Assembly: GCF_014200405.1 (NCBI RefSeq)
Contig: NZ_JACHBQ010000001.1
Location: forward strand, 1,302,001-1,366,000
DNA length: 64,000 nt
From: Cryobacterium roopkundense
GTDB taxonomy: Bacteria > Actinomycetota > Actinomycetes > Actinomycetales > Microbacteriaceae
Direction of reading: 5' to 3'
Shown: in pieces, positions 1 through 64,000 of the stretch
Layout: every line of letters begins with the position of its first letter
Numbering within the stretch: position 1 is the first letter of the stretch
Notes under the pieces: model-generated
The model's database searches: none
What the model was told of the DNA's origin: nothing
The model's input: the letters and a program-made list of their open reading frames with translations, nothing else
Position numbers and translations under genes: made by a program

Positions 1-557
1 CCTACACGGCGACCGGCGGCTGCCTGGAGCGCCGCAATGCGGGAACAGTTGACGACATCTTCACGGACATCGACAACCTCGGGCGCATCTTCGACGTGCC
101 GAACGACGCGACGGCCCTGATCGACGAGGGCCGTGCCCAGCTCGCCGCAGTCGAAACCGCCATCGCAGTCGAGCCCCGGCTGAGCGTCGCCCAGCTGTTC
201 GTCGATGGCACATCGCTCTCCGCGATCGGCGCCGGCGTCGAATACGACATGATCCTCCGCGCAGGCGGCGACAACGTGTACTCGCCCACCGATGCGGCCT
301 TCGCCGATTTCTTCGCCGCGAGCATCTCGCCGGAATCCCTCGCCGCAGCCAACCCAGAGGCCATCGTGTTCGCCGTGAGCACCGAGGAGCAGGCCCTCGA
401 GACCGAGGCGTACCTGCGGGCCACATTCCCGAACCTGGCCGCCGTGCAGAACGACCGGCTGATCGCGATCAGCGCCTCTGACGTGTTTCCTGGCACTCTC
501 GGAAACATTCGCGTGGTGCAGCAGCTCGCCGCCGAACTCTACCCGGCCGCCTTCTAG
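1..557 (+). CDS. Siderophore-type ABC transporter substrate-binding protein (5' partial)
   Basis: This is the C-terminal part of a periplasmic-binding-protein-like lipoprotein of the iron-complex (FecB/BtuF, PF01497) class. The reading frame is open from the left edge (first full codon at 3) and continues to TAG at 555-557, about 184 residues. The visible text has the family's interlobe helix (TVDDIFTDIDNLGRIF), a central GAGVEYDMILRAGGDNVY segment and a C-terminal lobe ending in LAAELYPAAF. An apparent GTG at 96 is internal and not a real start. It is convergent with the ABC gene ending at 682 and may supply the extracellular receptor for a metal chelate, which fits the Fur-like box at 8650. 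The ligand is not predictable. Confidence 0.8.
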   Translation, partial: YTATGGCLERRNAGTVDDIFTDIDNLGRIFDVPNDATALIDEGRAQLAAVETAIAVEPRLSVAQLFVDGTSLSAIGAGVEYDMILRAGGDNVYSPTDAAFADFFAASISPESLAAANPEAIVFAVSTEEQALETEAYLRATFPNLAAVQNDRLIAISASDVFPGTLGNIRVVQQLAAELYPAAF

Positions 558-574
558 CCGCTCGACGATAGTCT

Positions 575-670
575 GTGGCCAATTCAGGAACGTGACACCG
601 CGACCCGGCCGGTCCCGCCGAACTGCGGGTCAGTAGATGCGCTGGGCCGCACATTTCCTGAATTGGCCAC
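575..670. repeat. 16-bp perfect inverted repeat between convergent genes
   Basis: GTGGCCAATTCAGGAA at 575-590 is exactly repeated in inverse at 655-670, separated by 64 bp that also holds a small CCCGC/GCGGG stem. The position between two convergent stop codons suggests a bidirectional terminator, but there is no T-tract and the loop is long. The core GAATTGGCCA recurs in the hairpin loop at 8426-8435. Confidence 0.6.
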
Positions 671-681
671 GACCGATCAGG

Positions 682-2331
682 CTAGACCGGGCGACGGATG
701 TCGACGATGCGTCCCGAGGCCGCCAGCGTTGCCGCCCGGTGTGCGATCGTGATCACCGTCACGTCGCCGGGCAAGCCTTGCACCAGTCTGGTCAGGTGGC
801 GCTCGGCGAGCGGATCGAGACTCGCCGTCGTCTCGTCCAGAATGAGGATCCGCGACCGCACGAGCAACGCCCGCGCCAGGCAGAGCCGGGCCTGTTGCCC
901 GCCGGACACAGCCGTGCCTCGCTCGCCGACCACCGTATTCGAACCGTCGGGCCAGGCCTCGATGAAGGCGTTCGCGCCAACATCGTGGAGCGCCTGCATG
1001 ATCTGGCGGTCGGTCGCCCGCGGCGCGGCCAGCCGCATGTTGTCCATCACGGTGCCATGGAAGAGCAGGGCGTCCTGGCCAACCACGGCCACGGCGTTCC
1101 GGAAGTCGGCATCGGAGATCGCCTCGAGGTCCACGCGGTCGCCGGTGGCCGTGACGAGGTCGATCTGACCGCTGTCGGCGGCCCACAGCCTGGACAGCAG
1201 CAGCGCGAGGGTCGTCTTTCCCGCGCCCGATATGCCACGAATCGCCACGCGTTCCCCCGGCGCGATCGTGAGATCAAAGCCATCGAACACCCGGGTCCCC
1301 GCAGTATAGGCAAAGGACACGTTGACGAGATCGAGCCCGAGTGGGCCTGCCGGGAGAGGAAGCGGTACCGCGGCATCCGCTATCTCGGTCTTACCTCCGA
1401 TGCCCGCGAGCACCCGCCGCGCGCTCGCGCGATGGGAATGCAATTGACCGAGGGTGGACCCGGCGTCGGCCACCGGCCCGAGCACGGCGAAGCAACCGGC
1501 CACGAGCGGGGGCAGCGCCGCAAGGCTCAGGCCGGGCGTTTCCATGGCGATGAGGAACAGGGCCACGGCGGTGCCCACGATGGTGACGTCGCGCAGCCCC
1601 GCGGCCAGCACGGTCGTGTGGTCGAGCTGCCGTTGCAGTCCGGCAGCACGGCGGGTGAACCGGTCGAGCTCGCCCTGCACCCGGCTCTGCAGGCCGAAGC
1701 CGATGATTTCCCGTCGCCCGGTGAGGCTTTCAACCACCCGGGCGGAGAGCGCCGAGTTGCAGTCCTGGATGCTGTCGCCCAACCGGCGTGACCGTGCCAC
1801 GTGAACTCGACTGCAGGCCAGGAGCAGGAGCACAGCCAACAGCACCGCGCCGGCCATGAGCGGTTGAACGAGGAAGACCAGCGCTGTACCGACGCCAGCC
1901 ACGACTGCCGTCGCGGCGAGCTGGGCGATCGTGTGCGCGTAGAAGAACTCCAACCTTTCGATATCACCCATGGCCGCCGCGGCCTGGTCGCCGCTGTGCT
2001 GACGGTTCTCCCTCGCCGGCGTGCTGCGAGCGAAGCCGTCGAACAGGCTCATCCGCAGTGCGGCGAGCACGCGGTAGGCGAGGCTGTGCGACACGTCCAT
2101 CTCGTGCCAGGTGAGCCCCGCCCGAAGAAGCACGCCCACGCCCAGCAGTACCCAGAATCCGGAGGGAGGAACGCGCTGTTCGACGACGGCGAGGCCGACC
2201 GCCCAGGCCGTGCCCACCATCAGGGCCGCGAGGGTGAGGGAGCTGAGCACGCTCACGGAGAAGGCCCAGGCGAGGCCCCGTTTTTCTCCGCTCAGGTACG
2301 GGACCAGTCCGAGTATCGGGTGTCGAATCAT
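682..2331 (-). CDS. ABC exporter-fold protein, fused permease-ATPase (subunit 2)
   Basis: This 549-residue half-transporter has an N-terminal membrane domain (about residues 15-300, hydrophobic helices including SVLSSLTLAALMVGTAWAVG) and a C-terminal ATPase. Visible motifs are Walker A GISGAGKTT, signature VSGGQQARL, Walker B ILILDE and the switch His in IAHRA. Its ATG (2331) overlaps the stop of the upstream ABC gene by four bases (ATGA), so the two are translationally coupled and probably form a heterodimer. Organisation resembles CydDC and IrtAB/YbtPQ pairs. It is the last gene of the RiPP operon and most likely moves the modified peptide, outward as in lantibiotic systems or inward as in IrtAB. 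The direction cannot be told from sequence. Confidence 0.85.
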   Translation of the reverse strand: MIRHPILGLVPYLSGEKRGLAWAFSVSVLSSLTLAALMVGTAWAVGLAVVEQRVPPSGFWVLLGVGVLLRAGLTWHEMDVSHSLAYRVLAALRMSLFDGFARSTPARENRQHSGDQAAAAMGDIERLEFFYAHTIAQLAATAVVAGVGTALVFLVQPLMAGAVLLAVLLLLACSRVHVARSRRLGDSIQDCNSALSARVVESLTGRREIIGFGLQSRVQGELDRFTRRAAGLQRQLDHTTVLAAGLRDVTIVGTAVALFLIAMETPGLSLAALPPLVAGCFAVLGPVADAGSTLGQLHSHRASARRVLAGIGGKTEIADAAVPLPLPAGPLGLDLVNVSFAYTAGTRVFDGFDLTIAPGERVAIRGISGAGKTTLALLLSRLWAADSGQIDLVTATGDRVDLEAISDADFRNAVAVVGQDALLFHGTVMDNMRLAAPRATDRQIMQALHDVGANAFIEAWPDGSNTVVGERGTAVSGGQQARLCLARALLVRSRILILDETTASLDPLAERHLTRLVQGLPGDVTVITIAHRAATLAASGRIVDIRRPV

Positions 2332-3977
2332 GCGCGAACCGGCACGTCGTGATCGGCCACAACGACTTCGGCAAGGCGGCCGCCGTCGAGATGCAGCACC
2401 CGACCGGCGTAGTCAAGGGTTTCAGTGCGGTGGGCGATCATCAGAACAACCTTTGTGCGGGCGACGGACTGCAGAGCGGTCATCAGCTGGCGAGCGAGCG
2501 CGTCATTGAGGGCGCTCGTGGGCTCGTCGAGCAGCAGAACCGGGCGGTCGGCCAGGAGCGCCCTGGCCACCGACAGTCGTTGCTTTTGGCCGCCGGAGAG
2601 CGAATCTCCGCCCTCGGCAAGCTCGGCGTCATAGCCGCCAGGCATCGCGAGGATCTCCTCGTGGATACCGGCGGCGCGGGCGGCCGCGTGGAGGTCGGCA
2701 TCCGGTGCCCCTGGGCTGGCGACCGCGAGATTGTCCCTCACCGAGCCTGAGAACAGGTAGCTGTGCTGGGAAACCACGCTCACGTGCGCGGCACCGGCGC
2801 CGTGCCCGGCGACGGAGATCGTGCCGCTCTCGGGTTGGAGATAGCCGAGAATCAGATCGAACAGTGTGCTCTTGCCTGCCCCGGATGGCCCGGTGAGGGC
2901 AGTGATCGCGCCGGGGCGCAGGGTACACGTGGCGCCGCGAAGCACGGGGCTCCCTTCGGTATAGCCGAAGGCCACCTCCGTGATCGTGACCAAGGCCGTG
3001 CCGGGAACGCCCGGGTTCGCCGGGGGTGCCGCCGCGGTGCCGCCACGCAGAGCTTCGATGCCGGCGACCGCGGACAGGCCGAGGTAGCCAGCGTGCCAGT
3101 GGCGGGAAAGTTCCCTGATGGGGCGGAACAGCTCCGACGAGAGCAGCAGCAGCAGGTAGACGTCTGCGGTAGGCTGGCCGGTGCCGGTGGCCGCGAGAAC
3201 GGCGGCAGCGGCGGCGCACACGATGCCGGCCTGGATCGCGAGATCCACCAGTGCGGTATCGAACAGGGAAGTGCGCATCGTGGCGACAGTGGCCCGGTGT
3301 AACTCGTCGGAGCGTCCGCCCAGTCGAGAACGCGTGCGCCCGACCGCGCCGATCAAGCGCAGGGTCTTCATGCCCTGGAGCGATTCGAGAAAATCGGCCG
3401 CCAGACGTTCGTAGCTGTCCCAGTGGATGGTTCCGCGCCGGCGCAGCACGCGGTGCCAGAGGCGCGGGGCCAGCACGGCGACCGCGAGGCAACTGCCGAG
3501 CACGACCGCGAGCCACGGATTGAGCAGTGCAATAGCCACCAGAATTGTCGGGCAGAGCATGAACACCTGCAGCACGTGGCCCACGTACTTGCTCACGTAC
3601 ACGTCGACGCCGTCGATGCCGTCAGTGATCGTGAGGCGTGCCACTCCGGCTCGTTCGGACGCGTCGTGAAGTCGTCCAGGGGAGAGAGCAGCCGCCGCAA
3701 GCTCGCGACGAAGGCGCACTCGCACGGCCGTGCCGAGGCCGCTCGCGACCTGGGCCTGAACGAGGTTGACAAGTACCCGCAGCACAGCGACGGCCACGAT
3801 GCCGCCGAGGAGGCCGAGTGCGGCCTGACCGCGACCGGCAACGAGCGCGGCGAGGGCATGGGCAGTGAACCACGCCTGGGCGAGATAGGTGCCGGCGCCG
3901 AGCATCAGCAGCACCGTCGTGCCGCAGAGGCGGAGGGGATGCCGCAGTGTGAGCGCCCACAGGGTTCGGTTGAGCAT
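2328..3977 (-). CDS. ABC exporter-fold protein, fused permease-ATPase (subunit 1)
   Basis: The product is 549 residues when started at ATG 3977 (MLNRTLWALTLRHPLRL). A longer open frame upstream lies over the preceding gene and reads as arginine-rich nonsense, so it is rejected. A hydrophobic membrane domain (about residues 15-290) precedes an ATPase with Walker A TGPSGAGKST, signature LSGGQKQR, Walker B VLLLDEP and switch IAHRTE. It starts on the last base of the SagB stop codon (TGATG) and overlaps the next ABC gene by ATGA. It has the same length as its partner, consistent with a heterodimeric type IV exporter-fold transporter dedicated to the cluster product. Confidence 0.85.
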   Translation of the reverse strand: MLNRTLWALTLRHPLRLCGTTVLLMLGAGTYLAQAWFTAHALAALVAGRGQAALGLLGGIVAVAVLRVLVNLVQAQVASGLGTAVRVRLRRELAAAALSPGRLHDASERAGVARLTITDGIDGVDVYVSKYVGHVLQVFMLCPTILVAIALLNPWLAVVLGSCLAVAVLAPRLWHRVLRRRGTIHWDSYERLAADFLESLQGMKTLRLIGAVGRTRSRLGGRSDELHRATVATMRTSLFDTALVDLAIQAGIVCAAAAAVLAATGTGQPTADVYLLLLLSSELFRPIRELSRHWHAGYLGLSAVAGIEALRGGTAAAPPANPGVPGTALVTITEVAFGYTEGSPVLRGATCTLRPGAITALTGPSGAGKSTLFDLILGYLQPESGTISVAGHGAGAAHVSVVSQHSYLFSGSVRDNLAVASPGAPDADLHAAARAAGIHEEILAMPGGYDAELAEGGDSLSGGQKQRLSVARALLADRPVLLLDEPTSALNDALARQLMTALQSVARTKVVLMIAHRTETLDYAGRVLHLDGGRLAEVVVADHDVPVRA

Positions 3978-5236
3978 CACGAGGCGGCCCCTCCCTCGTG
4001 AAAAAGGGCGACCGCGTGCAGGATTCGTTGGCCGCTCAGCGTCGTTTCTCGCGCTGCCCCGCCGTGCGCATCCGTCCAGCCGGCGACCGGACGCGAGCGC
4101 GTACGCATCCGCTCGTCCGTCGCCTGAAAGACGAGGTTCGCCGCAGCGAGAGTCGCCCACCAGAGACAGCTGACCAGGTGGGCCGGCGTCGAGCCTTCGC
4201 GCGCCGTAAACAGCACGAGAAGATCGCTCATGCGTAGCCACTCCTGCGCGCTCGACCTCTCGACAGCCTCGGCGAGCGCGGCGTGGTCGTGCGGTGTCAC
4301 GAGGTGAAGGCTGCACCCGGTCGGCCGGGCGCCCTCGGCGATCTCTAACGCGACCTTCATGAGCCCCGCCGACCAGGCCGGAGTCGGTGGTCGCCGAGCG
4401 CTGCTGTGCATATCGGCGAACGGCATACTGCGACGAGCGGCGAGCGCCGACGTGCTGATCGCGGGCACCGACAGGGCAGCAGCTGCCGTTCCGCCGAGTC
4501 CGGCGGCCTCGCCGAGCGCTTCGGCGAGCGAAGACACGTCGGGCGATGAGCCGTGGGAGCGCAATTCCGCGGGTGCCGCCGCGGTCGAGGTCAGACCTTC
4601 GAGCGCCGGGACCGCACCGTTTCCGAGATGCAGCGCAGTGATGGCCAGTTCGGGTGCCCTGCCCCGCCATCCTGTCGGCCACGCGCCGTGTCGAGTCCCG
4701 TGCCGAGGCAGCCCAGCCATGTCCGCCAACCCGTGCGGGGTCAGGTCATCGAGTCGGGTGGCCGCGAGGCCGTGTCGAGCGGCGACGGCGGCGATCGCCG
4801 TGAGCGCGTAGGCTGCGTCGGCGATCAGTCCAGGCCAGGCACGGTGGTGATACTTCCCCGCCGCTCGCTGCGGCAGCACGGTGAGGATGACGAGTGTGCC
4901 GGAGCCCAGAGTGCAGCGGCCCAGGCGCACGAGACGGTTCGTCTCGTGGTCGTACACCGCACGGGTGCCCCCCGCCTCGCCGTCCTGGCCGCAGAGCACG
5001 TGCGTCTGCACGGGATAGCACGCCCCGGCGGAGGGAATTGCACGGTGACGGATAGCTGTCGGCGCGCCCGTTCGCGGCGACGGGTGGAAGGAATCGCTCC
5101 ACCAGACCTCCTGCAGGATGGCGCCGATTCGAGTGGCCGCGAGCGTGGGGCCGGCCCACGCGTTCATCGCCGGTCCGCGCGGCTCGGGGGGACCGGGAGC
5201 GATGCGCGACCAAGCGTGGTCAGTGGAATCGAGCAA
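3977..5236 (-). CDS. SagB-type nitroreductase-fold dehydrogenase (azoline oxidase)
   Basis: The 419-residue protein carries the SagB/ThcOx family signature RAIPSAGACYPVQTHV (about residues 64-80), part of the FMN-binding nitroreductase fold. The family oxidises azolines made by YcaO enzymes to azoles. The C-terminal half is alanine-rich and weakly conserved by eye and may be a second degenerate nitroreductase-like lobe. It lies 15 bp downstream of the YcaO gene and is coupled to the ABC gene that follows. Presence beside YcaO and a TOMM C-like protein indicates a thiazole/oxazole-type RiPP pathway. As the precursor has no Cys, its substrates would be oxazolines from Ser or Thr (inference). 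The start at 5236 is the first in frame and is not independently supported by a strong ribosome-binding site. Confidence 0.8.
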   Translation of the reverse strand: MLDSTDHAWSRIAPGPPEPRGPAMNAWAGPTLAATRIGAILQEVWWSDSFHPSPRTGAPTAIRHRAIPSAGACYPVQTHVLCGQDGEAGGTRAVYDHETNRLVRLGRCTLGSGTLVILTVLPQRAAGKYHHRAWPGLIADAAYALTAIAAVAARHGLAATRLDDLTPHGLADMAGLPRHGTRHGAWPTGWRGRAPELAITALHLGNGAVPALEGLTSTAAAPAELRSHGSSPDVSSLAEALGEAAGLGGTAAAALSVPAISTSALAARRSMPFADMHSSARRPPTPAWSAGLMKVALEIAEGARPTGCSLHLVTPHDHAALAEAVERSSAQEWLRMSDLLVLFTAREGSTPAHLVSCLWWATLAAANLVFQATDERMRTRSRPVAGWTDAHGGAARETTLSGQRILHAVALFHEGGAAS

Positions 5237-5251
5237 GGAAGGTATCCGTTC

Positions 5252-6655
5252 TCACATGTGGGGCGGGGGAATGAGCGTGAAGTCGTCGGGTTTCACCGGA
5301 TCGCGCCTTCGCCAGCCGCGCGACCGCGCCGCCGCGCGAAACCGCTCGGAGCCGAGATAGGCGAAGGCCGCGGGCGCGTTGGGCACGAGCCCGGTCACGA
5401 ACACGCGCTCAACGCGCAGGGCGGTGCGGGCCACGTCGGATGTCGTGAGGTCTCGCGAGAACACGCGGTGACCTCCGGCCGCCAGCCGCGCCGTGATCTG
5501 CTGCTGTGTGACCGGCGCGATCTCGCCGACGCTGATGGTGCCGAGCGCGGGCGCGGTGAAACGCGTGGCGAGATGGTGCACCCGGGGATCGAGCCAGACC
5601 TGTACGTGCGCGCCGAGGTCGCGCACCGTGCAGAAGTTCTCGCCCACGTCGTCGAGGTATCGGAGATCCTCTCGGTGATCGAGGTACAGGCCGCGGGCCA
5701 TCAGCCCGGCATCCACGGCCTGGAATACCCAGCCGGTGCTCGCTTGCAGCCCCGAGGAATAGATCCAGGTGTGCACGGCCTCGAGCACGGCCTTGCGGGC
5801 GGCTTCGGCGGGGTCGAGCTTGCAGGCGAATCCCGCGGCGTAGAGGCCCGTGTCAGGGTCGTAGATCAGGGCCGCCATCGCCGGGGCCAGCTCGGAGGGC
5901 ATCTCCACGATCCAGTACCGGAGGTTGCAGCCGGACATGTGCTCGCTGAGGCCGGGCACGCTCGCCGGGTCGATGCCGCGCGTGGGGCCGTCGAGGTGCC
6001 ACCAGAGCTCGAGGGCGTCGCGTTCGATGCACTCGAGGACGGCGCGGTCCCGGGCATCCTGGTTTCCCTGCCCGGTGGCGATTCCGGCGTAGTTCAAGTG
6101 GTGGACGCGATCAAGGTGGCGAAAGCGGCGCTGCCGCCAGTTGAGGTACACGAGCGACGCCGGCAGCCAGACATCCGACGATGGAGCGTCGGCGCGGCGT
6201 TCCCGGCACCTGGTCCACAGCGTGCGCACGTGGTCGGTGAGCTGTCGGTACGGAAACCCGGGGGAGGAGAGCTGCCAGGGCGTGAACTGCGGCAGGGACT
6301 CCACGTCGATCACAGTCAGGCCGCGCTCGCGCAGCTCGGCGGCCGTTCCCTCTTTCTGTTCCCCTGGGTGCAGTTCTGCGGGCAGGAAATTGCCACAGTA
6401 GCGTTCTATGCCCTCCGCGACGGCCGCGATCCAGGCTTGCCTGTCGTCGCCGAACGTGGTTCCGAGCGAAACCCGGTCGGCGGGCCAGTCGCCGAGTTCG
6501 CGGGCGTTCGACACCTCGGCGGTCATCGACGTGTAGGCCGGGGGAGCCGCATCGGGACGTAGGACCGGGCGCACCGAGCGGATGATGCCCATCTCCCCGT
6601 CGACGAGGGATGCCAGGTCGAACTCGGGCGGGACAGCGGTGGTGGGGGTGGTCAT
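5252..6655 (-). CDS. YcaO-domain cyclodehydratase of a TOMM-like RiPP
   Basis: Started at ATG 6655 (MTTPTTAVPPEFDL) the protein has 467 residues. The start overlaps the upstream stop (ATGA), and the longer open frame to 7411 is out-of-frame noise over the peptidase gene. YcaO ATP-binding signatures are visible: AVAEGIERYCGN (about residues 85-97), TGQGNQDARDRAVLECIERDALELWW (family ExxERDA block, about 205-230) and AARKAVLEAVH. YcaO enzymes use ATP to activate a backbone amide for attack by a Cys/Ser/Thr side chain. The C terminus ends in IPPPHM instead of the PxPxP tail usual in azoline-forming members. The neighbours encode the expected leader-binding and oxidase partners. Confidence 0.88.
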   Translation of the reverse strand: MTTPTTAVPPEFDLASLVDGEMGIIRSVRPVLRPDAAPPAYTSMTAEVSNARELGDWPADRVSLGTTFGDDRQAWIAAVAEGIERYCGNFLPAELHPGEQKEGTAAELRERGLTVIDVESLPQFTPWQLSSPGFPYRQLTDHVRTLWTRCRERRADAPSSDVWLPASLVYLNWRQRRFRHLDRVHHLNYAGIATGQGNQDARDRAVLECIERDALELWWHLDGPTRGIDPASVPGLSEHMSGCNLRYWIVEMPSELAPAMAALIYDPDTGLYAAGFACKLDPAEAARKAVLEAVHTWIYSSGLQASTGWVFQAVDAGLMARGLYLDHREDLRYLDDVGENFCTVRDLGAHVQVWLDPRVHHLATRFTAPALGTISVGEIAPVTQQQITARLAAGGHRVFSRDLTTSDVARTALRVERVFVTGLVPNAPAAFAYLGSERFRAAARSRGWRRRDPVKPDDFTLIPPPHM

Positions 6656-7545
6656 GGCGTCCTCGATACGAAGTGGGCGGGGTGGTAAGGGGTGGAGGGG
6701 CGCTGCATCCACGCGAGCACCCGTTCTCCGATGCTGCCGGCAGGGTCGGGGCGCTCGGCCGTGAGCCGGTGTCCCCATGGGCCGTTGATCAGGCTCACGG
6801 GCGCCGGCCAGGAGTCGTGCAGGTCGAGGGCTTCGAGAATAAAGAAGTCCTGGGCGCCGGTGACGACCAGCAGGGGAGACGTGGCCCCGGCATATCGTGC
6901 GTGCAGGTCGGTTGGCCCCGCAGCCCAGAGCTCCCGCCACAGGTCGGCTTGCCCGGCTGTGGGATCTTCGAGCGGATGCGTCGCCTCGGGGCCTGCATCG
7001 ACGGCGCGCGCGAGCAGGTCGGTCGCGCGGCGCTCGCCGAGCGGTGGCCCGCTCCGACGTTCGAACCCGTGCTCGAACCACCAGCCGAACCGGTCGGCGA
7101 GGCGTGGGCATCCGTTCGGGTCGCGTGCGGTCTCGAAGCGTCCGAGGGCCGGCACGAGCGCCACCACGGCGTCGATCCGGGCTGAATGCTCGGGCACGCC
7201 GGCCAGGGCACGGGCGGTTTCGAGGGCGCAGTGCGCCGCGTACGACGAACCGAGCAGCGTGATGCCGCCCCGATGCCACGTCGAGTTCAGCACCGCCCGA
7301 ACGGTGGCGGCGCCGTCTGCGCCCTCGGAGGAGTAGGGGTGCCAGTGGCCGGCGGAGGCGTATCGGCCACGGACATCCGCTACCAGGCAGGTGTAACCGC
7401 GGGCCTGCCACGAGCGAGCCTGCGCGGTATGAACCTCGCAGTCGTAGGGCGTTCGAATGACGACTGTGCCGCGCGGCTCGGCGGCCTCAGCGACGAATCC
7501 AGAGAGGGTGACGCCGTCGGGCGCCTGAACGGCGAAGCGCCTCAT
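6652..7545 (-). CDS. S15 / CocE-like alpha/beta-hydrolase peptidase
   Basis: The product has 297 residues from ATG 7545 (MRRFAVQAPDGVTLSG), a start fixed by a four-base ATGA overlap with the upstream gene. The layout matches X-Pro dipeptidyl-peptidase/CocE hydrolases: oxyanion motif TVVIRTPYD, nucleophile elbow LLGSSYAAH, acidic residue in VTGAQDFF and histidine in GPWGHRL. Unlike full-length S15 enzymes it lacks the C-terminal jelly-roll domain. Its position inside the RiPP operon suggests leader removal, trimming of the product or hydrolytic immunity. The precursor has one proline (NPFD end), so prolyl specificity is plausible but unproven. Confidence 0.75.
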   Translation of the reverse strand: MRRFAVQAPDGVTLSGFVAEAAEPRGTVVIRTPYDCEVHTAQARSWQARGYTCLVADVRGRYASAGHWHPYSSEGADGAATVRAVLNSTWHRGGITLLGSSYAAHCALETARALAGVPEHSARIDAVVALVPALGRFETARDPNGCPRLADRFGWWFEHGFERRSGPPLGERRATDLLARAVDAGPEATHPLEDPTAGQADLWRELWAAGPTDLHARYAGATSPLLVVTGAQDFFILEALDLHDSWPAPVSLINGPWGHRLTAERPDPAGSIGERVLAWMQRPSTPYHPAHFVSRTP

Positions 7546-8378
7546 GGGAGCGGTGCCGGCTCTGGATAGGCCAACACTGTGTGCTCGCTCGCCCGCAACG
7601 ATCGGGCATTGAACTGCCACGCTCGGGTGCGATAGATGCGAAGACGCTCGGCGTCGAACGCCCAGGCCTGGGCCATGTCGAGCAGCCGGAGCCCCACCAT
7701 CCGGCCGGCGAGGTCGCTCATTGCCGTGGGAACATTCGTGCGTGCTTCCAGCCACGACGCGAGCTCTTCTGCCGTGCCGGATGCGGCGAGGCGTCGCTTC
7801 ATCACCTGGGCGCTCGACGGGTCGGTCATGTCGAGCGAGAGCGGGTCGACCCAGAGCTGGCTGCCTTCGCGGTGCACCCGCAGCCAGGCGACGCCTCGGA
7901 AGGGCAGGGTGTCGAGGTTGTCCCAGAGGGCCCGCGGCGGTAGGCCGCCGGCCAGCCAGATCACGAGCGCCGGCCTGAATTCCGTCAGCGCCTGGGTGAT
8001 CTCGATGACGCTCCCGAGGTCCACACTGTCATACACCCCGGTGACATCGAGCGAGCGAACATCGGCGCCCAGCTCGGCGAGGTCCGCAGCCAGGTGTGCG
8101 AGAGCTGGCTCCGTGCACACGATCAGAACCCGGCTCTTCGGCGTGGGCCATGTCGGGGCCGCATCGTGTTCGTGCCGGGTGGTGACGGCTGAGTGCACAC
8201 GCTGCCAGGAGGCCTGCCCCGCGGCATCGAGTGCAACGTCGCGGCCGCCGGCCAGTGCGTGCAGCTGCCATACGGGAATGGGAGAGCCCGTGAGCCGGAG
8301 GAATACACCGTCGCTCGTGCGCACGGCGGTTCCGTTGGCGGTGTCGATGATGTCGAAGGGGATGCGGGGGGTCGTCAT
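7542..8378 (-). CDS. TOMM C-protein-like (ocin-ThiF-like) leader-binding protein
   Basis: From ATG 8378 (MTTPRIPFDIID) the protein has 278 residues. Upstream in-frame codons read through the hairpin at 8413-8450 and are unlikely to be translated. The N-terminal 70 residues look like the RiPP recognition/peptide-clamp region of E1-like TOMM C proteins. The middle has a Rossmann-like stretch (RVLIVCTEPALAHLAADLAELGADV, family-like) and the end carries WLRVHREGSQLWVDPL and LRIYRTRAWQFNARSL, where homologues have zinc-binding Cys residues that are absent here. Such proteins bring the leader peptide to YcaO. Assignment rests on context plus weak resemblance and needs structure comparison. Confidence 0.6.
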   Translation of the reverse strand: MTTPRIPFDIIDTANGTAVRTSDGVFLRLTGSPIPVWQLHALAGGRDVALDAAGQASWQRVHSAVTTRHEHDAAPTWPTPKSRVLIVCTEPALAHLAADLAELGADVRSLDVTGVYDSVDLGSVIEITQALTEFRPALVIWLAGGLPPRALWDNLDTLPFRGVAWLRVHREGSQLWVDPLSLDMTDPSSAQVMKRRLAASGTAEELASWLEARTNVPTAMSDLAGRMVGLRLLDMAQAWAFDAERLRIYRTRAWQFNARSLRASEHTVLAYPEPAPLP

Positions 8379-8412
8379 CTGGCTCGATTCGGTTGCGGGG
8401 ACGTTAACGGGT

Positions 8413-8450
8413 GGTGCGCCCCGCAGAATTGGCCATTTGCGGGGCGCACC
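8413..8450 (-). terminator. 13-bp perfect hairpin after the precursor gene (attenuator/processing stem)
   Basis: GGTGCGCCCCGCA (8413-8425) pairs with TGCGGGGCGCACC (8438-8450) around a 12-base loop GAATTGGCCATT. It lies 26 bp after the precursor stop and before the first biosynthetic gene. There is no U-tract. Such stems between a RiPP precursor and its enzymes commonly raise precursor mRNA over the downstream genes by partial termination or 3'-end protection. Confidence 0.7.
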
Positions 8451-8475
8451 GAAGCCCATGGGGGGGTGTCAGCTC

Positions 8476-8580
8476 CTAGTCGAAGGGATTCTCGACGAGT
8501 GCGTTCGAGTGCGTGGCGGAGAGGTGTGCCAGCTGCTCGGTTCCTGCGATTTCTGCGACGACGGTGTTTTCGGATTCCAT
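8476..8580 (-). CDS. Candidate RiPP precursor peptide, 34 residues
   Basis: The ATG at 8580 follows a strong ribosome-binding site (AGGAAGGA, six bases upstream). The frame ends at TAG 8476-8478. The peptide starts MESENTVVAEIAGTEQL, acidic and helix-prone like a leader, and ends HLSATHSNALVENPFD (residues 19-34). Candidate modifiable residues are Ser21, Thr23 and Ser25, with His19 and His24 nearby; there is no cysteine. It is the first gene of the minus-strand operon and faces the Fur-like box at 8650. There is no GG or other classic cleavage site; the core boundary is unknown. Size, position, ribosome-binding site, hairpin downstream and enzyme context all support it being the substrate. 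Confidence 0.72.
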   Translation of the reverse strand: MESENTVVAEIAGTEQLAHLSATHSNALVENPFD

Positions 8581-8609
8581 GAGGAGTCCTTCCTGTTGTG
8601 TTGTTGCAC

Positions 8610-8629
8610 GACCTCCCGTTTGGGTGGTC
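8610..8629. promoter_or_regulatory. Short inverted repeat in the precursor 5' leader
   Basis: GACCTCCC GTTT GGGTGGTC forms an eight-pair stem with one mismatch at the predicted 5' end of the precursor mRNA, about 30 bases before its ATG. It could protect the transcript or bind a regulator. Confidence 0.4.
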
Positions 8630-8635
8630 AGCTAG

Positions 8636-8665
8636 ACTCTAACCGACAATGACAATCATTATCAA
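8636..8665 (-). promoter_or_regulatory. Predicted promoter of the precursor operon
   Basis: On the minus strand TTGATA (8665-8660) and TAGAGT (8641-8636) are spaced by 18 bases, a reasonable housekeeping sigma match. The Fur-family palindrome covers the -35 element, so binding would block transcription. Confidence 0.5.
8650..8664. promoter_or_regulatory. Fur/Zur-family 7-1-7 operator
   Basis: TGACAATCATTATCA is a 7-1-7 palindrome with one mismatch, in an otherwise GC-rich sequence. It agrees closely with the general Fur-superfamily pattern TGATAATNATTATCA and with actinobacterial Zur sites (TGAAAATCATTTTCA; 13 of 15). In actinomycetes iron control is usually by DtxR/IdeR with a different box, so Zur is the favoured reader (inference). 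It lies between the divergent precursor and beta-propeller genes and could repress both. Confidence 0.65.
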
Positions 8666-8674
8666 TAAGGAGCG

Positions 8675-9928
8675 ATTATCAGCGAGTCGCATGAATCCAG
8701 GTTGGTCGTCGCCGACCAGAAAGCGGGCGCCCTGTATGTCGTCGATCCACGCACGTGCCAGATCCTGCGGCACGACACCGAAACCGTGCTGGCCGAGCAC
8801 GCTGGCTTCCTGCCGCTGCCGCACGGTCGGCTCGCGTACATTGACGACGGCGCCGGCGAGCTCGTGGTGCTCAACGTCTTCACGAACAGCCAGGACTGGC
8901 GAGAGAGCGCGGTCTCGGTCGCCATTCCCGGCGAGCACCTGGCCGCGAGCAGTACCGGCCGATTCATCGCCGTGACGACAGGCCTGGGCCGTGATTGGCA
9001 GCCGTGGAGCGACCTCGTCACCCTCGTTGACAGGCACGGCGCGCGCCCCCGCAGCCGCCGCATTCGCACCCGCCGCGGCGAACCCGGCGTCGTGATTGCG
9101 CGGGATATGGGCGAGGCGGACGCATCACCCGCTCTCGTCATTCGCCATCGCGAGCCGGGCTCCCTCGAAATGATCGGCGTCGCGGCCGTCCAATCGGCGG
9201 ATGCCCACGGCCCCGTCCTCCGCGGCGATCTCACCGAGCTGCCCGACGACGGCCATGGCGATGCCTACGATCCGCTGACGGGCATGATCTTCAACGCCAC
9301 CGGTTCCGGTGTGTACCGGCACACCCTCGAGAACGGGGTGCTTGTTGCGCACCCCACGGTGCCGTGGAACGTCCCGGGGAGGGCCTACTTTGTGCGCTTC
9401 TGCCCCCGCGACCGCTGCCTCTTCGCCGTGGTGCGCGGCGGCGACCCGGATCCGAAGAACTGGCAGGTCTGGACCAACCATCTCTGGCGCTACAGCCTGG
9501 ACACCCACAGCATCAGCACCGCCCCGATCGGCCCCGGCCTGGTATTTCGACTGGGCCTCACCCGCGATCACGCCGTGGTCACGCGCATCCGTCCCGACGG
9601 CGACGAGGCGGTCAGCTATCGTCGGCGTCCGGGTGCGGCACTGCAGGTGCACGGTCGCAGTGCTCTCCCGCCGATGAGCGACGCCCCGCGGCCCGGACGC
9701 GAGCCCTGGGATCGGGCGGAACGCCGGGCCATAGCCGCGTCGTCGGCGGGCTCCCTGTTTGCCGTGACGCGTGGTGGCCACGGCGAGCTGCACATTCTGG
9801 ATGCCGCAGACGCTGGCGCCACGATGCGCACGGTTAGGCTGCCGACGGCTCTCAACGAGGGCGGACACCTCGCCTGGCTCACCCGCGGCGAGGGAGACGC
9901 TCACGGTCACGACCTGGTGGGCCGCTAA
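8675..9928 (+). CDS. Beta-propeller protein of the RiPP cluster
   Basis: The protein has about 410-418 residues with repeated short beta-strand text typical of YncE/WD-like or S9-type propellers (ALYVVDPRTCQIL, LVVLNVFTNSQ, SLFAVTRGGHGELHILDA). No catalytic Ser motif, signal peptide or membrane helix is seen. The start is unclear. The ribosome-binding site AAGGAG at 8667-8672 precedes an in-frame ATT (8675) and ATC (8678), while the first common start codon is TTG 8702, 29 bases away; TAA at 8666 bounds the frame. Its stop is directly followed by the ATG of the oligopeptidase (TAAATG), implying joint work on the peptide. Function unknown: possibly a chaperone, an inhibitor or a lid-like partner of the peptidase. 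Confidence 0.75.
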   Translation: MISESHESRLVVADQKAGALYVVDPRTCQILRHDTETVLAEHAGFLPLPHGRLAYIDDGAGELVVLNVFTNSQDWRESAVSVAIPGEHLAASSTGRFIAVTTGLGRDWQPWSDLVTLVDRHGARPRSRRIRTRRGEPGVVIARDMGEADASPALVIRHREPGSLEMIGVAAVQSADAHGPVLRGDLTELPDDGHGDAYDPLTGMIFNATGSGVYRHTLENGVLVAHPTVPWNVPGRAYFVRFCPRDRCLFAVVRGGDPDPKNWQVWTNHLWRYSLDTHSISTAPIGPGLVFRLGLTRDHAVVTRIRPDGDEAVSYRRRPGAALQVHGRSALPPMSDAPRPGREPWDRAERRAIAASSAGSLFAVTRGGHGELHILDAADAGATMRTVRLPTALNEGGHLAWLTRGEGDAHGHDLVGR

Positions 9929-11569
9929 ATGACGGGCGCCATGCACCGCAGCTTTGAGCACGCGGCCGGCTCCTGGCCCGCCCGGACGCGTCTCACGGCC
10001 GCCCTCGTGCGAGCCGAAGACTACGAGGCGCCGGGACTCCCCATTCTGCGCGGGAGAACGGCGTTCTATCGAAATCGACGGGCGGGGGAATCAGACTTCT
10101 GCCTGCGTCGGGCCGACATCGACCGGCTGTCAAGCCGCTTCGCAGCGGAACGGGTTTTGCTGGACCCTGCGGTATTCCACCCCACGGGAACAGCGGTCAT
10201 CAACGCTTTCTCGGTGAGCCCCGACGGCACCAACGTCGTCGCCGAGGTCGCTCTCGACGGGCGAGAGACCGGCCAACTCGTCGTGATCGACGCCGTCACC
10301 GGCACCCAGCACCGAGTGCCCCGGCTCGAGGTGAGATACAGTGCGGCGGTGTGGTTGCCTGACAGCTCGGGGTTCTCGTGCACGGGACGCCTCGACATCG
10401 AGGAGGACTCGTCGTACCTGTGCATTCCGGGCGCCACTGCCGTTGTGGTGCGCGAGCAACCCGCCGCGGCGCGCGCGGCACCCGCGCGCGCCGCGACATC
10501 CGTTGCGATCGGTGAGCGTCATCTTTCGCTGCGTACTGACGGCGGATCGAGCGTCTTGGAGATCGGCGGCACACCGCCGGCGCGGCTCGACCTCGGGCTC
10601 GATCGCCTCATGCACGTGGACCGGTTTTCGGCCAATACCGTCGGCACCGGCCACGAGGCCTGGATCGTGGCCTCCGACCCGGGTACGCCGCCGCGGCTGT
10701 ACCGTCTCGACCCCGAGACCGGGCAGACACAGGTCTTCTCCCCGGCTGGCGGCGGGATTGGCGGGAACCTCGCTCACCAGCGACTCACAGCCCCGATGAG
10801 TGACGGAGCAGAGGTGGACCTGCTCGTGACCGCCCGTCGCGACGATCTGGATCCGTCTGGCCTGCCCCACACGCCGCGTGCGCTCATTCTCACGTGCTAT
10901 GGCGGCTTCGGGGTCTCGAGCGGGCCGGAGTACGAAGCGAGCGTTCCGGCGTGGCTCGAACTCGGCGGCGTGTTCGTGACGGCGCAGATCCGCGGCGGCG
11001 GCGAGAAAGGCCCCGCCTGGCACGAGGCGGGTCGCCGGGCGAATAAGCTGCGCTCGATCACCGACCTAATCGAGTGCGCCGTGTACCTCCAGCGCACCGG
11101 ATGGTGCACTTCGGCGTCTCTGTGCCTGATGGGTGCCTCGCACGGCGGTCTGGTTGTGCTCGCCGCCGCGCTTCGACGCCCGGGCCTGTGCGCCGCCGTG
11201 GCCTGTACCGCGCCTCTGCTGGACATGACGCAATTCCACCGCGAGGGCCTGGGAGCCCGCTGGCTGACGGAGTTCGGCCACCCAGACGACCCCACAGAAC
11301 GGGCGCGCCTGCTGAGGTATTCACCGCGACATCTGCTGGAGGCACTGCCACTGGACGCCCCGCTTCCGGCGGTGCTCTGCGCAGTTTTTGAGGCGGACGA
11401 ACGCGTGCCTGCGGCGGGAGCCGCCGAATTTGTGAAGTCCCTGCGGCGACGCGGTGGCCGGGCATGGCTTCGCAGCGAAGCCGCCGCCGGACATGGGCCC
11501 AAACCGCTCGACCAGGTGCGCCGGTTCTCGGCCGATGTGCTGAGCTTCGCCGCCGCCCACACAGAATAA
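9929..11569 (+). CDS. Prolyl oligopeptidase family serine peptidase (S9A)
   Basis: The 546-residue protein has an N-terminal beta-propeller (about 30-300) and a C-terminal alpha/beta-hydrolase domain. Hallmarks are YGGFGVSSGPEYEAS, the QIRGGGEKGPAWHEAG block, the nucleophile GASHGG (Ser404), Asp in FEADERVP and His in AAAGHGP, giving a complete triad. No signal peptide is seen, so it is likely cytoplasmic. The ATG follows the propeller gene's TAA with no gap. Family members cut after proline and in several RiPP pathways (POPB, PCY1) remove leaders or macrocyclise. Here the only proline of the precursor is Pro32 near its end, so it may trim the C terminus, cyclise, or act on leader sequence in a non-prolyl way. 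Confidence 0.85.
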   Translation: MTGAMHRSFEHAAGSWPARTRLTAALVRAEDYEAPGLPILRGRTAFYRNRRAGESDFCLRRADIDRLSSRFAAERVLLDPAVFHPTGTAVINAFSVSPDGTNVVAEVALDGRETGQLVVIDAVTGTQHRVPRLEVRYSAAVWLPDSSGFSCTGRLDIEEDSSYLCIPGATAVVVREQPAAARAAPARAATSVAIGERHLSLRTDGGSSVLEIGGTPPARLDLGLDRLMHVDRFSANTVGTGHEAWIVASDPGTPPRLYRLDPETGQTQVFSPAGGGIGGNLAHQRLTAPMSDGAEVDLLVTARRDDLDPSGLPHTPRALILTCYGGFGVSSGPEYEASVPAWLELGGVFVTAQIRGGGEKGPAWHEAGRRANKLRSITDLIECAVYLQRTGWCTSASLCLMGASHGGLVVLAAALRRPGLCAAVACTAPLLDMTQFHREGLGARWLTEFGHPDDPTERARLLRYSPRHLLEALPLDAPLPAVLCAVFEADERVPAAGAAEFVKSLRRRGGRAWLRSEAAAGHGPKPLDQVRRFSADVLSFAAAHTE

Positions 11570-11622
11570 GAAAGGTTACACACCCGTGTGAGGCGAGGCA
11601 GCCGCGCAGTTAAGCTGTCCGA

Positions 11623-14600
11623 ATGAAACCTGCACGCGTCGGCGCCTCCCAGCACGTCAATTCGAGCCCCGGGGCGGCCACGCCCGGTGCGGCGGATGCC
11701 GCCAGGCCGGCCCGCTCGCAGGCACTGCTTGACGCGCTTCGCACCACGGTCGTGATCGCCGACGGCGCCATGGGCACCATGCTGCAGGAACACAACCCCA
11801 CCCTCGACGATTATCAACAGCTCGAGGGCTGCAACGAAATCCTCAACGTCAGCCGCCCCGACATCATCGCGGCCATCCACGACGTCTATCTCGAAACCGG
11901 CATCGACGCCGTGGAGACCAACACGTTCGGCGCTAACTGGTCCAACCTCTCCGACTACGACATTGAAGACCGCATCGAGGAGCTCGCCCGCACCGGCGCC
12001 CTGATCGCCCGCGAGCGTGTGGAGGCCTTCGAAGCCCGCGACGGCCGGGTGCGCTGGGTTCTCGGTTCGATGGGCCCGGGCACCAAGCTGCCGAGCCTCG
12101 GCCACACCACCTATGCCAACCTCAAATCCACGTTCGCGGAGCAGGCCCTGGGGCTCATCCGCGGCGGCGCCGACGCGTTCCTGATCGAGACCTCGCAGGA
12201 CCTGCTGCAGACCAAGTCCGCGGTGAACGGATGCAAGCAGGCCGTCGCAGAGACCGGCATCCGCTTGCCCATTTTCGTGGAAGTGACGGTGGAGACCACC
12301 GGAACCATGCTGATGGGCAGCGAGATCGGCGCGGCACTGACAGCCCTCGAGCCGCTCGGGATCGACGCGATCGGCCTGAACTGTGCCACCGGGCCCACCG
12401 AGATGAGCGAGCACCTGCGGCACCTGTCCAAGTTCTCGCGCGTTCCCGTGATCTGTATGCCCAACGCCGGTCTGCCGCAGCTCACCAAGACCGGCGCGAG
12501 CTACCCGCTCACGCCGGAGCAGCTCGCCACCGCCCACGAACAGTTCGTGAAGGAGTTCGGCCTGGGACTCGTGGGCGGATGCTGCGGCACGACCCCGGAG
12601 CACATGAAGGCCGTCGTCGATCGGCTGCGCGGCACCCCGGTGAAGGCCCGCACGCTCGAGGTCGACCCCGGCGTCGCGAGCCTGTACCAGCACGTGAGCT
12701 TCGACCAGGACAGCGCGTTCCTCGCGATCGGGGAGCGCACCAACGCCAACGGCTCCCGGGCGTTCCGCGACGCGATGCTCGCCGAGAACTGGGACGACTG
12801 CGTCGACATCGCCCGCGCCCAGGTACGCGACGGCGCCCACCTGCTCGACGTCTGCATCGACTACGTGGGCCGCGACGGCGTTGCCGACATGAAACAGGTC
12901 GTCTCCCGGCTTGCAAGCGCGTCCACCCTGCCGCTCGTGATCGATTCCACCGAGCCGGCCGTGCTTCAGACCGGCATGGAACTCATCGGCGGGCGGCCCG
13001 TCGTCAACTCGGTCAACTTCGAAGACGGCGAAGGTCCCACCTCGCGCTTCGGACTCATCATGCCCCTGGTGAAGGAACACGGCGCCGCCGTGATTGCCCT
13101 CACCATCGACGAGGAGGGCCAGGCTCGCACGGCCGAGCACAAGGTGCGCATCGCCACCCGCCTCGTCGACACTCTCGTGAACGAGTGGGGCATGCGCGTC
13201 GAGGACATTATCGTGGACGCCCTCACCTTTCCGATCGCCACCGGCCAGGAAGAGACCCGCCGCGACGGCATCGAGACCATCGACGCCATTCGCCAGATCA
13301 AGGCCAAATACCCCGGCATCCACACCACCCTTGGCGTCTCCAATGTCTCGTTCGGGCTCAACCCGGCCGCGCGGTCCGTGCTCAACTCGGTGTTCCTGCA
13401 CGAGGCCACCGAGGCCGGCCTCGACTCGGCCATCGTCAACTCGGCCAAGATCGTGCCGCTCGCCTCGGTTCCCGATGACCGTCGCAAGGTGGCTCTCGAC
13501 CTCGTCTGGGACCGCCGCGAGTACGACGCCGACGGAACCCTCACCTATGACCCGCTCGTGGCCCTGCTCGACCTGTTCGCGGGCGTTGACTCCGCCGCTT
13601 TGAAAGACGAACGGGCCGCGGAACTCGCCGCTCTGCCGGTGGGGGAACGGCTCGAACGCCGCATCATCGACGGCGAAGCCAAGGGACTCGAGGCCGACCT
13701 CGACCTCGCCCGTGCTGGGGGCCTCTCCGCCCTCGACATCGTCAATGTGCACCTGCTTGTGGGAATGCAAGTGGTGGGTGCCCGGTTCGGCAGCGGCGAG
13801 ATGCAGCTGCCCTTCGTGCTGCAGTCCGCCGAGGTGATGAAGGCCGCCGTGGCTCTGCTTGAGCCGCACATGGAGAAGTCCGAGGCGGCCGGCAAGGGCA
13901 CTATCGTGCTCGGCACGGTGCGCGGCGACGTGCACGACATTGGCAAGAACCTCGTGGACATCATCCTCACCAACAACGGCTACGACGTGATCAACATCGG
14001 CATCAAGCAGCCGATTGCCGAGTTCATCAGGGTGGCCGAGGAGAATAATGCGGATGTGATCGGCATGAGCGGCCTGCTCGTGAAGTCCACCGTGGTGATG
14101 AAAGAGAACCTGCTTGAGCTGAACTCCCGCGGGCTCGCCAAGACGTGGCCCGTGCTGCTCGGAGGTGCCGCCCTCACCCGCTCCTACGTGGAAGACGACC
14201 TCGATAGCGTGTTCGACGGGCAGGTGCGCTACGCCCGCGACGCCTTCGAAGGCCTCGCTCTGATGGAACCTCTCGTGGCCATCGCGCGCGGAGCCGACCC
14301 GGACTCCGTGGGCCTGCCTGCCCTGAAGAAGCGCATCCACAAGAAAAGCCTGCTGACCCTTACCGAGCCAGAAGAGATGCCGAGCCGCTCCGACGTGGCC
14401 TCGGACAATGCGGTTCCCGTTCCGCCGTTTTGGGGCACCCGCATCGTCAAGGGCGTAGCCCTCGCGGAGTTCTCCGCCTTCCTCGACGAGCGAGCCACAT
14501 TCATGGGGCAGTGGGGCCTCAAGCCGAGCCGCGCCGAAGACGGCGCGAGCTACCAGGAACTCGTAGACACCGTGGGCCGGCCGCGGCTGCGCTACTGGCT

Positions 14601-15273
14601 CGATCGCATTCTCGGGGAGGGGATGCTCGACGCGTCCGTGGCCTACGGCTATTTCCCTGTTGTCGCGGAAGGCGACGACATGGTCGTGCTGCACCACGGC
14701 GACGACCCCACCGGGCTGGTGGGCCCGGCCGGGCTGCTCGCTCCCGACGGGGGATCGGGTGCCCCGGTGGGCACCGAGCGATTGCGGTTCGCCTTTCCGC
14801 GCCAACGCCGCGACAAGCACCTCTGCCTCGCCGACTTCGTGCGGTCGAGGGAGAGCGGGCAAACGGATGTCGTGGCTGTGCAGCTCGTGACGGCCGGGTC
14901 CAACGTGGACTCGGTCACCGCAAAGCTCTTCGCCGAGAACAAGTACCGCGACTATATGGAGCTCAACGGGCTCACCATGCAGCTCACGGAGGCCCTCGCC
15001 GAGTACTGGCACTCCCGCATCCGTGCCGAATTCGGTGTGGGCGCGGAAGACCCCTCCGACGTGGCCGGCATGTTCAAGCTCGAGTACCGCGGCGCGCGCT
15101 TCTCGCTCGGCTACCCGGCGTGCCCCGAGATGGAGGACCGCCGCAAGGTCGTCGAGCTGCTGAAGCCAGAGCGGATGGGCGTGGTCTTGTCGGAGGAGTT
15201 ACAGCTGCACCCGGAGCAGTCAACGGACGCCTTCGTCTTCCACCACCCCCAGGCCAAGTACTTCTCCGTCTAG
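11623..15273 (+). CDS. metH: Cobalamin-dependent methionine synthase
   Basis: This full-length 1216-residue MetH transfers a methyl group from methyltetrahydrofolate to homocysteine through B12. The homocysteine domain (about 30-350) has zinc ligands Cys254 (GLNCATGP) and Cys320/Cys321 (GGCCGTTPEH). The pterin domain follows (about 365-640, GERTNANGSRAF, ASTLPLVIDS). The cap and B12-binding domains (about 660-900) have the axial-ligand motif DVHDIG with His771. The AdoMet reactivation domain has GYPACPEMEDR near the C terminus. The ATG at 11623 gives about 30 extra Ala-rich residues before the conserved region. No cobalamin riboswitch can be fitted in the 53-bp leader. Functionally it joins the sulfur-amino-acid genes at 22883-25467. 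Confidence 0.97.
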   Translation: MKPARVGASQHVNSSPGAATPGAADAARPARSQALLDALRTTVVIADGAMGTMLQEHNPTLDDYQQLEGCNEILNVSRPDIIAAIHDVYLETGIDAVETNTFGANWSNLSDYDIEDRIEELARTGALIARERVEAFEARDGRVRWVLGSMGPGTKLPSLGHTTYANLKSTFAEQALGLIRGGADAFLIETSQDLLQTKSAVNGCKQAVAETGIRLPIFVEVTVETTGTMLMGSEIGAALTALEPLGIDAIGLNCATGPTEMSEHLRHLSKFSRVPVICMPNAGLPQLTKTGASYPLTPEQLATAHEQFVKEFGLGLVGGCCGTTPEHMKAVVDRLRGTPVKARTLEVDPGVASLYQHVSFDQDSAFLAIGERTNANGSRAFRDAMLAENWDDCVDIARAQVRDGAHLLDVCIDYVGRDGVADMKQVVSRLASASTLPLVIDSTEPAVLQTGMELIGGRPVVNSVNFEDGEGPTSRFGLIMPLVKEHGAAVIALTIDEEGQARTAEHKVRIATRLVDTLVNEWGMRVEDIIVDALTFPIATGQEETRRDGIETIDAIRQIKAKYPGIHTTLGVSNVSFGLNPAARSVLNSVFLHEATEAGLDSAIVNSAKIVPLASVPDDRRKVALDLVWDRREYDADGTLTYDPLVALLDLFAGVDSAALKDERAAELAALPVGERLERRIIDGEAKGLEADLDLARAGGLSALDIVNVHLLVGMQVVGARFGSGEMQLPFVLQSAEVMKAAVALLEPHMEKSEAAGKGTIVLGTVRGDVHDIGKNLVDIILTNNGYDVINIGIKQPIAEFIRVAEENNADVIGMSGLLVKSTVVMKENLLELNSRGLAKTWPVLLGGAALTRSYVEDDLDSVFDGQVRYARDAFEGLALMEPLVAIARGADPDSVGLPALKKRIHKKSLLTLTEPEEMPSRSDVASDNAVPVPPFWGTRIVKGVALAEFSAFLDERATFMGQWGLKPSRAEDGASYQELVDTVGRPRLRYWLDRILGEGMLDASVAYGYFPVVAEGDDMVVLHHGDDPTGLVGPAGLLAPDGGSGAPVGTERLRFAFPRQRRDKHLCLADFVRSRESGQTDVVAVQLVTAGSNVDSVTAKLFAENKYRDYMELNGLTMQLTEALAEYWHSRIRAEFGVGAEDPSDVAGMFKLEYRGARFSLGYPACPEMEDRRKVVELLKPERMGVVLSEELQLHPEQSTDAFVFHHPQAKYFSV

Positions 15274-15349
15274 CGGTCTCCCAGCCCCAATCAAACCGTT
15301 GGTCGCGCCACCTCGTTGGTCGCCCCTGATCTCGATGCTCCTATAGATG

Positions 15350-16417
15350 TCAAGCTGAGATTGCGGCTTGTTGGTGGCGTTCTCTGATGGTGATGAGGAT
15401 TTGGAATATCTCTCGTGCGACGTAGCGTTTGAGGAGGCGCATGGCCTCGCGTTTGGTCTTTCCGCGGGCGAGGGCTTTGACTACGTAGTCGCGGGTTTTC
15501 TCGTGGGATTTCATCCTGACCATGACGATTCGGTAGGCCGCTGAGTTGCCTTGGCGGTGGCCGCCGCGGTTCAATCGGTGTCGGTTGGTCTTGCCGGATG
15601 AGGCTTGGATTGGGGCGGTGCCGATGAGGTGTGCGAAGGCGGATTCGTTGTTGAGGCGGTCGACGTTTTCGCCGGCGACGATCAGCATTGTCGCGGCGAC
15701 GTCCGGTCCAACGCCGTGCACGGCGAGCAGTTCCGGGGCGTGTTCTTTTACGATGGCGCCGAGGCGTTTCATCAGCCGGTCGGCTTCTGTGAGCAACTCC
15801 AAATAGCGTTTGCCGAGGGAGCGGAGGACATTCTTCGTTTCGGTCATGACGAGGTCGTCGGCCTTGCGCACGGGGAGTTTTGAGCAGCGCAGAGCCAGGT
15901 TCTTCGCCTTGAGCTTCGCGAGGCTCACGCGCAGGTCTGCGGGGGCGCTGACGATCAGGCCTTGCAGCTGGTTCATGCTCTCGGTGCGCTGTTTGACTAG
16001 CAAGCGGCGGGAGGTGCGGAGCACGCGCAGGGCCTCCACGAAGCCGTCCTGGGTCTTCGGGACGGCGGTGGCGAGCTCGTTGAGGACGGCGCGGGCCGCG
16101 TTGTAAGCGTCGATCTGGTCGGTCTTGCCGCGCAGGCGCCGCAGCTGCTTATCCGGCGCGATGACGTCGATGACGGGGATGCCACGGCGGGTGAGTTCGC
16201 GGGTGAGGCCGGCGCCGTAGGACCCGGTCCCCTCGACGCCGGCGCGGCCGATCCGGCCGACGCCGGTCGCCCAGGCGATGAGGTCGGAGTAGCCGGCGGA
16301 GGTGGCGTCGAACTTCCGGTCGGCGATCGATTTTCCGACGTGGTTGATCACCGCCGCGTGATGAAAATCTTTGTGCGTATCGACGCCGAGGATCAGATCC
16401 TTGCGGGAATAGGTCAT
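15350..16417 (-). mobile_element. IS110-family transposase (DEDD recombinase)
   Basis: The 355-residue transposase starts MTYSRKDLILGVDTHKDFH, with the first DEDD Asp at residue 13 and further acidic residues in VEGTGSYGAGL and KTDQIDAY. The C-terminal Transposase_20 part has HGVGPDVAATMLI and the serine-containing SSGKTNRHRLNRGGHRQGN. The length is normal and the gene looks intact. IS110 elements lack long terminal inverted repeats, so the exact ends cannot be fixed; by family rule the upstream non-coding end (beyond 16417) carries the bridge RNA. It separates metH from the HNH gene and lies beside extragenic palindromic repeats, a usual target for this family. Confidence 0.93.
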
Positions 16418-16640
16418 GCTGAATACAGCCCTTCTGTTTGAGGGTCAGTGTTCAGGGGCACCGTCAGACAAGTCAGTGAAGAGGCTGGAGTCAAGCTCCT
16501 ATTAAGTCATGGTGGTGCTCCCGAACGCGACAATGCGTTCGGGGGCTGGACACCGGTCGACGCATCGAGACCAAGACAACCAAAGCGTCAGACAGGCTCT
16601 GAGTCAGACCGGGCCAACCCCCTGTAACCATCATCACTGA
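16418..16640 (-). ncRNA. Candidate IS110 bridge-RNA region
   Basis: This non-coding stretch lies directly upstream of the IS110 transposase, where family members encode the bridge RNA that pairs with donor and target DNA. It holds a perfect 9-bp stem CCCGAACGC (16520-16528) / GCGTTCGGG (16535-16543) with a six-base loop, and repeated short words such as GTCAGACA (16465 and 16588 areas) that could form guide loops. Ends and fold are not defined here. Confidence 0.4.
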
Positions 16641-16676
16641 CAGGCTCGATCCAAGCGCTGCTCGGCCCCCACCTGC

Positions 16677-16700
16677 TGGTCGAGGAGCGAGGCACGAGCG
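16677..16700. repeat. Direct-repeat copy of the palindromic element's left arm
   Basis: A 24-base sequence beginning TGGTCGAGGAGCGAGG is identical to 16736-16759. It appears to be a solo half-copy of the palindromic unit on the IS side, perhaps split off by element insertion. Confidence 0.6.
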
Positions 16701-16735
16701 TCTACTAGGGAAGCGCATCGTGTTCCCCATCCCGT

Positions 16736-16837
16736 TGGTCGAGGAGCGAGGCACGAGCGGCTCGAGACCGCGCGAGCCGACTCTCAGATTCGGCTCACCC
16801 GGTCTCGAGCCACGCCGTAGACGGCGTTCCTCGACCA
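16736..16837. repeat. About 100-bp nested extragenic palindrome (REP-like)
   Basis: Three nested inverted repeats share one centre: TGGTCGAGGAGCG (16736-16748) with CGTTCCTCGACCA (16825-16837, one mismatch), GGCTCGAGACCG (16759-16770) with CGGTCTCGAGCC (16800-16811, perfect), and GAGCCGA (16774-16780) with TCGGCTC (16790-16796). No reading frame uses it. Partly similar GAGACCGCGCGAGCC text recurs near 16902. The rest of 16838-17005 is non-coding with no other clear signal. Confidence 0.65.
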
Positions 16838-17005
16838 GCGGAGGGGGGAAACCGCGACGCATTCCGCATCCCACGATGGCGCGAAGCGCCTCCTCAGCTC
16901 GAGACCGCGCGAGCCGCTCTCCGGACGCTCGCGTCTCACTGCCATTGCGGTGCGGCTATGCCGGGAGCCGGAGCGGCGACCCCAACTTCAGTGGCGATTT
17001 GCTGA

Positions 17006-18448
17006 CTAGGTGGATGGGCGTTTGGGTCGGATCGGCCGCTGTCGGGGGCACCAGCCAGAACCCCTCACCAATGCGGATGATCTTCCACCCCCTTGGATCG
17101 AGCCTGTCGAGATTTCGTTATGGAGGCGGAGGTGGTGGGGGCTGCAGAGCAGGATGCCGTCCTCGAGGTTGGTGAGTCCGCCGTCGGCCTTCCACTGGTG
17201 CAGGTGGTGTGCTTCGGAGAAGCTGGGTGGTTTCAGGCAGTCCTTCCACATGCACCCGCCGTCCCGAAGCGCCAACGCAACGCGTTGCGGCTGCGTAAAG
17301 AGCCGTTGCTCCCGTCCGACGTCGAGCACCGATCCGTCGCGGCCGAACACCACCGGGGTGAATCCGGTGTCGCACAGGGCCCTGTCGATCGTGGCGGCGG
17401 TCGCCGCATTCGAGGTTCCTTCGATGAATCCGTCTCCAAGGAACTCCAGCGCCGAGGAAGGTGTTACGGGCGCCGGTGCCTCCATCACCACGAGCTTCAC
17501 AGACGGCCGAATGCGGCCGAAGATTGTGCCCGGGTCGGCGCCGGCTGCGACCTTGATGGCCTCGATGAGTGATTCGGCGGCGATCTGGTCGGTGGACCTC
17601 GGGTCGTCGATGATGCGTTGCGCTCGTTCCTTCTCGCCCTTCTCCACGAAGCGGGGTCCTCCGGTGCGCGGACCGATGACCTGCTGCAGGAAGTCCTTGA
17701 AGTACGCCCCGTTCTCCGGATCGAGCTCAAAGCTGCCGTGGAGCATGCCGTCGGGCTTGTCGAAAACCTTCAGGTACTGCCGGGCCCGCATGGCGTCGGC
17801 GCGGGAGGCGATCCCGGCAGCGTCGATCGAGTCCCGGCAGTGCCTCGCGGCCTTCGCGGCCTGGTCGGCGTTTACAGTGCGGCACTCGGTAAGGAGATGC
17901 GCAACTGCTTCGGCCAGCATCTCCTCCGTGACACCGATGGCCGGTTCTCCGAGGCCCCGGCGAATGGCCGTGGCGGCTTCGGCGCTGAGCGTGCCGTCGG
18001 TGACGGCGTCGCCCAGGGGAGCGAACCACGGCCGGTGCACCTCCACCGGCGGGGCCTCCGGGTGCTCGAGAGCCAGCACATCGGCTTGCTCTTGCCTGTC
18101 CCTGGCGGCTTCGGCTTCGGTGGCCATGGTGCCGGCCTCGATGAGGCGGCGGGTGTCTGCCTTGGTGCCACCGCCTCCTCCGCCGAGGGCTTGTACGTAG
18201 TCTTCGGGGCTGTTGTATCCCTTCTTTCGTGACAGTCCTTCTCTGCCGAGTGTCCAGTCGGATCGGTTGGCCATGTTGGCCGCCGAGAGGGCGTAGGCCG
18301 CGGTGACTTCACGTAGGTGGCGGGCGATGGCCCGGTGGGTGCTCTCCGACCCGTCGTCGGACAGCTCCGCGAACGCTTTCGCGGACGTATCTGACCGGGC
18401 TAACGCCCCGGCCAGATCAACGAAAACGACTTCGATAGGGGTTGTCAT
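17006..18448 (-). CDS. DUF222 domain HNH endonuclease
   Basis: Started at ATG 18448 (MTTPIEVVFVDLAG) the protein has 480 residues. The upstream extension to 18553 has no family similarity. The N-terminal two thirds match DUF222 (long Ala/Glu-rich helices, for example AVTDGTLSAEAATAIRRGL). The C terminus is an HNH nuclease: DGGCMWKDCLKPPSFSEAHHLHQW, then LTNLEDGILLCSPHHLRLHN, with Cys pairs and the catalytic His-His. Such genes exist in many copies in Microbacteriaceae and other actinobacteria and are often next to extragenic repeats, as here; their role is unsettled (mobile or competence-linked nuclease suggested). Confidence 0.9.
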   Translation of the reverse strand: MTTPIEVVFVDLAGALARSDTSAKAFAELSDDGSESTHRAIARHLREVTAAYALSAANMANRSDWTLGREGLSRKKGYNSPEDYVQALGGGGGGTKADTRRLIEAGTMATEAEAARDRQEQADVLALEHPEAPPVEVHRPWFAPLGDAVTDGTLSAEAATAIRRGLGEPAIGVTEEMLAEAVAHLLTECRTVNADQAAKAARHCRDSIDAAGIASRADAMRARQYLKVFDKPDGMLHGSFELDPENGAYFKDFLQQVIGPRTGGPRFVEKGEKERAQRIIDDPRSTDQIAAESLIEAIKVAAGADPGTIFGRIRPSVKLVVMEAPAPVTPSSALEFLGDGFIEGTSNAATAATIDRALCDTGFTPVVFGRDGSVLDVGREQRLFTQPQRVALALRDGGCMWKDCLKPPSFSEAHHLHQWKADGGLTNLEDGILLCSPHHLRLHNEISTGSIQGGGRSSALVRGSGWCPRQRPIRPKRPST

Positions 18449-18540
18449 GAGAGAAGTGTGACAGGCACCACCGACACTGGTCGATGCCGCGGCGTGCGCT
18501 GATTCTTCCGTCGCGGACCCAGGCAGGAAGAATGGGGACC

Positions 18541-19470
18541 ATGTCCATCCCACAGCAGATTCCCCTCATCTCGGCTGACCAGGTGCACACTGGCCTGTCC
18601 CTGGCCGATGCCGTTCGGGCCCTCGCGACGGCCCTGCGGGCGGGACTCGACCCCGGGGCGGCGGCCGAACGCAGTTCTGTTCCCCTGGCTCACGGCAGCT
18701 TTCTGCTGATGCCGGGGGAGTTCGAGGCATACGCGGGGGTGAAGATCCTCACAGTGTCCCCGGATAACCCTGCACGGAACCTTCCGAGCATCCAGGGCAA
18801 CTATCTGCTCTTCGACTCGAGCACCCTGAGCCCGGTCGCGGTCATCGACGGCATCGCCCTGACCCTCCTGCGCACGCCGGCCGTCTCCGCCCTCGCCATC
18901 GATCTGCTGGCCGGGGCCGACGCGTCCACACTGCTCGTCTTCGGCACCGGGCCGCAGTCCCTGTTCCATGTGCGGGCGGTCTCCGCCGTGCGGCGCCTCA
19001 CGAGCGTCAAGATCGTCGGGCGCTCGGCCGACGCCACGGCGCGGCTCGTGGCGACGCTTCGCTCGGAGGGCTATCCCGTGGCGGAAGGGACGGCCGCGGA
19101 TGTCGCCGACGCCCGCATCGTGGTGTGCTGCACGAGCGCACGCGAGCCGTTGTTCGACGGCGCCCTCGTTCGCGACGATGCCGTTGTGGTTGCAATGGGG
19201 TCCCACTCTCCGGACGCCCGCGAGATCGACGACGCGCTGGCCTCTCGAAGTGTCATCTATGTCGAAGACGTACCCACGGCACTGCGGGAGGCGGGAGACG
19301 TCGCGATCGCCATCGACAACGGATGCGCCCAGGTCGCAAACCTCAGGTCACTCGCCGACCTTGCGTGCAATGGTGCCGAGGCCCGAGGCGTGCCGGCGTT
19401 TTTCAAGAGCGTCGGCATGGGCTGGCAGGACCTCGTTATCGCGAGCGCACTGCACGCCCGCTCGCTGTAG
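18541..19470 (+). CDS. Ornithine cyclodeaminase / mu-crystallin family protein
   Basis: The product has 309 residues from ATG 18541 (MSIPQQIPLISADQV), with AGGAAG placed correctly upstream; ATG 18532 would be too close to it. Family features are a substrate region with SFLLMPGEFEAYAGVKILTV, the Rossmann motif VFGTGPQSLFHVRA (about 125-140) and CCTSAREPLFDGALVRDDAVVVAMGSH. Members are NAD(P)-dependent imine reductases or ornithine/alanine dehydrogenases. The true substrate is not visible. Its 3' end overlaps the convergent ECF S-component gene by 35 bp. Confidence 0.85.
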   Translation: MSIPQQIPLISADQVHTGLSLADAVRALATALRAGLDPGAAAERSSVPLAHGSFLLMPGEFEAYAGVKILTVSPDNPARNLPSIQGNYLLFDSSTLSPVAVIDGIALTLLRTPAVSALAIDLLAGADASTLLVFGTGPQSLFHVRAVSAVRRLTSVKIVGRSADATARLVATLRSEGYPVAEGTAADVADARIVVCCTSAREPLFDGALVRDDAVVVAMGSHSPDAREIDDALASRSVIYVEDVPTALREAGDVAIAIDNGCAQVANLRSLADLACNGAEARGVPAFFKSVGMGWQDLVIASALHARSL

Positions 19471-20248
19471 GGACGTCGCGGCGTCGAGGTGACATCTTCG
19501 CGCGGCGCAGCGCGGCGAGCACTGTGGGGCCCACGAGAACGATGCCGACAGTCGTCGTGACGGCACGCACAGTGTCCCAGGTGAGGGTAGACGTCACGAG
19601 GGAATACAGGGCGAAAGACGCCAGGTTCTGGCCGGGGTCGGCATCCGCTGCGTAGGAGATGCCGGTGCCGGACCCCACCGCGAACGGCCAGAACCACAGG
19701 TTCATCATGAGCCCGAACAGGTACGATGCCGCGATTCCGTACGCGGCCAGCACGGCGATCTCCATGCGTGCGCGCACTGGACCGCCCGATCCGCGACCGT
19801 GCGGAAGCAGGCCCGCTCCGGCGCCCACCCAGCCGCACGCAAACATCTGGAACGGCGTCCAGGGGCCGAAACCGCCCCACAGGATCGACGACACGGCGAT
19901 CGTGAGCAGTCCGAGCAGAAACCCGAACCTGGCGCCATAGGCCCGCCCGGCGAGGATCAGCAGCACGAACACAGCCTCGACTCCGCCCACGCCGGTGCCG
20001 GCGATACGCACAGCGGCGCCCACGGCAGAGAGCACGCCGAGCAGCGCGACTGTCTTGGCCGTGTACATCTCGCCGTCGAGGGCGAGCGCGAGCGCCACGA
20101 CAAGGGCGGGGACGAGCGCGAACGCCACGATAGGCACGGCGGCCTGCGCATCGGCCGGAACCGCCGACACGAACAACGGCCACGCGAACGCCGCCGCGGC
20201 GAGCGCGCTGCCGCCGCCGAGCACCCATGCCCTCCAGCGGCCGTTCAT
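19436..20248 (-). CDS. ECF transporter S component
   Basis: The 270-residue membrane protein has about six hydrophobic segments (for example AVPIVAFALVPALVVALALAL and FGFLLGLLTIAVSSILWGG), the GGFGPWTPFQMFACGWVGAGAG text and a basic C-terminal tail. This is the pattern of vitamin-binding S components of energy-coupling-factor importers, close to those annotated as cobalamin-type. Its ATG (20248) overlaps the stop of the fused T-A-A' gene (ATGA). The upstream lipoprotein has a transcobalamin-C-terminal-like domain and metH is nearby, so a cobamide substrate is a fair guess. Confidence 0.8.
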   Translation of the reverse strand: MNGRWRAWVLGGGSALAAAAFAWPLFVSAVPADAQAAVPIVAFALVPALVVALALALDGEMYTAKTVALLGVLSAVGAAVRIAGTGVGGVEAVFVLLILAGRAYGARFGFLLGLLTIAVSSILWGGFGPWTPFQMFACGWVGAGAGLLPHGRGSGGPVRARMEIAVLAAYGIAASYLFGLMMNLWFWPFAVGSGTGISYAADADPGQNLASFALYSLVTSTLTWDTVRAVTTTVGIVLVGPTVLAALRRAKMSPRRRDVPTASGRAVRSR

Positions 20249-22326
20249 GCGCACACGTCCGCCGGTGCGTCGAGCAGACGCGACTCGTGCATGTGGATCG
20301 TCTGCGTCGTGAGGCTCTCCGCGAATTCGTGGTCGTGCGTTGCGAAAATCACGGCCGAGACCATCGCCGTGTCCCCGACCGAAGCGTCGACTGACGTGCC
20401 CTGTGCGGCGCGGAGCAGCGCGGCACCCACGAGGGCGCGGGCCTGCGCATCCAGACCACGGGTCGGCTCGTCCACGAGTAGCAGCGCGGGATTGGCAGCG
20501 AGTTGGATGGCGATCACGAGACATAGGCGCTCACCGGCGGACAGGTCGCGGGGGTGCCGCCGCAGGAAGCCCGCGGCGGACGCCGCGTCGAGATCGAGGA
20601 GGCGGGTGAACGTCTGGGCGGTGTCGCCCCCGTTCGCTCGAGCCGTGCGGTCGGCTCTCCGGCATTCCTCCGCCACCGTTATCGCGAAGAGCATGTCGTC
20701 GAAATTCTCGGGTATGAGAGCGACGGCGCTCCGCCGCAGGCGCCCCGTCAGGGCGTGCACGTCGTGGCCGTCTACCCGCACCTCACCGGAGCCCGTTGGC
20801 AGCGCAATCGCTTGCAGCAGGCTGCTTTTGCCGGCACCGTTGTTGCCCCGCAGCGCAATCACGTCGCCGCGGTCGATGCTCAGCGACACGTCGTCGACGA
20901 CTGTGCGGCCCGCGTGAACGACAGACAGGTGACGGATGCCCACGAACGGCTCCGGCGGACGAGCCTGGTGCGTTGGGCGAGCCAGCTCCGTCGGGCGAGC
21001 CTGTGAAATGGGGCGAGCCGGCGAGATGGGGTGAAGCAAAGCCGGCGTGGGGCGAGCCGGATCGGGCGGGCCGCCGCCCTCAGCGGGGCCGTCCCACACG
21101 CCCGGCGCCCGGTCACGAGGCCGAACGTGCACGCGGCGGTCGCGAATCGCGAGCCAGGCATCCGCTATCGGCTCGAAATCTCGCGTGTTGTGCTCGGCCA
21201 CGACCACGCACACCCGCGCTTCGTGTGCGAGCTCATCGAGCACCCGGCACACTCGAACCCGTGCCGAGGAGTCGAGGTCGGCGAGGGGTTCGTCCACGAG
21301 CAGCACGATAGGCCGGGAAATGAGCGCCGCGCCGATGGCCACGAGGCTCGCCTCGCCAGCCGAGAGGGCCTCGATCGGGCGGGCAAGCAGGTGACCGATC
21401 TCCAGCCGGGCGGCAACCTCGAGCACGCGCTCGCGCACGATCACCGCAGCGACGCCGCGAACAGAGAGGGCGAACCCGATTTCGTCGTGCACGGTCTCGG
21501 CGGCGAATCCGAGGCGCACGTTCTGGCACACGACCCCGACGAATCCGGCGGTTTCCCGCGGCGGCGTCGTGGCCCGGTCGGCGCCGGCGATTTCGATCAG
21601 GCCGCGGTGCGTGCCGTCGTGGAAGTGCTGGAACAGCCCGCTCATACTGTGCAGCAGGCTCGTCTTGCCCGAGCCCGTGGGGCCGGTGATCACGGTGAGC
21701 GTTCCAGGGTCGAGCGCGAACGTGAGGTGTTCTAGACCCCAGGCGCCCTCGAAGCCCAGCGAAGCCTCCGTCAGGACGACAGGCCGTTCGCACACCCCTT
21801 CAGCACGGCTGGAGGCCGCGAACCCGCGCGCCTCCATCGACGCGGCGAGGGCCAGGGCGCGCTCGATGGTCTGTTCGAAGACCGGCACGAGCAGGGCTGC
21901 GATCGAACGTTCGCCGCGCAGGGTGCCCGCCACGCGCACGCGGCGCACCGACTCGAGCAGCGCGGGAAAGGTGGCCCACGCGATCACGAGTGCACGCGAC
22001 ACCGTGCGCAGTGGGCCGCGACCGGCGCCCCGGGCGAAGAGCCGGCGCACGTCCACAAGGGAGTTCAGCACGCCGAAGAACAGGATGAGCGCGGCGACGG
22101 GCAGGGCGCTGAGCGCCGCATTCCAGAGCCCCGTTGTGCTGATGGGACCGAGGAGAACCACATGGCTGAACGGTCCGCCGAGGTGGAACAGGGGTAGGTC
22201 TATGAAAGCCGGAGCCGCCCCACCGCCCGCCCCGCCGAAGACCACACGATAGACGACCCGCAGCAGCACGAAGCTCACTGCGAAGAGGGCGGCGGCGCGC
22301 AGCGGACCGAGGCGCAGCCGAAACAC
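20245..22326 (-). CDS. ECF transporter T-A-A' fusion (permease plus two ATPases)
   Basis: One 693-residue chain starts at GTG 22326 and holds an EcfT-like membrane domain (about 1-170, with SMEARGF coupling-helix text) and two ABC ATPases. The first has Walker A TGPTGSGKTS, signature LSAGEASL and Walker B IVLLVDEP. The second has GNNGAGKSS, LSAGERLC and LLLVDEP. Between them is a low-complexity linker of repeated heptads (ARPISQ, ARPTEL, ARPTHQ). Energising module and S component are encoded together, making a dedicated (group I) importer. The GTG shares its G with the TAG of the lipoprotein gene. Confidence 0.88.
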   Translation of the reverse strand: MFRLRLGPLRAAALFAVSFVLLRVVYRVVFGGAGGGAAPAFIDLPLFHLGGPFSHVVLLGPISTTGLWNAALSALPVAALILFFGVLNSLVDVRRLFARGAGRGPLRTVSRALVIAWATFPALLESVRRVRVAGTLRGERSIAALLVPVFEQTIERALALAASMEARGFAASSRAEGVCERPVVLTEASLGFEGAWGLEHLTFALDPGTLTVITGPTGSGKTSLLHSMSGLFQHFHDGTHRGLIEIAGADRATTPPRETAGFVGVVCQNVRLGFAAETVHDEIGFALSVRGVAAVIVRERVLEVAARLEIGHLLARPIEALSAGEASLVAIGAALISRPIVLLVDEPLADLDSSARVRVCRVLDELAHEARVCVVVAEHNTRDFEPIADAWLAIRDRRVHVRPRDRAPGVWDGPAEGGGPPDPARPTPALLHPISPARPISQARPTELARPTHQARPPEPFVGIRHLSVVHAGRTVVDDVSLSIDRGDVIALRGNNGAGKSSLLQAIALPTGSGEVRVDGHDVHALTGRLRRSAVALIPENFDDMLFAITVAEECRRADRTARANGGDTAQTFTRLLDLDAASAAGFLRRHPRDLSAGERLCLVIAIQLAANPALLLVDEPTRGLDAQARALVGAALLRAAQGTSVDASVGDTAMVSAVIFATHDHEFAESLTTQTIHMHESRLLDAPADVCA

Positions 22327-22861
22327 TAGCTACCGGGCGTGGGAGTATCGGTGCCGGTCGTGTACCGGAGACCGACGGATGCGCCGGGCGCCAGCTGAAG
22401 CGTGCCCAGACCCTCCTGGGCGTATTCCCAGTCGGCGTCGGCGGACGACTTCACCCAGAGGGACCAGTACGCGTATGCGGGCGGCATCGAGTCGCACGAT
22501 TCGGTGAAGCTCTCTTCGCCCTCCACGTCGACGGTCTCGTCGGGTGCAGGGCGGTCGTTGACGCGGCAGACGATCTGGTCGCCCCACTCCGCGCTGCCCT
22601 CGGTCGTGCTGCCGAGGTCTTCAGCACCGCTGTCGCCGCCAGTTTCTCACTCGTGTCCACGCACTCGGAGATGGTCATAGAGTCAAGGGTGCCGTAGTCG
22701 ACCACGACTGTCACGCCGGCGCACTCGCTCACGGCGGATGTGCTGGTGTCGGTGGGCACAGCGGAACCGGCCGTTCCGGGGGCCGCGGAAGCCGTGCATC
22801 CGCTCAGTGCAAGCGCGGCAGCGAGAACGAGGGCGCCGACGGAGGAACGTGAAATCTTCAT
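22326..22861 (-). pseudogene. DUF4430 (transcobalamin-like) lipoprotein, frameshifted
   Basis: The start at 22861 gives a signal peptide and lipobox (LALSGCTAS), followed by ECAGVTVVVDYGTLD and SEKLAATAVLK. Near 22630 the coding sense moves to another frame: AEDLGSTTEGSAEWGDQIVC leads into ESCDSMPPAYAYWSLWVK and GLGTLQLAPGASVGL, ending at TAG 22326. Both halves match one DUF4430-type lipoprotein, about 178 residues after restoring one base. DUF4430 resembles the C-terminal domain of intrinsic factor/transcobalamin. Placed first in the ECF transcript it is likely an extracellular ligand-binding partner. The frameshift may be a real mutation or a sequence error. Confidence 0.75.
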
Positions 22862-22882
22862 AGTGTTCAGAATACCCAGCCG

Positions 22883-24292
22883 TTAGAGGATGCCGGCAAC
22901 CCGGTCCAGGCCCCCGCGCAGATCGGAAATGAGGTCGTCGACCGACTCGATGCCCACGGAGAGGCGCAGCATTCCGGCGGTGATGCCCAGACGGGCATTG
23001 AGATCGTCGGCGAAGCAGACGTGGGTCGTGGTGAGCGGATGCAGCACCATCGACCGCGTGTCGCCGATGCCTGTCATGCGGCTGAAGATACGCAGGCCGT
23101 TCGTGAACGCGCGCGCACCGTCGCTGCCGCCTTTCACAGTGACGGCGAAAACCGAGCCCGTGCGGCCGTTGTAGTAGTGCTGGGCGATGTCGTGCAGGGG
23201 GCTGCTCTCGAGTCCTGCGTAGTCGACGACCTCGACCTCGGGCTGCTCCTCCAGCCAGTGGGCGATGGCGATCGCGTTGTCGACGTGGCGTTCCATGCGC
23301 AGCGACAGGGTTTCGATGCCCTGGTGCAGCAAAAAGCCGTTGAACGGGGAGAGAGACGGGCCGATGTCGTTGACGACGGCTTCCCGCACGTACTGTGCGT
23401 AGGCGGCTGGCCCGAATCGCTCCAGCAGCGAGGGAAGACCGCGCCGCAGCGAGTCGGTGAGCAGCGGATACCGGCGCGAGCTGGCCGCCCAATCGAAGGT
23501 TCCGCCGTCGATCACCGCACCAGAGACTCCGGCGCCATGACCGCTCAGGAATTTCGTCGTGGAGTGCACGACGATGTCCGCGCCGTGTTCGAACGGCCGG
23601 ATCAGGTACGGGGTCGCGACTGTGTTGTCGACCACGAGTGGGATGCCGTGGCGACGGGCTACCGCGGCGATGCGTGCGATGTCGACCACGTCGTTGCGCG
23701 GATTCGGGATCGTTTCGGTGAAGATCGCCTTCGTTTCCGGACGAATCGAGGCATCCCACGCCGCGTCGTCGTCGGTGTCCCACACGTAGTCGACCGACAC
23801 ACCGAAGCGCCGGAAGCTGCGGCCGAGGAGAATGCGGGTGCCGCCGTAGATGCTCGCCGTCGATACGATGTGCTCGCCCGACTCAGCGAGCGCGAAGAGG
23901 GCGGCGGTGATGGCGGCCTGGCCCGAGGAGACGACGACAGCTGCCGAGCCGCCCTCGAGCGAAGCGAGGCGCTGTTCGGCAACGGCGTTGGTGGGGTTGC
24001 CCTGGCGCGAATAGATGGGTTCACGGGAGTCGCCGTTGAACCGCGCGGCGCCATCGTCGAAGGAATCGAACACGTAGCCCGCGCTGAGGGTGAGCGGGGG
24101 AATGCGGGCGCCGCGGTTCTGGTCGGGGTATTCGCCCACGTGTACCTGGCGCGTGTCGAAACTGAACTCGGTCCAGTCGGTGATCGGAGCGGCGACGTCG
24201 GACCTGGGCATGGTTTTTCCTGTTGCTTCCGGAGCGAAGTGGGTGGGTGTATCCGTCGGGGCGGTGGACGAAGTGGGGGCCGAGGACGGCAT
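22883..24292 (-). CDS. O-acetylhomoserine aminocarboxypropyltransferase / sulfhydrylase
   Basis: The 469-residue PLP enzyme belongs to the Cys/Met metabolism family and makes homocysteine from O-acetylhomoserine and sulfide. Visible are SREPIYSRQGNPTNAVAEQRLASLEGG, the PLP-contact SSGQAAI, the Asp in VVDNTVATPYL and the Schiff-base lysine in HSTTKFLSGHG. ATG 24292 shares a base with the upstream stop (TGATG). An alternative ATG 28 codons in (MPRSDVAAPITDW) would fit the conserved core better, since the first residues are Ser/Thr/Pro-rich. It feeds homocysteine to MetH. Confidence 0.92.
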   Translation of the reverse strand: MPSSAPTSSTAPTDTPTHFAPEATGKTMPRSDVAAPITDWTEFSFDTRQVHVGEYPDQNRGARIPPLTLSAGYVFDSFDDGAARFNGDSREPIYSRQGNPTNAVAEQRLASLEGGSAAVVVSSGQAAITAALFALAESGEHIVSTASIYGGTRILLGRSFRRFGVSVDYVWDTDDDAAWDASIRPETKAIFTETIPNPRNDVVDIARIAAVARRHGIPLVVDNTVATPYLIRPFEHGADIVVHSTTKFLSGHGAGVSGAVIDGGTFDWAASSRRYPLLTDSLRRGLPSLLERFGPAAYAQYVREAVVNDIGPSLSPFNGFLLHQGIETLSLRMERHVDNAIAIAHWLEEQPEVEVVDYAGLESSPLHDIAQHYYNGRTGSVFAVTVKGGSDGARAFTNGLRIFSRMTGIGDTRSMVLHPLTTTHVCFADDLNARLGITAGMLRLSVGIESVDDLISDLRGGLDRVAGIL

Positions 24293-25467
24293 CAGGCGGC
24301 GGTTTCGACGGAGCTGACCCGGGCGACGAGGGCCGCGATGCGGGCGACAGCCTCGCGCAGGGTGTCGGGGGAGCAGGCCAGATTGAGGCGGGCGAAGCCG
24401 CTGCCGCCCAGCCCGAAGCACTCGCCGTCATTCAGGGCCACGCGTGCCTCGTCCAGGATTCGACGGTACGGGGATTCCCCGAGGCCGAGCTGACGCAGGT
24501 CGAGCCAGGCGAGATAGCTGGCCTGGGGCCGGTGATAGACCACGGCCGGAAGGTTTTCGCGAAGCAGGGAGTCGAGCAGGCGGTCGTTGTCGACAATTTG
24601 CTCGATGGCATTGTCGAGCCAGTCGCTACAGGAGAAGGCCGCGATATTGGCGTGCAGGCCGAGGATGCTCGTGCGACACGCGACTTCCTCCGGCAGGCGA
24701 TTGAGCAGCTCGTTCACGGCGTCGTCGGCCGCGATGATCAGGGCGCACTTTACGCCGGCGACGTTCCAACCCTTGCTCGCGGACGTCACGGTGACGGCGC
24801 GCGCGCCTGCCTCGTGCGCCAGGGGGGCGAACGGGGTGAACGTGACCCCGGGGTGCGTCAGCGGGGCGTGGATTTCGTCCGAGATGACGAACACGTCGTG
24901 CGTGGCCGCGAGTCGGGCCACCCGAACGAGCGTCTCGTGGTCGAACACAATCCCGTGCGGGTTATGCGGATTGCACAGCAGAAAGGCATCGATGCCGCTT
25001 GCGAAGGCGCGCTCGAGGGCCAGGAGATCAAGGGCCCAGGCGCCGTCCACCTCGATGAGGGGGGCCTCGACGACAACCCCGGCGACCTCGTCGACGAGCT
25101 CGTAGAAGGGCGGGTACACCGGCGGTGTAATGGCCACGCGTCCTCCGCGGGGAACGACCAGACGCAGGGCTTCGACGATGCCCACGCTGACATCAGTGGC
25201 GAGGTGCACGTGTGTCGGGTCGACCCGCCAGCCCCAACGGGCCAGCGCGAAGCCGGCGAAGGCGGGGGCCAGCGGGCCCGGTCCGTCGAGGTATCCGGTG
25301 TCCGAGGCCTGCACACGCTCGACGAGGGTCGCGACGATGTTCGGAGCGAGGGTGTAGTCCATCTCCGCGACAAACAAGGGGAGTACGTCGGCGGGGAACC
25401 GAGTCCACTTGATGCTGCTGCGCTCACGTCGAATATGTTCGAGTGGCGCCACGGGGAATTCTGACAT
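24292..25467 (-). CDS. MalY/PatB-type PLP-dependent cystathionine beta-lyase
   Basis: The 391-residue class I/II aminotransferase-fold enzyme shows FVAEMDYTLAPNI (the MalY/PatB signature AEMDF/Y), LLCNPHNPHG, ISDEIHAPL and the lysine motif SASKGWNVAG. The family splits cystathionine to homocysteine (AecD in corynebacteria). ATG 25467 is chosen over GTG 25473 because homologues start near MSEFP; neither has a strong ribosome-binding site. It is the first gene of a minus-strand run continuing into the homocysteine synthase with one-base overlap, giving two routes to homocysteine. Confidence 0.9.
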   Translation of the reverse strand: MSEFPVAPLEHIRRERSSIKWTRFPADVLPLFVAEMDYTLAPNIVATLVERVQASDTGYLDGPGPLAPAFAGFALARWGWRVDPTHVHLATDVSVGIVEALRLVVPRGGRVAITPPVYPPFYELVDEVAGVVVEAPLIEVDGAWALDLLALERAFASGIDAFLLCNPHNPHGIVFDHETLVRVARLAATHDVFVISDEIHAPLTHPGVTFTPFAPLAHEAGARAVTVTSASKGWNVAGVKCALIIAADDAVNELLNRLPEEVACRTSILGLHANIAAFSCSDWLDNAIEQIVDNDRLLDSLLRENLPAVVYHRPQASYLAWLDLRQLGLGESPYRRILDEARVALNDGECFGLGGSGFARLNLACSPDTLREAVARIAALVARVSSVETAA

Positions 25468-25650
25468 GACCACAGCATGCAGGATCTATCGGCCTTGCGC
25501 GAACAACCAGGTAAATATTCGACACATGGGGCGGTTGGGGAGGGTGAATCGAAGAATAAGCGTCGGGGCCATGATCTTCTCTGTCGGAGCCGGGCGGCGT
25601 ATATTGCCCGATGACACGCGTGGTGCCCGCCCGAGTCGACAGGAGCCGAA

Positions 25651-26409
25651 ATGACGCACATGCTAGCCTCGACTGCTATTCCCCTGGGACTGCGCCGAAC
25701 CACCGGCGTGCTGTTCGTGATCGGGGCCGTTGCCTTTGCGGCGTCGGCTTCCGTGCTCTCCGCGACCTTCGACTGGCCGGACATCCTTCGAGAACCGGCC
25801 GCCGTTGTGCTGCCGTCCTTCACGGCGGGTGGTGGCAGCCTGGTCTGGACGTGGTTGGCCACGGCCTGGACCTACGCCATCCTCGCCGTGCCCTTGCTGC
25901 TCCTGCTCACGGCCATCGGACGGAGGGACGACCCTGTGCTGCGCGTTGCCACCGCGATCGGTGCCGCCTCAGTGCTGCTTGCGCTGATCGGGTTCTTGCG
26001 CTGGGTTTTCGTGGTGCCGCCGCTGGCGGTGAGTTATGACGCGGGCAACCTCGTGACGAGGGCCGCCGTGGAAGCGGCCTGGACGGCCCAGCACCAGTTC
26101 GGCGGGGCGCTGCTCGGCGAGCATCTCGGCCAGGTGCTCGCGATTGCCTGGTCGGTCACCGTGAGCATCATCATCGTGCGAACGCGAGTGCTTCCACTCT
26201 GGCTCGGTGTGACGGGGCTGGTCGTGAGCGCTCTCTACCTCCTGACGCAGGGGGATGTTCTCGCCACCGCTGTGCCGCCATTTCCCGTCTGGGATCTGGC
26301 CGGTCTGCTGGGCAGCTCGGCGTGGGGGCTCTGGATTGCCACCCTCGGCGTGACCCTGCTGCTCGTTCGGCCGCCCAGCCAAGGCCGAGTGACGTCAGAC
26401 TCGGATTGA
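25651..26409 (+). CDS. DUF4386-like membrane protein
   Basis: The 252-residue protein has about six predicted transmembrane helices (TTGVLFVIGAVAFAASASVL, WLATAWTYAILAVPLLLLL, VTVSIIIV and others) and loops typical of DUF4386. ATG 25651 follows AGGAG at six bases. It stands alone, divergent from the cystathionine beta-lyase with a 183-bp shared promoter region in which no operator was recognised. Function unknown. Confidence 0.75.
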   Translation: MTHMLASTAIPLGLRRTTGVLFVIGAVAFAASASVLSATFDWPDILREPAAVVLPSFTAGGGSLVWTWLATAWTYAILAVPLLLLLTAIGRRDDPVLRVATAIGAASVLLALIGFLRWVFVVPPLAVSYDAGNLVTRAAVEAAWTAQHQFGGALLGEHLGQVLAIAWSVTVSIIIVRTRVLPLWLGVTGLVVSALYLLTQGDVLATAVPPFPVWDLAGLLGSSAWGLWIATLGVTLLLVRPPSQGRVTSDSD

Positions 26410-26423
26410 CCGGTCTGTCGTGA

Positions 26424-26960
26424 TCAGGTGACCTGAGGCCAGAGGGCGGCCGCCTGCAGGGCGCGGGCCTCGATGGCCGCACGGGCCTGAATCGCTTGGG
26501 TTGCCTCCGTCGCGTCGCAGATATCATTCTCGACGAGCCATTCGATCGCTCTCGTTTCGGTGCGAGCATCCTGGAAGCTGTGCCAGACCCTACCGATATC
26601 CGGGTCCTGCTCGAACACGGTGTCGCGGAACCGTCGGAAGACGCCGCGCCCTTCCAGGGCTCGGAGAAGACGGTCGGACAGCAGATCATCCGTGACGGAG
26701 TTCGCAAAATCCAGCATGTCGAGGAACTTAACCCGCGAGTCGTCCGGCTCGATCCCGATCCAGTCAACCTCGTCGAGGTCAACCTCATCGTCTTCGCCGG
26801 TTATCACGTCGCCGTCTATGACAATGAACACCTCATTGTTGACCTCGTCGTAGTAGCCGCCCTCGCCGTTGGACATGGCTATGGTCACGGTCTCCAGGTC
26901 GATCTCAGCCAAAGGCCGGTGGGAGGGTGAGGAAGGATTGGCCTGCTCGCGTGATGGCAT
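26424..26960 (-). CDS. UPF0158 family protein
   Basis: The 178-residue acidic cytoplasmic protein starts at ATG 26960 (MPSREQANPSS). The conserved block runs from IDLETVTIAMSNGEGGYYDE through DVDWIGIEPDDS-like text to DRLLRALEGRGVFRRFRDTV and WLVENDI, as in UPF0158. No activity is known. It lies downstream of the MFS gene on the same strand, but the strong hairpin at 27003-27043 separates them. Confidence 0.8.
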   Translation of the reverse strand: MPSREQANPSSPSHRPLAEIDLETVTIAMSNGEGGYYDEVNNEVFIVIDGDVITGEDDEVDLDEVDWIGIEPDDSRVKFLDMLDFANSVTDDLLSDRLLRALEGRGVFRRFRDTVFEQDPDIGRVWHSFQDARTETRAIEWLVENDICDATEATQAIQARAAIEARALQAAALWPQVT

Positions 26961-27002
26961 GCCCCATTGTCGCGGGAAAAGCCGCTGCCGCCAAGACGCA
27001 CG

Positions 27003-27043
27003 ATGGGGCACCATCGGGGGGGGGAGTCCCGATGGTGCCCCAT
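27003..27043 (-). terminator. 16-bp perfect hairpin after the MHS transporter gene
   Basis: ATGGGGCACCATCGGG (27003-27018) pairs perfectly with CCCGATGGTGCCCCAT (27028-27043) over a nine-base loop. It lies 14 bp after the transporter's stop codon. The lack of a U-tract is common for actinobacterial intrinsic terminators. Confidence 0.8.
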
Positions 27044-27056
27044 GCGCAGTGAGCGC

Positions 27057-28439
27057 CTAGCGCAGCGACTTCACCTTTGCCTTGGCGACCGTATCCAGGT
27101 GCACGCCGCGGGTCTCCGGCAGTCCAAACGTCGCGAGCAGACTGATGATGCTGACTCCGGCGAGCAGCAGCCCGATGGAGTAGCTGCCGAGGCTTGCCCC
27201 GATGGACGCGGCAATGAGCGGGGTGATGCCGCCGCCGACAAGTGCACCGAGGTTATAGGCCATGCCCGCTCCGGTGTAGCGGTACTGCGTGGCAAAGAGC
27301 TCCGGCAGGAAGGCGCCGACCGGGCCGTAGATGCCGGCCACGATGAGGAGTGTGCCGGACAGGCCCACACCGAACGCGAAGGTGGTGCCGATGTCCAGGA
27401 TCGGGAAGAGCATGAGCGACCACGGGATGGCCACGATGCATGACGTCACGATAACCGCGCGGCGGCCCACCTTGTCGGAGATGACGGCGCTGGCGATGGT
27501 GCCGACGGCAAAGAACAAGGCTCCGATGATTCCCAGCGACAGGATCGTCGGGCGAGTGTGCGCCAAGCCTTCTGGATTGGTGCCGTAGGCGCTGAGGAAC
27601 GCCGTGCCGATGTAGAAGAAGGCGAAGAGCATCATGGTGGAGGCGCCGCCGAGCAGAATCTGGCGCGGCTGGTTACGCACGGACTCCCACACGGGGAGCT
27701 TGCGGGGCGGGGTGAAGGTCTCGCCCGTGCGGTTGGCCTGGCGGTCGTCGAGGGTCTTCTGGAAGACGGGGGTTTCCTCGATCTTCAAGCGGATGTAGAG
27801 GCCCACGACAACGAGAAGGGCGCTCGCAATGAACGGGATGCGCCAGCCGTAGGTGAGGAACGCTTCGGACTTGTCGCCGAGTGAGAGGTTGATGATCAGG
27901 AAGGTGCCGCTCGCGAGGGCGAAGGCAATCGACGGACCAAGCTGCGGGAAGGCGGCGTAGAGGCCGCGTCGCTTCGGCGGCGCGTATTCGGCCGCCATCA
28001 GGGCTGCACCGGCCCATTCCCCGCCGACCGCGAACCCCTGGAGGAATCGGAGCAGCACCAGGATAATGGGTGCGGCGACGCCGATCATGCTCGCATCGGG
28101 CAGCAGCCCGATCGAGATGGTGGCGATGCCCATGATGAGCAGCGTGGCCACGAGAGTCTTCTTGCGGCCGAGCTTGTCGCCGAAGTGTCCGAAGAGGATG
28201 GCACCGAGAGGACGCGAGACGAAAGCGACGGCGAACGTACCGAATGAGGCCAGGGTACCTGCGGCCGAGCCGAGTGCCGGAAAGAACACCTGCGGAAAGA
28301 CGAGGGCGGCGGCCGTGCCGTAGATCAGGAAGTCGTAGAACTCAATTATGCTGCCCATCGAGCTGGCCACGGCGACTCTGGCCATCGAGGTCTTGGGCTT
28401 GCCGGGCCTCACTGTGCGTGTGGCGGTGCTTTCGAGCAT
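27057..28439 (-). CDS. MHS-family MFS transporter (ShiA/ProP-like)
   Basis: The 460-residue, twelve-helix transporter starts at ATG 28439 with a strong AAAGGAG six bases upstream. The metabolite:H+ symporter family is marked by SSMGSIIEFYDFLIYGTAAAL at the N terminus, the loop GHFGDKLGRKKTL and RFLQGFAVGGEWAGA in helix 4-5. Typical substrates are organic acids such as shikimate, dicarboxylates or betaines. It follows a GAF-LuxR regulator, and two palindromes lie in the gap between them, so inducible control by that regulator is likely. Confidence 0.9.
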   Translation of the reverse strand: MLESTATRTVRPGKPKTSMARVAVASSMGSIIEFYDFLIYGTAAALVFPQVFFPALGSAAGTLASFGTFAVAFVSRPLGAILFGHFGDKLGRKKTLVATLLIMGIATISIGLLPDASMIGVAAPIILVLLRFLQGFAVGGEWAGAALMAAEYAPPKRRGLYAAFPQLGPSIAFALASGTFLIINLSLGDKSEAFLTYGWRIPFIASALLVVVGLYIRLKIEETPVFQKTLDDRQANRTGETFTPPRKLPVWESVRNQPRQILLGGASTMMLFAFFYIGTAFLSAYGTNPEGLAHTRPTILSLGIIGALFFAVGTIASAVISDKVGRRAVIVTSCIVAIPWSLMLFPILDIGTTFAFGVGLSGTLLIVAGIYGPVGAFLPELFATQYRYTGAGMAYNLGALVGGGITPLIAASIGASLGSYSIGLLLAGVSIISLLATFGLPETRGVHLDTVAKAKVKSLR

Positions 28440-28478
28440 TCGATATCTCCTTTGACATCGTTCGTGAAGGCGCTGTTG

Positions 28479-28491
28479 CCTCCTCGGGAGG
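28479..28491. promoter_or_regulatory. Palindrome upstream of the MHS transporter (proximal)
   Basis: CCTCC TCG GGAGG lies about 40 bp upstream of the transporter ATG. With the related site at 28525 it is a candidate operator for the GAF-LuxR regulator. Confidence 0.45.
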
Positions 28492-28524
28492 TCATCAGCG
28501 TGGCAGCGCGTGGCAGCGGCCACT

Positions 28525-28540
28525 ACCTCCCGATGGAGGT
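28525..28540. promoter_or_regulatory. Palindrome upstream of the MHS transporter (distal)
   Basis: ACCTCC CGAT GGAGGT is a perfect six-base inverted repeat sharing the CCTCC/GGAGG half-sites of the proximal copy, centred 47 bp further upstream. This spacing is near four to five helical turns. Confidence 0.5.
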
Positions 28541-28554
28541 GGTTCGCTAGTGAG

Positions 28555-29412
28555 TCACGGCAGAAGGCGAAGAGTCCGAGCCACGACGACGGCCTCCGTG
28601 CGGCTGTGCACGCTCAGCTTGCCCATGATCGCCTGCATGTAGCTCTTCACGGTGACGGCTTGGAGGGCCAGTCGCTTTCCTACCTCGGCGTAGGAGCAGC
28701 CGAGCGCCACCTGGGCCAGCACATCCGTCTCACGACGCGTCAGGCGTGGCGCTCCACTCTGAGCAGTGCCCCCGCCTTCGAGCCGGGCGGTCACGGCGAG
28801 AATGCGTTCCGAGAGCTCCGGGTCGTCGGTTGTGCGGGCGAGCGCGAGAAGTTCGGCATGGGCTAGGCGAACGACCTCGAGCAGGTCTCGGTCGGATGAT
28901 TCGGCTGCCGTGCCGTGCACCACCCGAAGAATTGACACCCGGCTGTCGACTTCGTCGCGAATGATCAGCTCACGGGAGATCAGCGAGGCACTGGCCGAGA
29001 GCTCGGTGATCACGCGCTCGCCGAAGGTGGTGCGTTCTCGCGTTGACGCATAGAGGATGCCTCTCGCGCGACCGTCGACGACAAGGGGGAGGGCGACCAT
29101 AGCGTGCAGTCCTTCGATGCGCACGGCCTCATCGTGCTGATGGGTGATCCGGTCTGATTCAAAATAGTCGTTGACGCCGACCGGACGTGTCTGGAACAGG
29201 GCACGCCCTCCCACTCCCTCGCCGGGGTTGACCCTGAGATTCTTCAAACCCTGGGTGGTCGTGCCGTAGAACTCCGTGATGGTCAGCTCGGACCGATCGA
29301 CGAGGCCGGCGAAGATCACGCCGATGCCCGATTGGGCAGCGATCTGCCTGATCGCTCCCTTCAGAAGTTCGCGATCGCTCGGCCGGTAAACGTCGTTGCC
29401 GTCCACAAGCAT
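28555..29412 (-). CDS. GAF domain LuxR-type transcriptional regulator
   Basis: The 285-residue protein has a GAF sensor (about 10-165, with GVGGRALFQTRPVGVNDY and LHAMVALPLVVDGRARGILY) and a C-terminal LuxR helix-turn-helix (about 222-283, LTRRETDVLAQVALGCSYAEVGKRL, then VKSYMQAIMGKL). ATG 29412 has GGGAGGGG upstream. It precedes the MHS transporter on the same strand and probably controls it in response to a small catabolite. The ligand is unknown. Confidence 0.87.
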   Translation of the reverse strand: MLVDGNDVYRPSDRELLKGAIRQIAAQSGIGVIFAGLVDRSELTITEFYGTTTQGLKNLRVNPGEGVGGRALFQTRPVGVNDYFESDRITHQHDEAVRIEGLHAMVALPLVVDGRARGILYASTRERTTFGERVITELSASASLISRELIIRDEVDSRVSILRVVHGTAAESSDRDLLEVVRLAHAELLALARTTDDPELSERILAVTARLEGGGTAQSGAPRLTRRETDVLAQVALGCSYAEVGKRLALQAVTVKSYMQAIMGKLSVHSRTEAVVVARTLRLLP

Positions 29413-29481
29413 GCGCCCCTCCCATGTCAGCTGGGTTAGCGGGATGCTATCAGTCCGGGCCTCAGGGCAACATGCGGCGAC

Positions 29482-30953
29482 CTACTGCAGGCCCGACGTC
29501 AGCCGGGCAACGCCGTCCAGAACCGTTGAGCGTCGCGGGAGGGAGTTCAGCTCCTCGAGGGTGAGCTCGCGGCTGATGGCGCGATAGCCGTCCTCCACTC
29601 GGCGCATGTCTGTCACGAACGATGCGCCCCTCACCATGAGGCAGGCCTCATAGTTCAGGCTGAACGAACGGATGTCCATGTTGCTCGACCCGATCACCGC
29701 CACATCGTCGTCGATGGAAAAGTGCTTGGCGTGCAGAATGTAGGGCGACGGATACAGCCAGATGCGCACACCAGCCGTGAGGAGAGCGCCGTAGTACGAG
29801 CGCTGGGCGTGGAACACGGCCCCCTGATCGCCCAGCTCGGAGACGAAGAGTTGGACGTCAAGGCCACGCTGGCGCGACGAGGTGATCGCATACATCATTG
29901 CCTCGTCGGGCACGAAGTAGGGACTCGTGATGATGATGCGCTTCTGCGCCGAATACAGCAGGGCGAGAAAGAGCCTGAGATTGTTCTCGCCTTCGAAACC
30001 GGGGCCGCTCGGAACCACCTGGATGTCCAGGGCATTCGCCGAGGTGTCCCTGGATACCTGGTCGGCCGGTACTCGCTCGGAGAGCAGCAGCTCGTCTGTT
30101 TCGCTGTACCAGTCGCCGAGGAACACCACGTTGATGCCGCTCACCACAGGTCCGGTCACTCGCGTCACCAGCTCCTGCCACTGCAACCCGCGCTTGAGGT
30201 TCTTGGGCGAGTTGTAACTGCGGTCGATCAGGTTTTGTGAGCCCATGTACCCCACCCGCCCGTCGACGACCACGAGTTTGCGGTGGTTGCGGAGGTCGGG
30301 GCGCTGGTACTTGCCTTTGGTGGGTTGCACGGGAAGTAGGAAGCGCCAGGTGACACCGATGCGGTCGAGTTCCGCAAAGGTGGACTCGTGGCCCGCGGTG
30401 CGCAGCGAGGAGATGTGATCGAGCAACACTCTCACGGTCACGCCGCGTTTCACGGCGGCCTCCATGGCAGAAAAAACACCTTCGTCGTGGCGTCGAATGA
30501 GACGATGTAGAACTCGACGTGCACGAATGTGGTGGCGGTGTCGATGTCGGCGGCCATGGCCTCAATAGACCCCTTGTAGTCACCGAGCAGGTGGGCGGTG
30601 TTTCCTCCGACGAGCGGCACGGCCCCGAGACTGGTGTTGAGGGCTACAACGGATGCGAACCAGGCCGGCCACTCGGCGCTGTCTGAGACCAGATCCATGT
30701 CGCCCATTCCCTCGGCGATCAGTCGGTTGATCTGCACTTGCTTCGCGCGACGTCTCTTGGGCAACCGGGAGCTGCCGAGCAGCAGGAAAAAGATGATTCC
30801 TGCGAAGGGGATCAGGAAGATTGCGAGGAGCCACGCCATGGCTGCGCTCGGCTTTCGGTTTCGGGGGATGATGATGATCGCAGCGATGCGGATCGCCAGG
30901 TCGATCAGACCGGCAATCACCACGATGAGCATCGTTATCTGTTGCGAGTTCAC
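29482..30953 (-). pseudogene. Cardiolipin synthase (PLD family), frameshifted
   Basis: The N-terminal half starts at GTG 30953 (or ATG 30932) with two membrane helices (LIVVIAGLIDLAIRIAAIII and MAWLLAIFLIPFAGIIFFLL). The frame breaks at a T6 run in the coding strand (near 30462-30467). It resumes as SAMEAAVKRGVTVRVLLDH, carrying both HKD motifs: NHRKLVVVDG and ILHAKHFSIDD with GSSNMD. Adding one T gives a continuous 490-residue protein, the usual family length, which makes cardiolipin from phosphatidylglycerol at the membrane. A homopolymer slip by mutation, phase variation or sequencing error is possible. Confidence 0.85.
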
Positions 30954-31226
30954 TGAAGCCACGCTTCCACTCAGAGGGCCATACTGGCTCGAATGTAGCG
31001 CGGGATGGCCCGTGCGTGTGGCGGGCCGGAAGATTGCGTGACCGAGGCATGTGACGATAGCGGCGCCACTCGGGCGCTCACCCGCGATCGTCGCTACTCC
31101 GCCCAAATTCTCAACGGTGCTTCTTGTTCTCGTGCTGCCGCTCGTGCTGAGCCGGGTGAAAATAGCGCTGTGGTATTTTGAGTGAACAATATACGGTTCG
31201 CGTTTCGCGAGGCGGGGGAACAGGTC

Positions 31227-31934
31227 ATGGCTCGAAAATCTCTCGTTGACGTTGTCGTTGACCTGCTGCTCGAACAGATTCTGCGCGGGGAGATTGCGGC
31301 TCACGAAGCATTACCGCCCGAAGCTGAAATTGCCCGGACGTCCGGCGTCAGCCAGCTCACGGTGCGTGAGGCCCTCAAGAGCCTGCAGGCCCAGAACATT
31401 ATCTCCGTACGCCGCGGCCTGGGGACCTTCGTGAATCCCACCGATGTCTGGACGGGCATCGACGCCATCCTGCTCGCGGCCTCTCGCGACACCAGCCCCG
31501 ACGAGGCTGCCACGCGGTTGCTTGAGGTGCGCCGCATGGTCGAAACTGGCGCGTCGGAGCTGGCGGCGACGAACTACACTGCGGACGACCTGGAGCGCAT
31601 GGATGCGGCGATCAGGGAGATGGAATCGGCGCACGGTGCCGACGACGTGGAGGCGCTGGTGACGGCGGATCTCGCCTTTCATGACGCCGTTCTGCGGTCC
31701 TCCGGTAACCCCTTCGTCCTGGTGCTGATGAGCCAGCTGGGTCGGCTTCTCTACGACGTGCGTCGGCGCACATCGGCGCACCGCGAAGTGCAGCGGCATG
31801 CGATCGAGCATCACCGCATAGTGCGCGAGGCGATCTCCGGCGCCGATCCGGAAGCGGCGCGCAAAGCCATGGAGGCCCACCTCGACCAAACCTTCGAGGA
31901 CTACGCGCGCTACATTCGGGTCACCGACCGCTAG
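31227..31934 (+). CDS. FadR-subfamily GntR transcriptional regulator
   Basis: The 235-residue regulator starts at ATG 31227 (MARKSLVDVVVDLLLEQIL). An N-terminal winged helix (LPPEAEIARTSGVSQLTVREAL, then RRGLGTFV) is followed by an all-helical FCD domain with metal-ligand text (AFHDAVLRSSGNP, HREVQRHAIEHHRIVREAI). It is divergent from the cardiolipin synthase gene across a 273-bp region. That region holds GAAC-N8-GTTC (31184-31199) as a possible operator and no further gene. Effector unknown. Confidence 0.88.
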   Translation: MARKSLVDVVVDLLLEQILRGEIAAHEALPPEAEIARTSGVSQLTVREALKSLQAQNIISVRRGLGTFVNPTDVWTGIDAILLAASRDTSPDEAATRLLEVRRMVETGASELAATNYTADDLERMDAAIREMESAHGADDVEALVTADLAFHDAVLRSSGNPFVLVLMSQLGRLLYDVRRRTSAHREVQRHAIEHHRIVREAISGADPEAARKAMEAHLDQTFEDYARYIRVTDR

Positions 31935-31968
31935 GTGGTGGCCGTCGGCTACTGGCCGGGCCCGTCCG

Positions 31969-32751
31969 CTACTGGCCGGATGAGAGAAAGGCGATCGCCG
32001 CATCACGGAAGGAGCGGGAGGTGGGAGCGTTGAAATGGTTTCGGCCAGGGATCTCGAAGAATGTGCCCAGAGGGGTCGCCGCAGCGAGCGCCCGGGACGC
32101 AGCCAGTATGCGGTCGTCGCTGCCCGTGGCGAAGAGCAGACGCTGCGGCGGAGCATTCTCGCCGTTGGGCTGTGGCCCGCCACGCATCCCTTCGACCAGG
32201 GCCACGAGCGCCTCGAGGTCATTGCCGGGCAGTGACCGGGCCATCGTCAGGTAGGCACCCGTCAGACGGTCGCCCACCTCGACACCGTGCTCGATGTGTG
32301 CCCGGGCATCCGCTATGTCGAAGCGCTTGAGCGGATCACCGTCGGGGATACCGCCGAGCACCGCGACCGTGATGCGGTCCGGCAGCTGTCGGGCGGCCTG
32401 CCAACCGACCCGCGCACCGAGCGAATAGCCCACGAACTCAACTTCATCGAGCAGGTAGGCATCGAGTACCTGCAGCACGTCCGATGCGAGCAGATCCATC
32501 GTGTAGGCGTCCGCCGAATGCGGCTTGTCGCTCGCTCCATGTCCACGCTGATCCATCGCAAGCACACGGAAGCCGGCTCGCGTGAGATCCCGCACCCATC
32601 CGGTGGCGTGCCAGTTCGCGATCGCGCTTGACGCGAACCCGTGAAGCAGAAATACGACAGGGGCCTCGGGGTCGCCGAATTGGTAGGTGGCGAGTTGGAG
32701 GCCGTCTGCTGAATAGACGATCTGGGGTGAAGGCGCGGCGGGAGTATGCAT
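31969..32751 (-). CDS. Alpha/beta hydrolase
   Basis: The 260-residue hydrolase has the HGF oxyanion motif (VVFLLHGFASSA), the DQRGHGASDKP signature, the nucleophile elbow GYSLGAR (Ser about 115), acid in ATGSDDRI and His in GRNHFNAP. It is an intact single-domain esterase/epoxide-hydrolase-like enzyme with no signal peptide. It is divergent from jetA and convergent with the GntR gene. A 17-bp direct repeat covers its stop codon. Substrate unknown. Confidence 0.85.
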   Translation of the reverse strand: MHTPAAPSPQIVYSADGLQLATYQFGDPEAPVVFLLHGFASSAIANWHATGWVRDLTRAGFRVLAMDQRGHGASDKPHSADAYTMDLLASDVLQVLDAYLLDEVEFVGYSLGARVGWQAARQLPDRITVAVLGGIPDGDPLKRFDIADARAHIEHGVEVGDRLTGAYLTMARSLPGNDLEALVALVEGMRGGPQPNGENAPPQRLLFATGSDDRILAASRALAAATPLGTFFEIPGRNHFNAPTSRSFRDAAIAFLSSGQ

Positions 32752-32845
32752 CAGGCTCTATTTCATCATGAGCAGTTCCCCGTTGAGGCCTGCTGCGCGC
32801 CCGTGTGCGGCTACGGTTGATGAGGTCTAAGGAAGGAACAACCAT

Positions 32846-34348
32846 TTGAGTGACATTGCGGGCGAACTGGCGCGGGTGCGTGAGGCCTTCGACAAACCCA
32901 CGCTGCGCCTGCTCGATCGCAAGTGGGCTCCCTTCGTGCTTGCCGTCTTCACCTCGTCGTTCAGCCGAGACCGACGCAGCGTGCAGGCCGATCTGCTGCA
33001 CACCCAGGTCGACGCCTATCTGGCCGACCTGCGTTCGGTCGGCAGAGACGTGCCGTCCAAGAACGGCCGTGCCCTCTGTGTGCAGTGGATGAACGACCAG
33101 TGGCTCTACCGCGAAACGGGTGACGGCGGAGACGAGCAGTACTCGCTCACCTCGCACGCCCTCGAAGCCCTGCTGCTCGTGGCCAGCCTGTCCAGGGATC
33201 GCGCGCTCATCAGCGAAAGTCGCCTCACCACCATCGTGGACACCGTTCGTCACCGCGCCACGCAGGCGAACCCCGACCGCGAGGACCGCATCCGTCGCCT
33301 CGACCGGGAGATCGCCGAAAAGAAGGGCGAACGCGACAGGCTTGCCGACGGGGGCGAGATCGCGGCGGCGTCGAACGAACAGATGCACGAGGGCTACGCG
33401 AACCTTGTCGACCTGATCAACCAGCTGCCGAGCGATTTCAAACGTGTCGAAGAGTCCGTCGCTGGCATGCATCGCCAGATCGTCAGTGATTTCCGCGGTG
33501 AGGAGCTCCCCATCGGAGAGGTTCTCGACGAATACCTGACGAAAACCGATGCTCTCATGTCGGCGACCCCCGAGGGGCGCGCCTTCGAGGGAGCCTTCGC
33601 CCTGCTGCGCAACGACGCGCTGATACAGGAGCTGAAGAACGATCTCGAGACGATCCTGCTGCATCCGTTCGCCCTCGAGCTGAGCGCACACGATCGGCGC
33701 AGCCTGATGGGCACAGTCAGCCTGATTCGCAAGGGCATTGACGACGTGCTCACGCAGCGGAACGGGCTGACCACGACCCTGCGTGAGCACATCGTTAACC
33801 ACGACGTTGTGCAGGACCGCGAGCTTGAACGTCTGCTGCGCGAGATCAATCGGGAACTCGCCACCTGGATGCAGACGGCGGGCCCGCGTTCCACGGTAAC
33901 GGCCGAGCTGATGCCGGGAACGCTCGACGTGGATCACCTGCGGGAGCGCTTCTACGACCCTGCCGCGCACGCGGCCCCGCCCGCACTTGAGGACGTCTCC
34001 GACGAGGCACCGCTACCGGCAACTCTTGGCGACATGCGCCAGCAGGGCGGCCCCCTGCTGGAGGAACTGCGTCAGGCCCTGGTGATGGCGTTCACATCGG
34101 GGGAAGCCGCCTCCGTCGGCGAGGCCTTCAACGGCCTCGAGGCCAACCTGCGTCGGCCCGTAGAGATCCTGGGGATGCTGCAGATGGCCACCCAGATCGA
34201 TGCGGTCCACCGCGCGGACGCTCTCGAGACGTTCGAAACCGTCAGACCCGACGGCTCGCATCAACGCTTCTCTGTGCCGCGAATTCTCTTGAACGAGGAC
34301 GAAACCGCGGCTCTGGCCGCCCTGAACTCTGGATCTGACGATGACTGA
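32846..34348 (+). CDS. jetA: Wadjet JetA / MksF-like kleisin (DUF3375)
   Basis: The 500-residue DUF3375 protein starts at TTG 32846 after AAGGAAGGA. The N-terminal part ([24 protein letters not shown]) is the conserved DUF3375 opening. A short charged coiled coil ([21 protein letters not shown]) and a C-terminal winged-helix-like end follow. In Wadjet type I and MksBEF complexes this subunit bridges the SMC heads. Its stop overlaps the jetB ATG by eight bases, showing one operon. Wadjet complexes extrude and cut small circular DNA such as plasmids. Confidence 0.85.
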
Positions 34349-35039
34349 CGCTCCTGCCCCGACGACCGACACCGATTCCGAGAACTTCTCGTTGTTCGAG
34401 GGCGACGAGGGTGGACTGACCATCGAGCAGCGCAAGACACTCGTGCTGCTGATGAAGCACCGCTACATCTCTTCCGCGCTTCAACCGGCCGAGTGGCGAA
34501 CCCTCCTGCGGTCGCAGAGCCTGCTTAAGTCCCGCCTCAACGACGTATTTCTCGACCTGCACATCGACCTGAACTACGAGATCGCGTTCAAGCGACAGGC
34601 TGTGGCCGAGGGCGGGGATCGCTTCCCGACCCTGCTTCACGACGTCTCCTATTCGCGAGAAGAGACGATCCTTCTTGTTCTGCTGCGCCAGCGTTTTCGC
34701 AGCGAGCGCGCCAACGGCCAGGACATCGTGATCGTGGACCGGGACAACCTCGTCGACAACGTGGCGCACTTCCGCCCGGAGAACGCCACTGACAGATCGG
34801 GTGACGCGCGTCGTGCCGTGGCCGCCGTAGACAGCCTCGCCAAGGCCCGGGTGCTGCTCAAGACAAGCGATCCGGACCGCTTTCGAATATCGGCCGTTAT
34901 CGAGGTGTTGCTGCCCGTCGAGCGTCTGGCGGAGTTGCTGGAGTGGCTCGTGGCCCAGAACGGCGAGCCGGCCGATTCAGGTCCCGCCGAACCGGAGATC
35001 GCTTCGCCCGCCGAACTGGAACTGGAGACCCTGTCTTGA
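34341..35039 (+). CDS. jetB: Wadjet JetB / MksE-like KITE subunit (DUF4194)
   Basis: The 232-residue DUF4194 protein has two winged-helix-like halves: [23 protein letters not shown] near residue 30, and [17 protein letters not shown] followed by [24 protein letters not shown]. It is expected to sit on the kleisin as a dimer. It overlaps jetA by eight bases, and its TGA overlaps the TTG start of jetC (TTGA). Confidence 0.85.
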
Positions 35040-38000
35040 GCGATTCCCCTCTCTTCTATATCGACGGGTCCACCGAAGGCACCACGCAGTGGCGTGCCGA
35101 GTCCTTTCAGATGGTCAACTGGGGAGGGTTCCACGGCCACCACGAGGTCGTTTTCGCCGCCGGGGCGACTCTCGTTTCCGGCGCGTCGGGAACCGGCAAG
35201 AGCAGCCTGCTCGATGCATATCTGGCGCTCATGATGTCGTCGGACACTCCGTTCAACGGCGCGTCCAACGATGCCGGCTCCGGCCGGGCGCGCAGCGTCG
35301 ACCAGCGCAACCTCATGACCTATCTGAAGGGCAAGACCGACTCCACTCGTGAGGCCGAGACGGGTCGGCTGCACGACCAGGTGCTCCGCGGCGCGGACTC
35401 CGCCACCTGGGGCGCCGTGGCCATGACCTTCCGCGACGACAATCAGCGCCGGTTCACCGTGCTGCGGGCCTACTTCGTTCCGCGGGGTGCCCACAAGTTC
35501 GCTGACATCAGCATGAAGATGGCGACGACCGACGGATCGCTGGACCTGCGAGACCTCGCGGAGGTCACCGAATCCCGTTTCGACAAGCGCGCCATGAAGA
35601 CTCGCTTTCCCGAGCTGGATGTCTTCGATACCTACGCGGCGTTCGCCCAGACCCTCTACGCCCGACTCGGCATCGGCGCCAACGGCGAGGGCGGCAAGGC
35701 ACTCCGGCTCCTCGCCCGCATTCAGGCCGGGCAGCAGGTGAAGACCGTCGACGGATTGTACAAATCCATGGTCCTCGAGCAGCCGTCCACCTACGCCGCG
35801 GCCGACAAAGCCGTCGACCACTTCGAGGACCTCGAACGCTCCTACGGGGCGATGGTCACGGAGGCCCAGAAGGCCCAGGTGTTGGAACGCCTGCCCGATC
35901 TCTACCGTGACTTCGAAGAGGCGGATGCTCAGGCGGCCCTGATCGACACGTTCGGTGTACACCGAACGGGCGACACCCCATTCGTGCTGTGGAAGCTCCA
36001 GTCCGAACGGGAACTTCTCGAACGGGCCGCCGACACGAACCGGGTTGAGCGCCGCGCTGGACACGTCGAACTGACCCGCACGCGGGATAGCGAAGCGGAG
36101 CTGAAATCCAGTTTGGCCGAAGTGCAGCACCAGCAGCGCGACAACGGCGGTGACGCACTCGTCGGCCTGCAGAACGCGCTGGACCAGCTCGGGGACTCGC
36201 GTGACGGCACTCGGGCGAACCGGGAAAAATTCGAGGAGCGCACGCGTGACCTCGACATCTCGATTCGCACAGAGCCCGAATTCCGCACGGCCCAGGTCGC
36301 GGCAGAGGTCTTCCTGACGGGCTTCGCCTCAGCGGAACAGGCCCTGGACGACCAACGCACGGCGCTGCACGCGCGGTCCTATCCGGTCGAGGAGCAGATC
36401 CGCACGCTCAAGCACGAGCACGGGTTTCTGAGTGGGCGGGCGAGTCTGGTGCCGCAGCACCTGCACAACGCGCGCGTGATGATCGCCGAAGCGGCCGGCA
36501 TCCCCGCCGAGGAATTGCCCTTCGTCGCCGAACTGATCGATCTGGCCCCGCATGAGCACGACTGGAGGCACGCCGCCGAAGTCACGCTCGCATCGGTCGT
36601 GCGGGTCATGCTCGTCGACGAGACGCGCCTCCGGGCTCTGGGTGAGGCCATCGATCCGCTCAGAATCCCCGTGCGCATCCACTTCGAAGGCGTGCCGCTC
36701 AAGCCCTTCGCGCCGGTCGAACGTGATGGGCGCTTCGTCTCGGGCAAGCTCGTGCACAAGGATTCGCCTTTCAGCGGCTGGGTGCAGGACCGCGTACGCT
36801 CAGCGACGCTGGACGCGCTGTGCGTGGAGGGACCGGCGGAACTCGCCGGGGACGGCCCGCGGGTGACCCGCAGCGGCCAAACACGAAACGGGGCGCGCGG
36901 CGCGCACGGGTGGAACAAGGACCAGAAGTCCATCATCGGTTTCTCCAGCCGCACACGGCTCGACGACATCGACGCCGAAGTGCTCGAGCTGACCGGCACC
37001 GCGGATTCTGTCGCGCGAGAGGCGGCGGCGCTGGGCACGCAGATCAGCGCGCTTCGCGGCGGCAAGGTCGCCCACCAGTTCATCGTCGATGCGCTCTGGG
37101 CCACCATCGACGTGGACGGAGCAGAAGCCCGAATCGCAGGGAAGACAGCAGAATTGGAGCGGATGCTCGCCAGCAGCGACGTTCTACGCGGTCTGAAGGA
37201 CCAGGAAGAGCGACTCCTCAGGGAGTTGGAGATCGCACAGAAACTCAAGCACTCGACCGAACGAAACGCGGAGGCCCTCGCCGCCGAACAGGCCCGCATA
37301 GTGGATGCCCAGGACGCCGTCAGCGACGGCCTCGACAGGATCGAGAGGGCAGAGGCGGTGACGCTGTCGCCGGAGAGCGCCAAGCACCTGGATGAACAGT
37401 TTGCCGCCGTCAGCGACCGGGGCGACCTCGCCGCCTTCGAAGGCGGGGTGCGGCGCCTCCAGGAGCGCCTCACCGAACAGTCCACCCGTGACCGCGATCG
37501 CGCGACAAGCGCGCGTGACTCCCTCCTCCGTATCTTCGAGACCTTTCAGAGCAGGTGGCCCGACCCGAATATCGGTGTGTCGATGGAGTCCTTCACGGGC
37601 TACCGCGACATCCTCGACGCGGTCTACACTCTCGGGCTGCACGAGCGGCGTCAGGAGTGGAAGCGTCGTCTGGCGGCCTGGAGTGGCCAGGACCTCGTGC
37701 CGCTCGCCGGTGCCTTCACAAGTTCGATCGAGGAGATCGAAGACAGGTTGCGGCCGATCAACGAAATCCTCACAACGCTGCCCTTTGGCGCCGGGCGCGA
37801 TCGCCTGAAGATCTCGCTCCGTCGGCTGCATCGCGACGACGCGAGCGCCTTTCGCACCGAACTCAGAATGCTGTCCTCCGGCGCGACGGAAGATTTCACC
37901 GACGAGCAGACCGAGGACCGCTTCATCCGTCTGCGGGCGTTCATGAATCTGATCCGCAGGCCGGAAACTGAGTCTCGAACAGAGTCCTCGCGTGATCTGC

Positions 38001-38401
38001 TCCTGGACGTGCGAAAGCACGTGGAAATCACCGCGGTGCGCACCACACCCGACGGCGAAGACGTGAGCACATACTCATCCCTCGGAGGCAAGAGCGGTGG
38101 GGAATCGCAGGAACTTGTGGCCTTCGTCGTGGGCGCAGCGCTCCGTTTCCAGCTCGGCGACGAGAGCCGCACACGCCCTCGCTTCGCGCCGGTCTTCCTG
38201 GACGAGGGCTTCGTGAAGTCAGACTCCGAATTCGCCGGCCGGGCCGTCGCTGCGTGGAAGGGACTGGGCTTCCAGCTCATCATCGGCTCCCCGCTCGATA
38301 AGGTGACAGCGCTCGAACCCCACATGGAGCTCGTGCTGTCGGTGACGAAGAACAACACCACGGGCTATTCCTACATCACGCCGCTCGTGGCGTCACAATG
38401 A
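35036..38401 (+). CDS. jetC: Wadjet JetC / MksB-like SMC ATPase
   Basis: The 1121-residue SMC-type ATPase starts at TTG 35036, coupled to jetB. Walker A is GASGTGKSS at residues 49-57. Long charged coiled-coil arms flank a hinge-like middle (about 480-640), and the C-terminal head has signature [11 protein letters not shown] and Walker [11 protein letters not shown]. This is the loop-extruding motor of the complex. No jetD (Toprim-like nuclease, DUF3322/DUF2220) follows: 34 bp later an unrelated oxygenase begins. It may therefore act as a non-cleaving condensin or use a nuclease encoded elsewhere. Confidence 0.87.
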
Positions 38402-38435
38402 TCGTGATGCACGCCGGGGGTGCCAGACTGGAAGC

Positions 38436-39446
38436 ATGACCGGCTCACCAGCATCCGTTACCCTTCCCGTGCTCGACCTCTCCAGGCTGGACGGGGATGC
38501 CGCTGACGCAGCGGCGTTCCGCGTGGAGCTGCGGGAGGCGACCCACAACTACGGCTTCTTCTACCTGACCGGGCATGGCGTTCCGGCTGAGCTGATCGAA
38601 CGTGTCATGCGCACGGCGAGGAATTTCTTTGCCCTGCCTGAAGACGCCAAGATGGCCATCGAAAACCTGCAGAGCCCCCATTTTCGTGGGTACACCCGGG
38701 TGGGCGGTGAGCTCACGAAGGGCGTCATCGACTGGCGGGAGCAGATCGACATCGGACCGGAACGCCCAGCCGTGGCGGAGTCCGTCGAGACACCCGACTA
38801 CATGAGGCTCGAGGGCCCCAACCAGTGGCCGGCGACGCTCCCGGAATTGCGCGACGTGATGACTCAATGGCGGGAAGAACTGGGCGCCGTGGCGTTGCGG
38901 CTCATGCAGGCCTGGGCGATCTCCCTCGGCGCCGACGAGCACGTGTTCGACGCGGCGTTCGCCGACAAGCCATTCACGCTGATCAAGATCGTGCGCTACC
39001 CGGGCAAATCAGACCCCACGCCCCGGCAGGGCGTTGGCGCACACAAGGACTCCGGCGTTCTGACCCTGCTGTTCGTGGAACCGGGCAAAGAGGGACTGCA
39101 GGTCGAGAAGGACGGCGACTGGATCGACGCGCCTCCGCTCGACGGCGCTTTCGTCGTGAATATTGGCGAACTGCTCGAGGTGGCAACGGATGGCTATCTC
39201 AAGGCCACTGTGCACCGCGTGATTTCCCCACTGATCGGTCAGGATCGCATCTCCATCCCGTTCTTCTTCGGGCCTGCCCTCGACGCCACCATTCCGTTGC
39301 TCGAACTGCCGGATTCCCTGCACGCGCCGGGAATCACCGTCGACCCTGAGAACCCGATCTTCACGACCTACGGCGAGAACGCGTTGAAGAGCAGACTGCG
39401 CGCGCATCCGGATGTCGCGGCCATCCACCACGCAGACCTGGTCTGA
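38436..39446 (+). CDS. Isopenicillin-N-synthase-like 2-oxoglutarate/Fe(II) dioxygenase
   Basis: The 336-residue enzyme has the DIOX_N start (LPVLDLSRL, NYGFFYLTGHGVP) and the iron triad HxD...H in GVGAHKDSG and ATVHRV, with the co-substrate-binding RxS in RISIPFFFGP. This set is complete, so activity is likely. Such bacterial enzymes oxidise small organic molecules; the substrate cannot be read. Same strand as jetC, 34 bp apart, probably an independent gene. Confidence 0.88.
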   Translation: MTGSPASVTLPVLDLSRLDGDAADAAAFRVELREATHNYGFFYLTGHGVPAELIERVMRTARNFFALPEDAKMAIENLQSPHFRGYTRVGGELTKGVIDWREQIDIGPERPAVAESVETPDYMRLEGPNQWPATLPELRDVMTQWREELGAVALRLMQAWAISLGADEHVFDAAFADKPFTLIKIVRYPGKSDPTPRQGVGAHKDSGVLTLLFVEPGKEGLQVEKDGDWIDAPPLDGAFVVNIGELLEVATDGYLKATVHRVISPLIGQDRISIPFFFGPALDATIPLLELPDSLHAPGITVDPENPIFTTYGENALKSRLRAHPDVAAIHHADLV

Positions 39447-39457
39447 TCGACCACCCG

Positions 39458-39664
39458 TCACATCGTCTGTGAAAAGAAGAAGTGCCACCCGAACCACCAC
39501 CAGGCCGCGATCAGGCCGATGCGGATGGTGCGTGAGGCCATAGCGTCGGCGAGCATGTCAGACAGCGGCGCGACGACGTCGGGCTTGCGCCGCGCGTAGA
39601 GCTCCAGCAGCACCATGGAGCCCACGATGGCGAGGTAGCCTCCAATTGTGATGATCCGAGTCAT
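39458..39664 (-). CDS. Small membrane protein (DUF6186-like)
   Basis: The 68-residue protein MTRIITIGGYLAIVG... has one helix at the N terminus, a central loop ARRKPDVVAPLSDMLADAM and a Trp-rich second helix (LIAAWWWFGWHFFF). ATG 39664 overlaps the upstream membrane gene stop (ATGA). The resemblance is to actinobacterial DUF6186 proteins. Function unknown. Confidence 0.65.
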   Translation of the reverse strand: MTRIITIGGYLAIVGSMVLLELYARRKPDVVAPLSDMLADAMASRTIRIGLIAAWWWFGWHFFFSQTM

Positions 39665-40275
39665 GGTCGGCTCCAGAGGCGCAAGAGCCCGAGCCCGGCG
39701 AGCATCCAGCACCCCACGAAGAACGTCTGCCCCACCCAGGACTGCAGGAATGGGTCGAGCAGCACCGACACCGTGGGAAATGCCTGAAGAGCGATCGTCG
39801 CGGCCAGGGGGGAGGTTGCGCTGATGACCAAAGCGAGAGCCTCCCATACGCACAGAGAAATTGCCAGCAGTGCCCAGATCGTGGAGGACCGGCGCACGGC
39901 AGTGTCCGGTCGTACGTCGCGGACGCGCTGCGGATCCCAAGCCAGCAAGGTCACTCCCGCGCCGGCGATGATGACTCCGGCGAGGGCGAGCCATCCGTTG
40001 CGTGGTGTGACGACGAGGGTGACGCCGACGAGCGCGGCACAGGCCAGGATCACACCGCGCGGCACCGTGTGACGCCGGATGAAGGGTTCCACGAGGCTGC
40101 CTTTCACGAGGTCGACCACAACGAGGATCACCGCCACAGTGAACAGCACGCCGTCGATGCGGGCGCCACGCCACCATTGGAAGCCGGCCATGATCGCCAA
40201 GGCCAGCAACCAGAGCAGCGTGCTTCTTTTCCAGATGATTCTTCTCACGCGCACACAATAGACGGACTCGCTCAT
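39661..40275 (-). CDS. Multi-helix membrane protein, unknown function
   Basis: About 204 residues, with some six hydrophobic segments (STLLWLLALAIMAGFQWW, GVILACAALVGVTLVV, IWALLAISLCVWEALALVI, TFFVGCWMLAGLGLL). No motif recognised. ATG 40275 (MSESVYCV) is used; GTG codons just downstream or ATG 40299 are alternatives. It is translationally coupled to the small membrane gene after it and divergent from the MFS exporter, leaving only about 56 bp for both promoters. Confidence 0.65.
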   Translation of the reverse strand: MSESVYCVRVRRIIWKRSTLLWLLALAIMAGFQWWRGARIDGVLFTVAVILVVVDLVKGSLVEPFIRRHTVPRGVILACAALVGVTLVVTPRNGWLALAGVIIAGAGVTLLAWDPQRVRDVRPDTAVRRSSTIWALLAISLCVWEALALVISATSPLAATIALQAFPTVSVLLDPFLQSWVGQTFFVGCWMLAGLGLLRLWSRP

Positions 40276-40331
40276 GCGCGCGATGGGTTGAATTCGCACA
40301 TCATGGGCGGGATGGGTGCATACTCGGCGCC

Positions 40332-41957
40332 ATGAAGAGTTGGACCGCGGTCGCCATCCTCGGCAGTGCCCAGTTCGTCATGGTGCTCGACAGCACGGTG
40401 ATGAACGTTTCGATCTCGACGGTCGTCGCCGACCTCGACACCACCGTCGGAGCCATGCAGACGGCCATCACCTTTTACACCCTGACAATGGCGGCCATGA
40501 TGCTGCTCGGCGCAAAACTCGGGGACGTGTGGGGGCGCAGGCGCGCCTTCGTCATTGGCGGGATCGTCTACGCATGCGGCTCCCTCACCACGGCGTTGAG
40601 TCCCAACATCGTCGTGCTCTTCATCGGCTGGTCCGTGATCGAGGGTCTCGGTGCCGTCTTGGTCATTCCCGCCATCGCGGCCCTGATCGCGAATAACTAC
40701 ACGGGTCGCGACCGTGCCACCGCCTACGCGGCCATCGGCGCGGTGTCCGGTGCCGCGGTGGCAGCCGGCCCGTTGATCGGTGGCTATGTCACCACGTACC
40801 TGAATTGGCGCTACGTGTTTGCCGGTGAGGTGGTCATCATGCTCGTCGTGCTCCTGCTGGCCGGCCGCATTAGCGACACGAGCAAGCCGCAGAGCATCAA
40901 GATCGACGTTGCGAGCGTGCTGCTCTCGGCCGCTGGCCTGGTGCTCATCGTCTACGGCATGCTGCAAAGCAAGACGTGGGGCTGGGTTTTGCCCAAGAGC
41001 GCGCCTGAAATCAACGGGGTTCCGATCGAACCTCTCGGCTTGTCGCTCGTGCCCTTCCTCATCATCGGGGGGGCCGCACTGATCTGGGCGTTCTTCGACC
41101 GGCAACGCCGGCTGGTCGCGAGTCATCGTCCACCCTTGCTTAACGTCGAGATGTTCTCCATCGTCCGGCTGCGCGCGGGACTCACCGTGTTGGCCTCGCA
41201 ATACGCGATCACCGCGGGGCTCTTCTTCATCATCCCGGTGTACCTGCAGATGACGCTCGGGCTCAACGCCCTCGACACCGGGCTGAAAATCTTTCCCCTT
41301 TCAGTCGCCCTGATCCTCTTCTCAATCGTGGGAACGCGCCTGTCGACACGATTCTCACCCCGCCGAATCGTGCGTATCGGACAGGTGATCCTCGTGGTCG
41401 GCTCCCTCGCGCTTCTGGGTTCAGTGTCCCTCGAGCTGAAGAGCGCGCTCTTCGGCGCCGGGATGTTCCTCGCGGGTGCGGGGCTGGGGCTCCTCGCATC
41501 CCAACTCGGCAACGTGAACATGTCGAGCGTGGGGGAAGACGAAACCAGCGAGGTCGGTGGTTTGCAGGGCGTTTTTCAGAACCTGGGTTCTTCCCTGGGC
41601 ACGGCCCTGATCGGCTCGGTACTCATTGGTGCCCTAGCCTCATCGTTTGTGGGCGCGGTCGATGCGAGCGACCTTCCCTCGAGCGCGAAATCACAGGTCA
41701 ACACCGCGAGCCAATCCGGCATCGCCATCGTTCCGGTGACAAGCGTGGCCGGTATCGGCGAATCGGCGGGGCTGACAGCCGATCAATCCCAGGAGCTCAC
41801 CACGCTCTACGCCGATTCTCAGGTCTCATCGCTGCGCGCCTCCTTCTTCGCCCTGGCCCTGTTCTCGATCGTCGCCTTGCTGTTCTCCCGAAACCTCCCC
41901 GTGGAGGCCATGGGGAAGAAGCAGAAGGCTCAGAGACGAAACCAGGACGACTCCTGA
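40332..41957 (+). CDS. DHA2-family (14-TM) MFS drug exporter
   Basis: The 541-residue transporter shows DHA2 motifs: helix 1 LDSTVMNVSISTV (motif D1), loop GAKLGDVWGRRRAF (motif A) and helix 5 AVSGAAVAAGPLIGGYV (antiporter motif C). An extended segment near residues 445-490 is a periplasmic loop. It probably exports toxic or hydrophobic compounds by proton antiport. Substrate is unknown and no local regulator is seen. Confidence 0.9.
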   Translation: MKSWTAVAILGSAQFVMVLDSTVMNVSISTVVADLDTTVGAMQTAITFYTLTMAAMMLLGAKLGDVWGRRRAFVIGGIVYACGSLTTALSPNIVVLFIGWSVIEGLGAVLVIPAIAALIANNYTGRDRATAYAAIGAVSGAAVAAGPLIGGYVTTYLNWRYVFAGEVVIMLVVLLLAGRISDTSKPQSIKIDVASVLLSAAGLVLIVYGMLQSKTWGWVLPKSAPEINGVPIEPLGLSLVPFLIIGGAALIWAFFDRQRRLVASHRPPLLNVEMFSIVRLRAGLTVLASQYAITAGLFFIIPVYLQMTLGLNALDTGLKIFPLSVALILFSIVGTRLSTRFSPRRIVRIGQVILVVGSLALLGSVSLELKSALFGAGMFLAGAGLGLLASQLGNVNMSSVGEDETSEVGGLQGVFQNLGSSLGTALIGSVLIGALASSFVGAVDASDLPSSAKSQVNTASQSGIAIVPVTSVAGIGESAGLTADQSQELTTLYADSQVSSLRASFFALALFSIVALLFSRNLPVEAMGKKQKAQRRNQDDS

Positions 41958-42001
41958 GCCCGGTACCGGCAGAAACCTCAGGAATGCTGATTTACTAAGG
42001 C

Positions 42002-42979
42002 GTGCTCACCTTCCAGACTCGCTGTTACCGAGACGGTATTCTGATCGATGAAGGCTTCGCCGTGGCCAATGTCTCCGAGCATCTCGAAGCGGCCGGTGCG
42101 GTGGTCTGGGTGGACCTATGCCAGCCCGACCTGGCGGACTTGGCCCGTCTCGCGGAGGAGCTGGGGCTGCATGAGCTCGCCGTCGAAGACGCCATCACCC
42201 TGCGCCAGCGGCCGAAACTGGACCGGTACGCCGACCATTTGTTTCTCTCGGCGTACGCAGTCGGCTTCGACCCGGAGACTGCCCTCGTGACCACAAGCGA
42301 GATTGCGGCGTTCGTCACGGATCGGGCTTTCGTCACGGTGCATCAGGACGAGGATTTCGACCTGGCGTCGGTCATAGCCCGCTGGGACTCCTCTCCGGAC
42401 CTCGCCGGGAACGGGGTGGCTTTCCTGCTGCACGGCCTTCTCGACGTGCTCGTCGACGGCTATTTCGAGGCTGTCGAAGCCCTCGACCAGGAAATTGAAG
42501 AGCTGGAAAACCTGCTGTTCCTGCCGAAGTCCGACCAGGCGCAGGTTCAACGGCGTTCGTTCGCGCTGCGTAAAAGCCTCGTGGTGCTGCGCCGGGTGAT
42601 CCTCCCGATGCGCGAGGTCGTCAACACCCTGCTGCGTCGAGACCTGCACCTGAAGATGGATGAGATGGGGCCGTACTTTCAGGACGTCTACGACCACGTC
42701 CTGAGGGTGATGGAATGGACCGACAGCCTGCGGGATCTCGCCACCAGCATCCTCGAAGCCAACCTGGCGATCCAGGGGAACCGACTCAATGTGATCACCA
42801 AGAAGGTCACCGGGTACGCGGCGATCATTGCGGTCCCCACTGCCATCACCGGATTCTATGGCCAGAATGTGCCGTATCCGGGTTTCGGGCACCTCGATGG
42901 CTTCTATGCCTCGTCCGCCGTGATAGTCGGTCTGTCGGCCCTGCTTTTCGTGCTGTTCAAGCGCAATGACTGGATCTGA
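42002..42979 (+). CDS. CorA-family divalent metal ion transporter
   Basis: The 325-residue protein starts at GTG 42002. A long cytoplasmic alpha/beta and helical domain leads to two C-terminal helices (TGYAAIIAVPTAITGFYG, then SSAVIVGLSALLFVLF) and the basic tail KRND. The family selectivity signature YGMN is here YGQN, a substitution at the middle residue which may change ion choice. CorA channels conduct Mg2+ or, in variants, Ni, Co or Zn. Confidence 0.88.
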   Translation: MLTFQTRCYRDGILIDEGFAVANVSEHLEAAGAVVWVDLCQPDLADLARLAEELGLHELAVEDAITLRQRPKLDRYADHLFLSAYAVGFDPETALVTTSEIAAFVTDRAFVTVHQDEDFDLASVIARWDSSPDLAGNGVAFLLHGLLDVLVDGYFEAVEALDQEIEELENLLFLPKSDQAQVQRRSFALRKSLVVLRRVILPMREVVNTLLRRDLHLKMDEMGPYFQDVYDHVLRVMEWTDSLRDLATSILEANLAIQGNRLNVITKKVTGYAAIIAVPTAITGFYGQNVPYPGFGHLDGFYASSAVIVGLSALLFVLFKRNDWI

Positions 42980-43036
42980 CAGCATGCCCCATGCTCACCG
43001 CGACTAAACTGGAGCTTTCGCTTCAGGGGAGTTTGA

Positions 43037-45271
43037 GTGGTCGATCAGGAGCTTGTGCGTGAACAGGACTATGTCGCGATTCTCTATGCACGACTCGATG
43101 CTCTGCAGAGTGAGGCCGAACAGCAGCTGACGGCGGTTCGGCGGCTCGACGTCGGGGGCAACCATCAGGCACGCTCCGAGCGCGACAACTTCGCCCGGCT
43201 GTATGAGGACCGCATCGCGCAGCTCCGGGAGGTCGACGACCGGCTCGCTTTCGGACGTTTGGAGACCGCTCCTGACGCGTCGACCGGCGATGCCGTATAC
43301 CGATACATCGGCCGAGTGGGTTTGCGCGACGCAGATCTCCAGCCCATCCTGCTCGACTGGCGGGTACCGCAGGCGAGCCCCTTCTATCAGGCCACCGCCG
43401 CGACTCCCCTCGGGGCTCGGTCTCGTCGTCACCTCCTGTCCCACGGACGCACCATCGTGCGCATTGAGGACGAGATCCTCGATGCGTCGCTTCTCGAGAA
43501 CGCAGATGCCACCCTGCACCAGGGGGAGGGCGCGCTGTTGACGGCTCTGACGGCACAGCGCACCGGGCACATGAACGACATCGTGTCGACGATTCAGGCC
43601 GAACAAGACCGCATCATCCGCTCTGATCTGCCGGGGGTGCTCGTTGTGCAGGGAGGTCCCGGCACGGGCAAGACCGCTGTCGCCCTGCACCGCGCGGCGT
43701 ACCTGTTGTACACCCACCGCGACCGGTTACGCGATTCAGGTGTGCTGATCGTTGGGCCGTCGAGATCGTTTTTGCAGTACATCGAAAACGTCCTACCCTC
43801 CCTCGGCGAAACCGGGGTCGTGTTGGCATCCGTCGGCCAACTCTTCCCCGGTGTCGAAGCGACGACTGAGGATGCCCCCGCCGTGGCCGCGATCAAGGGC
43901 AGGGCGTCGATGGCCGACCTGATCGCCCGCGCCGTGCGCTCGCGCCAAAAGGCCCCCGACCGCCCCCTGCGACTCAGCGTCAACGGCGACAGCCTGACAC
44001 TTAATCCCCAGCTGGTCGCCAACGCCATCGCGCGGGCGCAGGGCAGCGGTAAGCCTCACAACGAAGCTCGGGTCGCCTTCGCGAAGCACTCCCTCGGGGC
44101 GCTGGCGCGCGAGTGGCTCACGCAGCTGAAGGCGCAGGGACGGTCGATGGACGATACCGACCTGCCGATGCTGCGCGAAGACCTGCGCCTGGCCGACGAC
44201 GTGCGTGTGGCGCTCAACACGGCCTGGCTTCCCCTGACACCAGAGAAGCTGCTGCAGGATCTGTACGCCCGCCCGCAGTGGCTCGCCGAAATCACTCCGG
44301 GCTGGACCCCCGAACAGCGCGCTCTCCTGCACCGGTCGCGCAACGCTCAGTTCACCGTCGCCGATGTCCCGCTCCTCGACGAAGCGGCCGAACTTCTGGG
44401 CGAGTACAACGTCATCGACGAAGCGAAGAGACGTGCGGCGAAGGAACAGCGCAAGCGGGACGTGGAGAACGCCGAAGCCGCCATCTTGAATATGGAGGTC
44501 AAGGGTCTCGTCAACGCCAAGGCCCTCGCCGACAGCTTCGCGGAACTCGGCGACCGGGCCACGACGGCGGAGCGGGCCAGTCGCGACCGCACCTGGACCT
44601 ACGGGCATGTGGTCGTCGACGAGGCGCAGGAGCTCTCGCCGATGCAGTGGCGCCTGCTACTCAGGCGCGGCCCACGTCGGTCGTTCACCGTTGTCGGTGA
44701 CATAGCCCAGGCGGCCTCCGCCGCGGCGGCCCGCAGTTGGAAGGACGCTCTCAAACCGGTTCTCGGCTCTTCGCTCGAAGTGAATCGGTGGCGCTTGGAA
44801 GAGCTCACCGTGAACTATCGCACGCCAAGCCAGATCGCTGCCGTCGCCGAACGGGTTGCACTCGCGCACAATCTGCCCATCACCGCGTCTCGAACCGTTC
44901 GGGCGAGCGAGTGGCCGGTGGAGACCGTGACGGATGTCGGCGAAGCCGTGCGGCGGGACCGGGCGCTCGAGCGTGAAGGCACCCTGGCCGTCATCGTCGT
45001 CGATGCTCAGATCACCGCCGTGCTACAGAGGCTGACGGCGGAGTTCGGCGACGTGGTCGGACGGGGTGAGTGGGGACTTACTCGGGAGATCACAGTCCTC
45101 ACCCCGCAGGACGCCAAGGGACTCGAGTTTGATGCCGTTGTGGTCGTCGATCCGACAGCTATCCTGGCCAGCTCCGAGCGCGGGGCGGGCGCGCTCTATG
45201 TCGCCATGACGCGAGCCACCCAGCGCCTGTACCTCGTGTCAGACGGACCGTTGCCGCCAGGCTTGGCCTAG
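43037..45271 (+). CDS. HelD-like UvrD/Rep-family RNA polymerase recycling ATPase
   Basis: The 744-residue protein (GTG 43037 after AGGGGAG) has an N-terminal coiled coil that in HelD enters the polymerase channel. The helicase 1A motor has Walker A GGPGTGKTAVAL, and the later motifs are VVDEAQELSPMQW, FTVVGDIAQA, LTVNYRTPSQIA and DAKGLEFDAVVV with VAMTRATQRLY. Lack of large accessory subdomains separates it from UvrD. Actinobacterial HelD proteins dislodge stalled RNA polymerase and some (HelR) give rifamycin tolerance. No rifamycin-associated element was recognised upstream. Convergent with, and overlapping, the aquaporin gene by four bases. Confidence 0.85.
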   Translation: MVDQELVREQDYVAILYARLDALQSEAEQQLTAVRRLDVGGNHQARSERDNFARLYEDRIAQLREVDDRLAFGRLETAPDASTGDAVYRYIGRVGLRDADLQPILLDWRVPQASPFYQATAATPLGARSRRHLLSHGRTIVRIEDEILDASLLENADATLHQGEGALLTALTAQRTGHMNDIVSTIQAEQDRIIRSDLPGVLVVQGGPGTGKTAVALHRAAYLLYTHRDRLRDSGVLIVGPSRSFLQYIENVLPSLGETGVVLASVGQLFPGVEATTEDAPAVAAIKGRASMADLIARAVRSRQKAPDRPLRLSVNGDSLTLNPQLVANAIARAQGSGKPHNEARVAFAKHSLGALAREWLTQLKAQGRSMDDTDLPMLREDLRLADDVRVALNTAWLPLTPEKLLQDLYARPQWLAEITPGWTPEQRALLHRSRNAQFTVADVPLLDEAAELLGEYNVIDEAKRRAAKEQRKRDVENAEAAILNMEVKGLVNAKALADSFAELGDRATTAERASRDRTWTYGHVVVDEAQELSPMQWRLLLRRGPRRSFTVVGDIAQAASAAAARSWKDALKPVLGSSLEVNRWRLEELTVNYRTPSQIAAVAERVALAHNLPITASRTVRASEWPVETVTDVGEAVRRDRALEREGTLAVIVVDAQITAVLQRLTAEFGDVVGRGEWGLTREITVLTPQDAKGLEFDAVVVVDPTAILASSERGAGALYVAMTRATQRLYLVSDGPLPPGLA

Positions 45272-46152
45272 TCCGTATCCGAGTCGGCCGGCGGGGAGGC
45301 CGCCTTGACGACCGGTGCAGTCTCCGTGCGCACGTCGTCAAGGCGACCCTGGGCAGCAAATACCCCGCCTCGATCGCCGCCGGGTCCCCGAAGTACCCAA
45401 GCGATGCCGACGGCAACAAGTGCGCCCGCCACCGGCCCGACAACGTAGGCCCAGTAGCTGCTGAAGTCCAGCAGGACGAGATCGGGGCCGAAGGATCTGG
45501 CCGGATTCATGGACGCTCCGCTGATCGGGCTGGACCACAGACCCGCAAGAACGATGTAGCTGCCGACACCGAGGGCGCCGAAAACTCCCACGTTCTGGGC
45601 ACCGGAGGCGGTGCCCAGAACAGTGCTGACGAGCCCGACGGTTAGCACGAGTTCCATCAGCATGGCCTGCCAGTCGGAGATGCCGGCGCCCGGAGTGGTC
45701 GCACCGAGGTCGCCGATCTTGCCGAGCAGGGCCCACAGAACCAGGCACGCGAGGGTCGAGCCAGCCAGCTGAGCGATGATATATCCAGGCACGCGGCGCC
45801 ACGGAAAATCACCCCGGGCCGCGAAGGCAAGGGTGACAGCGGGATTGAGATGAGCGCCGGAGACCGCCCCCATGAACAGAATGATCGCTACGACCATCAG
45901 TCCCGGGGCAGTGACCGCCGCCGCGCGCTCAATCGCACCGTCGGACTGGGCGTTCACGACGGCACCGCCCGCACCCACAAGAACGAGGAAGAAGGTGCCG
46001 AGCCACTCCGAGAAGAGTCGCCGCCACTCATACCGAGGGTCGTCGAAGTCGAACGATCGGCCGAACTCCAATGCCAAATGTGTGGATGCGCGTCGGCCGG
46101 CCTGATCGACGTTGCCGCCAGCCCCTGGCTCGTCCCTCTGATGATGTGCCAT
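45268..46152 (-). CDS. MIP-family aquaporin / glycerol facilitator
   Basis: The 294-residue protein from ATG 46152 (MAHHQRDEPG) has six helices and both pore motifs: HLNPAVTLAF (about residue 115) and SMNPARSFGP (about residue 235). An unusual hydrophilic N-terminal region of about 45 residues precedes helix 1, and a charged tail ends it. The aquaporin arginine after the second NPA is present. It lies 34 bp after the sulfatase gene on the same strand and may be co-transcribed. Confidence 0.92.
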   Translation of the reverse strand: MAHHQRDEPGAGGNVDQAGRRASTHLALEFGRSFDFDDPRYEWRRLFSEWLGTFFLVLVGAGGAVVNAQSDGAIERAAAVTAPGLMVVAIILFMGAVSGAHLNPAVTLAFAARGDFPWRRVPGYIIAQLAGSTLACLVLWALLGKIGDLGATTPGAGISDWQAMLMELVLTVGLVSTVLGTASGAQNVGVFGALGVGSYIVLAGLWSSPISGASMNPARSFGPDLVLLDFSSYWAYVVGPVAGALVAVGIAWVLRGPGGDRGGVFAAQGRLDDVRTETAPVVKAASPPADSDTD

Positions 46153-46186
46153 GTCCTTCTCCCTTCGTCCGCACTGGTGGGTGGGC

Positions 46187-48543
46187 CTACTCGCGCATGA
46201 GCATGGCCTGGGCTTCACGTTCGAGGTCGACGTACGGCTCCCCGCTCACGTCGACAGCGACGCGACGGATGGCTCCACAGGTGAAGGCCCATGGGGATTC
46301 ACCCGCGTACTGACCGGTCACGGGCTCGCCGCCATCGCGGCCGACGCACAGGCCTTCGCCGGCGATAGAGAACTTGCCCGGCTGAGTCTTGATCCGACCT
46401 TCCCCGACTTTCCTGTCCCCGTAATACAGGGACAGGATGCCCGTTGAGACGTGCGGCGGATCCTCGCCGTCTTTGCTGAAGGATGCGGAGAGGAGCAACT
46501 TCTCACCGGTCGGGAGGTCCTCCGTGGCATCGATGGTCTGTTGGAACAGGCCCACGAAGTTGTAGACGTAGTGCAGCCGATTGTTCTTCACGAACAGGGA
46601 GTGACCCCCGAACCGCGATCCCTGGGCGAACAACACGCCCTCGGCATCCGCTGTCGGAAGGTCGACCAGGGCACCGATGACGTAGGACCGGTTACGGATG
46701 CTCACGGCCTGGGACTCCGGAACCTCCGACGTATACGGGTAATAGACGTTGCGGTTGCGGGCCGCTGACAAGACCGGCCGGGGGGTGAGCATGATTTCAG
46801 GGCGGAGCGGTCGTCGAGGGGGAAGGCCTCGTTTGCTCCAGCCTCGGCGAACCATAGGTTCACCAGTTCGCGCACCCGGTCGGGATACTCGGCGGCGAGA
46901 TTCCGGACTTCGGCCGGGTCGTCGTCGGTGTGGTAAAGTTCCCACTCGTCGTCATTGAAGTGGCTCCAGCCGCTCAGCGTCGGGTGATTGGTGATGGCCT
47001 TCCACCCGTCATGCCAGATCGCCCGTGAACCAAGCATGGAGAAGAACTGCGTGCGCCGCGTCGTCGGAGCTGCGGCGTCGTCGAAGCTGTACCGCATGCT
47101 GACGCCGTCGAACCGGCTCTGTACGTGGCCCTTGATGCGGGTCGGCGGAACCACCCCGAGCACATCCAGGACCGTGGGAACGATGTCGACCGCATGATGG
47201 TACTGAGTGCGGAGCTCGCCCCTGGCCTGCGAACCCGTCGGCCAGGAGATGATGCAGGGGTCGCACGTGCCGCCATTGAACTCGTAGCGTTTCCACATCT
47301 TGAAGGGCGCATTGAAGGCCATCGCCCAGCCGTTGGGGTAGTGGTTGTATGTGCGCACCCCGCCGAGTTCGTCGAGTCGTTCGAGGTTGTCGGCGATTTC
47401 GTCGGGGATCCCGTTGGCGAACTTCATTTCGTTGACCGAACCGTTCGGCCCGCCCTCGCCGCTCGCGCCGTTGTCTGACACGACGATCACCATGGTGTTC
47501 TCGCGCTCGCCGATGTCGTCGAGGTAGTCGAGTAGTCGACCGATCTGATCGTCGGCGTGGGAGAGGAATCCGGCGTACACCTCTGCCATTCGACTGAAGA
47601 GCCGCTGCTCATCCGTCGACAGCGAGGCCCAGGGCCGGGTCTCGTCCAGCAGGGGGAATGGCAGTCCATCGGGACCGGTGCGGGTTTCGTAGGTTCCAAT
47701 CGGGTTGATCGCCGGGAGCACGGTGTTCTCGGGCACGATACCGAGCTCCTTTTGGCGCGCGAGCGTCTTCTCCCGCATGGCTTCGTACCCATCGTCAAAC
47801 TGGCCCCGGTATTTGTCGGCCCATTCCCGGGGCGCGTGGTGCGGTGCGTGTGCGGCCCCGGGCGCGTAGTAGAGGAAGAAGGGTTTGTCGGGCGCGATGA
47901 CTTTCGAGTCCTTGATGAACTCGATCGCCTTGTCGGTGATGTCCACGGAGAAGTGGTATCCCTCCTCCGGGAGTGTGGGCTGGTCGACCGGGTGGTTGTC
48001 GTGCACGAGGTCGGGGTACCACTGGTTCGTTTCCGCGCCCAGAAATCCGTACCACCGTTCGAAACCGCGGCCGGTTGGCCAATTGCGCCGAGTCGACGCG
48101 ACGTTCATCTCGTCGTCGGGGCAGAGGTGCCACTTGCCCACCATGTAGGTGTTCCAGCCGAGCTCGCCGAGGATTTCCGAGAGCATTCCGTTTTCCGGCG
48201 GCACGGTGCCGCTCGCATTCGGAAAGCCGATGGCGGCCTCGGTGATGCACGCCATGCTGTTGCGTGTGTGATTGCGTCCGGTCAGCAGGCACGAGCGGGT
48301 GGGGGAACACAGGGCAGTCGTGTGCCACTGGGTGTACCGGACGCCGTCGTTGGAAATGCGGTCGATGTTGGGCGTTGCGATCGGGCCGCCGTAGCTTGAG
48401 ATCGCGGAGTACCCCACATCGTCCAAAACGATGTAGACCACGTTGGGTGAACCTTTCGGCGCCTGGGGTGGTTCAAAGGGGGCCCAGTCCGGCTTGGAGT
48501 CCCTGATGTCTACGTTGATCGTGCCCTTGAACGGTGTTGGCAT
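46187..48543 (-). pseudogene. Arylsulfatase, frameshifted near the C-terminal third
   Basis: From ATG 48543 (MPTPFKGTINVDIRD) the sulfatase domain shows VYIVLDDVGYS metal ligands, the formylglycine motif CSPTRSCLLTGR, KWHL and VSDNGASGEGG. After DDRSAL near 46798 the frame changes and continues as EIMLTPRPVLSAARNR to GEPYVDLEREAQ, ending at 46187. Restoring one base (CTG-GAA) gives 785 residues, a normal length for this AtsA-like group. The enzyme cleaves sulfate esters and needs the FGE encoded just upstream. The core catalytic domain is unbroken, so partial activity is possible if the shift is genuine. Confidence 0.88.
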
Positions 48544-48553
48544 GGTTCTTCTC

Positions 48554-49552
48554 CTATTCGTTGCTTCCGTGTTGCGCAATCCCGACGGTTCTGAACCCGA
48601 TGTTTGCCGCGGATGAGTCGGGCGTATTCGAGGCGCGGGCCGAGTTTCGGTAGCGGTTGCAGTACGAGTCATGGCAGAGGAATGAGCCTCCCCGCATCGT
48701 GCGACGCGCCCCGGCAGGCGGGCCCGATGGGTTTCGATTCGGTGAGTAGGAGTAGTAGTGCTCATCCCACCAGTCCGAGCACCACTCCCAGACGTTTCCG
48801 ACGCTTTGCCACACTCCGAACGCGTTCGGCGCGAATTCCCTCACTGGAGCGGTGGTGAGCCAGCCGTCGTCCACCGTGTTGAGGGTGGGGAAGACGCCCT
48901 GCCAGGTGTTGCAGCGGTAGCGGTCGCCCCACTCGTCGCCCCATGGGAACGCTCGCCCGGGCAGACCGCCGCGGGAGGCGCACTCCCACTCGGCTTCGGT
49001 GGGCAGTCGCCTGCCGGCCCAGGCGCAGTAGGCCAGCGCGTCATTCCAGCTCACATGCACCGCAGGGTGGTCGTGAACGCCTTCGAGGGTCGACCGTGGC
49101 CCGGCAGGGTGTGTCCAGTCGGCACCGCGCACCCCCAGCCACCAGGGAATCTCGGGAGGTTGCCCGAGGATGTCCTCGGGATCGGCGGCCACCGCCAGGT
49201 GGAACACTGCCGAATATCCGTAAGTCTCTGCTTCCGTTCGATAACCGGTCTGGGCGACGAACCTGGCGAAAGCGGCATTCGTGACGGTCGTCGCGTCGAT
49301 CTGAAAGTTGTCCACCCAGACTTCGTGTACGGGCACTTCGCCGTCGCCCCGGTTGCCGGCGCCGGTGGAATCACCCATCAGAAAGCGCCGACCCGAGACC
49401 GTGGCCTGCTCGAGCTCGTGACGTGCCGGGTCGGGTGGGCGCGTGCGAACGTCGGCACCCGGTTGCGTGGGCCGGTCGTGGCCGGGTCTGGTTGGTGAGC
49501 AGCACGATCCGATGGGCGGTATGCGCTCAGGGCGGCTGTCATCGCTGATCAC
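48554..49552 (-). CDS. Formylglycine-generating enzyme (sulfatase maturase)
   Basis: The 332-residue FGE-sulfatase-domain protein oxidises the CxPxR cysteine of sulfatases to formylglycine. The active-site pair is seen in GGSFLCHDSYCNRYRNSAR, with RLPTEAEWECASRGG and GNVWEWCSDWW typical of the fold. GTG 49552 is the first start; the conserved domain begins about 50 residues later (SGRRFLMGDSTG), so a later start cannot be excluded. It lies ten bases before the sulfatase gene, an obvious enzyme-substrate pair. Confidence 0.93.
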   Translation of the reverse strand: MISDDSRPERIPPIGSCCSPTRPGHDRPTQPGADVRTRPPDPARHELEQATVSGRRFLMGDSTGAGNRGDGEVPVHEVWVDNFQIDATTVTNAAFARFVAQTGYRTEAETYGYSAVFHLAVAADPEDILGQPPEIPWWLGVRGADWTHPAGPRSTLEGVHDHPAVHVSWNDALAYCAWAGRRLPTEAEWECASRGGLPGRAFPWGDEWGDRYRCNTWQGVFPTLNTVDDGWLTTAPVREFAPNAFGVWQSVGNVWEWCSDWWDEHYYSYSPNRNPSGPPAGARRTMRGGSFLCHDSYCNRYRNSARASNTPDSSAANIGFRTVGIAQHGSNE

Positions 49553-49675
49553 TCCGCCATATCACTCCGGACCGGCCGATCTGTCAACCGTCCCGATCCC
49601 GAAACCATGTTGGCTCTACACAGACCCGGACGGGGGACGTAGCATTGATTCACCAAGAGCAATAGGTGGTATCTG

Positions 49676-49876
49676 ATGCTTGTCGTCATCCTCGCACTGT
49701 GCAACAACTGTGGGTTCAGGACGGCGCATCCGACGCGGTCCCGGGCCGTAGCCTCCCTCGAAGCACATGAAAACGAAACAGGCCATCTGCAGCAGTTGTA
49801 TTCCACGCCCGGCGATGGGTGGATTCGCTTCCGGATCCTGGATTTCACGCGAGCCACCCTCAGGCCCGCGGAGTAG
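49676..49876 (+). CDS. Small CxxC/H zinc-finger-like protein (hypothetical)
   Basis: A 66-residue frame starts at ATG 49676 after AGGTGG. It contains CNNCGFRTAHPTRSRAVASL followed by HENETGH, i.e. CxxC...HxxxxxH, a possible small zinc-binding fold. It fills much of the gap between FGE and the oxidoreductase. Coding sense is supported by the ribosome-binding site and the motif only. Confidence 0.45.
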   Translation: MLVVILALCNNCGFRTAHPTRSRAVASLEAHENETGHLQQLYSTPGDGWIRFRILDFTRATLRPAE

Positions 49877-50013
49877 CAGGTGTGCGAGATTGCGCCGGAC
49901 GCCCGGGTGCGGTGAGGTGTCAACCCGGCCGAGACCATGGAATGAGGCTGGCAGTGCGCTCCGAGGATCTGGGGGTGCGGAATATCCGCTTGTCGGGTAA
50001 CGTTTTTCTCCCC

Positions 50014-50931
50014 ATGCGAGCAATGACCTACAACGAATATGGAAGTCCCGACGTTCTGGAGCTCACCGAGCAACCCGTACCCAAGGTGGGCCCTGGCATG
50101 GTGCTCATCAGGGTGAAGGCCGCCGCGGTCAATCCGGTCGATTGGAAGGTCATGGCCGGATACCTGGACTCGATGCTCGACATCGACTTTCCGGTCATAC
50201 CGGGATGGGACGTCGCTGGGATCGTCGAGGCCGTAGGTGTCGATTCGCCCCTGTTTCAGGTGGGCGATGAGGTGATCTCCAACGGGCGCAAGGACTACGT
50301 CCACGGTGGCAGTTTCGCCGAGTTCATTGCCCTTCCGGAGCGCCTCGTGGCGCGAAAGCCGGCTTCGCTGAACTGGGAGCAGTCCGCAGGTCTGCCGCTC
50401 GCCGGGCTCACAGCATTCCAGGTGCTCACCCGTCTGGCGGTCGGAACCGGCGACACCGTTCTCATCCACGGTGGCGCCGGGGGAGTGGGCTCGCTCGGAA
50501 TCCAGATCGCTGTCGCTCGGGGCGCCCGGGTTATCGCCACCAGCTCGGCGGCCAACCACGACTTCCTCCGCGCTCTGGGGGCCGAACCCGTCGCCTACGG
50601 CGGCGGCCTGACCGAGCGCGTACGTGCGCTGGCTCCGGGAGGCGTCGACGTGGTGGCAGACTTCGTCGGTGGTGTCCTTGACACGACTCTGGCCGTGCTT
50701 GCGCCGGGCGGCCGACACGCCTCCGTCGCGGACGGAGAGGTCGTGGCTCACGGCGGCACGTGGATGTGGGTCGACCCGGCCGGGGCGGACCTGAAGCGGC
50801 TCGCGGATCTGGTCGACGAGCACGGGTTCAGCGTTGAGGTGGCGCGCAGCTTTCCCCTCGATCAGGCAGCGGATGCCTACAGGCTGAACATGCTCGGCCA
50901 CACCCGCGGCAAGATCGTCGTCACGCCCTAG
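50014..50931 (+). CDS. Quinone-oxidoreductase-like MDR family dehydrogenase
   Basis: The 305-residue zinc-independent medium-chain reductase starts at ATG 50014 (MRAMTYNEYGSPDVLEL). The longer frame from 49819 has no family match. Visible are VKAAAVNPVDWKVMAGYLD, the catalytic-domain GWDVAGIVEAVG and the NADPH motif VLIHGGAGGVGSLGIQIA. Catalytic zinc cysteines are absent. It probably reduces quinones or enones with NADPH. Its 3' end overlaps the convergent gene by 11 bp. Confidence 0.88.
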   Translation: MRAMTYNEYGSPDVLELTEQPVPKVGPGMVLIRVKAAAVNPVDWKVMAGYLDSMLDIDFPVIPGWDVAGIVEAVGVDSPLFQVGDEVISNGRKDYVHGGSFAEFIALPERLVARKPASLNWEQSAGLPLAGLTAFQVLTRLAVGTGDTVLIHGGAGGVGSLGIQIAVARGARVIATSSAANHDFLRALGAEPVAYGGGLTERVRALAPGGVDVVADFVGGVLDTTLAVLAPGGRHASVADGEVVAHGGTWMWVDPAGADLKRLADLVDEHGFSVEVARSFPLDQAADAYRLNMLGHTRGKIVVTP

Positions 50932-51271
50932 GCGTCAGGGGCTCTGGCGAGTCCCGCGTGGCAGTCAGCTTGACCTGGGCGGCGATCTCGGCATCGGAAC
51001 GGGCGTCGAAGACGCCCCACATGAAGTGCGTCGGTCCGCTCCCGTCGCTGCGTGCAGCGGATGCCCGCAGCGCCCAGCCGGAGGCGAGTGCGGCCGTTCC
51101 TAGCTCGGCGAGGGAGCCTGCTATGCGCTTTTTCACCACCTTGCCCGCCATAACGCTGCCGTTGTCGGCCAGACGCCAACCACGGTGATGCGCCAAGTGG
51201 TGCCCCACCTCTTCCTCGCTCAGCCACCACCGAAAGGACCGAGCGGGAGTCTCAAGCACTGTGATCGCCAT
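50921..51271 (-). CDS. Conserved hypothetical protein
   Basis: A 116-residue protein from ATG 51271 (MAITVLETPARSFRWWLSEE). No known domain was recognised. It is soluble, with RGWRLADNGSVMAGKVVKKRIAG as its most conserved-looking stretch. The convergent overlap with the oxidoreductase and divergent spacing from the heme oxygenase gene support it as a separate unit. Confidence 0.6.
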   Translation of the reverse strand: MAITVLETPARSFRWWLSEEEVGHHLAHHRGWRLADNGSVMAGKVVKKRIAGSLAELGTAALASGWALRASAARSDGSGPTHFMWGVFDARSDAEIAAQVKLTATRDSPEPLTPRA

Positions 51272-51448
51272 GTGGCTCACTGTACCTGCGGGAAGCCCGC
51301 CCAAGCTGGACGCCCTCTGCGGGTCGCAGAGCTCAGAATTGCCAGCATATTCTCAGGATCAGCGCTCAGAGTTATCAGTGTTGTGAGTCGGTGTCGCAGT
51401 ACGCACCGGATCGAGTTCATCCTTCAGACACCACATTAGGTAGCAGCC

Positions 51449-52069
51449 ATGCTCTCCAGCTCCTCGTCGGTACGAGTCTCCGTGCGTCGGGCCGATCTCC
51501 CCGCCCGGCTGCGTGACGAGACCTCGGATCTCCACCATGCGGTCGAACTGCGGATGGGACTCCCTGAATCGGTGCGGTCCCGCGGAGACTACAGCCGACT
51601 CTTGGCGCGCCTTTTCGCGGTTCATTCGGCCATTGAGACCAGGCTTGACGCCCCGTCTTGGAGCGAAGAGTGGCGCGCCATCGGCCTCGAACTCGTCGAC
51701 CACCAGAGGGCCAGCCTGCTGCGTGACGATCTACACAACCTGGGAGTGTCGCAGATACCCCCACCCGCACTTGCTCCGGAGCTGACAACTTTCGGACAGG
51801 CACTGGGTTGCCTGTACGTTGTTGAGGGATCTGCGGTGGGCGGACGTGTTCTCGCCCCCGCGATCCAGACAATCTTGGGACGGGTTCCCACAGCGTTCCT
51901 CGATGGGGAGACTCGTGGGCACCCGCACCCTTGGCAGGCCACACTCACGGCGCTGCGGCGCTTCGAGGATGGCCATGGTGACGGCGACGACGTGATTTTG
52001 GGCGCCCGCATCACCTTCCGCATGTTCGGACACAATGTAGCCCGGTCTACGTGGACCACCGCCGCCTGA
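51449..52069 (+). CDS. bphO: Biliverdin-producing heme oxygenase (BphO-like)
   Basis: The 206-residue all-helical protein has the proximal heme histidine in TSDLHHAVELRM (about residue 31) and the helix LGCLYVVEGSAVGGRVL typical of bacterial heme oxygenases. It opens heme to biliverdin, the chromophore of bacteriophytochrome. The phytochrome gene starts 19 bp inside its 3' end, so both are made together. Confidence 0.9.
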   Translation: MLSSSSSVRVSVRRADLPARLRDETSDLHHAVELRMGLPESVRSRGDYSRLLARLFAVHSAIETRLDAPSWSEEWRAIGLELVDHQRASLLRDDLHNLGVSQIPPPALAPELTTFGQALGCLYVVEGSAVGGRVLAPAIQTILGRVPTAFLDGETRGHPHPWQATLTALRRFEDGHGDGDDVILGARITFRMFGHNVARSTWTTAA

Positions 52070-54066
52070 TCCGCAGCGCACCCGATACTGTGGAGGGGGA
52101 GCGGGAGCGCCAGCAGGAATGTGTCAAGGAGCCCCTCCACATTCCCGGCGCGATCCAGCCGTACGGGGTGCTGCTCACGATGGATCCGACCACCTTCGAG
52201 GTCGTGCAGGTCAGCGAGAACTGTGCCGCTGTTCTCGGGGCTGATGTGCAGGCCGTTCTGGGCCAGTCCCTCGATGCTCTGGTCGGCCCCGCTGCGGCAG
52301 GCGAACTTCGGGATGTGCTCGCCGGCACGGGAACGGCCGTCAATCCCGTCGTGGTCGACGTGGGTGGGCGACGCTGCGACGCAATCATCCATAGATCCTC
52401 GGGACTTGTCGTCCTGGAGTTCGAACCGGCGGGTGACCCGGTGGCCGGCGGCCCGATCCCCGCCATCTATGCCGCCATCCAGCGGCTTTCCGCGTGCGAG
52501 AGCGTGGAGGAGTTGCGTGCCGCAACCGCGTTCGAGATCCGCAGAGTGACCGGCTATGACCACGTGATGCTGTACCACTTTCACCCCGATGGCCACGGAG
52601 AAATCGTCGGGGAGGATGTCGTCGATGGCGCGCACAGCTATCTCGGTCTCCACTTCCCGGCCTCCGACATCCCCAGCCAGGCGCGTCGGCTCTACCTGGG
52701 CAAGGCCTCACACATGATCGTGACATCCGAGTACGCACCGGCGCACCTCATTCCGGCTGCGAACCCGCGCACCGGCCAACCCATCGATCTGAGCGCCGCC
52801 GTGCTTCGAAGCGTGTCGCCGCACCATCTCCATTTCATGCGAAACATGGGCCAGGCGGCAACCCTGTCGCTCTCCCTCGTTTTCGACGGGGCGCTCATCG
52901 GAATGGTCACGTGCTCGCACCGGACCCCCCACCGCGTGCCCTATATCTATAGGCAGGCTTTCGAGATTCTCGCCAAGCAGGTGGCCTTGCAGCTCAGCGC
53001 CATGACCGAGATCGAGCGTCTGAAGCGACAACTTCAAATCCACAGTATTCGTGAACAGCTGGTCGAACGACTCGTGACCGGGGAGGCACCCGTGCAGGCG
53101 CTGCTACAGGGTTCTCCCACCATTTTGGATCTCCTCCCCGCGAACGGAGTCGTTGTGTCGCTGGATCGGCAGACCTTCTCACTCGGGGACGCGCCATCCG
53201 CGGCATCGGCGGCGGCGGCCGTCGACCTCCTCGCGGCTGATTGGTCACGGCTCCCGTTCGTCTCAGATTCCTTGGGTGTGGACCATGCCGCCCTCGCCCG
53301 CATCGTGCCGTCGTGTGCGGGACTGGTCATGCTGCCTTTCGGCGGACGGGGAGGATACGTCACCTGGTTCCGCGGCGAAGTCGCCCAGGGCGTGAACTGG
53401 TTGGGAGATCAATCGCCGGACAACCGGGATACCCCGTTGTCTCCCCGGAACTCCTTCTCGCAGTGGCGCAGCAGCGTGAGTGGGCGAAGCCTGCCGTGGG
53501 ACGCGCTGGAACTGGAGGAAACCAAGGAACTGCTCAGGGACCTGGACAGCGCGCTGCTGCGACGGGCCGAATCAAAGTTGGCCCACCTCGGGTTTCATGA
53601 TCCTCTGACGGGTCTGCCCAACCGACGATGGCTGATGGACCGTTTGGACGGGTTACTGGCCTTGGGCACAAACTCCCCGTCGATCGCCGTGCTCTTCATC
53701 GATCTTGACAAGTTCAAGCTCGTGAACGATTCTCTTGGCCACGAGATCGGGGACCTGGTGCTCGTCGCTTCTGGCGAGCGGATTGTGTCGGCCATTCGCG
53801 GCCAGGACCGGGTAGCGCGACTCGGCGGCGACGAGTTCATTGTGGTGTGCAGTGATGCGGATGCGGCCAGAGCCAGGGTGGTTGCGGATCGAATCGTCCA
53901 CGCCTTCCGGCGTCCGTTCGACCTTGCTGGACAACACGTCGTCATGACAGTTTCTGTGGGGGTGTCTGCAGCCGGGATCGGCGTCAAGGCAGCCGACGTG
54001 CTGAGGGAAGCCGATGCGGCGATGTACAGGGCCAAACAGGGCGGCGGCAACCAGACAATGCGGTGA
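52051..54066 (+). CDS. bphP: Bacteriophytochrome with GGDEF diguanylate cyclase output
   Basis: The 671-residue photosensor starts at GTG 52051. PAS-GAF-PHY sensory modules are followed by GGDEF. Cys24 (ECVKEPLHIPG) is the biliverdin attachment site, GAF has FPASDIPSQARRLY, and the PHY tongue has PRNSF. The cyclase (about 510-671) has active-site RLGGDEF and an intact RxxD inhibitory site (RGQD) five residues before it. It should link red/far-red light to c-di-GMP. The histidine-kinase output common in the family is replaced by the cyclase. Confidence 0.95.
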   Translation: MDHRRLIRSAPDTVEGERERQQECVKEPLHIPGAIQPYGVLLTMDPTTFEVVQVSENCAAVLGADVQAVLGQSLDALVGPAAAGELRDVLAGTGTAVNPVVVDVGGRRCDAIIHRSSGLVVLEFEPAGDPVAGGPIPAIYAAIQRLSACESVEELRAATAFEIRRVTGYDHVMLYHFHPDGHGEIVGEDVVDGAHSYLGLHFPASDIPSQARRLYLGKASHMIVTSEYAPAHLIPAANPRTGQPIDLSAAVLRSVSPHHLHFMRNMGQAATLSLSLVFDGALIGMVTCSHRTPHRVPYIYRQAFEILAKQVALQLSAMTEIERLKRQLQIHSIREQLVERLVTGEAPVQALLQGSPTILDLLPANGVVVSLDRQTFSLGDAPSAASAAAAVDLLAADWSRLPFVSDSLGVDHAALARIVPSCAGLVMLPFGGRGGYVTWFRGEVAQGVNWLGDQSPDNRDTPLSPRNSFSQWRSSVSGRSLPWDALELEETKELLRDLDSALLRRAESKLAHLGFHDPLTGLPNRRWLMDRLDGLLALGTNSPSIAVLFIDLDKFKLVNDSLGHEIGDLVLVASGERIVSAIRGQDRVARLGGDEFIVVCSDADAARARVVADRIVHAFRRPFDLAGQHVVMTVSVGVSAAGIGVKAADVLREADAAMYRAKQGGGNQTMR

Positions 54067-54098
54067 GCACCGGCTCGTGGGCGCGGCCCCTACCTCAC

Positions 54099-55514
54099 TC
54101 AATCCGAGTGCGCGAGCCGGTGGATCTCCCGGAGGAAGAACCGCTGTGCCGTTCCGGATGAATCGTCGTTCACGAAGACGAACCGGCAGGGGCCGACGGG
54201 ATTCAGACCCTGGGGGAGGGCGAGCACACCGTAGTCGGACTGAACCTTTTCGACGAGCGCTCGGAGTCGGCCATCATTAACGGAGTCCACCGGAACCCTC
54301 ACGTGCGTGTGCACGTCGATCTGGGAGATGCCGAAACCGCTGCCGCGGTAGGCGGAGATCTGAGGCTCGCGCTGGAGGAGGTGCGCGATAGGCGCGCAGG
54401 CGGTGACGCGCGGATTCACTTCAATCACGCGGCCGTCGATGAGGTCGAGGCACACAAGCCCCGCGAGCGCCAGTGTGCTGTTGCACGTGAGTCGATCATA
54501 GATTGCCTGTACTGCCGCCAGCTGACTGTTCTCGATGGCGGGCGTCCACCGTGCGCCGATACACCTCCCCGCGGAATCCACGACCTGCTTGTGCGCTTCA
54601 AGAATGTGCGCAGTGCCGTCGCCGGGGAGGTACGCGGAAACACCGTGCGGCGTGCCGGCGAGAAACTCCTGCACCTGGAAACGCCGGGGTACACCACCGG
54701 TGCGAGCCAGCACATTCAGGTGGTGGTCGATGTCCCTGACGCCGGACCCGCTGCCGGGGTGGAAATAGACGCCGATTCCGGCCGCCCCGCCGGCAGGCTT
54801 GAAGACATAGCGACCGCTAGAGGGAAGGTCCTCAAGGTGTCTGGCCCGCCACTCGTTGCGAGTCAAGGTGAGCGTTCTCGGGATCGGCACACCGCTGCTC
54901 CGCAACACCTCCATGGCGTTGTTCTTGTCCATCAGGACGGAGGTTGCGCGGGCCTGGCTCGCCAGGGGGTCGTCCAGCACGCCCAGAGTGCGGGCGAATT
55001 CTTCGTCGAGTACAAAAGCCAGCAGCGAGGCGCTGCCGGCGCGGTAGTGAGCTGCCGCGGCGTCTGACAATGTCCCGACGTGCCAGCTCATGTCGCCTGG
55101 GAGCGAGACGGCTGTATCCGCCGCGTGATCAGCGGTGAGCACCATTCGGCTCTGCGACGTTGCCAGGCTGATGCCGGTGAGGGCGGCCCAGATACCTGCG
55201 TTCACGTCGAGACACCGGGAGAGGTGATCGATCGCCGCGGAGCTGTCATGCGGCATCCGGATGATAAAGATATCGTCAGGGCTCGTGTACAGGTGACCCT
55301 GGATTCCGCTGTCAATCCCGCCCGGGTCGGTGCACCAAAAGGTACGCAGCAGCGAAGCGTCGCCGAATACCGCGGAGGTTGACAGGGCGATGATGAGCCC
55401 GCCCGGGGCGTGTCCGACTACCGTGCCCAAGTGAGCGGTGTCGGAGCGAGTGGCCGCTGAGACGGTCCTGATGACTCCGTGGAACGCGTCTACGTGTAAG
55501 CCGGTTGGAGCCAT
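54099..55514 (-). CDS. ATP-grasp domain protein
   Basis: The 471-residue protein has a unique N-terminal 170 residues and then an ATP-grasp fold: pre-domain SVLMDKNNAMEVLRSSGVPIPRTL, nucleotide loop YVFKPAGGAAGIGVYF, VQEFLAGTPHGVSAYL and the metal-binding VIEVNPRVT. Such enzymes join a carboxylate to an amine or thiol through an acyl phosphate. It is divergent from the gene at 55617 and the metalloprotease. Possibilities are peptide ligation or a side-chain linkage on a partner protein; no substrate is apparent. Confidence 0.85.
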   Translation of the reverse strand: MAPTGLHVDAFHGVIRTVSAATRSDTAHLGTVVGHAPGGLIIALSTSAVFGDASLLRTFWCTDPGGIDSGIQGHLYTSPDDIFIIRMPHDSSAAIDHLSRCLDVNAGIWAALTGISLATSQSRMVLTADHAADTAVSLPGDMSWHVGTLSDAAAAHYRAGSASLLAFVLDEEFARTLGVLDDPLASQARATSVLMDKNNAMEVLRSSGVPIPRTLTLTRNEWRARHLEDLPSSGRYVFKPAGGAAGIGVYFHPGSGSGVRDIDHHLNVLARTGGVPRRFQVQEFLAGTPHGVSAYLPGDGTAHILEAHKQVVDSAGRCIGARWTPAIENSQLAAVQAIYDRLTCNSTLALAGLVCLDLIDGRVIEVNPRVTACAPIAHLLQREPQISAYRGSGFGISQIDVHTHVRVPVDSVNDGRLRALVEKVQSDYGVLALPQGLNPVGPCRFVFVNDDSSGTAQRFFLREIHRLAHSD

Positions 55515-55616
55515 GGTTCATCGTAGCGACCATTCCCGCGGCGGTCGCTCGCGATAACGCCGCGGTAACGCCCGTCGTTGTTTACTCATCGGCACGAGCG
55601 TAAAGGAGCAATCGAT

Positions 55617-56015
55617 ATGGAAAGCAACGTCAGACTACTGATTCTCGACCTCGGCCAGCAGCGGCCTGAGTCGGGAGCCACGAGCTCGGTGGGGAGGGCC
55701 CTCGATTCCGTTCTGGCCTCCGGAGCCACCTTTCGCCACAGCAGTGGCCGGATCGTGGTTGTGGAGGTGGCCGGGGATCAGGCGTCCCGGCTCACCGGTG
55801 ACTTACCCGGGGCACGTGTGGTTCCCCTCGACGCGAACGTGTCGGAGCTGATTCCAGATTTGGACACCAACGAGTTGCTGTTCCTCGAGGCCGTGCGCAT
55901 CCGGCACTCGGCCGCGTATCAGGCGGAGAAGGCTCAGCAGAAGCCCGGAGAGTCCCCGGAGGAACAGCTCATGTTTACCGCGCCCTGCATCCCGGGAGGA
56001 CAGTCCAATGGTTAA
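55617..56015 (+). CDS. Hypothetical 132-residue protein upstream of the metalloprotease
   Basis: ATG 55617 (MESNVRLLILDLGQQ) has AAAGGAG eight bases upstream. The protein has two alpha/beta-like parts (GRIVVVEVAGDQASRL, ANVSELIPDLDTNELLFLEAVRI) and a Gln/Pro/Glu-rich tail ending PCIPGGQSNG. Its centre looks like a small inhibitor/propeptide fold of the I9 or S8-prodomain type, but this is weak. It overlaps the hemopexin protease gene by eight bases and may act with it, for instance as chaperone or inhibitor. Confidence 0.65.
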   Translation: MESNVRLLILDLGQQRPESGATSSVGRALDSVLASGATFRHSSGRIVVVEVAGDQASRLTGDLPGARVVPLDANVSELIPDLDTNELLFLEAVRIRHSAAYQAEKAQQKPGESPEEQLMFTAPCIPGGQSNG

Positions 56016-58056
56016 CGAAAGAATGATCAACCGCGTTTCGGCCGGAATCGTGTTCGTCGCGGGGCCCGGTCAGTATGCCATCAGCGATGCCGAGAAGGCG
56101 CATGTCCTCGCGGAGGTGCAGAACGGACTCGGCGCCCTGGCCGGTGATGAGCCCAGAGCCCGACTCAATTGGGTCTATTCGTCGTTGAGCGTGGACCTTC
56201 CCACCTTCACCGCGTGGCAGGGTGCCAACTGGCCCGGACTCACCGAGCCCTTCTACCGCCAGATCAGCGACGCGCTGTGGACAGAAACGAACCAGAAGAT
56301 CTACTTCTTCAACGGAAGTGAGTACATTCGTGTCGACCCGAACAACGGGTGGACTGCCGACCCGGGCTATCCGAAGCCGATCGCCGGCAACTGGCCGGGC
56401 TTTCCCGCCGATTTCGCGCAGGGGATTGATGCGGCTCTGTGGAGCGGCACAACCCAGCAGATCTACTTCTTCAAGGGCAGCCAGTACATCCGCGTCACCC
56501 CGGCCAACGGATGGACCGTCGATCCGGGTTATCCGAAGGCGATCGCCGGCAATTGGCCCGGCTTCCCGGCTGATTTCGCCACGGGTGTCGACGCGGCACT
56601 GTGGAGCGGCACGACGCAGAAAATCTACTTCTTCAAGGGTGACCGCTACATTCGCGTGGATCCGAACAACGGCTGGCTCGTGGACGCCGGCTATCCCCTG
56701 CCGATAAAGGACAATTGGCCGGGCTTCCCCGACGACTTCACCAAGGGTGTCGACGGGGCGTTGTGGAGCGGCACGACCCAGAAGATCTATTTCTTCAAGG
56801 CCAACCGCTTCTACAACGACTACATTAGGGTCGACCCTGCCAACGGGTGGAACGTGGACCCTGGGTACCCGAAGCCGGTGGGCCTCGGGTGGGACGCCGA
56901 GGACAAGTGGCGTGATCCCGCGCTCGTGCAGTTGGGATTCCCCGCGGGCGATCCCGGGTACACCCAACTGGTCCAATCGCTCCAGACGTCCACTGGATCC
57001 CAGTACGGCTATGTCGGGTTCTTCACGAAGATGCCGACCGCGTGGTTCGCGTACGCCAATGGTTTGAATGCCCTCAAGGTCGTGATGCGCACCACCGGTG
57101 CGTCCTTCCTGACCTGGACATCCATTGACCGGGTGTACGCCCACGAGACAGGCCACATCTTCGGTGCCTTCGACGAGTACTCCGCGTCCAACTGTTCGTG
57201 CACGGACTCGCGTACGGGATTCTTCACGGAGGTGAACGGCAACTGCCAACTCTGCGCCGTGAACCCGACGGCCTGCCTGATGATCAACAACGTGAATGTC
57301 ACTTGTCCGTTCACGGAAGCGCTCATCGGGTGGAAAGCGTTCCTGTCGAGCATCGATACCGGCGTGCACACATTCGTGAATAACAAGCTCTACCTCTTCT
57401 CGGGTGAGTATTACGTTCGCTACACCGGGTACACGATGGATCCCGGCTACCCGAAGCTCATCGCCGGCAATTGGCCGGGGTTCCCCGCGTCGTTTGCTTC
57501 TGGCGTCGATGCGTCTCTGTGGAGCGGGCCGACGCAGAAGGTGTACTTCTTCAAGGGAAGCGAATACCTGCGGGTGGACCCGGCGAACGGGTGGGCGGTC
57601 GAACCGGGCTATCCGAAGCCGATCGCCGGCAACTGGCCGGGGATGCCTGCATCATTCGCTGCGGGGGTGGACGCGGCGCTGTGGAGCCAAACGACATCGA
57701 AGATCTACTTCTTCACGGGCAACCAGTACGTGCGAGTGGATCCGGCGAACGGATGGGCCGTTGAACCGGGCTATCCGAAGCCGATCGCGGGCAACTGGCC
57801 AGGGTTCCCGGCGTCGTACGCGGGTGGAGTGGATGCCTCGGTGTGGGGTGACCCCAACCAGAGGATCTACTTCTTCAAGGCGACCGGGTACGTCCGTGTC
57901 GATCCTGTCAATGGCTGGAGTGTCGAGTCGGGGTATCCGCGACAGATCAACATCAATTGGATGCCCTTCCCAACTGCTCCGCTCCTGCGCGAACGGGCGG
58001 ACGAGGGGGTGACAGGGGGAGAGGCACCTCGCACGCAGACCTCGGACACAGACTGA
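56008..58056 (+). CDS. Hemopexin-repeat metalloprotease
   Basis: The 682-residue protein has four hemopexin-like repeats (about 70-295), a zinc metalloprotease segment (about 300-450) and four more repeats (about 455-665). Repeats share ALWSGTTQKIYFFKG, YIRVDP and PGYPKPIAGNWPGFP. The protease motif is HETGHIFGAFDEY, i.e. HExxHxxGxxD, a metzincin-like site with Asp as the third ligand as in snapalysin. The following Cys-rich loop (NCSCTD, CQLC) may carry disulfides. No obvious signal peptide is seen at the N terminus. Two four-bladed propellers around a protease is an unusual layout. Confidence 0.85.
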   Translation: MVNERMINRVSAGIVFVAGPGQYAISDAEKAHVLAEVQNGLGALAGDEPRARLNWVYSSLSVDLPTFTAWQGANWPGLTEPFYRQISDALWTETNQKIYFFNGSEYIRVDPNNGWTADPGYPKPIAGNWPGFPADFAQGIDAALWSGTTQQIYFFKGSQYIRVTPANGWTVDPGYPKAIAGNWPGFPADFATGVDAALWSGTTQKIYFFKGDRYIRVDPNNGWLVDAGYPLPIKDNWPGFPDDFTKGVDGALWSGTTQKIYFFKANRFYNDYIRVDPANGWNVDPGYPKPVGLGWDAEDKWRDPALVQLGFPAGDPGYTQLVQSLQTSTGSQYGYVGFFTKMPTAWFAYANGLNALKVVMRTTGASFLTWTSIDRVYAHETGHIFGAFDEYSASNCSCTDSRTGFFTEVNGNCQLCAVNPTACLMINNVNVTCPFTEALIGWKAFLSSIDTGVHTFVNNKLYLFSGEYYVRYTGYTMDPGYPKLIAGNWPGFPASFASGVDASLWSGPTQKVYFFKGSEYLRVDPANGWAVEPGYPKPIAGNWPGMPASFAAGVDAALWSQTTSKIYFFTGNQYVRVDPANGWAVEPGYPKPIAGNWPGFPASYAGGVDASVWGDPNQRIYFFKATGYVRVDPVNGWSVESGYPRQININWMPFPTAPLLRERADEGVTGGEAPRTQTSDTD

Positions 58057-58099
58057 TGATCAGAGTCAGCTGACGTCGAGGTAGCTGATGGACGCGCCA

Positions 58100-58128
58100 G
58101 GTACCTGGGGCTACCAGCCCCAGGTACC
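58100..58128. terminator. Bidirectional 13-bp hairpin terminator
   Basis: GGTACCTGGGGCT (58100-58112) pairs perfectly with AGCCCCAGGTACC (58116-58128) over a three-base loop, between the convergent protease and DUF427 genes. It includes the DUF427 stop codon. Confidence 0.75.
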
Positions 58129-58620
58129 GGCTGCGCCCTTGAAGGGGCCAACGATTCTGGCCGTTATCCAGCCGCCGTAGAAGTCGCCCTCCTGAGCGGT
58201 GACGACCTCGCCGTCGACGGTGCACCGGGTCATGGCGCTCGGGTACACGGCCACTCGATCGGTGAGATCTTCGAATCCGCGAGTCGGCTGGGGGTAGAAC
58301 CAAGCCGCGCCCTGCGCGCTTCCCACCGAAAGATAGCTCGCGGCTCCCTTGAATTCGCAGAATGTCTGCCCGGGAGCGGGGCACAGCACGCCAGGGGTGA
58401 ACGCGGAGCGGGGAAGGTAGTACACCGGCGGATGGCTCGTCTCCAGCACGCGAACGACGTCGGCGGTATCCACCACTCGCTGGCCATCGATTTCCACGGT
58501 GACGCGCTCGTTCGTGTGTTCCACACGCGGCGGTCGAGGATAGTCCCAGACTGACTCCTGCCCGGGACCGGGGGTCAGGCGTGCGCGCGCGGGGTTTCGG
58601 TCGGGGGTCATGCGCTCCAT
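58111..58620 (-). CDS. DUF427 family protein
   Basis: The 169-residue protein shows SVWDYPRPPRVEHTNERV, THPPVYYLPR-type text (ETSHPPVYYLPRSAF), CEFKGAASYLSV and DFYGGWITARIVGPFKG, the DUF427 pattern. ATG 58620 or 58611 are both possible. A small soluble beta-rich protein of unknown role. Confidence 0.85.
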   Translation of the reverse strand: MERMTPDRNPARARLTPGPGQESVWDYPRPPRVEHTNERVTVEIDGQRVVDTADVVRVLETSHPPVYYLPRSAFTPGVLCPAPGQTFCEFKGAASYLSVGSAQGAAWFYPQPTRGFEDLTDRVAVYPSAMTRCTVDGEVVTAQEGDFYGGWITARIVGPFKGAAGTWGW

Positions 58621-58674
58621 GTTAGGTAGCCCGCCTGAGTTCTGGCCGGAAACCCACTGGCTGGGCGTGCGCCC

Positions 58675-59928
58675 TCAGGTCGCCGTCCGGCGCGGACGCG
58701 CGGTAGTGTGCTTGAGCGCGCGCTTGTCCTTGCGGTCCTGTTTCGCTGTGACGTCGAAGGCTTTCAGAATCTCCCGAGTTTGCGCCGTGGCGCCCACGGC
58801 CGGTCGCCACCAGTGCGCGGGCGGGTGCGCGTCGATCAGGATGGTGCGAGCCAACAGCGTAAGGGGTATCGCGACGATGGCCCCGATAGGGCCGATGATG
58901 GCTGCCCAGAACAGAACGGAAAAAAACGTCAGCGTCTGGCTGAGCGCTACGGCGTTGCCGACGACTCTCGGCTGGATGACGGACTGCACAACGGCGTTGA
59001 TGATGCCGTAGATCACGATCACCTCGATCATCGTGGTCCAGCCGCCCACCAGCAGGCCGAAGAACGCGGGTGGGACCAAGGCGAAGAAGTAGCCAACATT
59101 GGGGATGAAGCTGCAGAGAAACACCAGCAGGCCCCAGAGCAGGGCTGCGGGAACCTGTAAGAGGATGAGTGCGATCGTGCTCAAAGCGCCCTGAACGATT
59201 CCGAGGACTGTCGTGACAACCATGTATCGCCGAACATCGTGCGCGTAGCCGAGCATGGCTACGACGAGGTCAGGCTGTACCGCTCCGAGCTGACGCAGGA
59301 TGGTGGGAATGTACACGGCGTCGGCTGACATCAGGATGAGCATGGTGAAGACGATCACGAGGGCGCCGGTGAGGCTGAAGACGTTGCCGAGAACACCCGA
59401 GAAGAAGGTGACGATGCGTCCTGGGGTGAAGCTCGATGTCACCTGCTGGATTTGCGCCTGGTCGATTCCCAGCCCGGCGAGCCAACTCGTGAGGGATGCG
59501 CCGACATCGGCCAGTTGCGCTGAGTACTCGGGCAGCATGGCGACAAACTGCGAGAACGCGATGACGAGCGTATAGGCGAAGCCGGCCAGCAGAAAGAACA
59601 CGACCAGAATCACCGAACCGGTGGCGATTCCGTGCGAAACGCCCCGCCTCTCGAGCTCACGGCGCACGGGGTGAGCGCAGATCGTGAGAATGAGGGTCAA
59701 GAGAACCGGCGCGAGAATCCAACGGATGGCGCTCATCCCGATGGCGGTCACGGTGATAGCCGCCGCCGTGAGGAGAATTACCGTGGCACGGGGGTAGCGA
59801 GGAGCGTCGCTTGCCGCCCCGTCACGTGAGAGGGGTTCTGCAGTCTCGCCAAACTCACCAGACCCGGTGTGTTCGGCCGTATCCGGATGGGCACCGTGTG
59901 CTCGTCGTGATCGGCTTCGTCTCTTCAT
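58675..59928 (-). CDS. AI-2E family (TqsA/YhhQ-like) membrane transporter
   Basis: The 417-residue protein starts at ATG 59928 with AGGAGGGG well placed. A basic hydrophilic N-terminal tail precedes about seven helices. Family text includes LLTLILTICAHPVRRELERRG, SFIPNVGYFFALVPPAFFGLL and VVQSVIQPRVVGNAVALSQTLTFFSVLFW. Members are called AI-2 exporters, but many move other small solutes or ions. Divergent from the SulP gene. Confidence 0.88.
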   Translation of the reverse strand: MKRRSRSRRAHGAHPDTAEHTGSGEFGETAEPLSRDGAASDAPRYPRATVILLTAAAITVTAIGMSAIRWILAPVLLTLILTICAHPVRRELERRGVSHGIATGSVILVVFFLLAGFAYTLVIAFSQFVAMLPEYSAQLADVGASLTSWLAGLGIDQAQIQQVTSSFTPGRIVTFFSGVLGNVFSLTGALVIVFTMLILMSADAVYIPTILRQLGAVQPDLVVAMLGYAHDVRRYMVVTTVLGIVQGALSTIALILLQVPAALLWGLLVFLCSFIPNVGYFFALVPPAFFGLLVGGWTTMIEVIVIYGIINAVVQSVIQPRVVGNAVALSQTLTFFSVLFWAAIIGPIGAIVAIPLTLLARTILIDAHPPAHWWRPAVGATAQTREILKAFDVTAKQDRKDKRALKHTTARPRRTAT

Positions 59929-60034
59929 GGCGTACCCCTCCTGGAAGGTCGACTGCGTTGGCCCCCACGCTTGCGTGCCGCCCGCCGTGGCATACTCACT
60001 GCGGCCGTGACACGGAAGAAGGCGGGTAACGAAG

Positions 60035-61685
60035 ATGAGGGTACTCCCAGGTCTGACAGTGCGGAATGCCACACGGGAGGTTCTGGCTGGCGTCACGCTG
60101 CTGGCAATTGCAGTACCCCTCAACATCGGCTACGCACAAATCGCCGGTTTGCCGGCGACGGCGGGGCTCTACGCCATGATCGTGCCATCGATTCTCTATG
60201 CCCTCGTGGTCTCGTCCCGGCAGCTCGTCGCCTCGCCCGATGCCGCAGCGTCGGCGCTTGTCGCGTCATCGATCGGCGGACTCGCCCTCGCCGGCAGTGA
60301 GAACTATCTCGTCACTCGCCCAAGCCATCGTCTGCGGGGTGATCTTCCTCCTGTGCTCCGCCTTCAAGCTGAGGTTCCTGGCCAATTTTCTGTCAAAACC
60401 GATTCTCGTCGGCTTCGTCAGCGGGCTCGCCTTCGACATTTTGGTCGGCCAGCTCGCAAAAATGTTCGGAATCAAGATCTTCAGTGGAAGCGAATTCTCT
60501 GAGAAACTCGGTGAGTTCTTGGCCGGCCTGCGCACCGCGAACGTCTGGTCGCTGCTGCTTGCCGCCGCATCGGTTGCCGTCCTCGTCCTGGGACTGCGAC
60601 TCTCCCCGGGCGTGCCCTGGGCCCTCGTCGTCTTGGTCGGATCAAGCGTCCTCGTCGCCCTGACGAACCTTCAAGCCGCCGGTGTCTCTGTTCTCGGGAC
60701 CATCGAAGCCGGCCCGCCCAGCTTGAGCTGGCCCATGCTGGACTGGCGAACCTGGCTGCAGCTCGTGCCCTCTGCCCTCGCGCTCGCCATGGTGGCTATG
60801 GCGGAGGGACTGCTGATTATTCGCCGCTACGGAGAGAAGAACGGCTACAGCACCAATCCGAACCGTGACCTTTTCGCCCTCGGCGTCGTCAACATCGCGT
60901 CGGGTGCCACTGGAGGATTCTCGGTGGGGTCGTCGGCGTCGCGCACGGCGGCAATGGACCAGACGGGATCGCGCACTCAGCTTCCGAGTATCGTTGCGGC
61001 ATTGGGCACACTGGTGCTCGTATTGTATGGAACCACCCTGCTAGCCGACGTCCCAGCGCCTGCGATCGGAGCGATTGTCGCCGTCGCTGTCGTCCCGCTA
61101 CTGGGAGTCGCGGACTTCGTCTCGCTGGGAAGACTGCAGAAGTTCGAATTCACGGTTGCCGTCGTCTGTTTCCTCGGTGCCGTCCTGGTCGGACCCATCG
61201 CGGGTATCGGCCTGGCCTTTGTCCTCTCTTTCGTCAATCTCGCCCGGCGGGCGGCGGCCCCGGCGATCGACATCCTCAGTGCACAGGAGGCGCCGGCCCA
61301 ATCGCTGCTGCCGGCCGAGCCGGCCATCACGCTGACAGCGCCGGGCGTGCTGGTCTATCGCTTCGCGGCACCGTTGTTTTTTGCTAACGTGCAGGTCTTC
61401 GTCGACACGATTCGCAAGGCCGTCGCGCCCGTCGCCTCGTCATCCGCCGCGCGGGAGCCGCTGAACCTGGTGATTGATCTGGAGGCCGTGACCGACGTCG
61501 ATGTCAGTGGGGCGGAGGGCTTCGGCGCGGCGCTTGAGTGGCTCCGGCGACGCGACATGGTCGTGCATGTCAGTCGGCTACGGCCGGACCTCCGGCAGAT
61601 CTTCGTGCACTACGGGCTCCTCACGGGAGTGCGCGGCTTCGCGAGCAATCGCGACGCAATCGCCGAGCTTGCCGGCGGGGCCTGA
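60035..61685 (+). pseudogene. SulP-family anion transporter (STAS domain), frameshifted
   Basis: The start (MRVLPGLTVRNATREVLAG) and first helices VPLNIGYAQIAGLPATAGLYA are in one frame up to GSENYL. From about 60305 the sense continues one frame over as LAQAIVCGVIFLLCSAFKL to the end. It includes the helix region GFSVGSSASRTAAMDQTGSRTQL and a C-terminal STAS domain with LVIDLEAVTDVDVSGAEGF. Removing one base gives 549 residues, a normal SulP length. Members carry sulfate, bicarbonate or dicarboxylates. The shift would abolish function if genuine. Confidence 0.87.
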
Positions 61686-61716
61686 CCGGCTGTGCCTTGT
61701 GTCCATTCCTCTGCGG

Positions 61717-62091
61717 TCAGCGGGGCGCGCGGTCGGCCGTGTTCCCGAGGCGCCAGCGTGCCCACGGCCAGACACCGTCCATCTCGACTTCGAGCGAGAA
61801 ACTGAGCAGCACGCGGATCACGACGATTGCTCCCAGAACCAATACGCTCTGCGGCGTCGGATCGACCAGGATCGTGCGAATGATGTCCGCCACGATGAGT
61901 ACTTCGAGACCGAGGAGTATGGAACGACCGAGGTTGGTGCGCAGAGCCGTATACGTCCCCTGCCGTGACGTTGGACGAAGCATTCCCGGGATCGAAGACA
62001 GGATTGCGGCAGCGCCGCCCAGTACCATAATTGCCGCACCGGCAGCCTCGACGAAGCGCACAACCGTCGAGATGACGTCTTCGAAGTTCAT
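61717..62091 (-). CDS. DUF1622 membrane protein
   Basis: The 124-residue protein has three hydrophobic stretches and the DUF1622 core: FVEAAGAAIMVLGGAAAI, LRTNLGRSILLGLEVLIVADIIRTI and VLVLGAIVVIRVLLSFSLEVEMDG. Its function is not known. It stands convergent to the SulP gene. Confidence 0.85.
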   Translation of the reverse strand: MNFEDVISTVVRFVEAAGAAIMVLGGAAAILSSIPGMLRPTSRQGTYTALRTNLGRSILLGLEVLIVADIIRTILVDPTPQSVLVLGAIVVIRVLLSFSLEVEMDGVWPWARWRLGNTADRAPR

Positions 62092-62224
62092 GAGGTTCTC
62101 CCGTTGCTCGAAGGCGACGATAGCACCGCGGTCGTTCCGCCGCAGGAGGACACTTTCGAGATGACGGAGGCCGCGCTATGATCCTGCCGTACGTTCGGTG
62201 GCACCCACACGAAAGAGGAATCTT

Positions 62225-62662
62225 GTGAGCGATTTCGAGTACGGTCCAGTTGAGTTGGTCCTGATTGGTTTTGATGGCGACAGGCCTGGACCGGAGGTGG
62301 GGCAGGCGGTGTTGGACCTGGTCGAAGAGAAGACCATCAACCTCCTGGACTTGGTCTTTGTCAGCAAGAACCTTGATGGTGAGCTCAGGGTTCTGGAGAT
62401 CGACGAGCTTGAGCGGGGGCCGCTGTCGGGTCTGGCGCTTCTGGAACGGGGCCTCACGGGCCAGGAAGATGTGGAGGCACTGGCGGAGGCGGTTGCCCCC
62501 GGCGCTTCGGCGGCCGTCCTGGCCGTGGAACTGGTCTGGGCCAAGAATTTAGCGGAAGCCCTGTTCCGATCCGGGGGGAGGGTGCTCGATTCCGTGCGGA
62601 TTCCGGCACTCGTAGTGAATTCAATTCTCGGTGACACCGTCACCGATACCGTGACCGACTAG
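62225..62662 (+). CDS. DUF6325 family protein
   Basis: The 145-residue acidic protein starts at GTG 62225 (SDFEYGPVELVLIGFDGDRPG). Conserved text includes LVEEKTINLLDLVFVSKN and ASAAVLAVELVWAKNLAEALFRSGG, the DUF6325 pattern. It comes first in a run with a SHOCT protein 13 bp later and a DUF1269 protein, a set common in actinobacteria and thought to be stress- or envelope-related. Confidence 0.8.
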   Translation: MSDFEYGPVELVLIGFDGDRPGPEVGQAVLDLVEEKTINLLDLVFVSKNLDGELRVLEIDELERGPLSGLALLERGLTGQEDVEALAEAVAPGASAAVLAVELVWAKNLAEALFRSGGRVLDSVRIPALVVNSILGDTVTDTVTD

Positions 62663-62675
62663 CGAGGAGAACACC

Positions 62676-62993
62676 ATGCCGCTTCGTAGAATGGGGCGCC
62701 CCGGTCTCATCGGGGTTGCCGCCCGCACCGCCGTGGTCGCCGGAACGGCATCAGCCGTCGTCGGCCACCAGCAGAGAAAGACGCAAGCCGCGGCGGCCGA
62801 TGCGCAGGCGCAGGCCGATGCACAGTACGCCCAACAGTACGCCCAGCCCGCTCCGCCGCCGGCCCCGGCCGAGGCACCAGCGGAGGCTGCCCCTGACCTG
62901 ACCCAGCAGATAGAGCAACTTTCCGGATTGCACACCGCTGGCGTGCTGACGGACGAGGAGTTCGCGGCGGCCAAGGCCAAGCTTTTTTCCTGA
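62676..62993 (+). CDS. SHOCT domain protein
   Basis: The 105-residue protein has one N-terminal membrane helix (GLIGVAARTAVVAGTASAVVG), an Ala/Gln/Pro-rich linker and a C-terminal SHOCT motif IEQLSGLHTAGVLTDEEFAAAK. SHOCT is an oligomerising or anchoring module. It lies between DUF6325 and DUF1269 genes. Confidence 0.88.
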   Translation: MPLRRMGRPGLIGVAARTAVVAGTASAVVGHQQRKTQAAAADAQAQADAQYAQQYAQPAPPPAPAEAPAEAAPDLTQQIEQLSGLHTAGVLTDEEFAAAKAKLFS

Positions 62994-63032
62994 TCCAGCA
63001 CATAAGCATCACCGATAACGGAGGTACTACCT

Positions 63033-63539
63033 GTGTCCAAAGAACCTGTCTTCCTTTTTCTCGGCGTTTACAACGATCCCGACATCGCCTACGACGATTT
63101 GGAAGTGGTACATGACCTGCATTCAGCCAAGGTCATCGGTACCTATGACGCGGGGGTCGCGGTGAAAGAGGCCGACGGCACCATCAGCCTCAAACGGGCC
63201 AGCAGCAAGCACGCGGCCTGGACCGGAGTCGCGGCCGGTGCCGTCATCGGCATCCTGTTCCCGCCGGCGATCCTCGGCATGGCTGCCGCCGGCGGCGCAA
63301 GTGGAGGCATCATCGGTCACTTCTCCCAGGCGCTGTCCCGCTCGGACCTCAAGGAACTGGGCGAGGTTCTCGACTCCGGTCAAGCGGCCCTCATCGTGAT
63401 CGGTCGGGACAAGCTGGGTGCGGAACTGGATAAGGCCGGGCTGCGAGCACATGAGAGAGCGGAAAAGGAGATCAAGGTGGATGCGGGTGAGCTTGATGCT
63501 CAGCTTTCCACTGCCGCGTCCGAGCTGGACACCCAGTAG
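63033..63539 (+). CDS. DUF1269 / general stress-like membrane protein
   Basis: The 168-residue protein starts at GTG 63033 (SKEPVFLFLGVYNDPDIAYDD). An N-terminal alpha/beta domain is followed by a glycine-rich hydrophobic hairpin (VAAGAVIGILFPPAILGMAAAGG) and a second alpha/beta part (LDSGQAALIVIGRDKLGAEL). This matches DUF1269-like proteins that accompany SHOCT and DUF6325. Function unknown. Confidence 0.82.
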   Translation: MSKEPVFLFLGVYNDPDIAYDDLEVVHDLHSAKVIGTYDAGVAVKEADGTISLKRASSKHAAWTGVAAGAVIGILFPPAILGMAAAGGASGGIIGHFSQALSRSDLKELGEVLDSGQAALIVIGRDKLGAELDKAGLRAHERAEKEIKVDAGELDAQLSTAASELDTQ

Positions 63540-63594
63540 CGCAGCTCAACACACTAACGAACGGGTGAGACCGCAGCCACCGTGTTCCGGGCTC

Positions 63595-63843
63595 TCACTC
63601 GATCGGCTGAATCGGGTCTCCCACGGTGTGTGGGAGGCCCGATTGGCTGTTTGAATCCAGGCTCAGGCAAGGTCCGGCTACGTCCCGCGAGATGGTCTGA
63701 AGGCGCGTCCTCAGACGGCGCTCCACAAGGTTTGGGACATACGCTCGTACGGGTCGGCCGTCGAAGATGCGGTGTTCCGCTTGCACGGCCGATTCGATAC
63801 TTTCGCGCGACACGTGAGGAAAGCGGCGGGCGGAATTTGTCAA
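63595..63843 (-). pseudogene. Three-helix-bundle dimerisation protein, N-terminally truncated by an IS
   Basis: The readable part SARRFPHVSRESIESAVQAE and FDGRPVRAYVPNLVERRLRTRL matches the small actinobacterial three-helix-bundle dimerisation proteins. Homologues usually begin with some further residues. Here the frame is cut at about 63840, where transposase-associated sequence begins, and only a TTG at the junction could serve as start. The gene is probably broken by the insertion. Confidence 0.55.
63610..63644. terminator. 15-bp hairpin downstream of the DUF1269 gene
   Basis: AATCGGGTCTCCCAC (63610-63624) pairs with GTGGGAGGCCCGATT (63630-63644), one T-G wobble, five-base loop. It lies 71 bp after the DUF1269 stop and between convergent genes, so it can act in both directions. 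Confidence 0.75.
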
Positions 63844-63865
63844 GGTGGATGAGGCCAGTGGGAGT

Positions 63866-64000
63866 TTAGGCGGCTAGTCCGAGCCCTTCATTCTCGATAG
63901 GTTTGGGGGCTGGTTTATTGATCCATGCCGTCTTGGGAATGGACAGGATCTGCGGCGCCTTGTTGGTGCTGAATCGCTCTGGGAAGCGTGCGCGTGCCGC
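63866..64000 (-). mobile_element. Transposase C-terminal fragment (IS3-like), runs off right edge
   Basis: Reading from the edge, the minus strand encodes 44 residues: ARFPERFSTNKAPQILSIP, then KTAWINKPAPKPIENEG, and a stop at 63866-63868. The PxxxWINKP ending is characteristic of IS3-family OrfB-type transposases. The element end probably lies at about 63838-63840 (TGTCAAGG), abutting the truncated gene. The rest of the element is outside the window. Confidence 0.6.

Follow-up and report, generated by a model that had tools for sequence, protein, structure and literature searches.

Gene content and identity of the ami locus

The analysed stretch of DNA (64,000 nucleotides of Cryobacterium roopkundense contig NZ_JACHBQ010000001.1; the window) carries a YcaO-dependent RiPP gene cluster at positions 682-11569, in which the ami operon diverges from an operon for a beta-propeller protein and a prolyl oligopeptidase. 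To its left lies a FecCD/FecB-type importer operon that the first-pass annotation of this DNA had overlooked, as it had the operator at 8650-8664. The features are listed below; coordinates marked L003 are those of that sequence.

682-2331, minus: amiT1, ABC exporter subunit (PF00664 and PF00005)
2328-3977, minus: amiT2, ABC exporter subunit (PF00664 and PF00005)
3977-5236, minus: amiE, putative SagB/nitroreductase-like dehydrogenase, divergent
5252-6655, minus: amiD, YcaO protein (PF02624, 124.9 bits) with C-terminus IPPPHM
6652-7545, minus: amiC, S15-type hydrolase, short form without PepX_C (PF02129, 85.8 bits)
7542-8378 (or start at 8459), minus: amiB, putative E1/RRE-type partner, no Pfam match
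8476-8580, minus: amiA, 34-residue precursor (NF040714, 64.3 bits against a cut-off of 40)
8650-8664, no strand: predicted Zur-type operator TGACAATCATTATCA, between the two divergent operons
about 8702-9928, plus: solo beta-propeller protein, AmiX-like by position, start uncertain
9929-11569, plus: prolyl oligopeptidase (POP; PF00326, 116.1 bits, and PF02897)
L003 9638-12557, plus (3' end at 1-557 of the window): amiF importer operon, FecCD/FecB-type
L003 9638-10741: importer permease (PF01032, 313.4 bits)
L003 10738-11547: importer ATPase (PF00005, 111.3 bits)
L003 11544-12557, plus (3' end at 1-557 of the window): FecB-type binding protein (PF01497, 59.2 bits)

Open reading frames and profile searches recovered every gene that the first-pass annotation had listed, each in its place, and its recognition of a YcaO-dependent cluster with a Cys-free core was borne out by the PF02624 match of AmiD and the precursor without Cys; its view that the cluster belongs to no described class proved wrong. 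The precursor exceeds the cut-off of the NCBIfam streptamidine model NF040714, and its residues 19-24 form the core HLSATH, followed by the conserved SNALVENPF, so that the HLSATH-type core and the ALV motif of motif-A streptamidines are both present (PMC8442711). AmiD, the sole YcaO protein found in the genome, stands alone and has a proline-rich C-terminus, as in motif-A ami clusters, and the motif-A set of an AmiB with a predicted E1/RRE-like fold, an AmiC hydrolase and two ABC exporters is complete. Judged by its sequence, the locus is a streptamidine (ami) cluster of motif A. Cys-free cores are normal in the streptamidine family, clusters of which were described from more than 230 species and whose role the authors call unknown (PMC8442711). 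That amiA is a real gene follows from its conservation: all 34 residues are identical in another Cryobacterium locus (L167), against 60-88% identity for the remaining proteins of that cluster, and the same peptide occurs in L019. Among AmiA relatives the follower SNALVxNPF is invariant, the core less well conserved.

A new azol(in)e-forming TOMM class with rings of -18/-20 Da and a product unrelated to streptamidine is hardly credible, although the SagD-like YcaO protein, the McbB-fold partner and the SagB-like protein would suit it, and an amiE mutant accumulates dehydrated LSA peptides consistent with oxazoline (PMC8442711). The same core in Streptomyces albidoflavus yields an amidine and leaves Ser and Thr unmodified (PMC8442711), and the NF040714 match together with the identical HLSATH core led us to reject such a class. 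The models for SagD (AmiD against TIGR03604, 176.5 bits, cut-off 219.25), leader binding (AmiB against TIGR03882, E 0.33 and 11.1 bits, cut-off 36.9) and SagB (AmiE against TIGR03605, 14 bits, cut-off 78.4) all remained below cut-off, which sets the cluster apart from LAP systems, and AmiA lacks the Cys/Ser/Thr-rich core of azol(in)e-forming TOMM/LAP precursors. Instead of the series of azole rings previously expected, at -18/-20 Da each, one net dehydration to a six-membered amidine is predicted from the HLSATH core by analogy with the published product (PMC8442711). Bottromycin and klebsazolicin likewise contain YcaO-dependent amidine rings; they differ in their additional thiazoline or azole rings and in their precursors (PMC8442711).

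Two assignments of the first-pass annotation were sustained in part. The "C-like" leader binder is weak in sequence, yet its predicted fold is closest to McbB and TruD in structure comparison, which supports AmiB as an E1/RRE-like partner. The SagB-type oxidase gene is present but remains below the cut-offs here, also for PF00881 (13.7 against 23.5 bits), which a relative at the equivalent position (L045) passes with 40.2 bits. All 77 AmiC sequences in the alignment, from which two of excessive length were excluded, keep Ser101, Asp233 and His259.

Zur-type operators at ami promoters

The genome has a zinc-type ABC operon whose last gene is of the FUR family. The exact 15-mer TGACAATCATTATCA of the ami promoter also precedes the znuA-like gene of this operon, and a copy with one mismatch lies ahead of the importer operon. 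Allowing one mismatch, the 4.53 Mb genome contains four sites: the ami promoter, which supplied the search pattern and thus matches by construction, the importer operon, the znuA-like gene and a position inside a ruvB-like gene. The operator fits the published Zur consensus and is common to the zinc-uptake genes of this genome; by this pattern the ami promoters look Zur-controlled. The FUR-family protein beside znu reached no NCBIfam cut-off (48 of 167 bits for the Zur model), nor did the znuA-like protein reach those of the zinc and manganese models; both are therefore named from their context, from Pfam and from a His-rich loop. A looser Zur pattern was uninformative in this genome, with 581 matches per strand against 71 for the control.

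A role of the cluster for iron or another metal, with the palindrome bound by some other regulator of the FUR family, is quite unlikely. The FecBCDE-type importer, a second FUR-family gene in the genome, and a regulator beside znu that NCBIfam scores do not distinguish from Fur would all accommodate this reading; the identical 15-mer, however, precedes a ZnuA-family operon and not an iron operon, and the S. coelicolor Zur consensus fits (PMC5472717). Iron regulation through IdeR-like boxes was considered and rejected: at up to two mismatches such boxes occur in four places, none of them near the cluster, and the pattern is itself unspecific (reversed control, 9).

The Zur association extends to relatives. 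The S. coelicolor consensus, taken unchanged from PMC5472717, is matched upstream of amiA in 59 of 78 loci when a single mismatch is allowed, compared to 51 of 3304 background windows that include the propeller and importer promoters; it also surpasses all 300 permuted palindromes, which reach 52 of the 78 loci at best and 0 at the median. Only this consensus marks amiA promoters; palindrome content as such does not, 6-7 pairs being reached by 40 of 78 amiA promoters and by about 35% of 2929 background windows. Five loci have no site upstream of amiA even at two mismatches. The set consists of 74 loci with a precursor, from 80 of 134 relatives, plus four loci of G107 and G139, together 78 of 84; the remaining six of the 80 (L020, L047, L051, L063, L084, L091) lack a precursor and are truncated where their contigs end. 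The loci are not independent, as 56 of the 78 are Streptomyces by genus labels. In six other genomes, exact sites also precede genes for AztB, AztD, an AztC-like binding protein, a ZnuB/ZnuC-like pair and an MRF GTPase. The 18 distinct exact sites of these genomes comprise eight at ami promoters, five at genes that we count as zinc-linked, the MRF GTPase presumably among them, and five unassigned; two of the genomes came from the precursor search and four were picked from the 80 after sites had been noticed in their ami loci, so that the ami sites in this count are not independent.

Together, these observations support a Zur link for motif A as read from promoter sequences. The ami class and streptamidine were already known; Zur-type control of ami promoters appears to be new, and no published link between ami clusters and Zur was found in the one open-access library searched. 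Motif-B clusters, present in 7 of 394 class genomes, differ: in the 600 bases upstream of the precursor, none of the seven shows a consensus site when a single mismatch is allowed (one does when two are), and searches for the propeller, AmiE and POP gave no match in any of them. Four of them, all of one family, carry the element GGAAATGGTTTCC, which is not significant per locus, and two have a FUR-family gene near the precursor.

Propeller, peptidases and importer

The first-pass annotation had singled out two serine peptidases and a solo propeller as unusual; both features are present, but neither is peculiar to this strain. The propeller was found at 76 of the 78 loci and POP at 19, mostly where AmiC is shortened; the POP triad Ser404-Asp490-His522 is intact and kept in 20 of 20 aligned sequences. 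Gene lengths in this survey of relatives come from script-called frames, and the AmiC of L055 (length 1078), a run-on, was excluded. The best structural matches of the predicted propeller fold are the zinc chaperone AztD (6CMK, 6N01, 6CK1), to which it is likened by fold only; the propeller has no obvious export signal by a crude hydropathy score whose top propeller value equals that of exported controls. Homology to AztD by sequence was considered and is unsupported: the propeller has no NCBIfam match to the AztD family (E up to 1), a hhalign probability of 16.7 against 17 AztD sequences, and weak partial matches to the sequences of solved structures (best E 0.029).

In the published cluster, AmiX is the gene upstream of the importer genes, and the importer, an "iron transporter" to its authors, is required for streptamidine production (PMC8442711). 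The C. roopkundense locus shares with the S. albidoflavus J1074 cluster the precursor family, the exact HLSATH core, equivalents of amiB to amiD and T1/T2, a putative equivalent of amiE, and importer genes of FecBCDE type (PMC8442711). It differs in that the importer operon is separate and convergent, with three genes found, one of them a permease, where the published cluster has four FecBCDE-type genes, and in the presence of POP with a short AmiC, as in 18 other loci. The importer ATPase was found in all four loci that were searched.

A possible role in zinc acquisition

The cluster probably makes a RiPP that is induced by zinc starvation and serves zinc acquisition. AmiD together with AmiB would activate the backbone of the AmiA core; AmiC would free the core N-terminus, so that the amine of His1 could close a six-membered amidine on Leu2 of HLSATH to give streptamidine, the ring demonstrated for this core in S. 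albidoflavus (PMC8442711). Zinc-loaded Zur would repress the cluster at the predicted operators and confine production to zinc starvation. AmiT1/T2 may export the peptide and the FecBCDE-type importer take up its metal-bound form, after which the propeller, in the cytosol, together with both serine peptidases could process the re-imported peptide or free its zinc. Beside the operators, this reading draws on the presence of a metallophore-type importer in the cluster and on the AztD-like fold of the propeller.

This zinc reading is weakened by LC-MS assays in which purified streptamidine failed to bind any of seven metals, zinc among them, and by an amiD mutant that had no phenotype under metal starvation (PMC8442711). 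Both results would suit a peptide that is zinc-regulated without carrying zinc, acting as a signal or modulator when zinc is short and sensed or recycled by the importer; the authors propose signalling or development (PMC8442711), and the operator evidence fits equally well. Such a role seems to us somewhat unlikely, in view of a FecBCDE-type importer that belongs to the cluster and is needed for production (PMC8442711), and of a propeller fold nearest to the zinc chaperone AztD.

Within the zinc acquisition reading, a more specific model is tentative and, on balance, somewhat unlikely: the streptamidine family would be a ribosomal zincophore system and streptamidine its spent fragment. A longer zinc-binding peptide, retaining SNALVxNPF and a part oxidised by AmiE, would be exported, taken up by the importer and handled by the propeller; cuts by AmiC and POP would release the zinc and leave the HLSATH amidine. 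The model would account for the lack of metal binding by streptamidine, for the abolition of streptamidine by importer gene deletion, for the need of an oxidase in making an unoxidised product (PMC8442711), for a follower more conserved than the core, and for Zur sites at ami promoters.

If motif-A clusters are Zur-controlled, the role of streptamidine becomes testable at once, and a single ami mutant may be silent as long as the zinc ABC transporter works; given the Zur-type sites in the promoters, the comparison of metal-limited and metal-replete medium proposed in the first-pass annotation was well aimed. A ribosomal zinc-acquisition peptide, if confirmed, would stand beside coelibactin, the nonribosomal zincophore already known from the S. 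coelicolor Zur regulon. As described in PMC5472717, and likened here by description only, coelibactin is also the peptide product of a cluster with Zur-type operators; it differs in being nonribosomal and not a RiPP.

Family assignment and gene layout

The precursor MESENTVVAEIAGTEQLAHLSATHSNALVENPFD scored 64.3 bits (cut-off 40) against the NCBIfam model NF040714, 'streptamidine family RiPP'. Streptamidine was discovered in S. albidoflavus J1074, which carries the genes amiF1-F4 (FecBCDE-like), A, B, C, D (YcaO), E, T1 and T2; its HLSATH core becomes a peptide in which His1 and Leu2 form a six-membered amidine (PMC8442711). The Cryobacterium core is identical to that of J1074 in every letter, and the predicted product of the cluster is therefore streptamidine itself. 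Ser/Thr/Cys-rich regions are absent from streptamidine-type precursors (PMC8442711), so that the Cys-free core is to be expected; the first-pass annotation had proposed an undescribed class, but the NF040714 match and the HLSATH core identify the cluster as a new member of a known family. It consists of the following features:

8580 to 682, minus strand: ami operon, gene order amiA-B-C-D-E-T2-T1, genes overlapping or closely spaced
8650-8664: candidate Zur operator TGACAATCATTATCA, between the divergent ami and propeller-POP operons
Ending at 11569, divergent from amiA: solo beta-propeller gene and prolyl oligopeptidase (POP) gene
9638-12557 in the coordinates of L003 (the locus overlapping the left edge of the window), left of the window, convergent with amiT1: importer operon of FecCD permease, ABC ATPase and FecB-type binding protein

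The initial coordinates (682..11569) and gene calls were correct, except that these boundaries left out the importer operon. A perfect 16-nt inverted repeat (575-590 / 655-670, arms 64 nt apart) between the convergent importer and ami operons is perhaps a two-way terminator. The next downstream gene, at 11623-15273 and outside the cluster, encodes a cobalamin-dependent methionine synthase (PF02574, PF00809, PF02965 and B12-binding domains). The window has a GC content of 65.7%, and one YcaO gene was found in the 4.53 Mb host genome; among the matches listed, the nearest named relative of its protein belongs to Cryobacterium sp. PH31-O1 (86%).

Conservation and two recurring architectures

A genome-contig scan gave 134 relatives, of which the 80 listed were taken; together with four loci from two other genomes (G107 and G139), 84 were examined, and the precursor was present in 78, the remaining six being truncated by contig ends. 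Distribution is patchy: the precursor occurred in 3 of 396 genomes of the phylum and the YcaO in 3 of 150 genomes of the family, the host's own genome counted. All 78 loci share LAHxSAxHSNALVxNPF in the precursor (86 instances), with the core variants HDSASH (28), HLSATH (25), HLSASH (20), HASASH (8) and HASATH (5). Three ami loci in G139 (contigs C1 and C5), close to contig ends and with an identical precursor peptide, represent either a duplication or an assembly effect.

A Pfam search with AmiB, the E1/RRE-type partner, gave no match; a model built with 26 family sequences (pLDDT 86.3) found its nearest folds in McbB, TruD/LynD and MccB, and the structure prediction by the streptamidine authors was likewise nearest to TruD (PMC8442711). 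The Ser-Asp-His triad was kept in all 77 aligned sequences of the S15 hydrolase AmiC (two over-long sequences excluded) and in all 20 of the POP.

A propeller homolog accompanies the precursor in 76 of the 78 loci; in the other two (L032, L088) the sequence stops about 2.1 kb upstream of amiA. The POP, adjoining the propeller, occurs in 19 loci, and in 18 of these AmiC is short (298-352 residues), the nineteenth (L024) having a frame that runs into AmiD; AmiC is long (463-582 residues) in 57 of the 59 loci without a POP, the exceptions being L016 (347 residues, contig end) and L055 (frame run-on). The PepX_C domain was present in the one long AmiC scanned and absent from both short ones. The two serine peptidases and solo propeller, first regarded as unusual, are thus indeed present, yet constitute one of two recurring architectures. 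In L024 (Streptomonospora alba, 8882-11344) the amiC frame continues stop-free into amiD, 821 aa in all, which reflects either a naturally fused AmiC-AmiD or an error in the sequence.

Zur-type operators at the cluster and its relatives

The pattern TGANAATNATTNTCA matches the window twice with up to two mismatches, against 0.26 expected, and the match at 8650-8664 is exact. With up to one mismatch, the whole genome has four occurrences, one of them 8650-8664 by construction of the pattern; the reversed control gave none. The second site lies 33 bases before the importer permease gene, and the third within a ruvB-like gene (as read from the ORF). The fourth, a 15-mer identical to 8650-8664, precedes by 19 bases an operon whose first gene belongs to the ZnuA family (PF01297, 242.5 bits) and which also encodes an ABC ATPase, two ABC-3 permeases and a FUR-family protein. 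Neither the FUR-family nor the ZnuA-like protein exceeded any NCBIfam cut-off; the putative names Zur and ZnuA follow operon context and a His-rich loop.

The Zur ChIP consensus of S. coelicolor, tGaNNatSatNNtCa (PMC5472717), was applied unchanged to the 300 bases upstream of amiA in the 78 loci, with 3304 random windows from the same loci as background. Exact sites were found in 32 loci vs. 20 background windows, sites with up to one mismatch in 59 vs. 51, and sites with up to two in 73 vs. 137; most begin 68-111 bases before the start codon. By genus label, sites with one mismatch or fewer occurred in 49 of the 56 Streptomyces loci and in 10 of the 22 other loci (54 and 19 at two or fewer). 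None of 300 permuted palindromic half-sites attained 59 loci (best 52, near the motif; median 0). A count over 1,605,766 bases gave 127 sites with up to one mismatch; 110 were at the promoters of amiA or the propeller gene, and of the 17 left, at least seven were at propeller starts or importer promoters. In a different genome of the same family (L168), the corresponding position likewise carries an exact site.

Exact sites were few in six further genomes (2-6 per genome); those outside ami clusters include AztB and AztD genes (both above cut-offs), an AztC-like binding protein (below cut-off), a ZnuB/ZnuC-like pair and an MRF GTPase. Exact Zur-type sites are further found upstream of an SBP_bac_5 binding-protein gene (L146, genome of L045) and, in G139, in the gap separating an ABC-type gene from an unassigned ORF (L142); the genes flanking them may also be regulated by zinc. 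The Arthrobacter genome that contains L023 has a Zur-like gene (L151) some 1.2 kb upstream of its ami importer operon.

A possible role in zinc uptake

To what is established for streptamidine, namely amidine formation and the requirement for amiB, C, D, E and F, with amiT partly required (PMC8442711), the present analysis adds gene content, conservation and operator-like sites. The cluster would be repressed by zinc and the ami system may take part in its uptake; functions of the propeller and POP are likewise putative. The operator evidence is the main value of this analysis: a widespread peptide gains a concrete, testable candidate function. Among the papers listed for streptamidine, YcaO/RiPP, Zur and zincophores in the open-access literature, none appeared to link Zur with streptamidine, and 'zur' does not occur in PMC8442711.

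Two published results count against the zinc proposal: LC-MS assays detected no zinc binding by streptamidine, and mutation of amiD caused no phenotype under metal starvation (PMC8442711). They could be reconciled with zinc uptake in two ways: the zinc ABC transporter may hide a phenotype, or streptamidine as assayed may be only a fragment of the active molecule. The second option would fit the need for the importer in production, the need for the oxidase without an oxidation, a follower more conserved than the core, and the missing metal binding; however, the importer requirement could reflect a regulatory or polar effect, and the follower may be conserved for recognition or cleavage, as the streptamidine authors suggested (PMC8442711).

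The zinc proposal is not extended to clusters with the second precursor type (motif B), which has only the ALV..PF end in common with motif A. In four of seven loci (L169, L171, L174, L175) a GGAAATGGTTTCC palindrome precedes the motif-B precursor motif by about 35-40 bases, an occurrence that is not significant per locus. A FUR-family gene with 46-51% identity to that of the host lies close to the precursor gene in two of the seven motif-B clusters (L171 9067-9381; L175 10155-10541).
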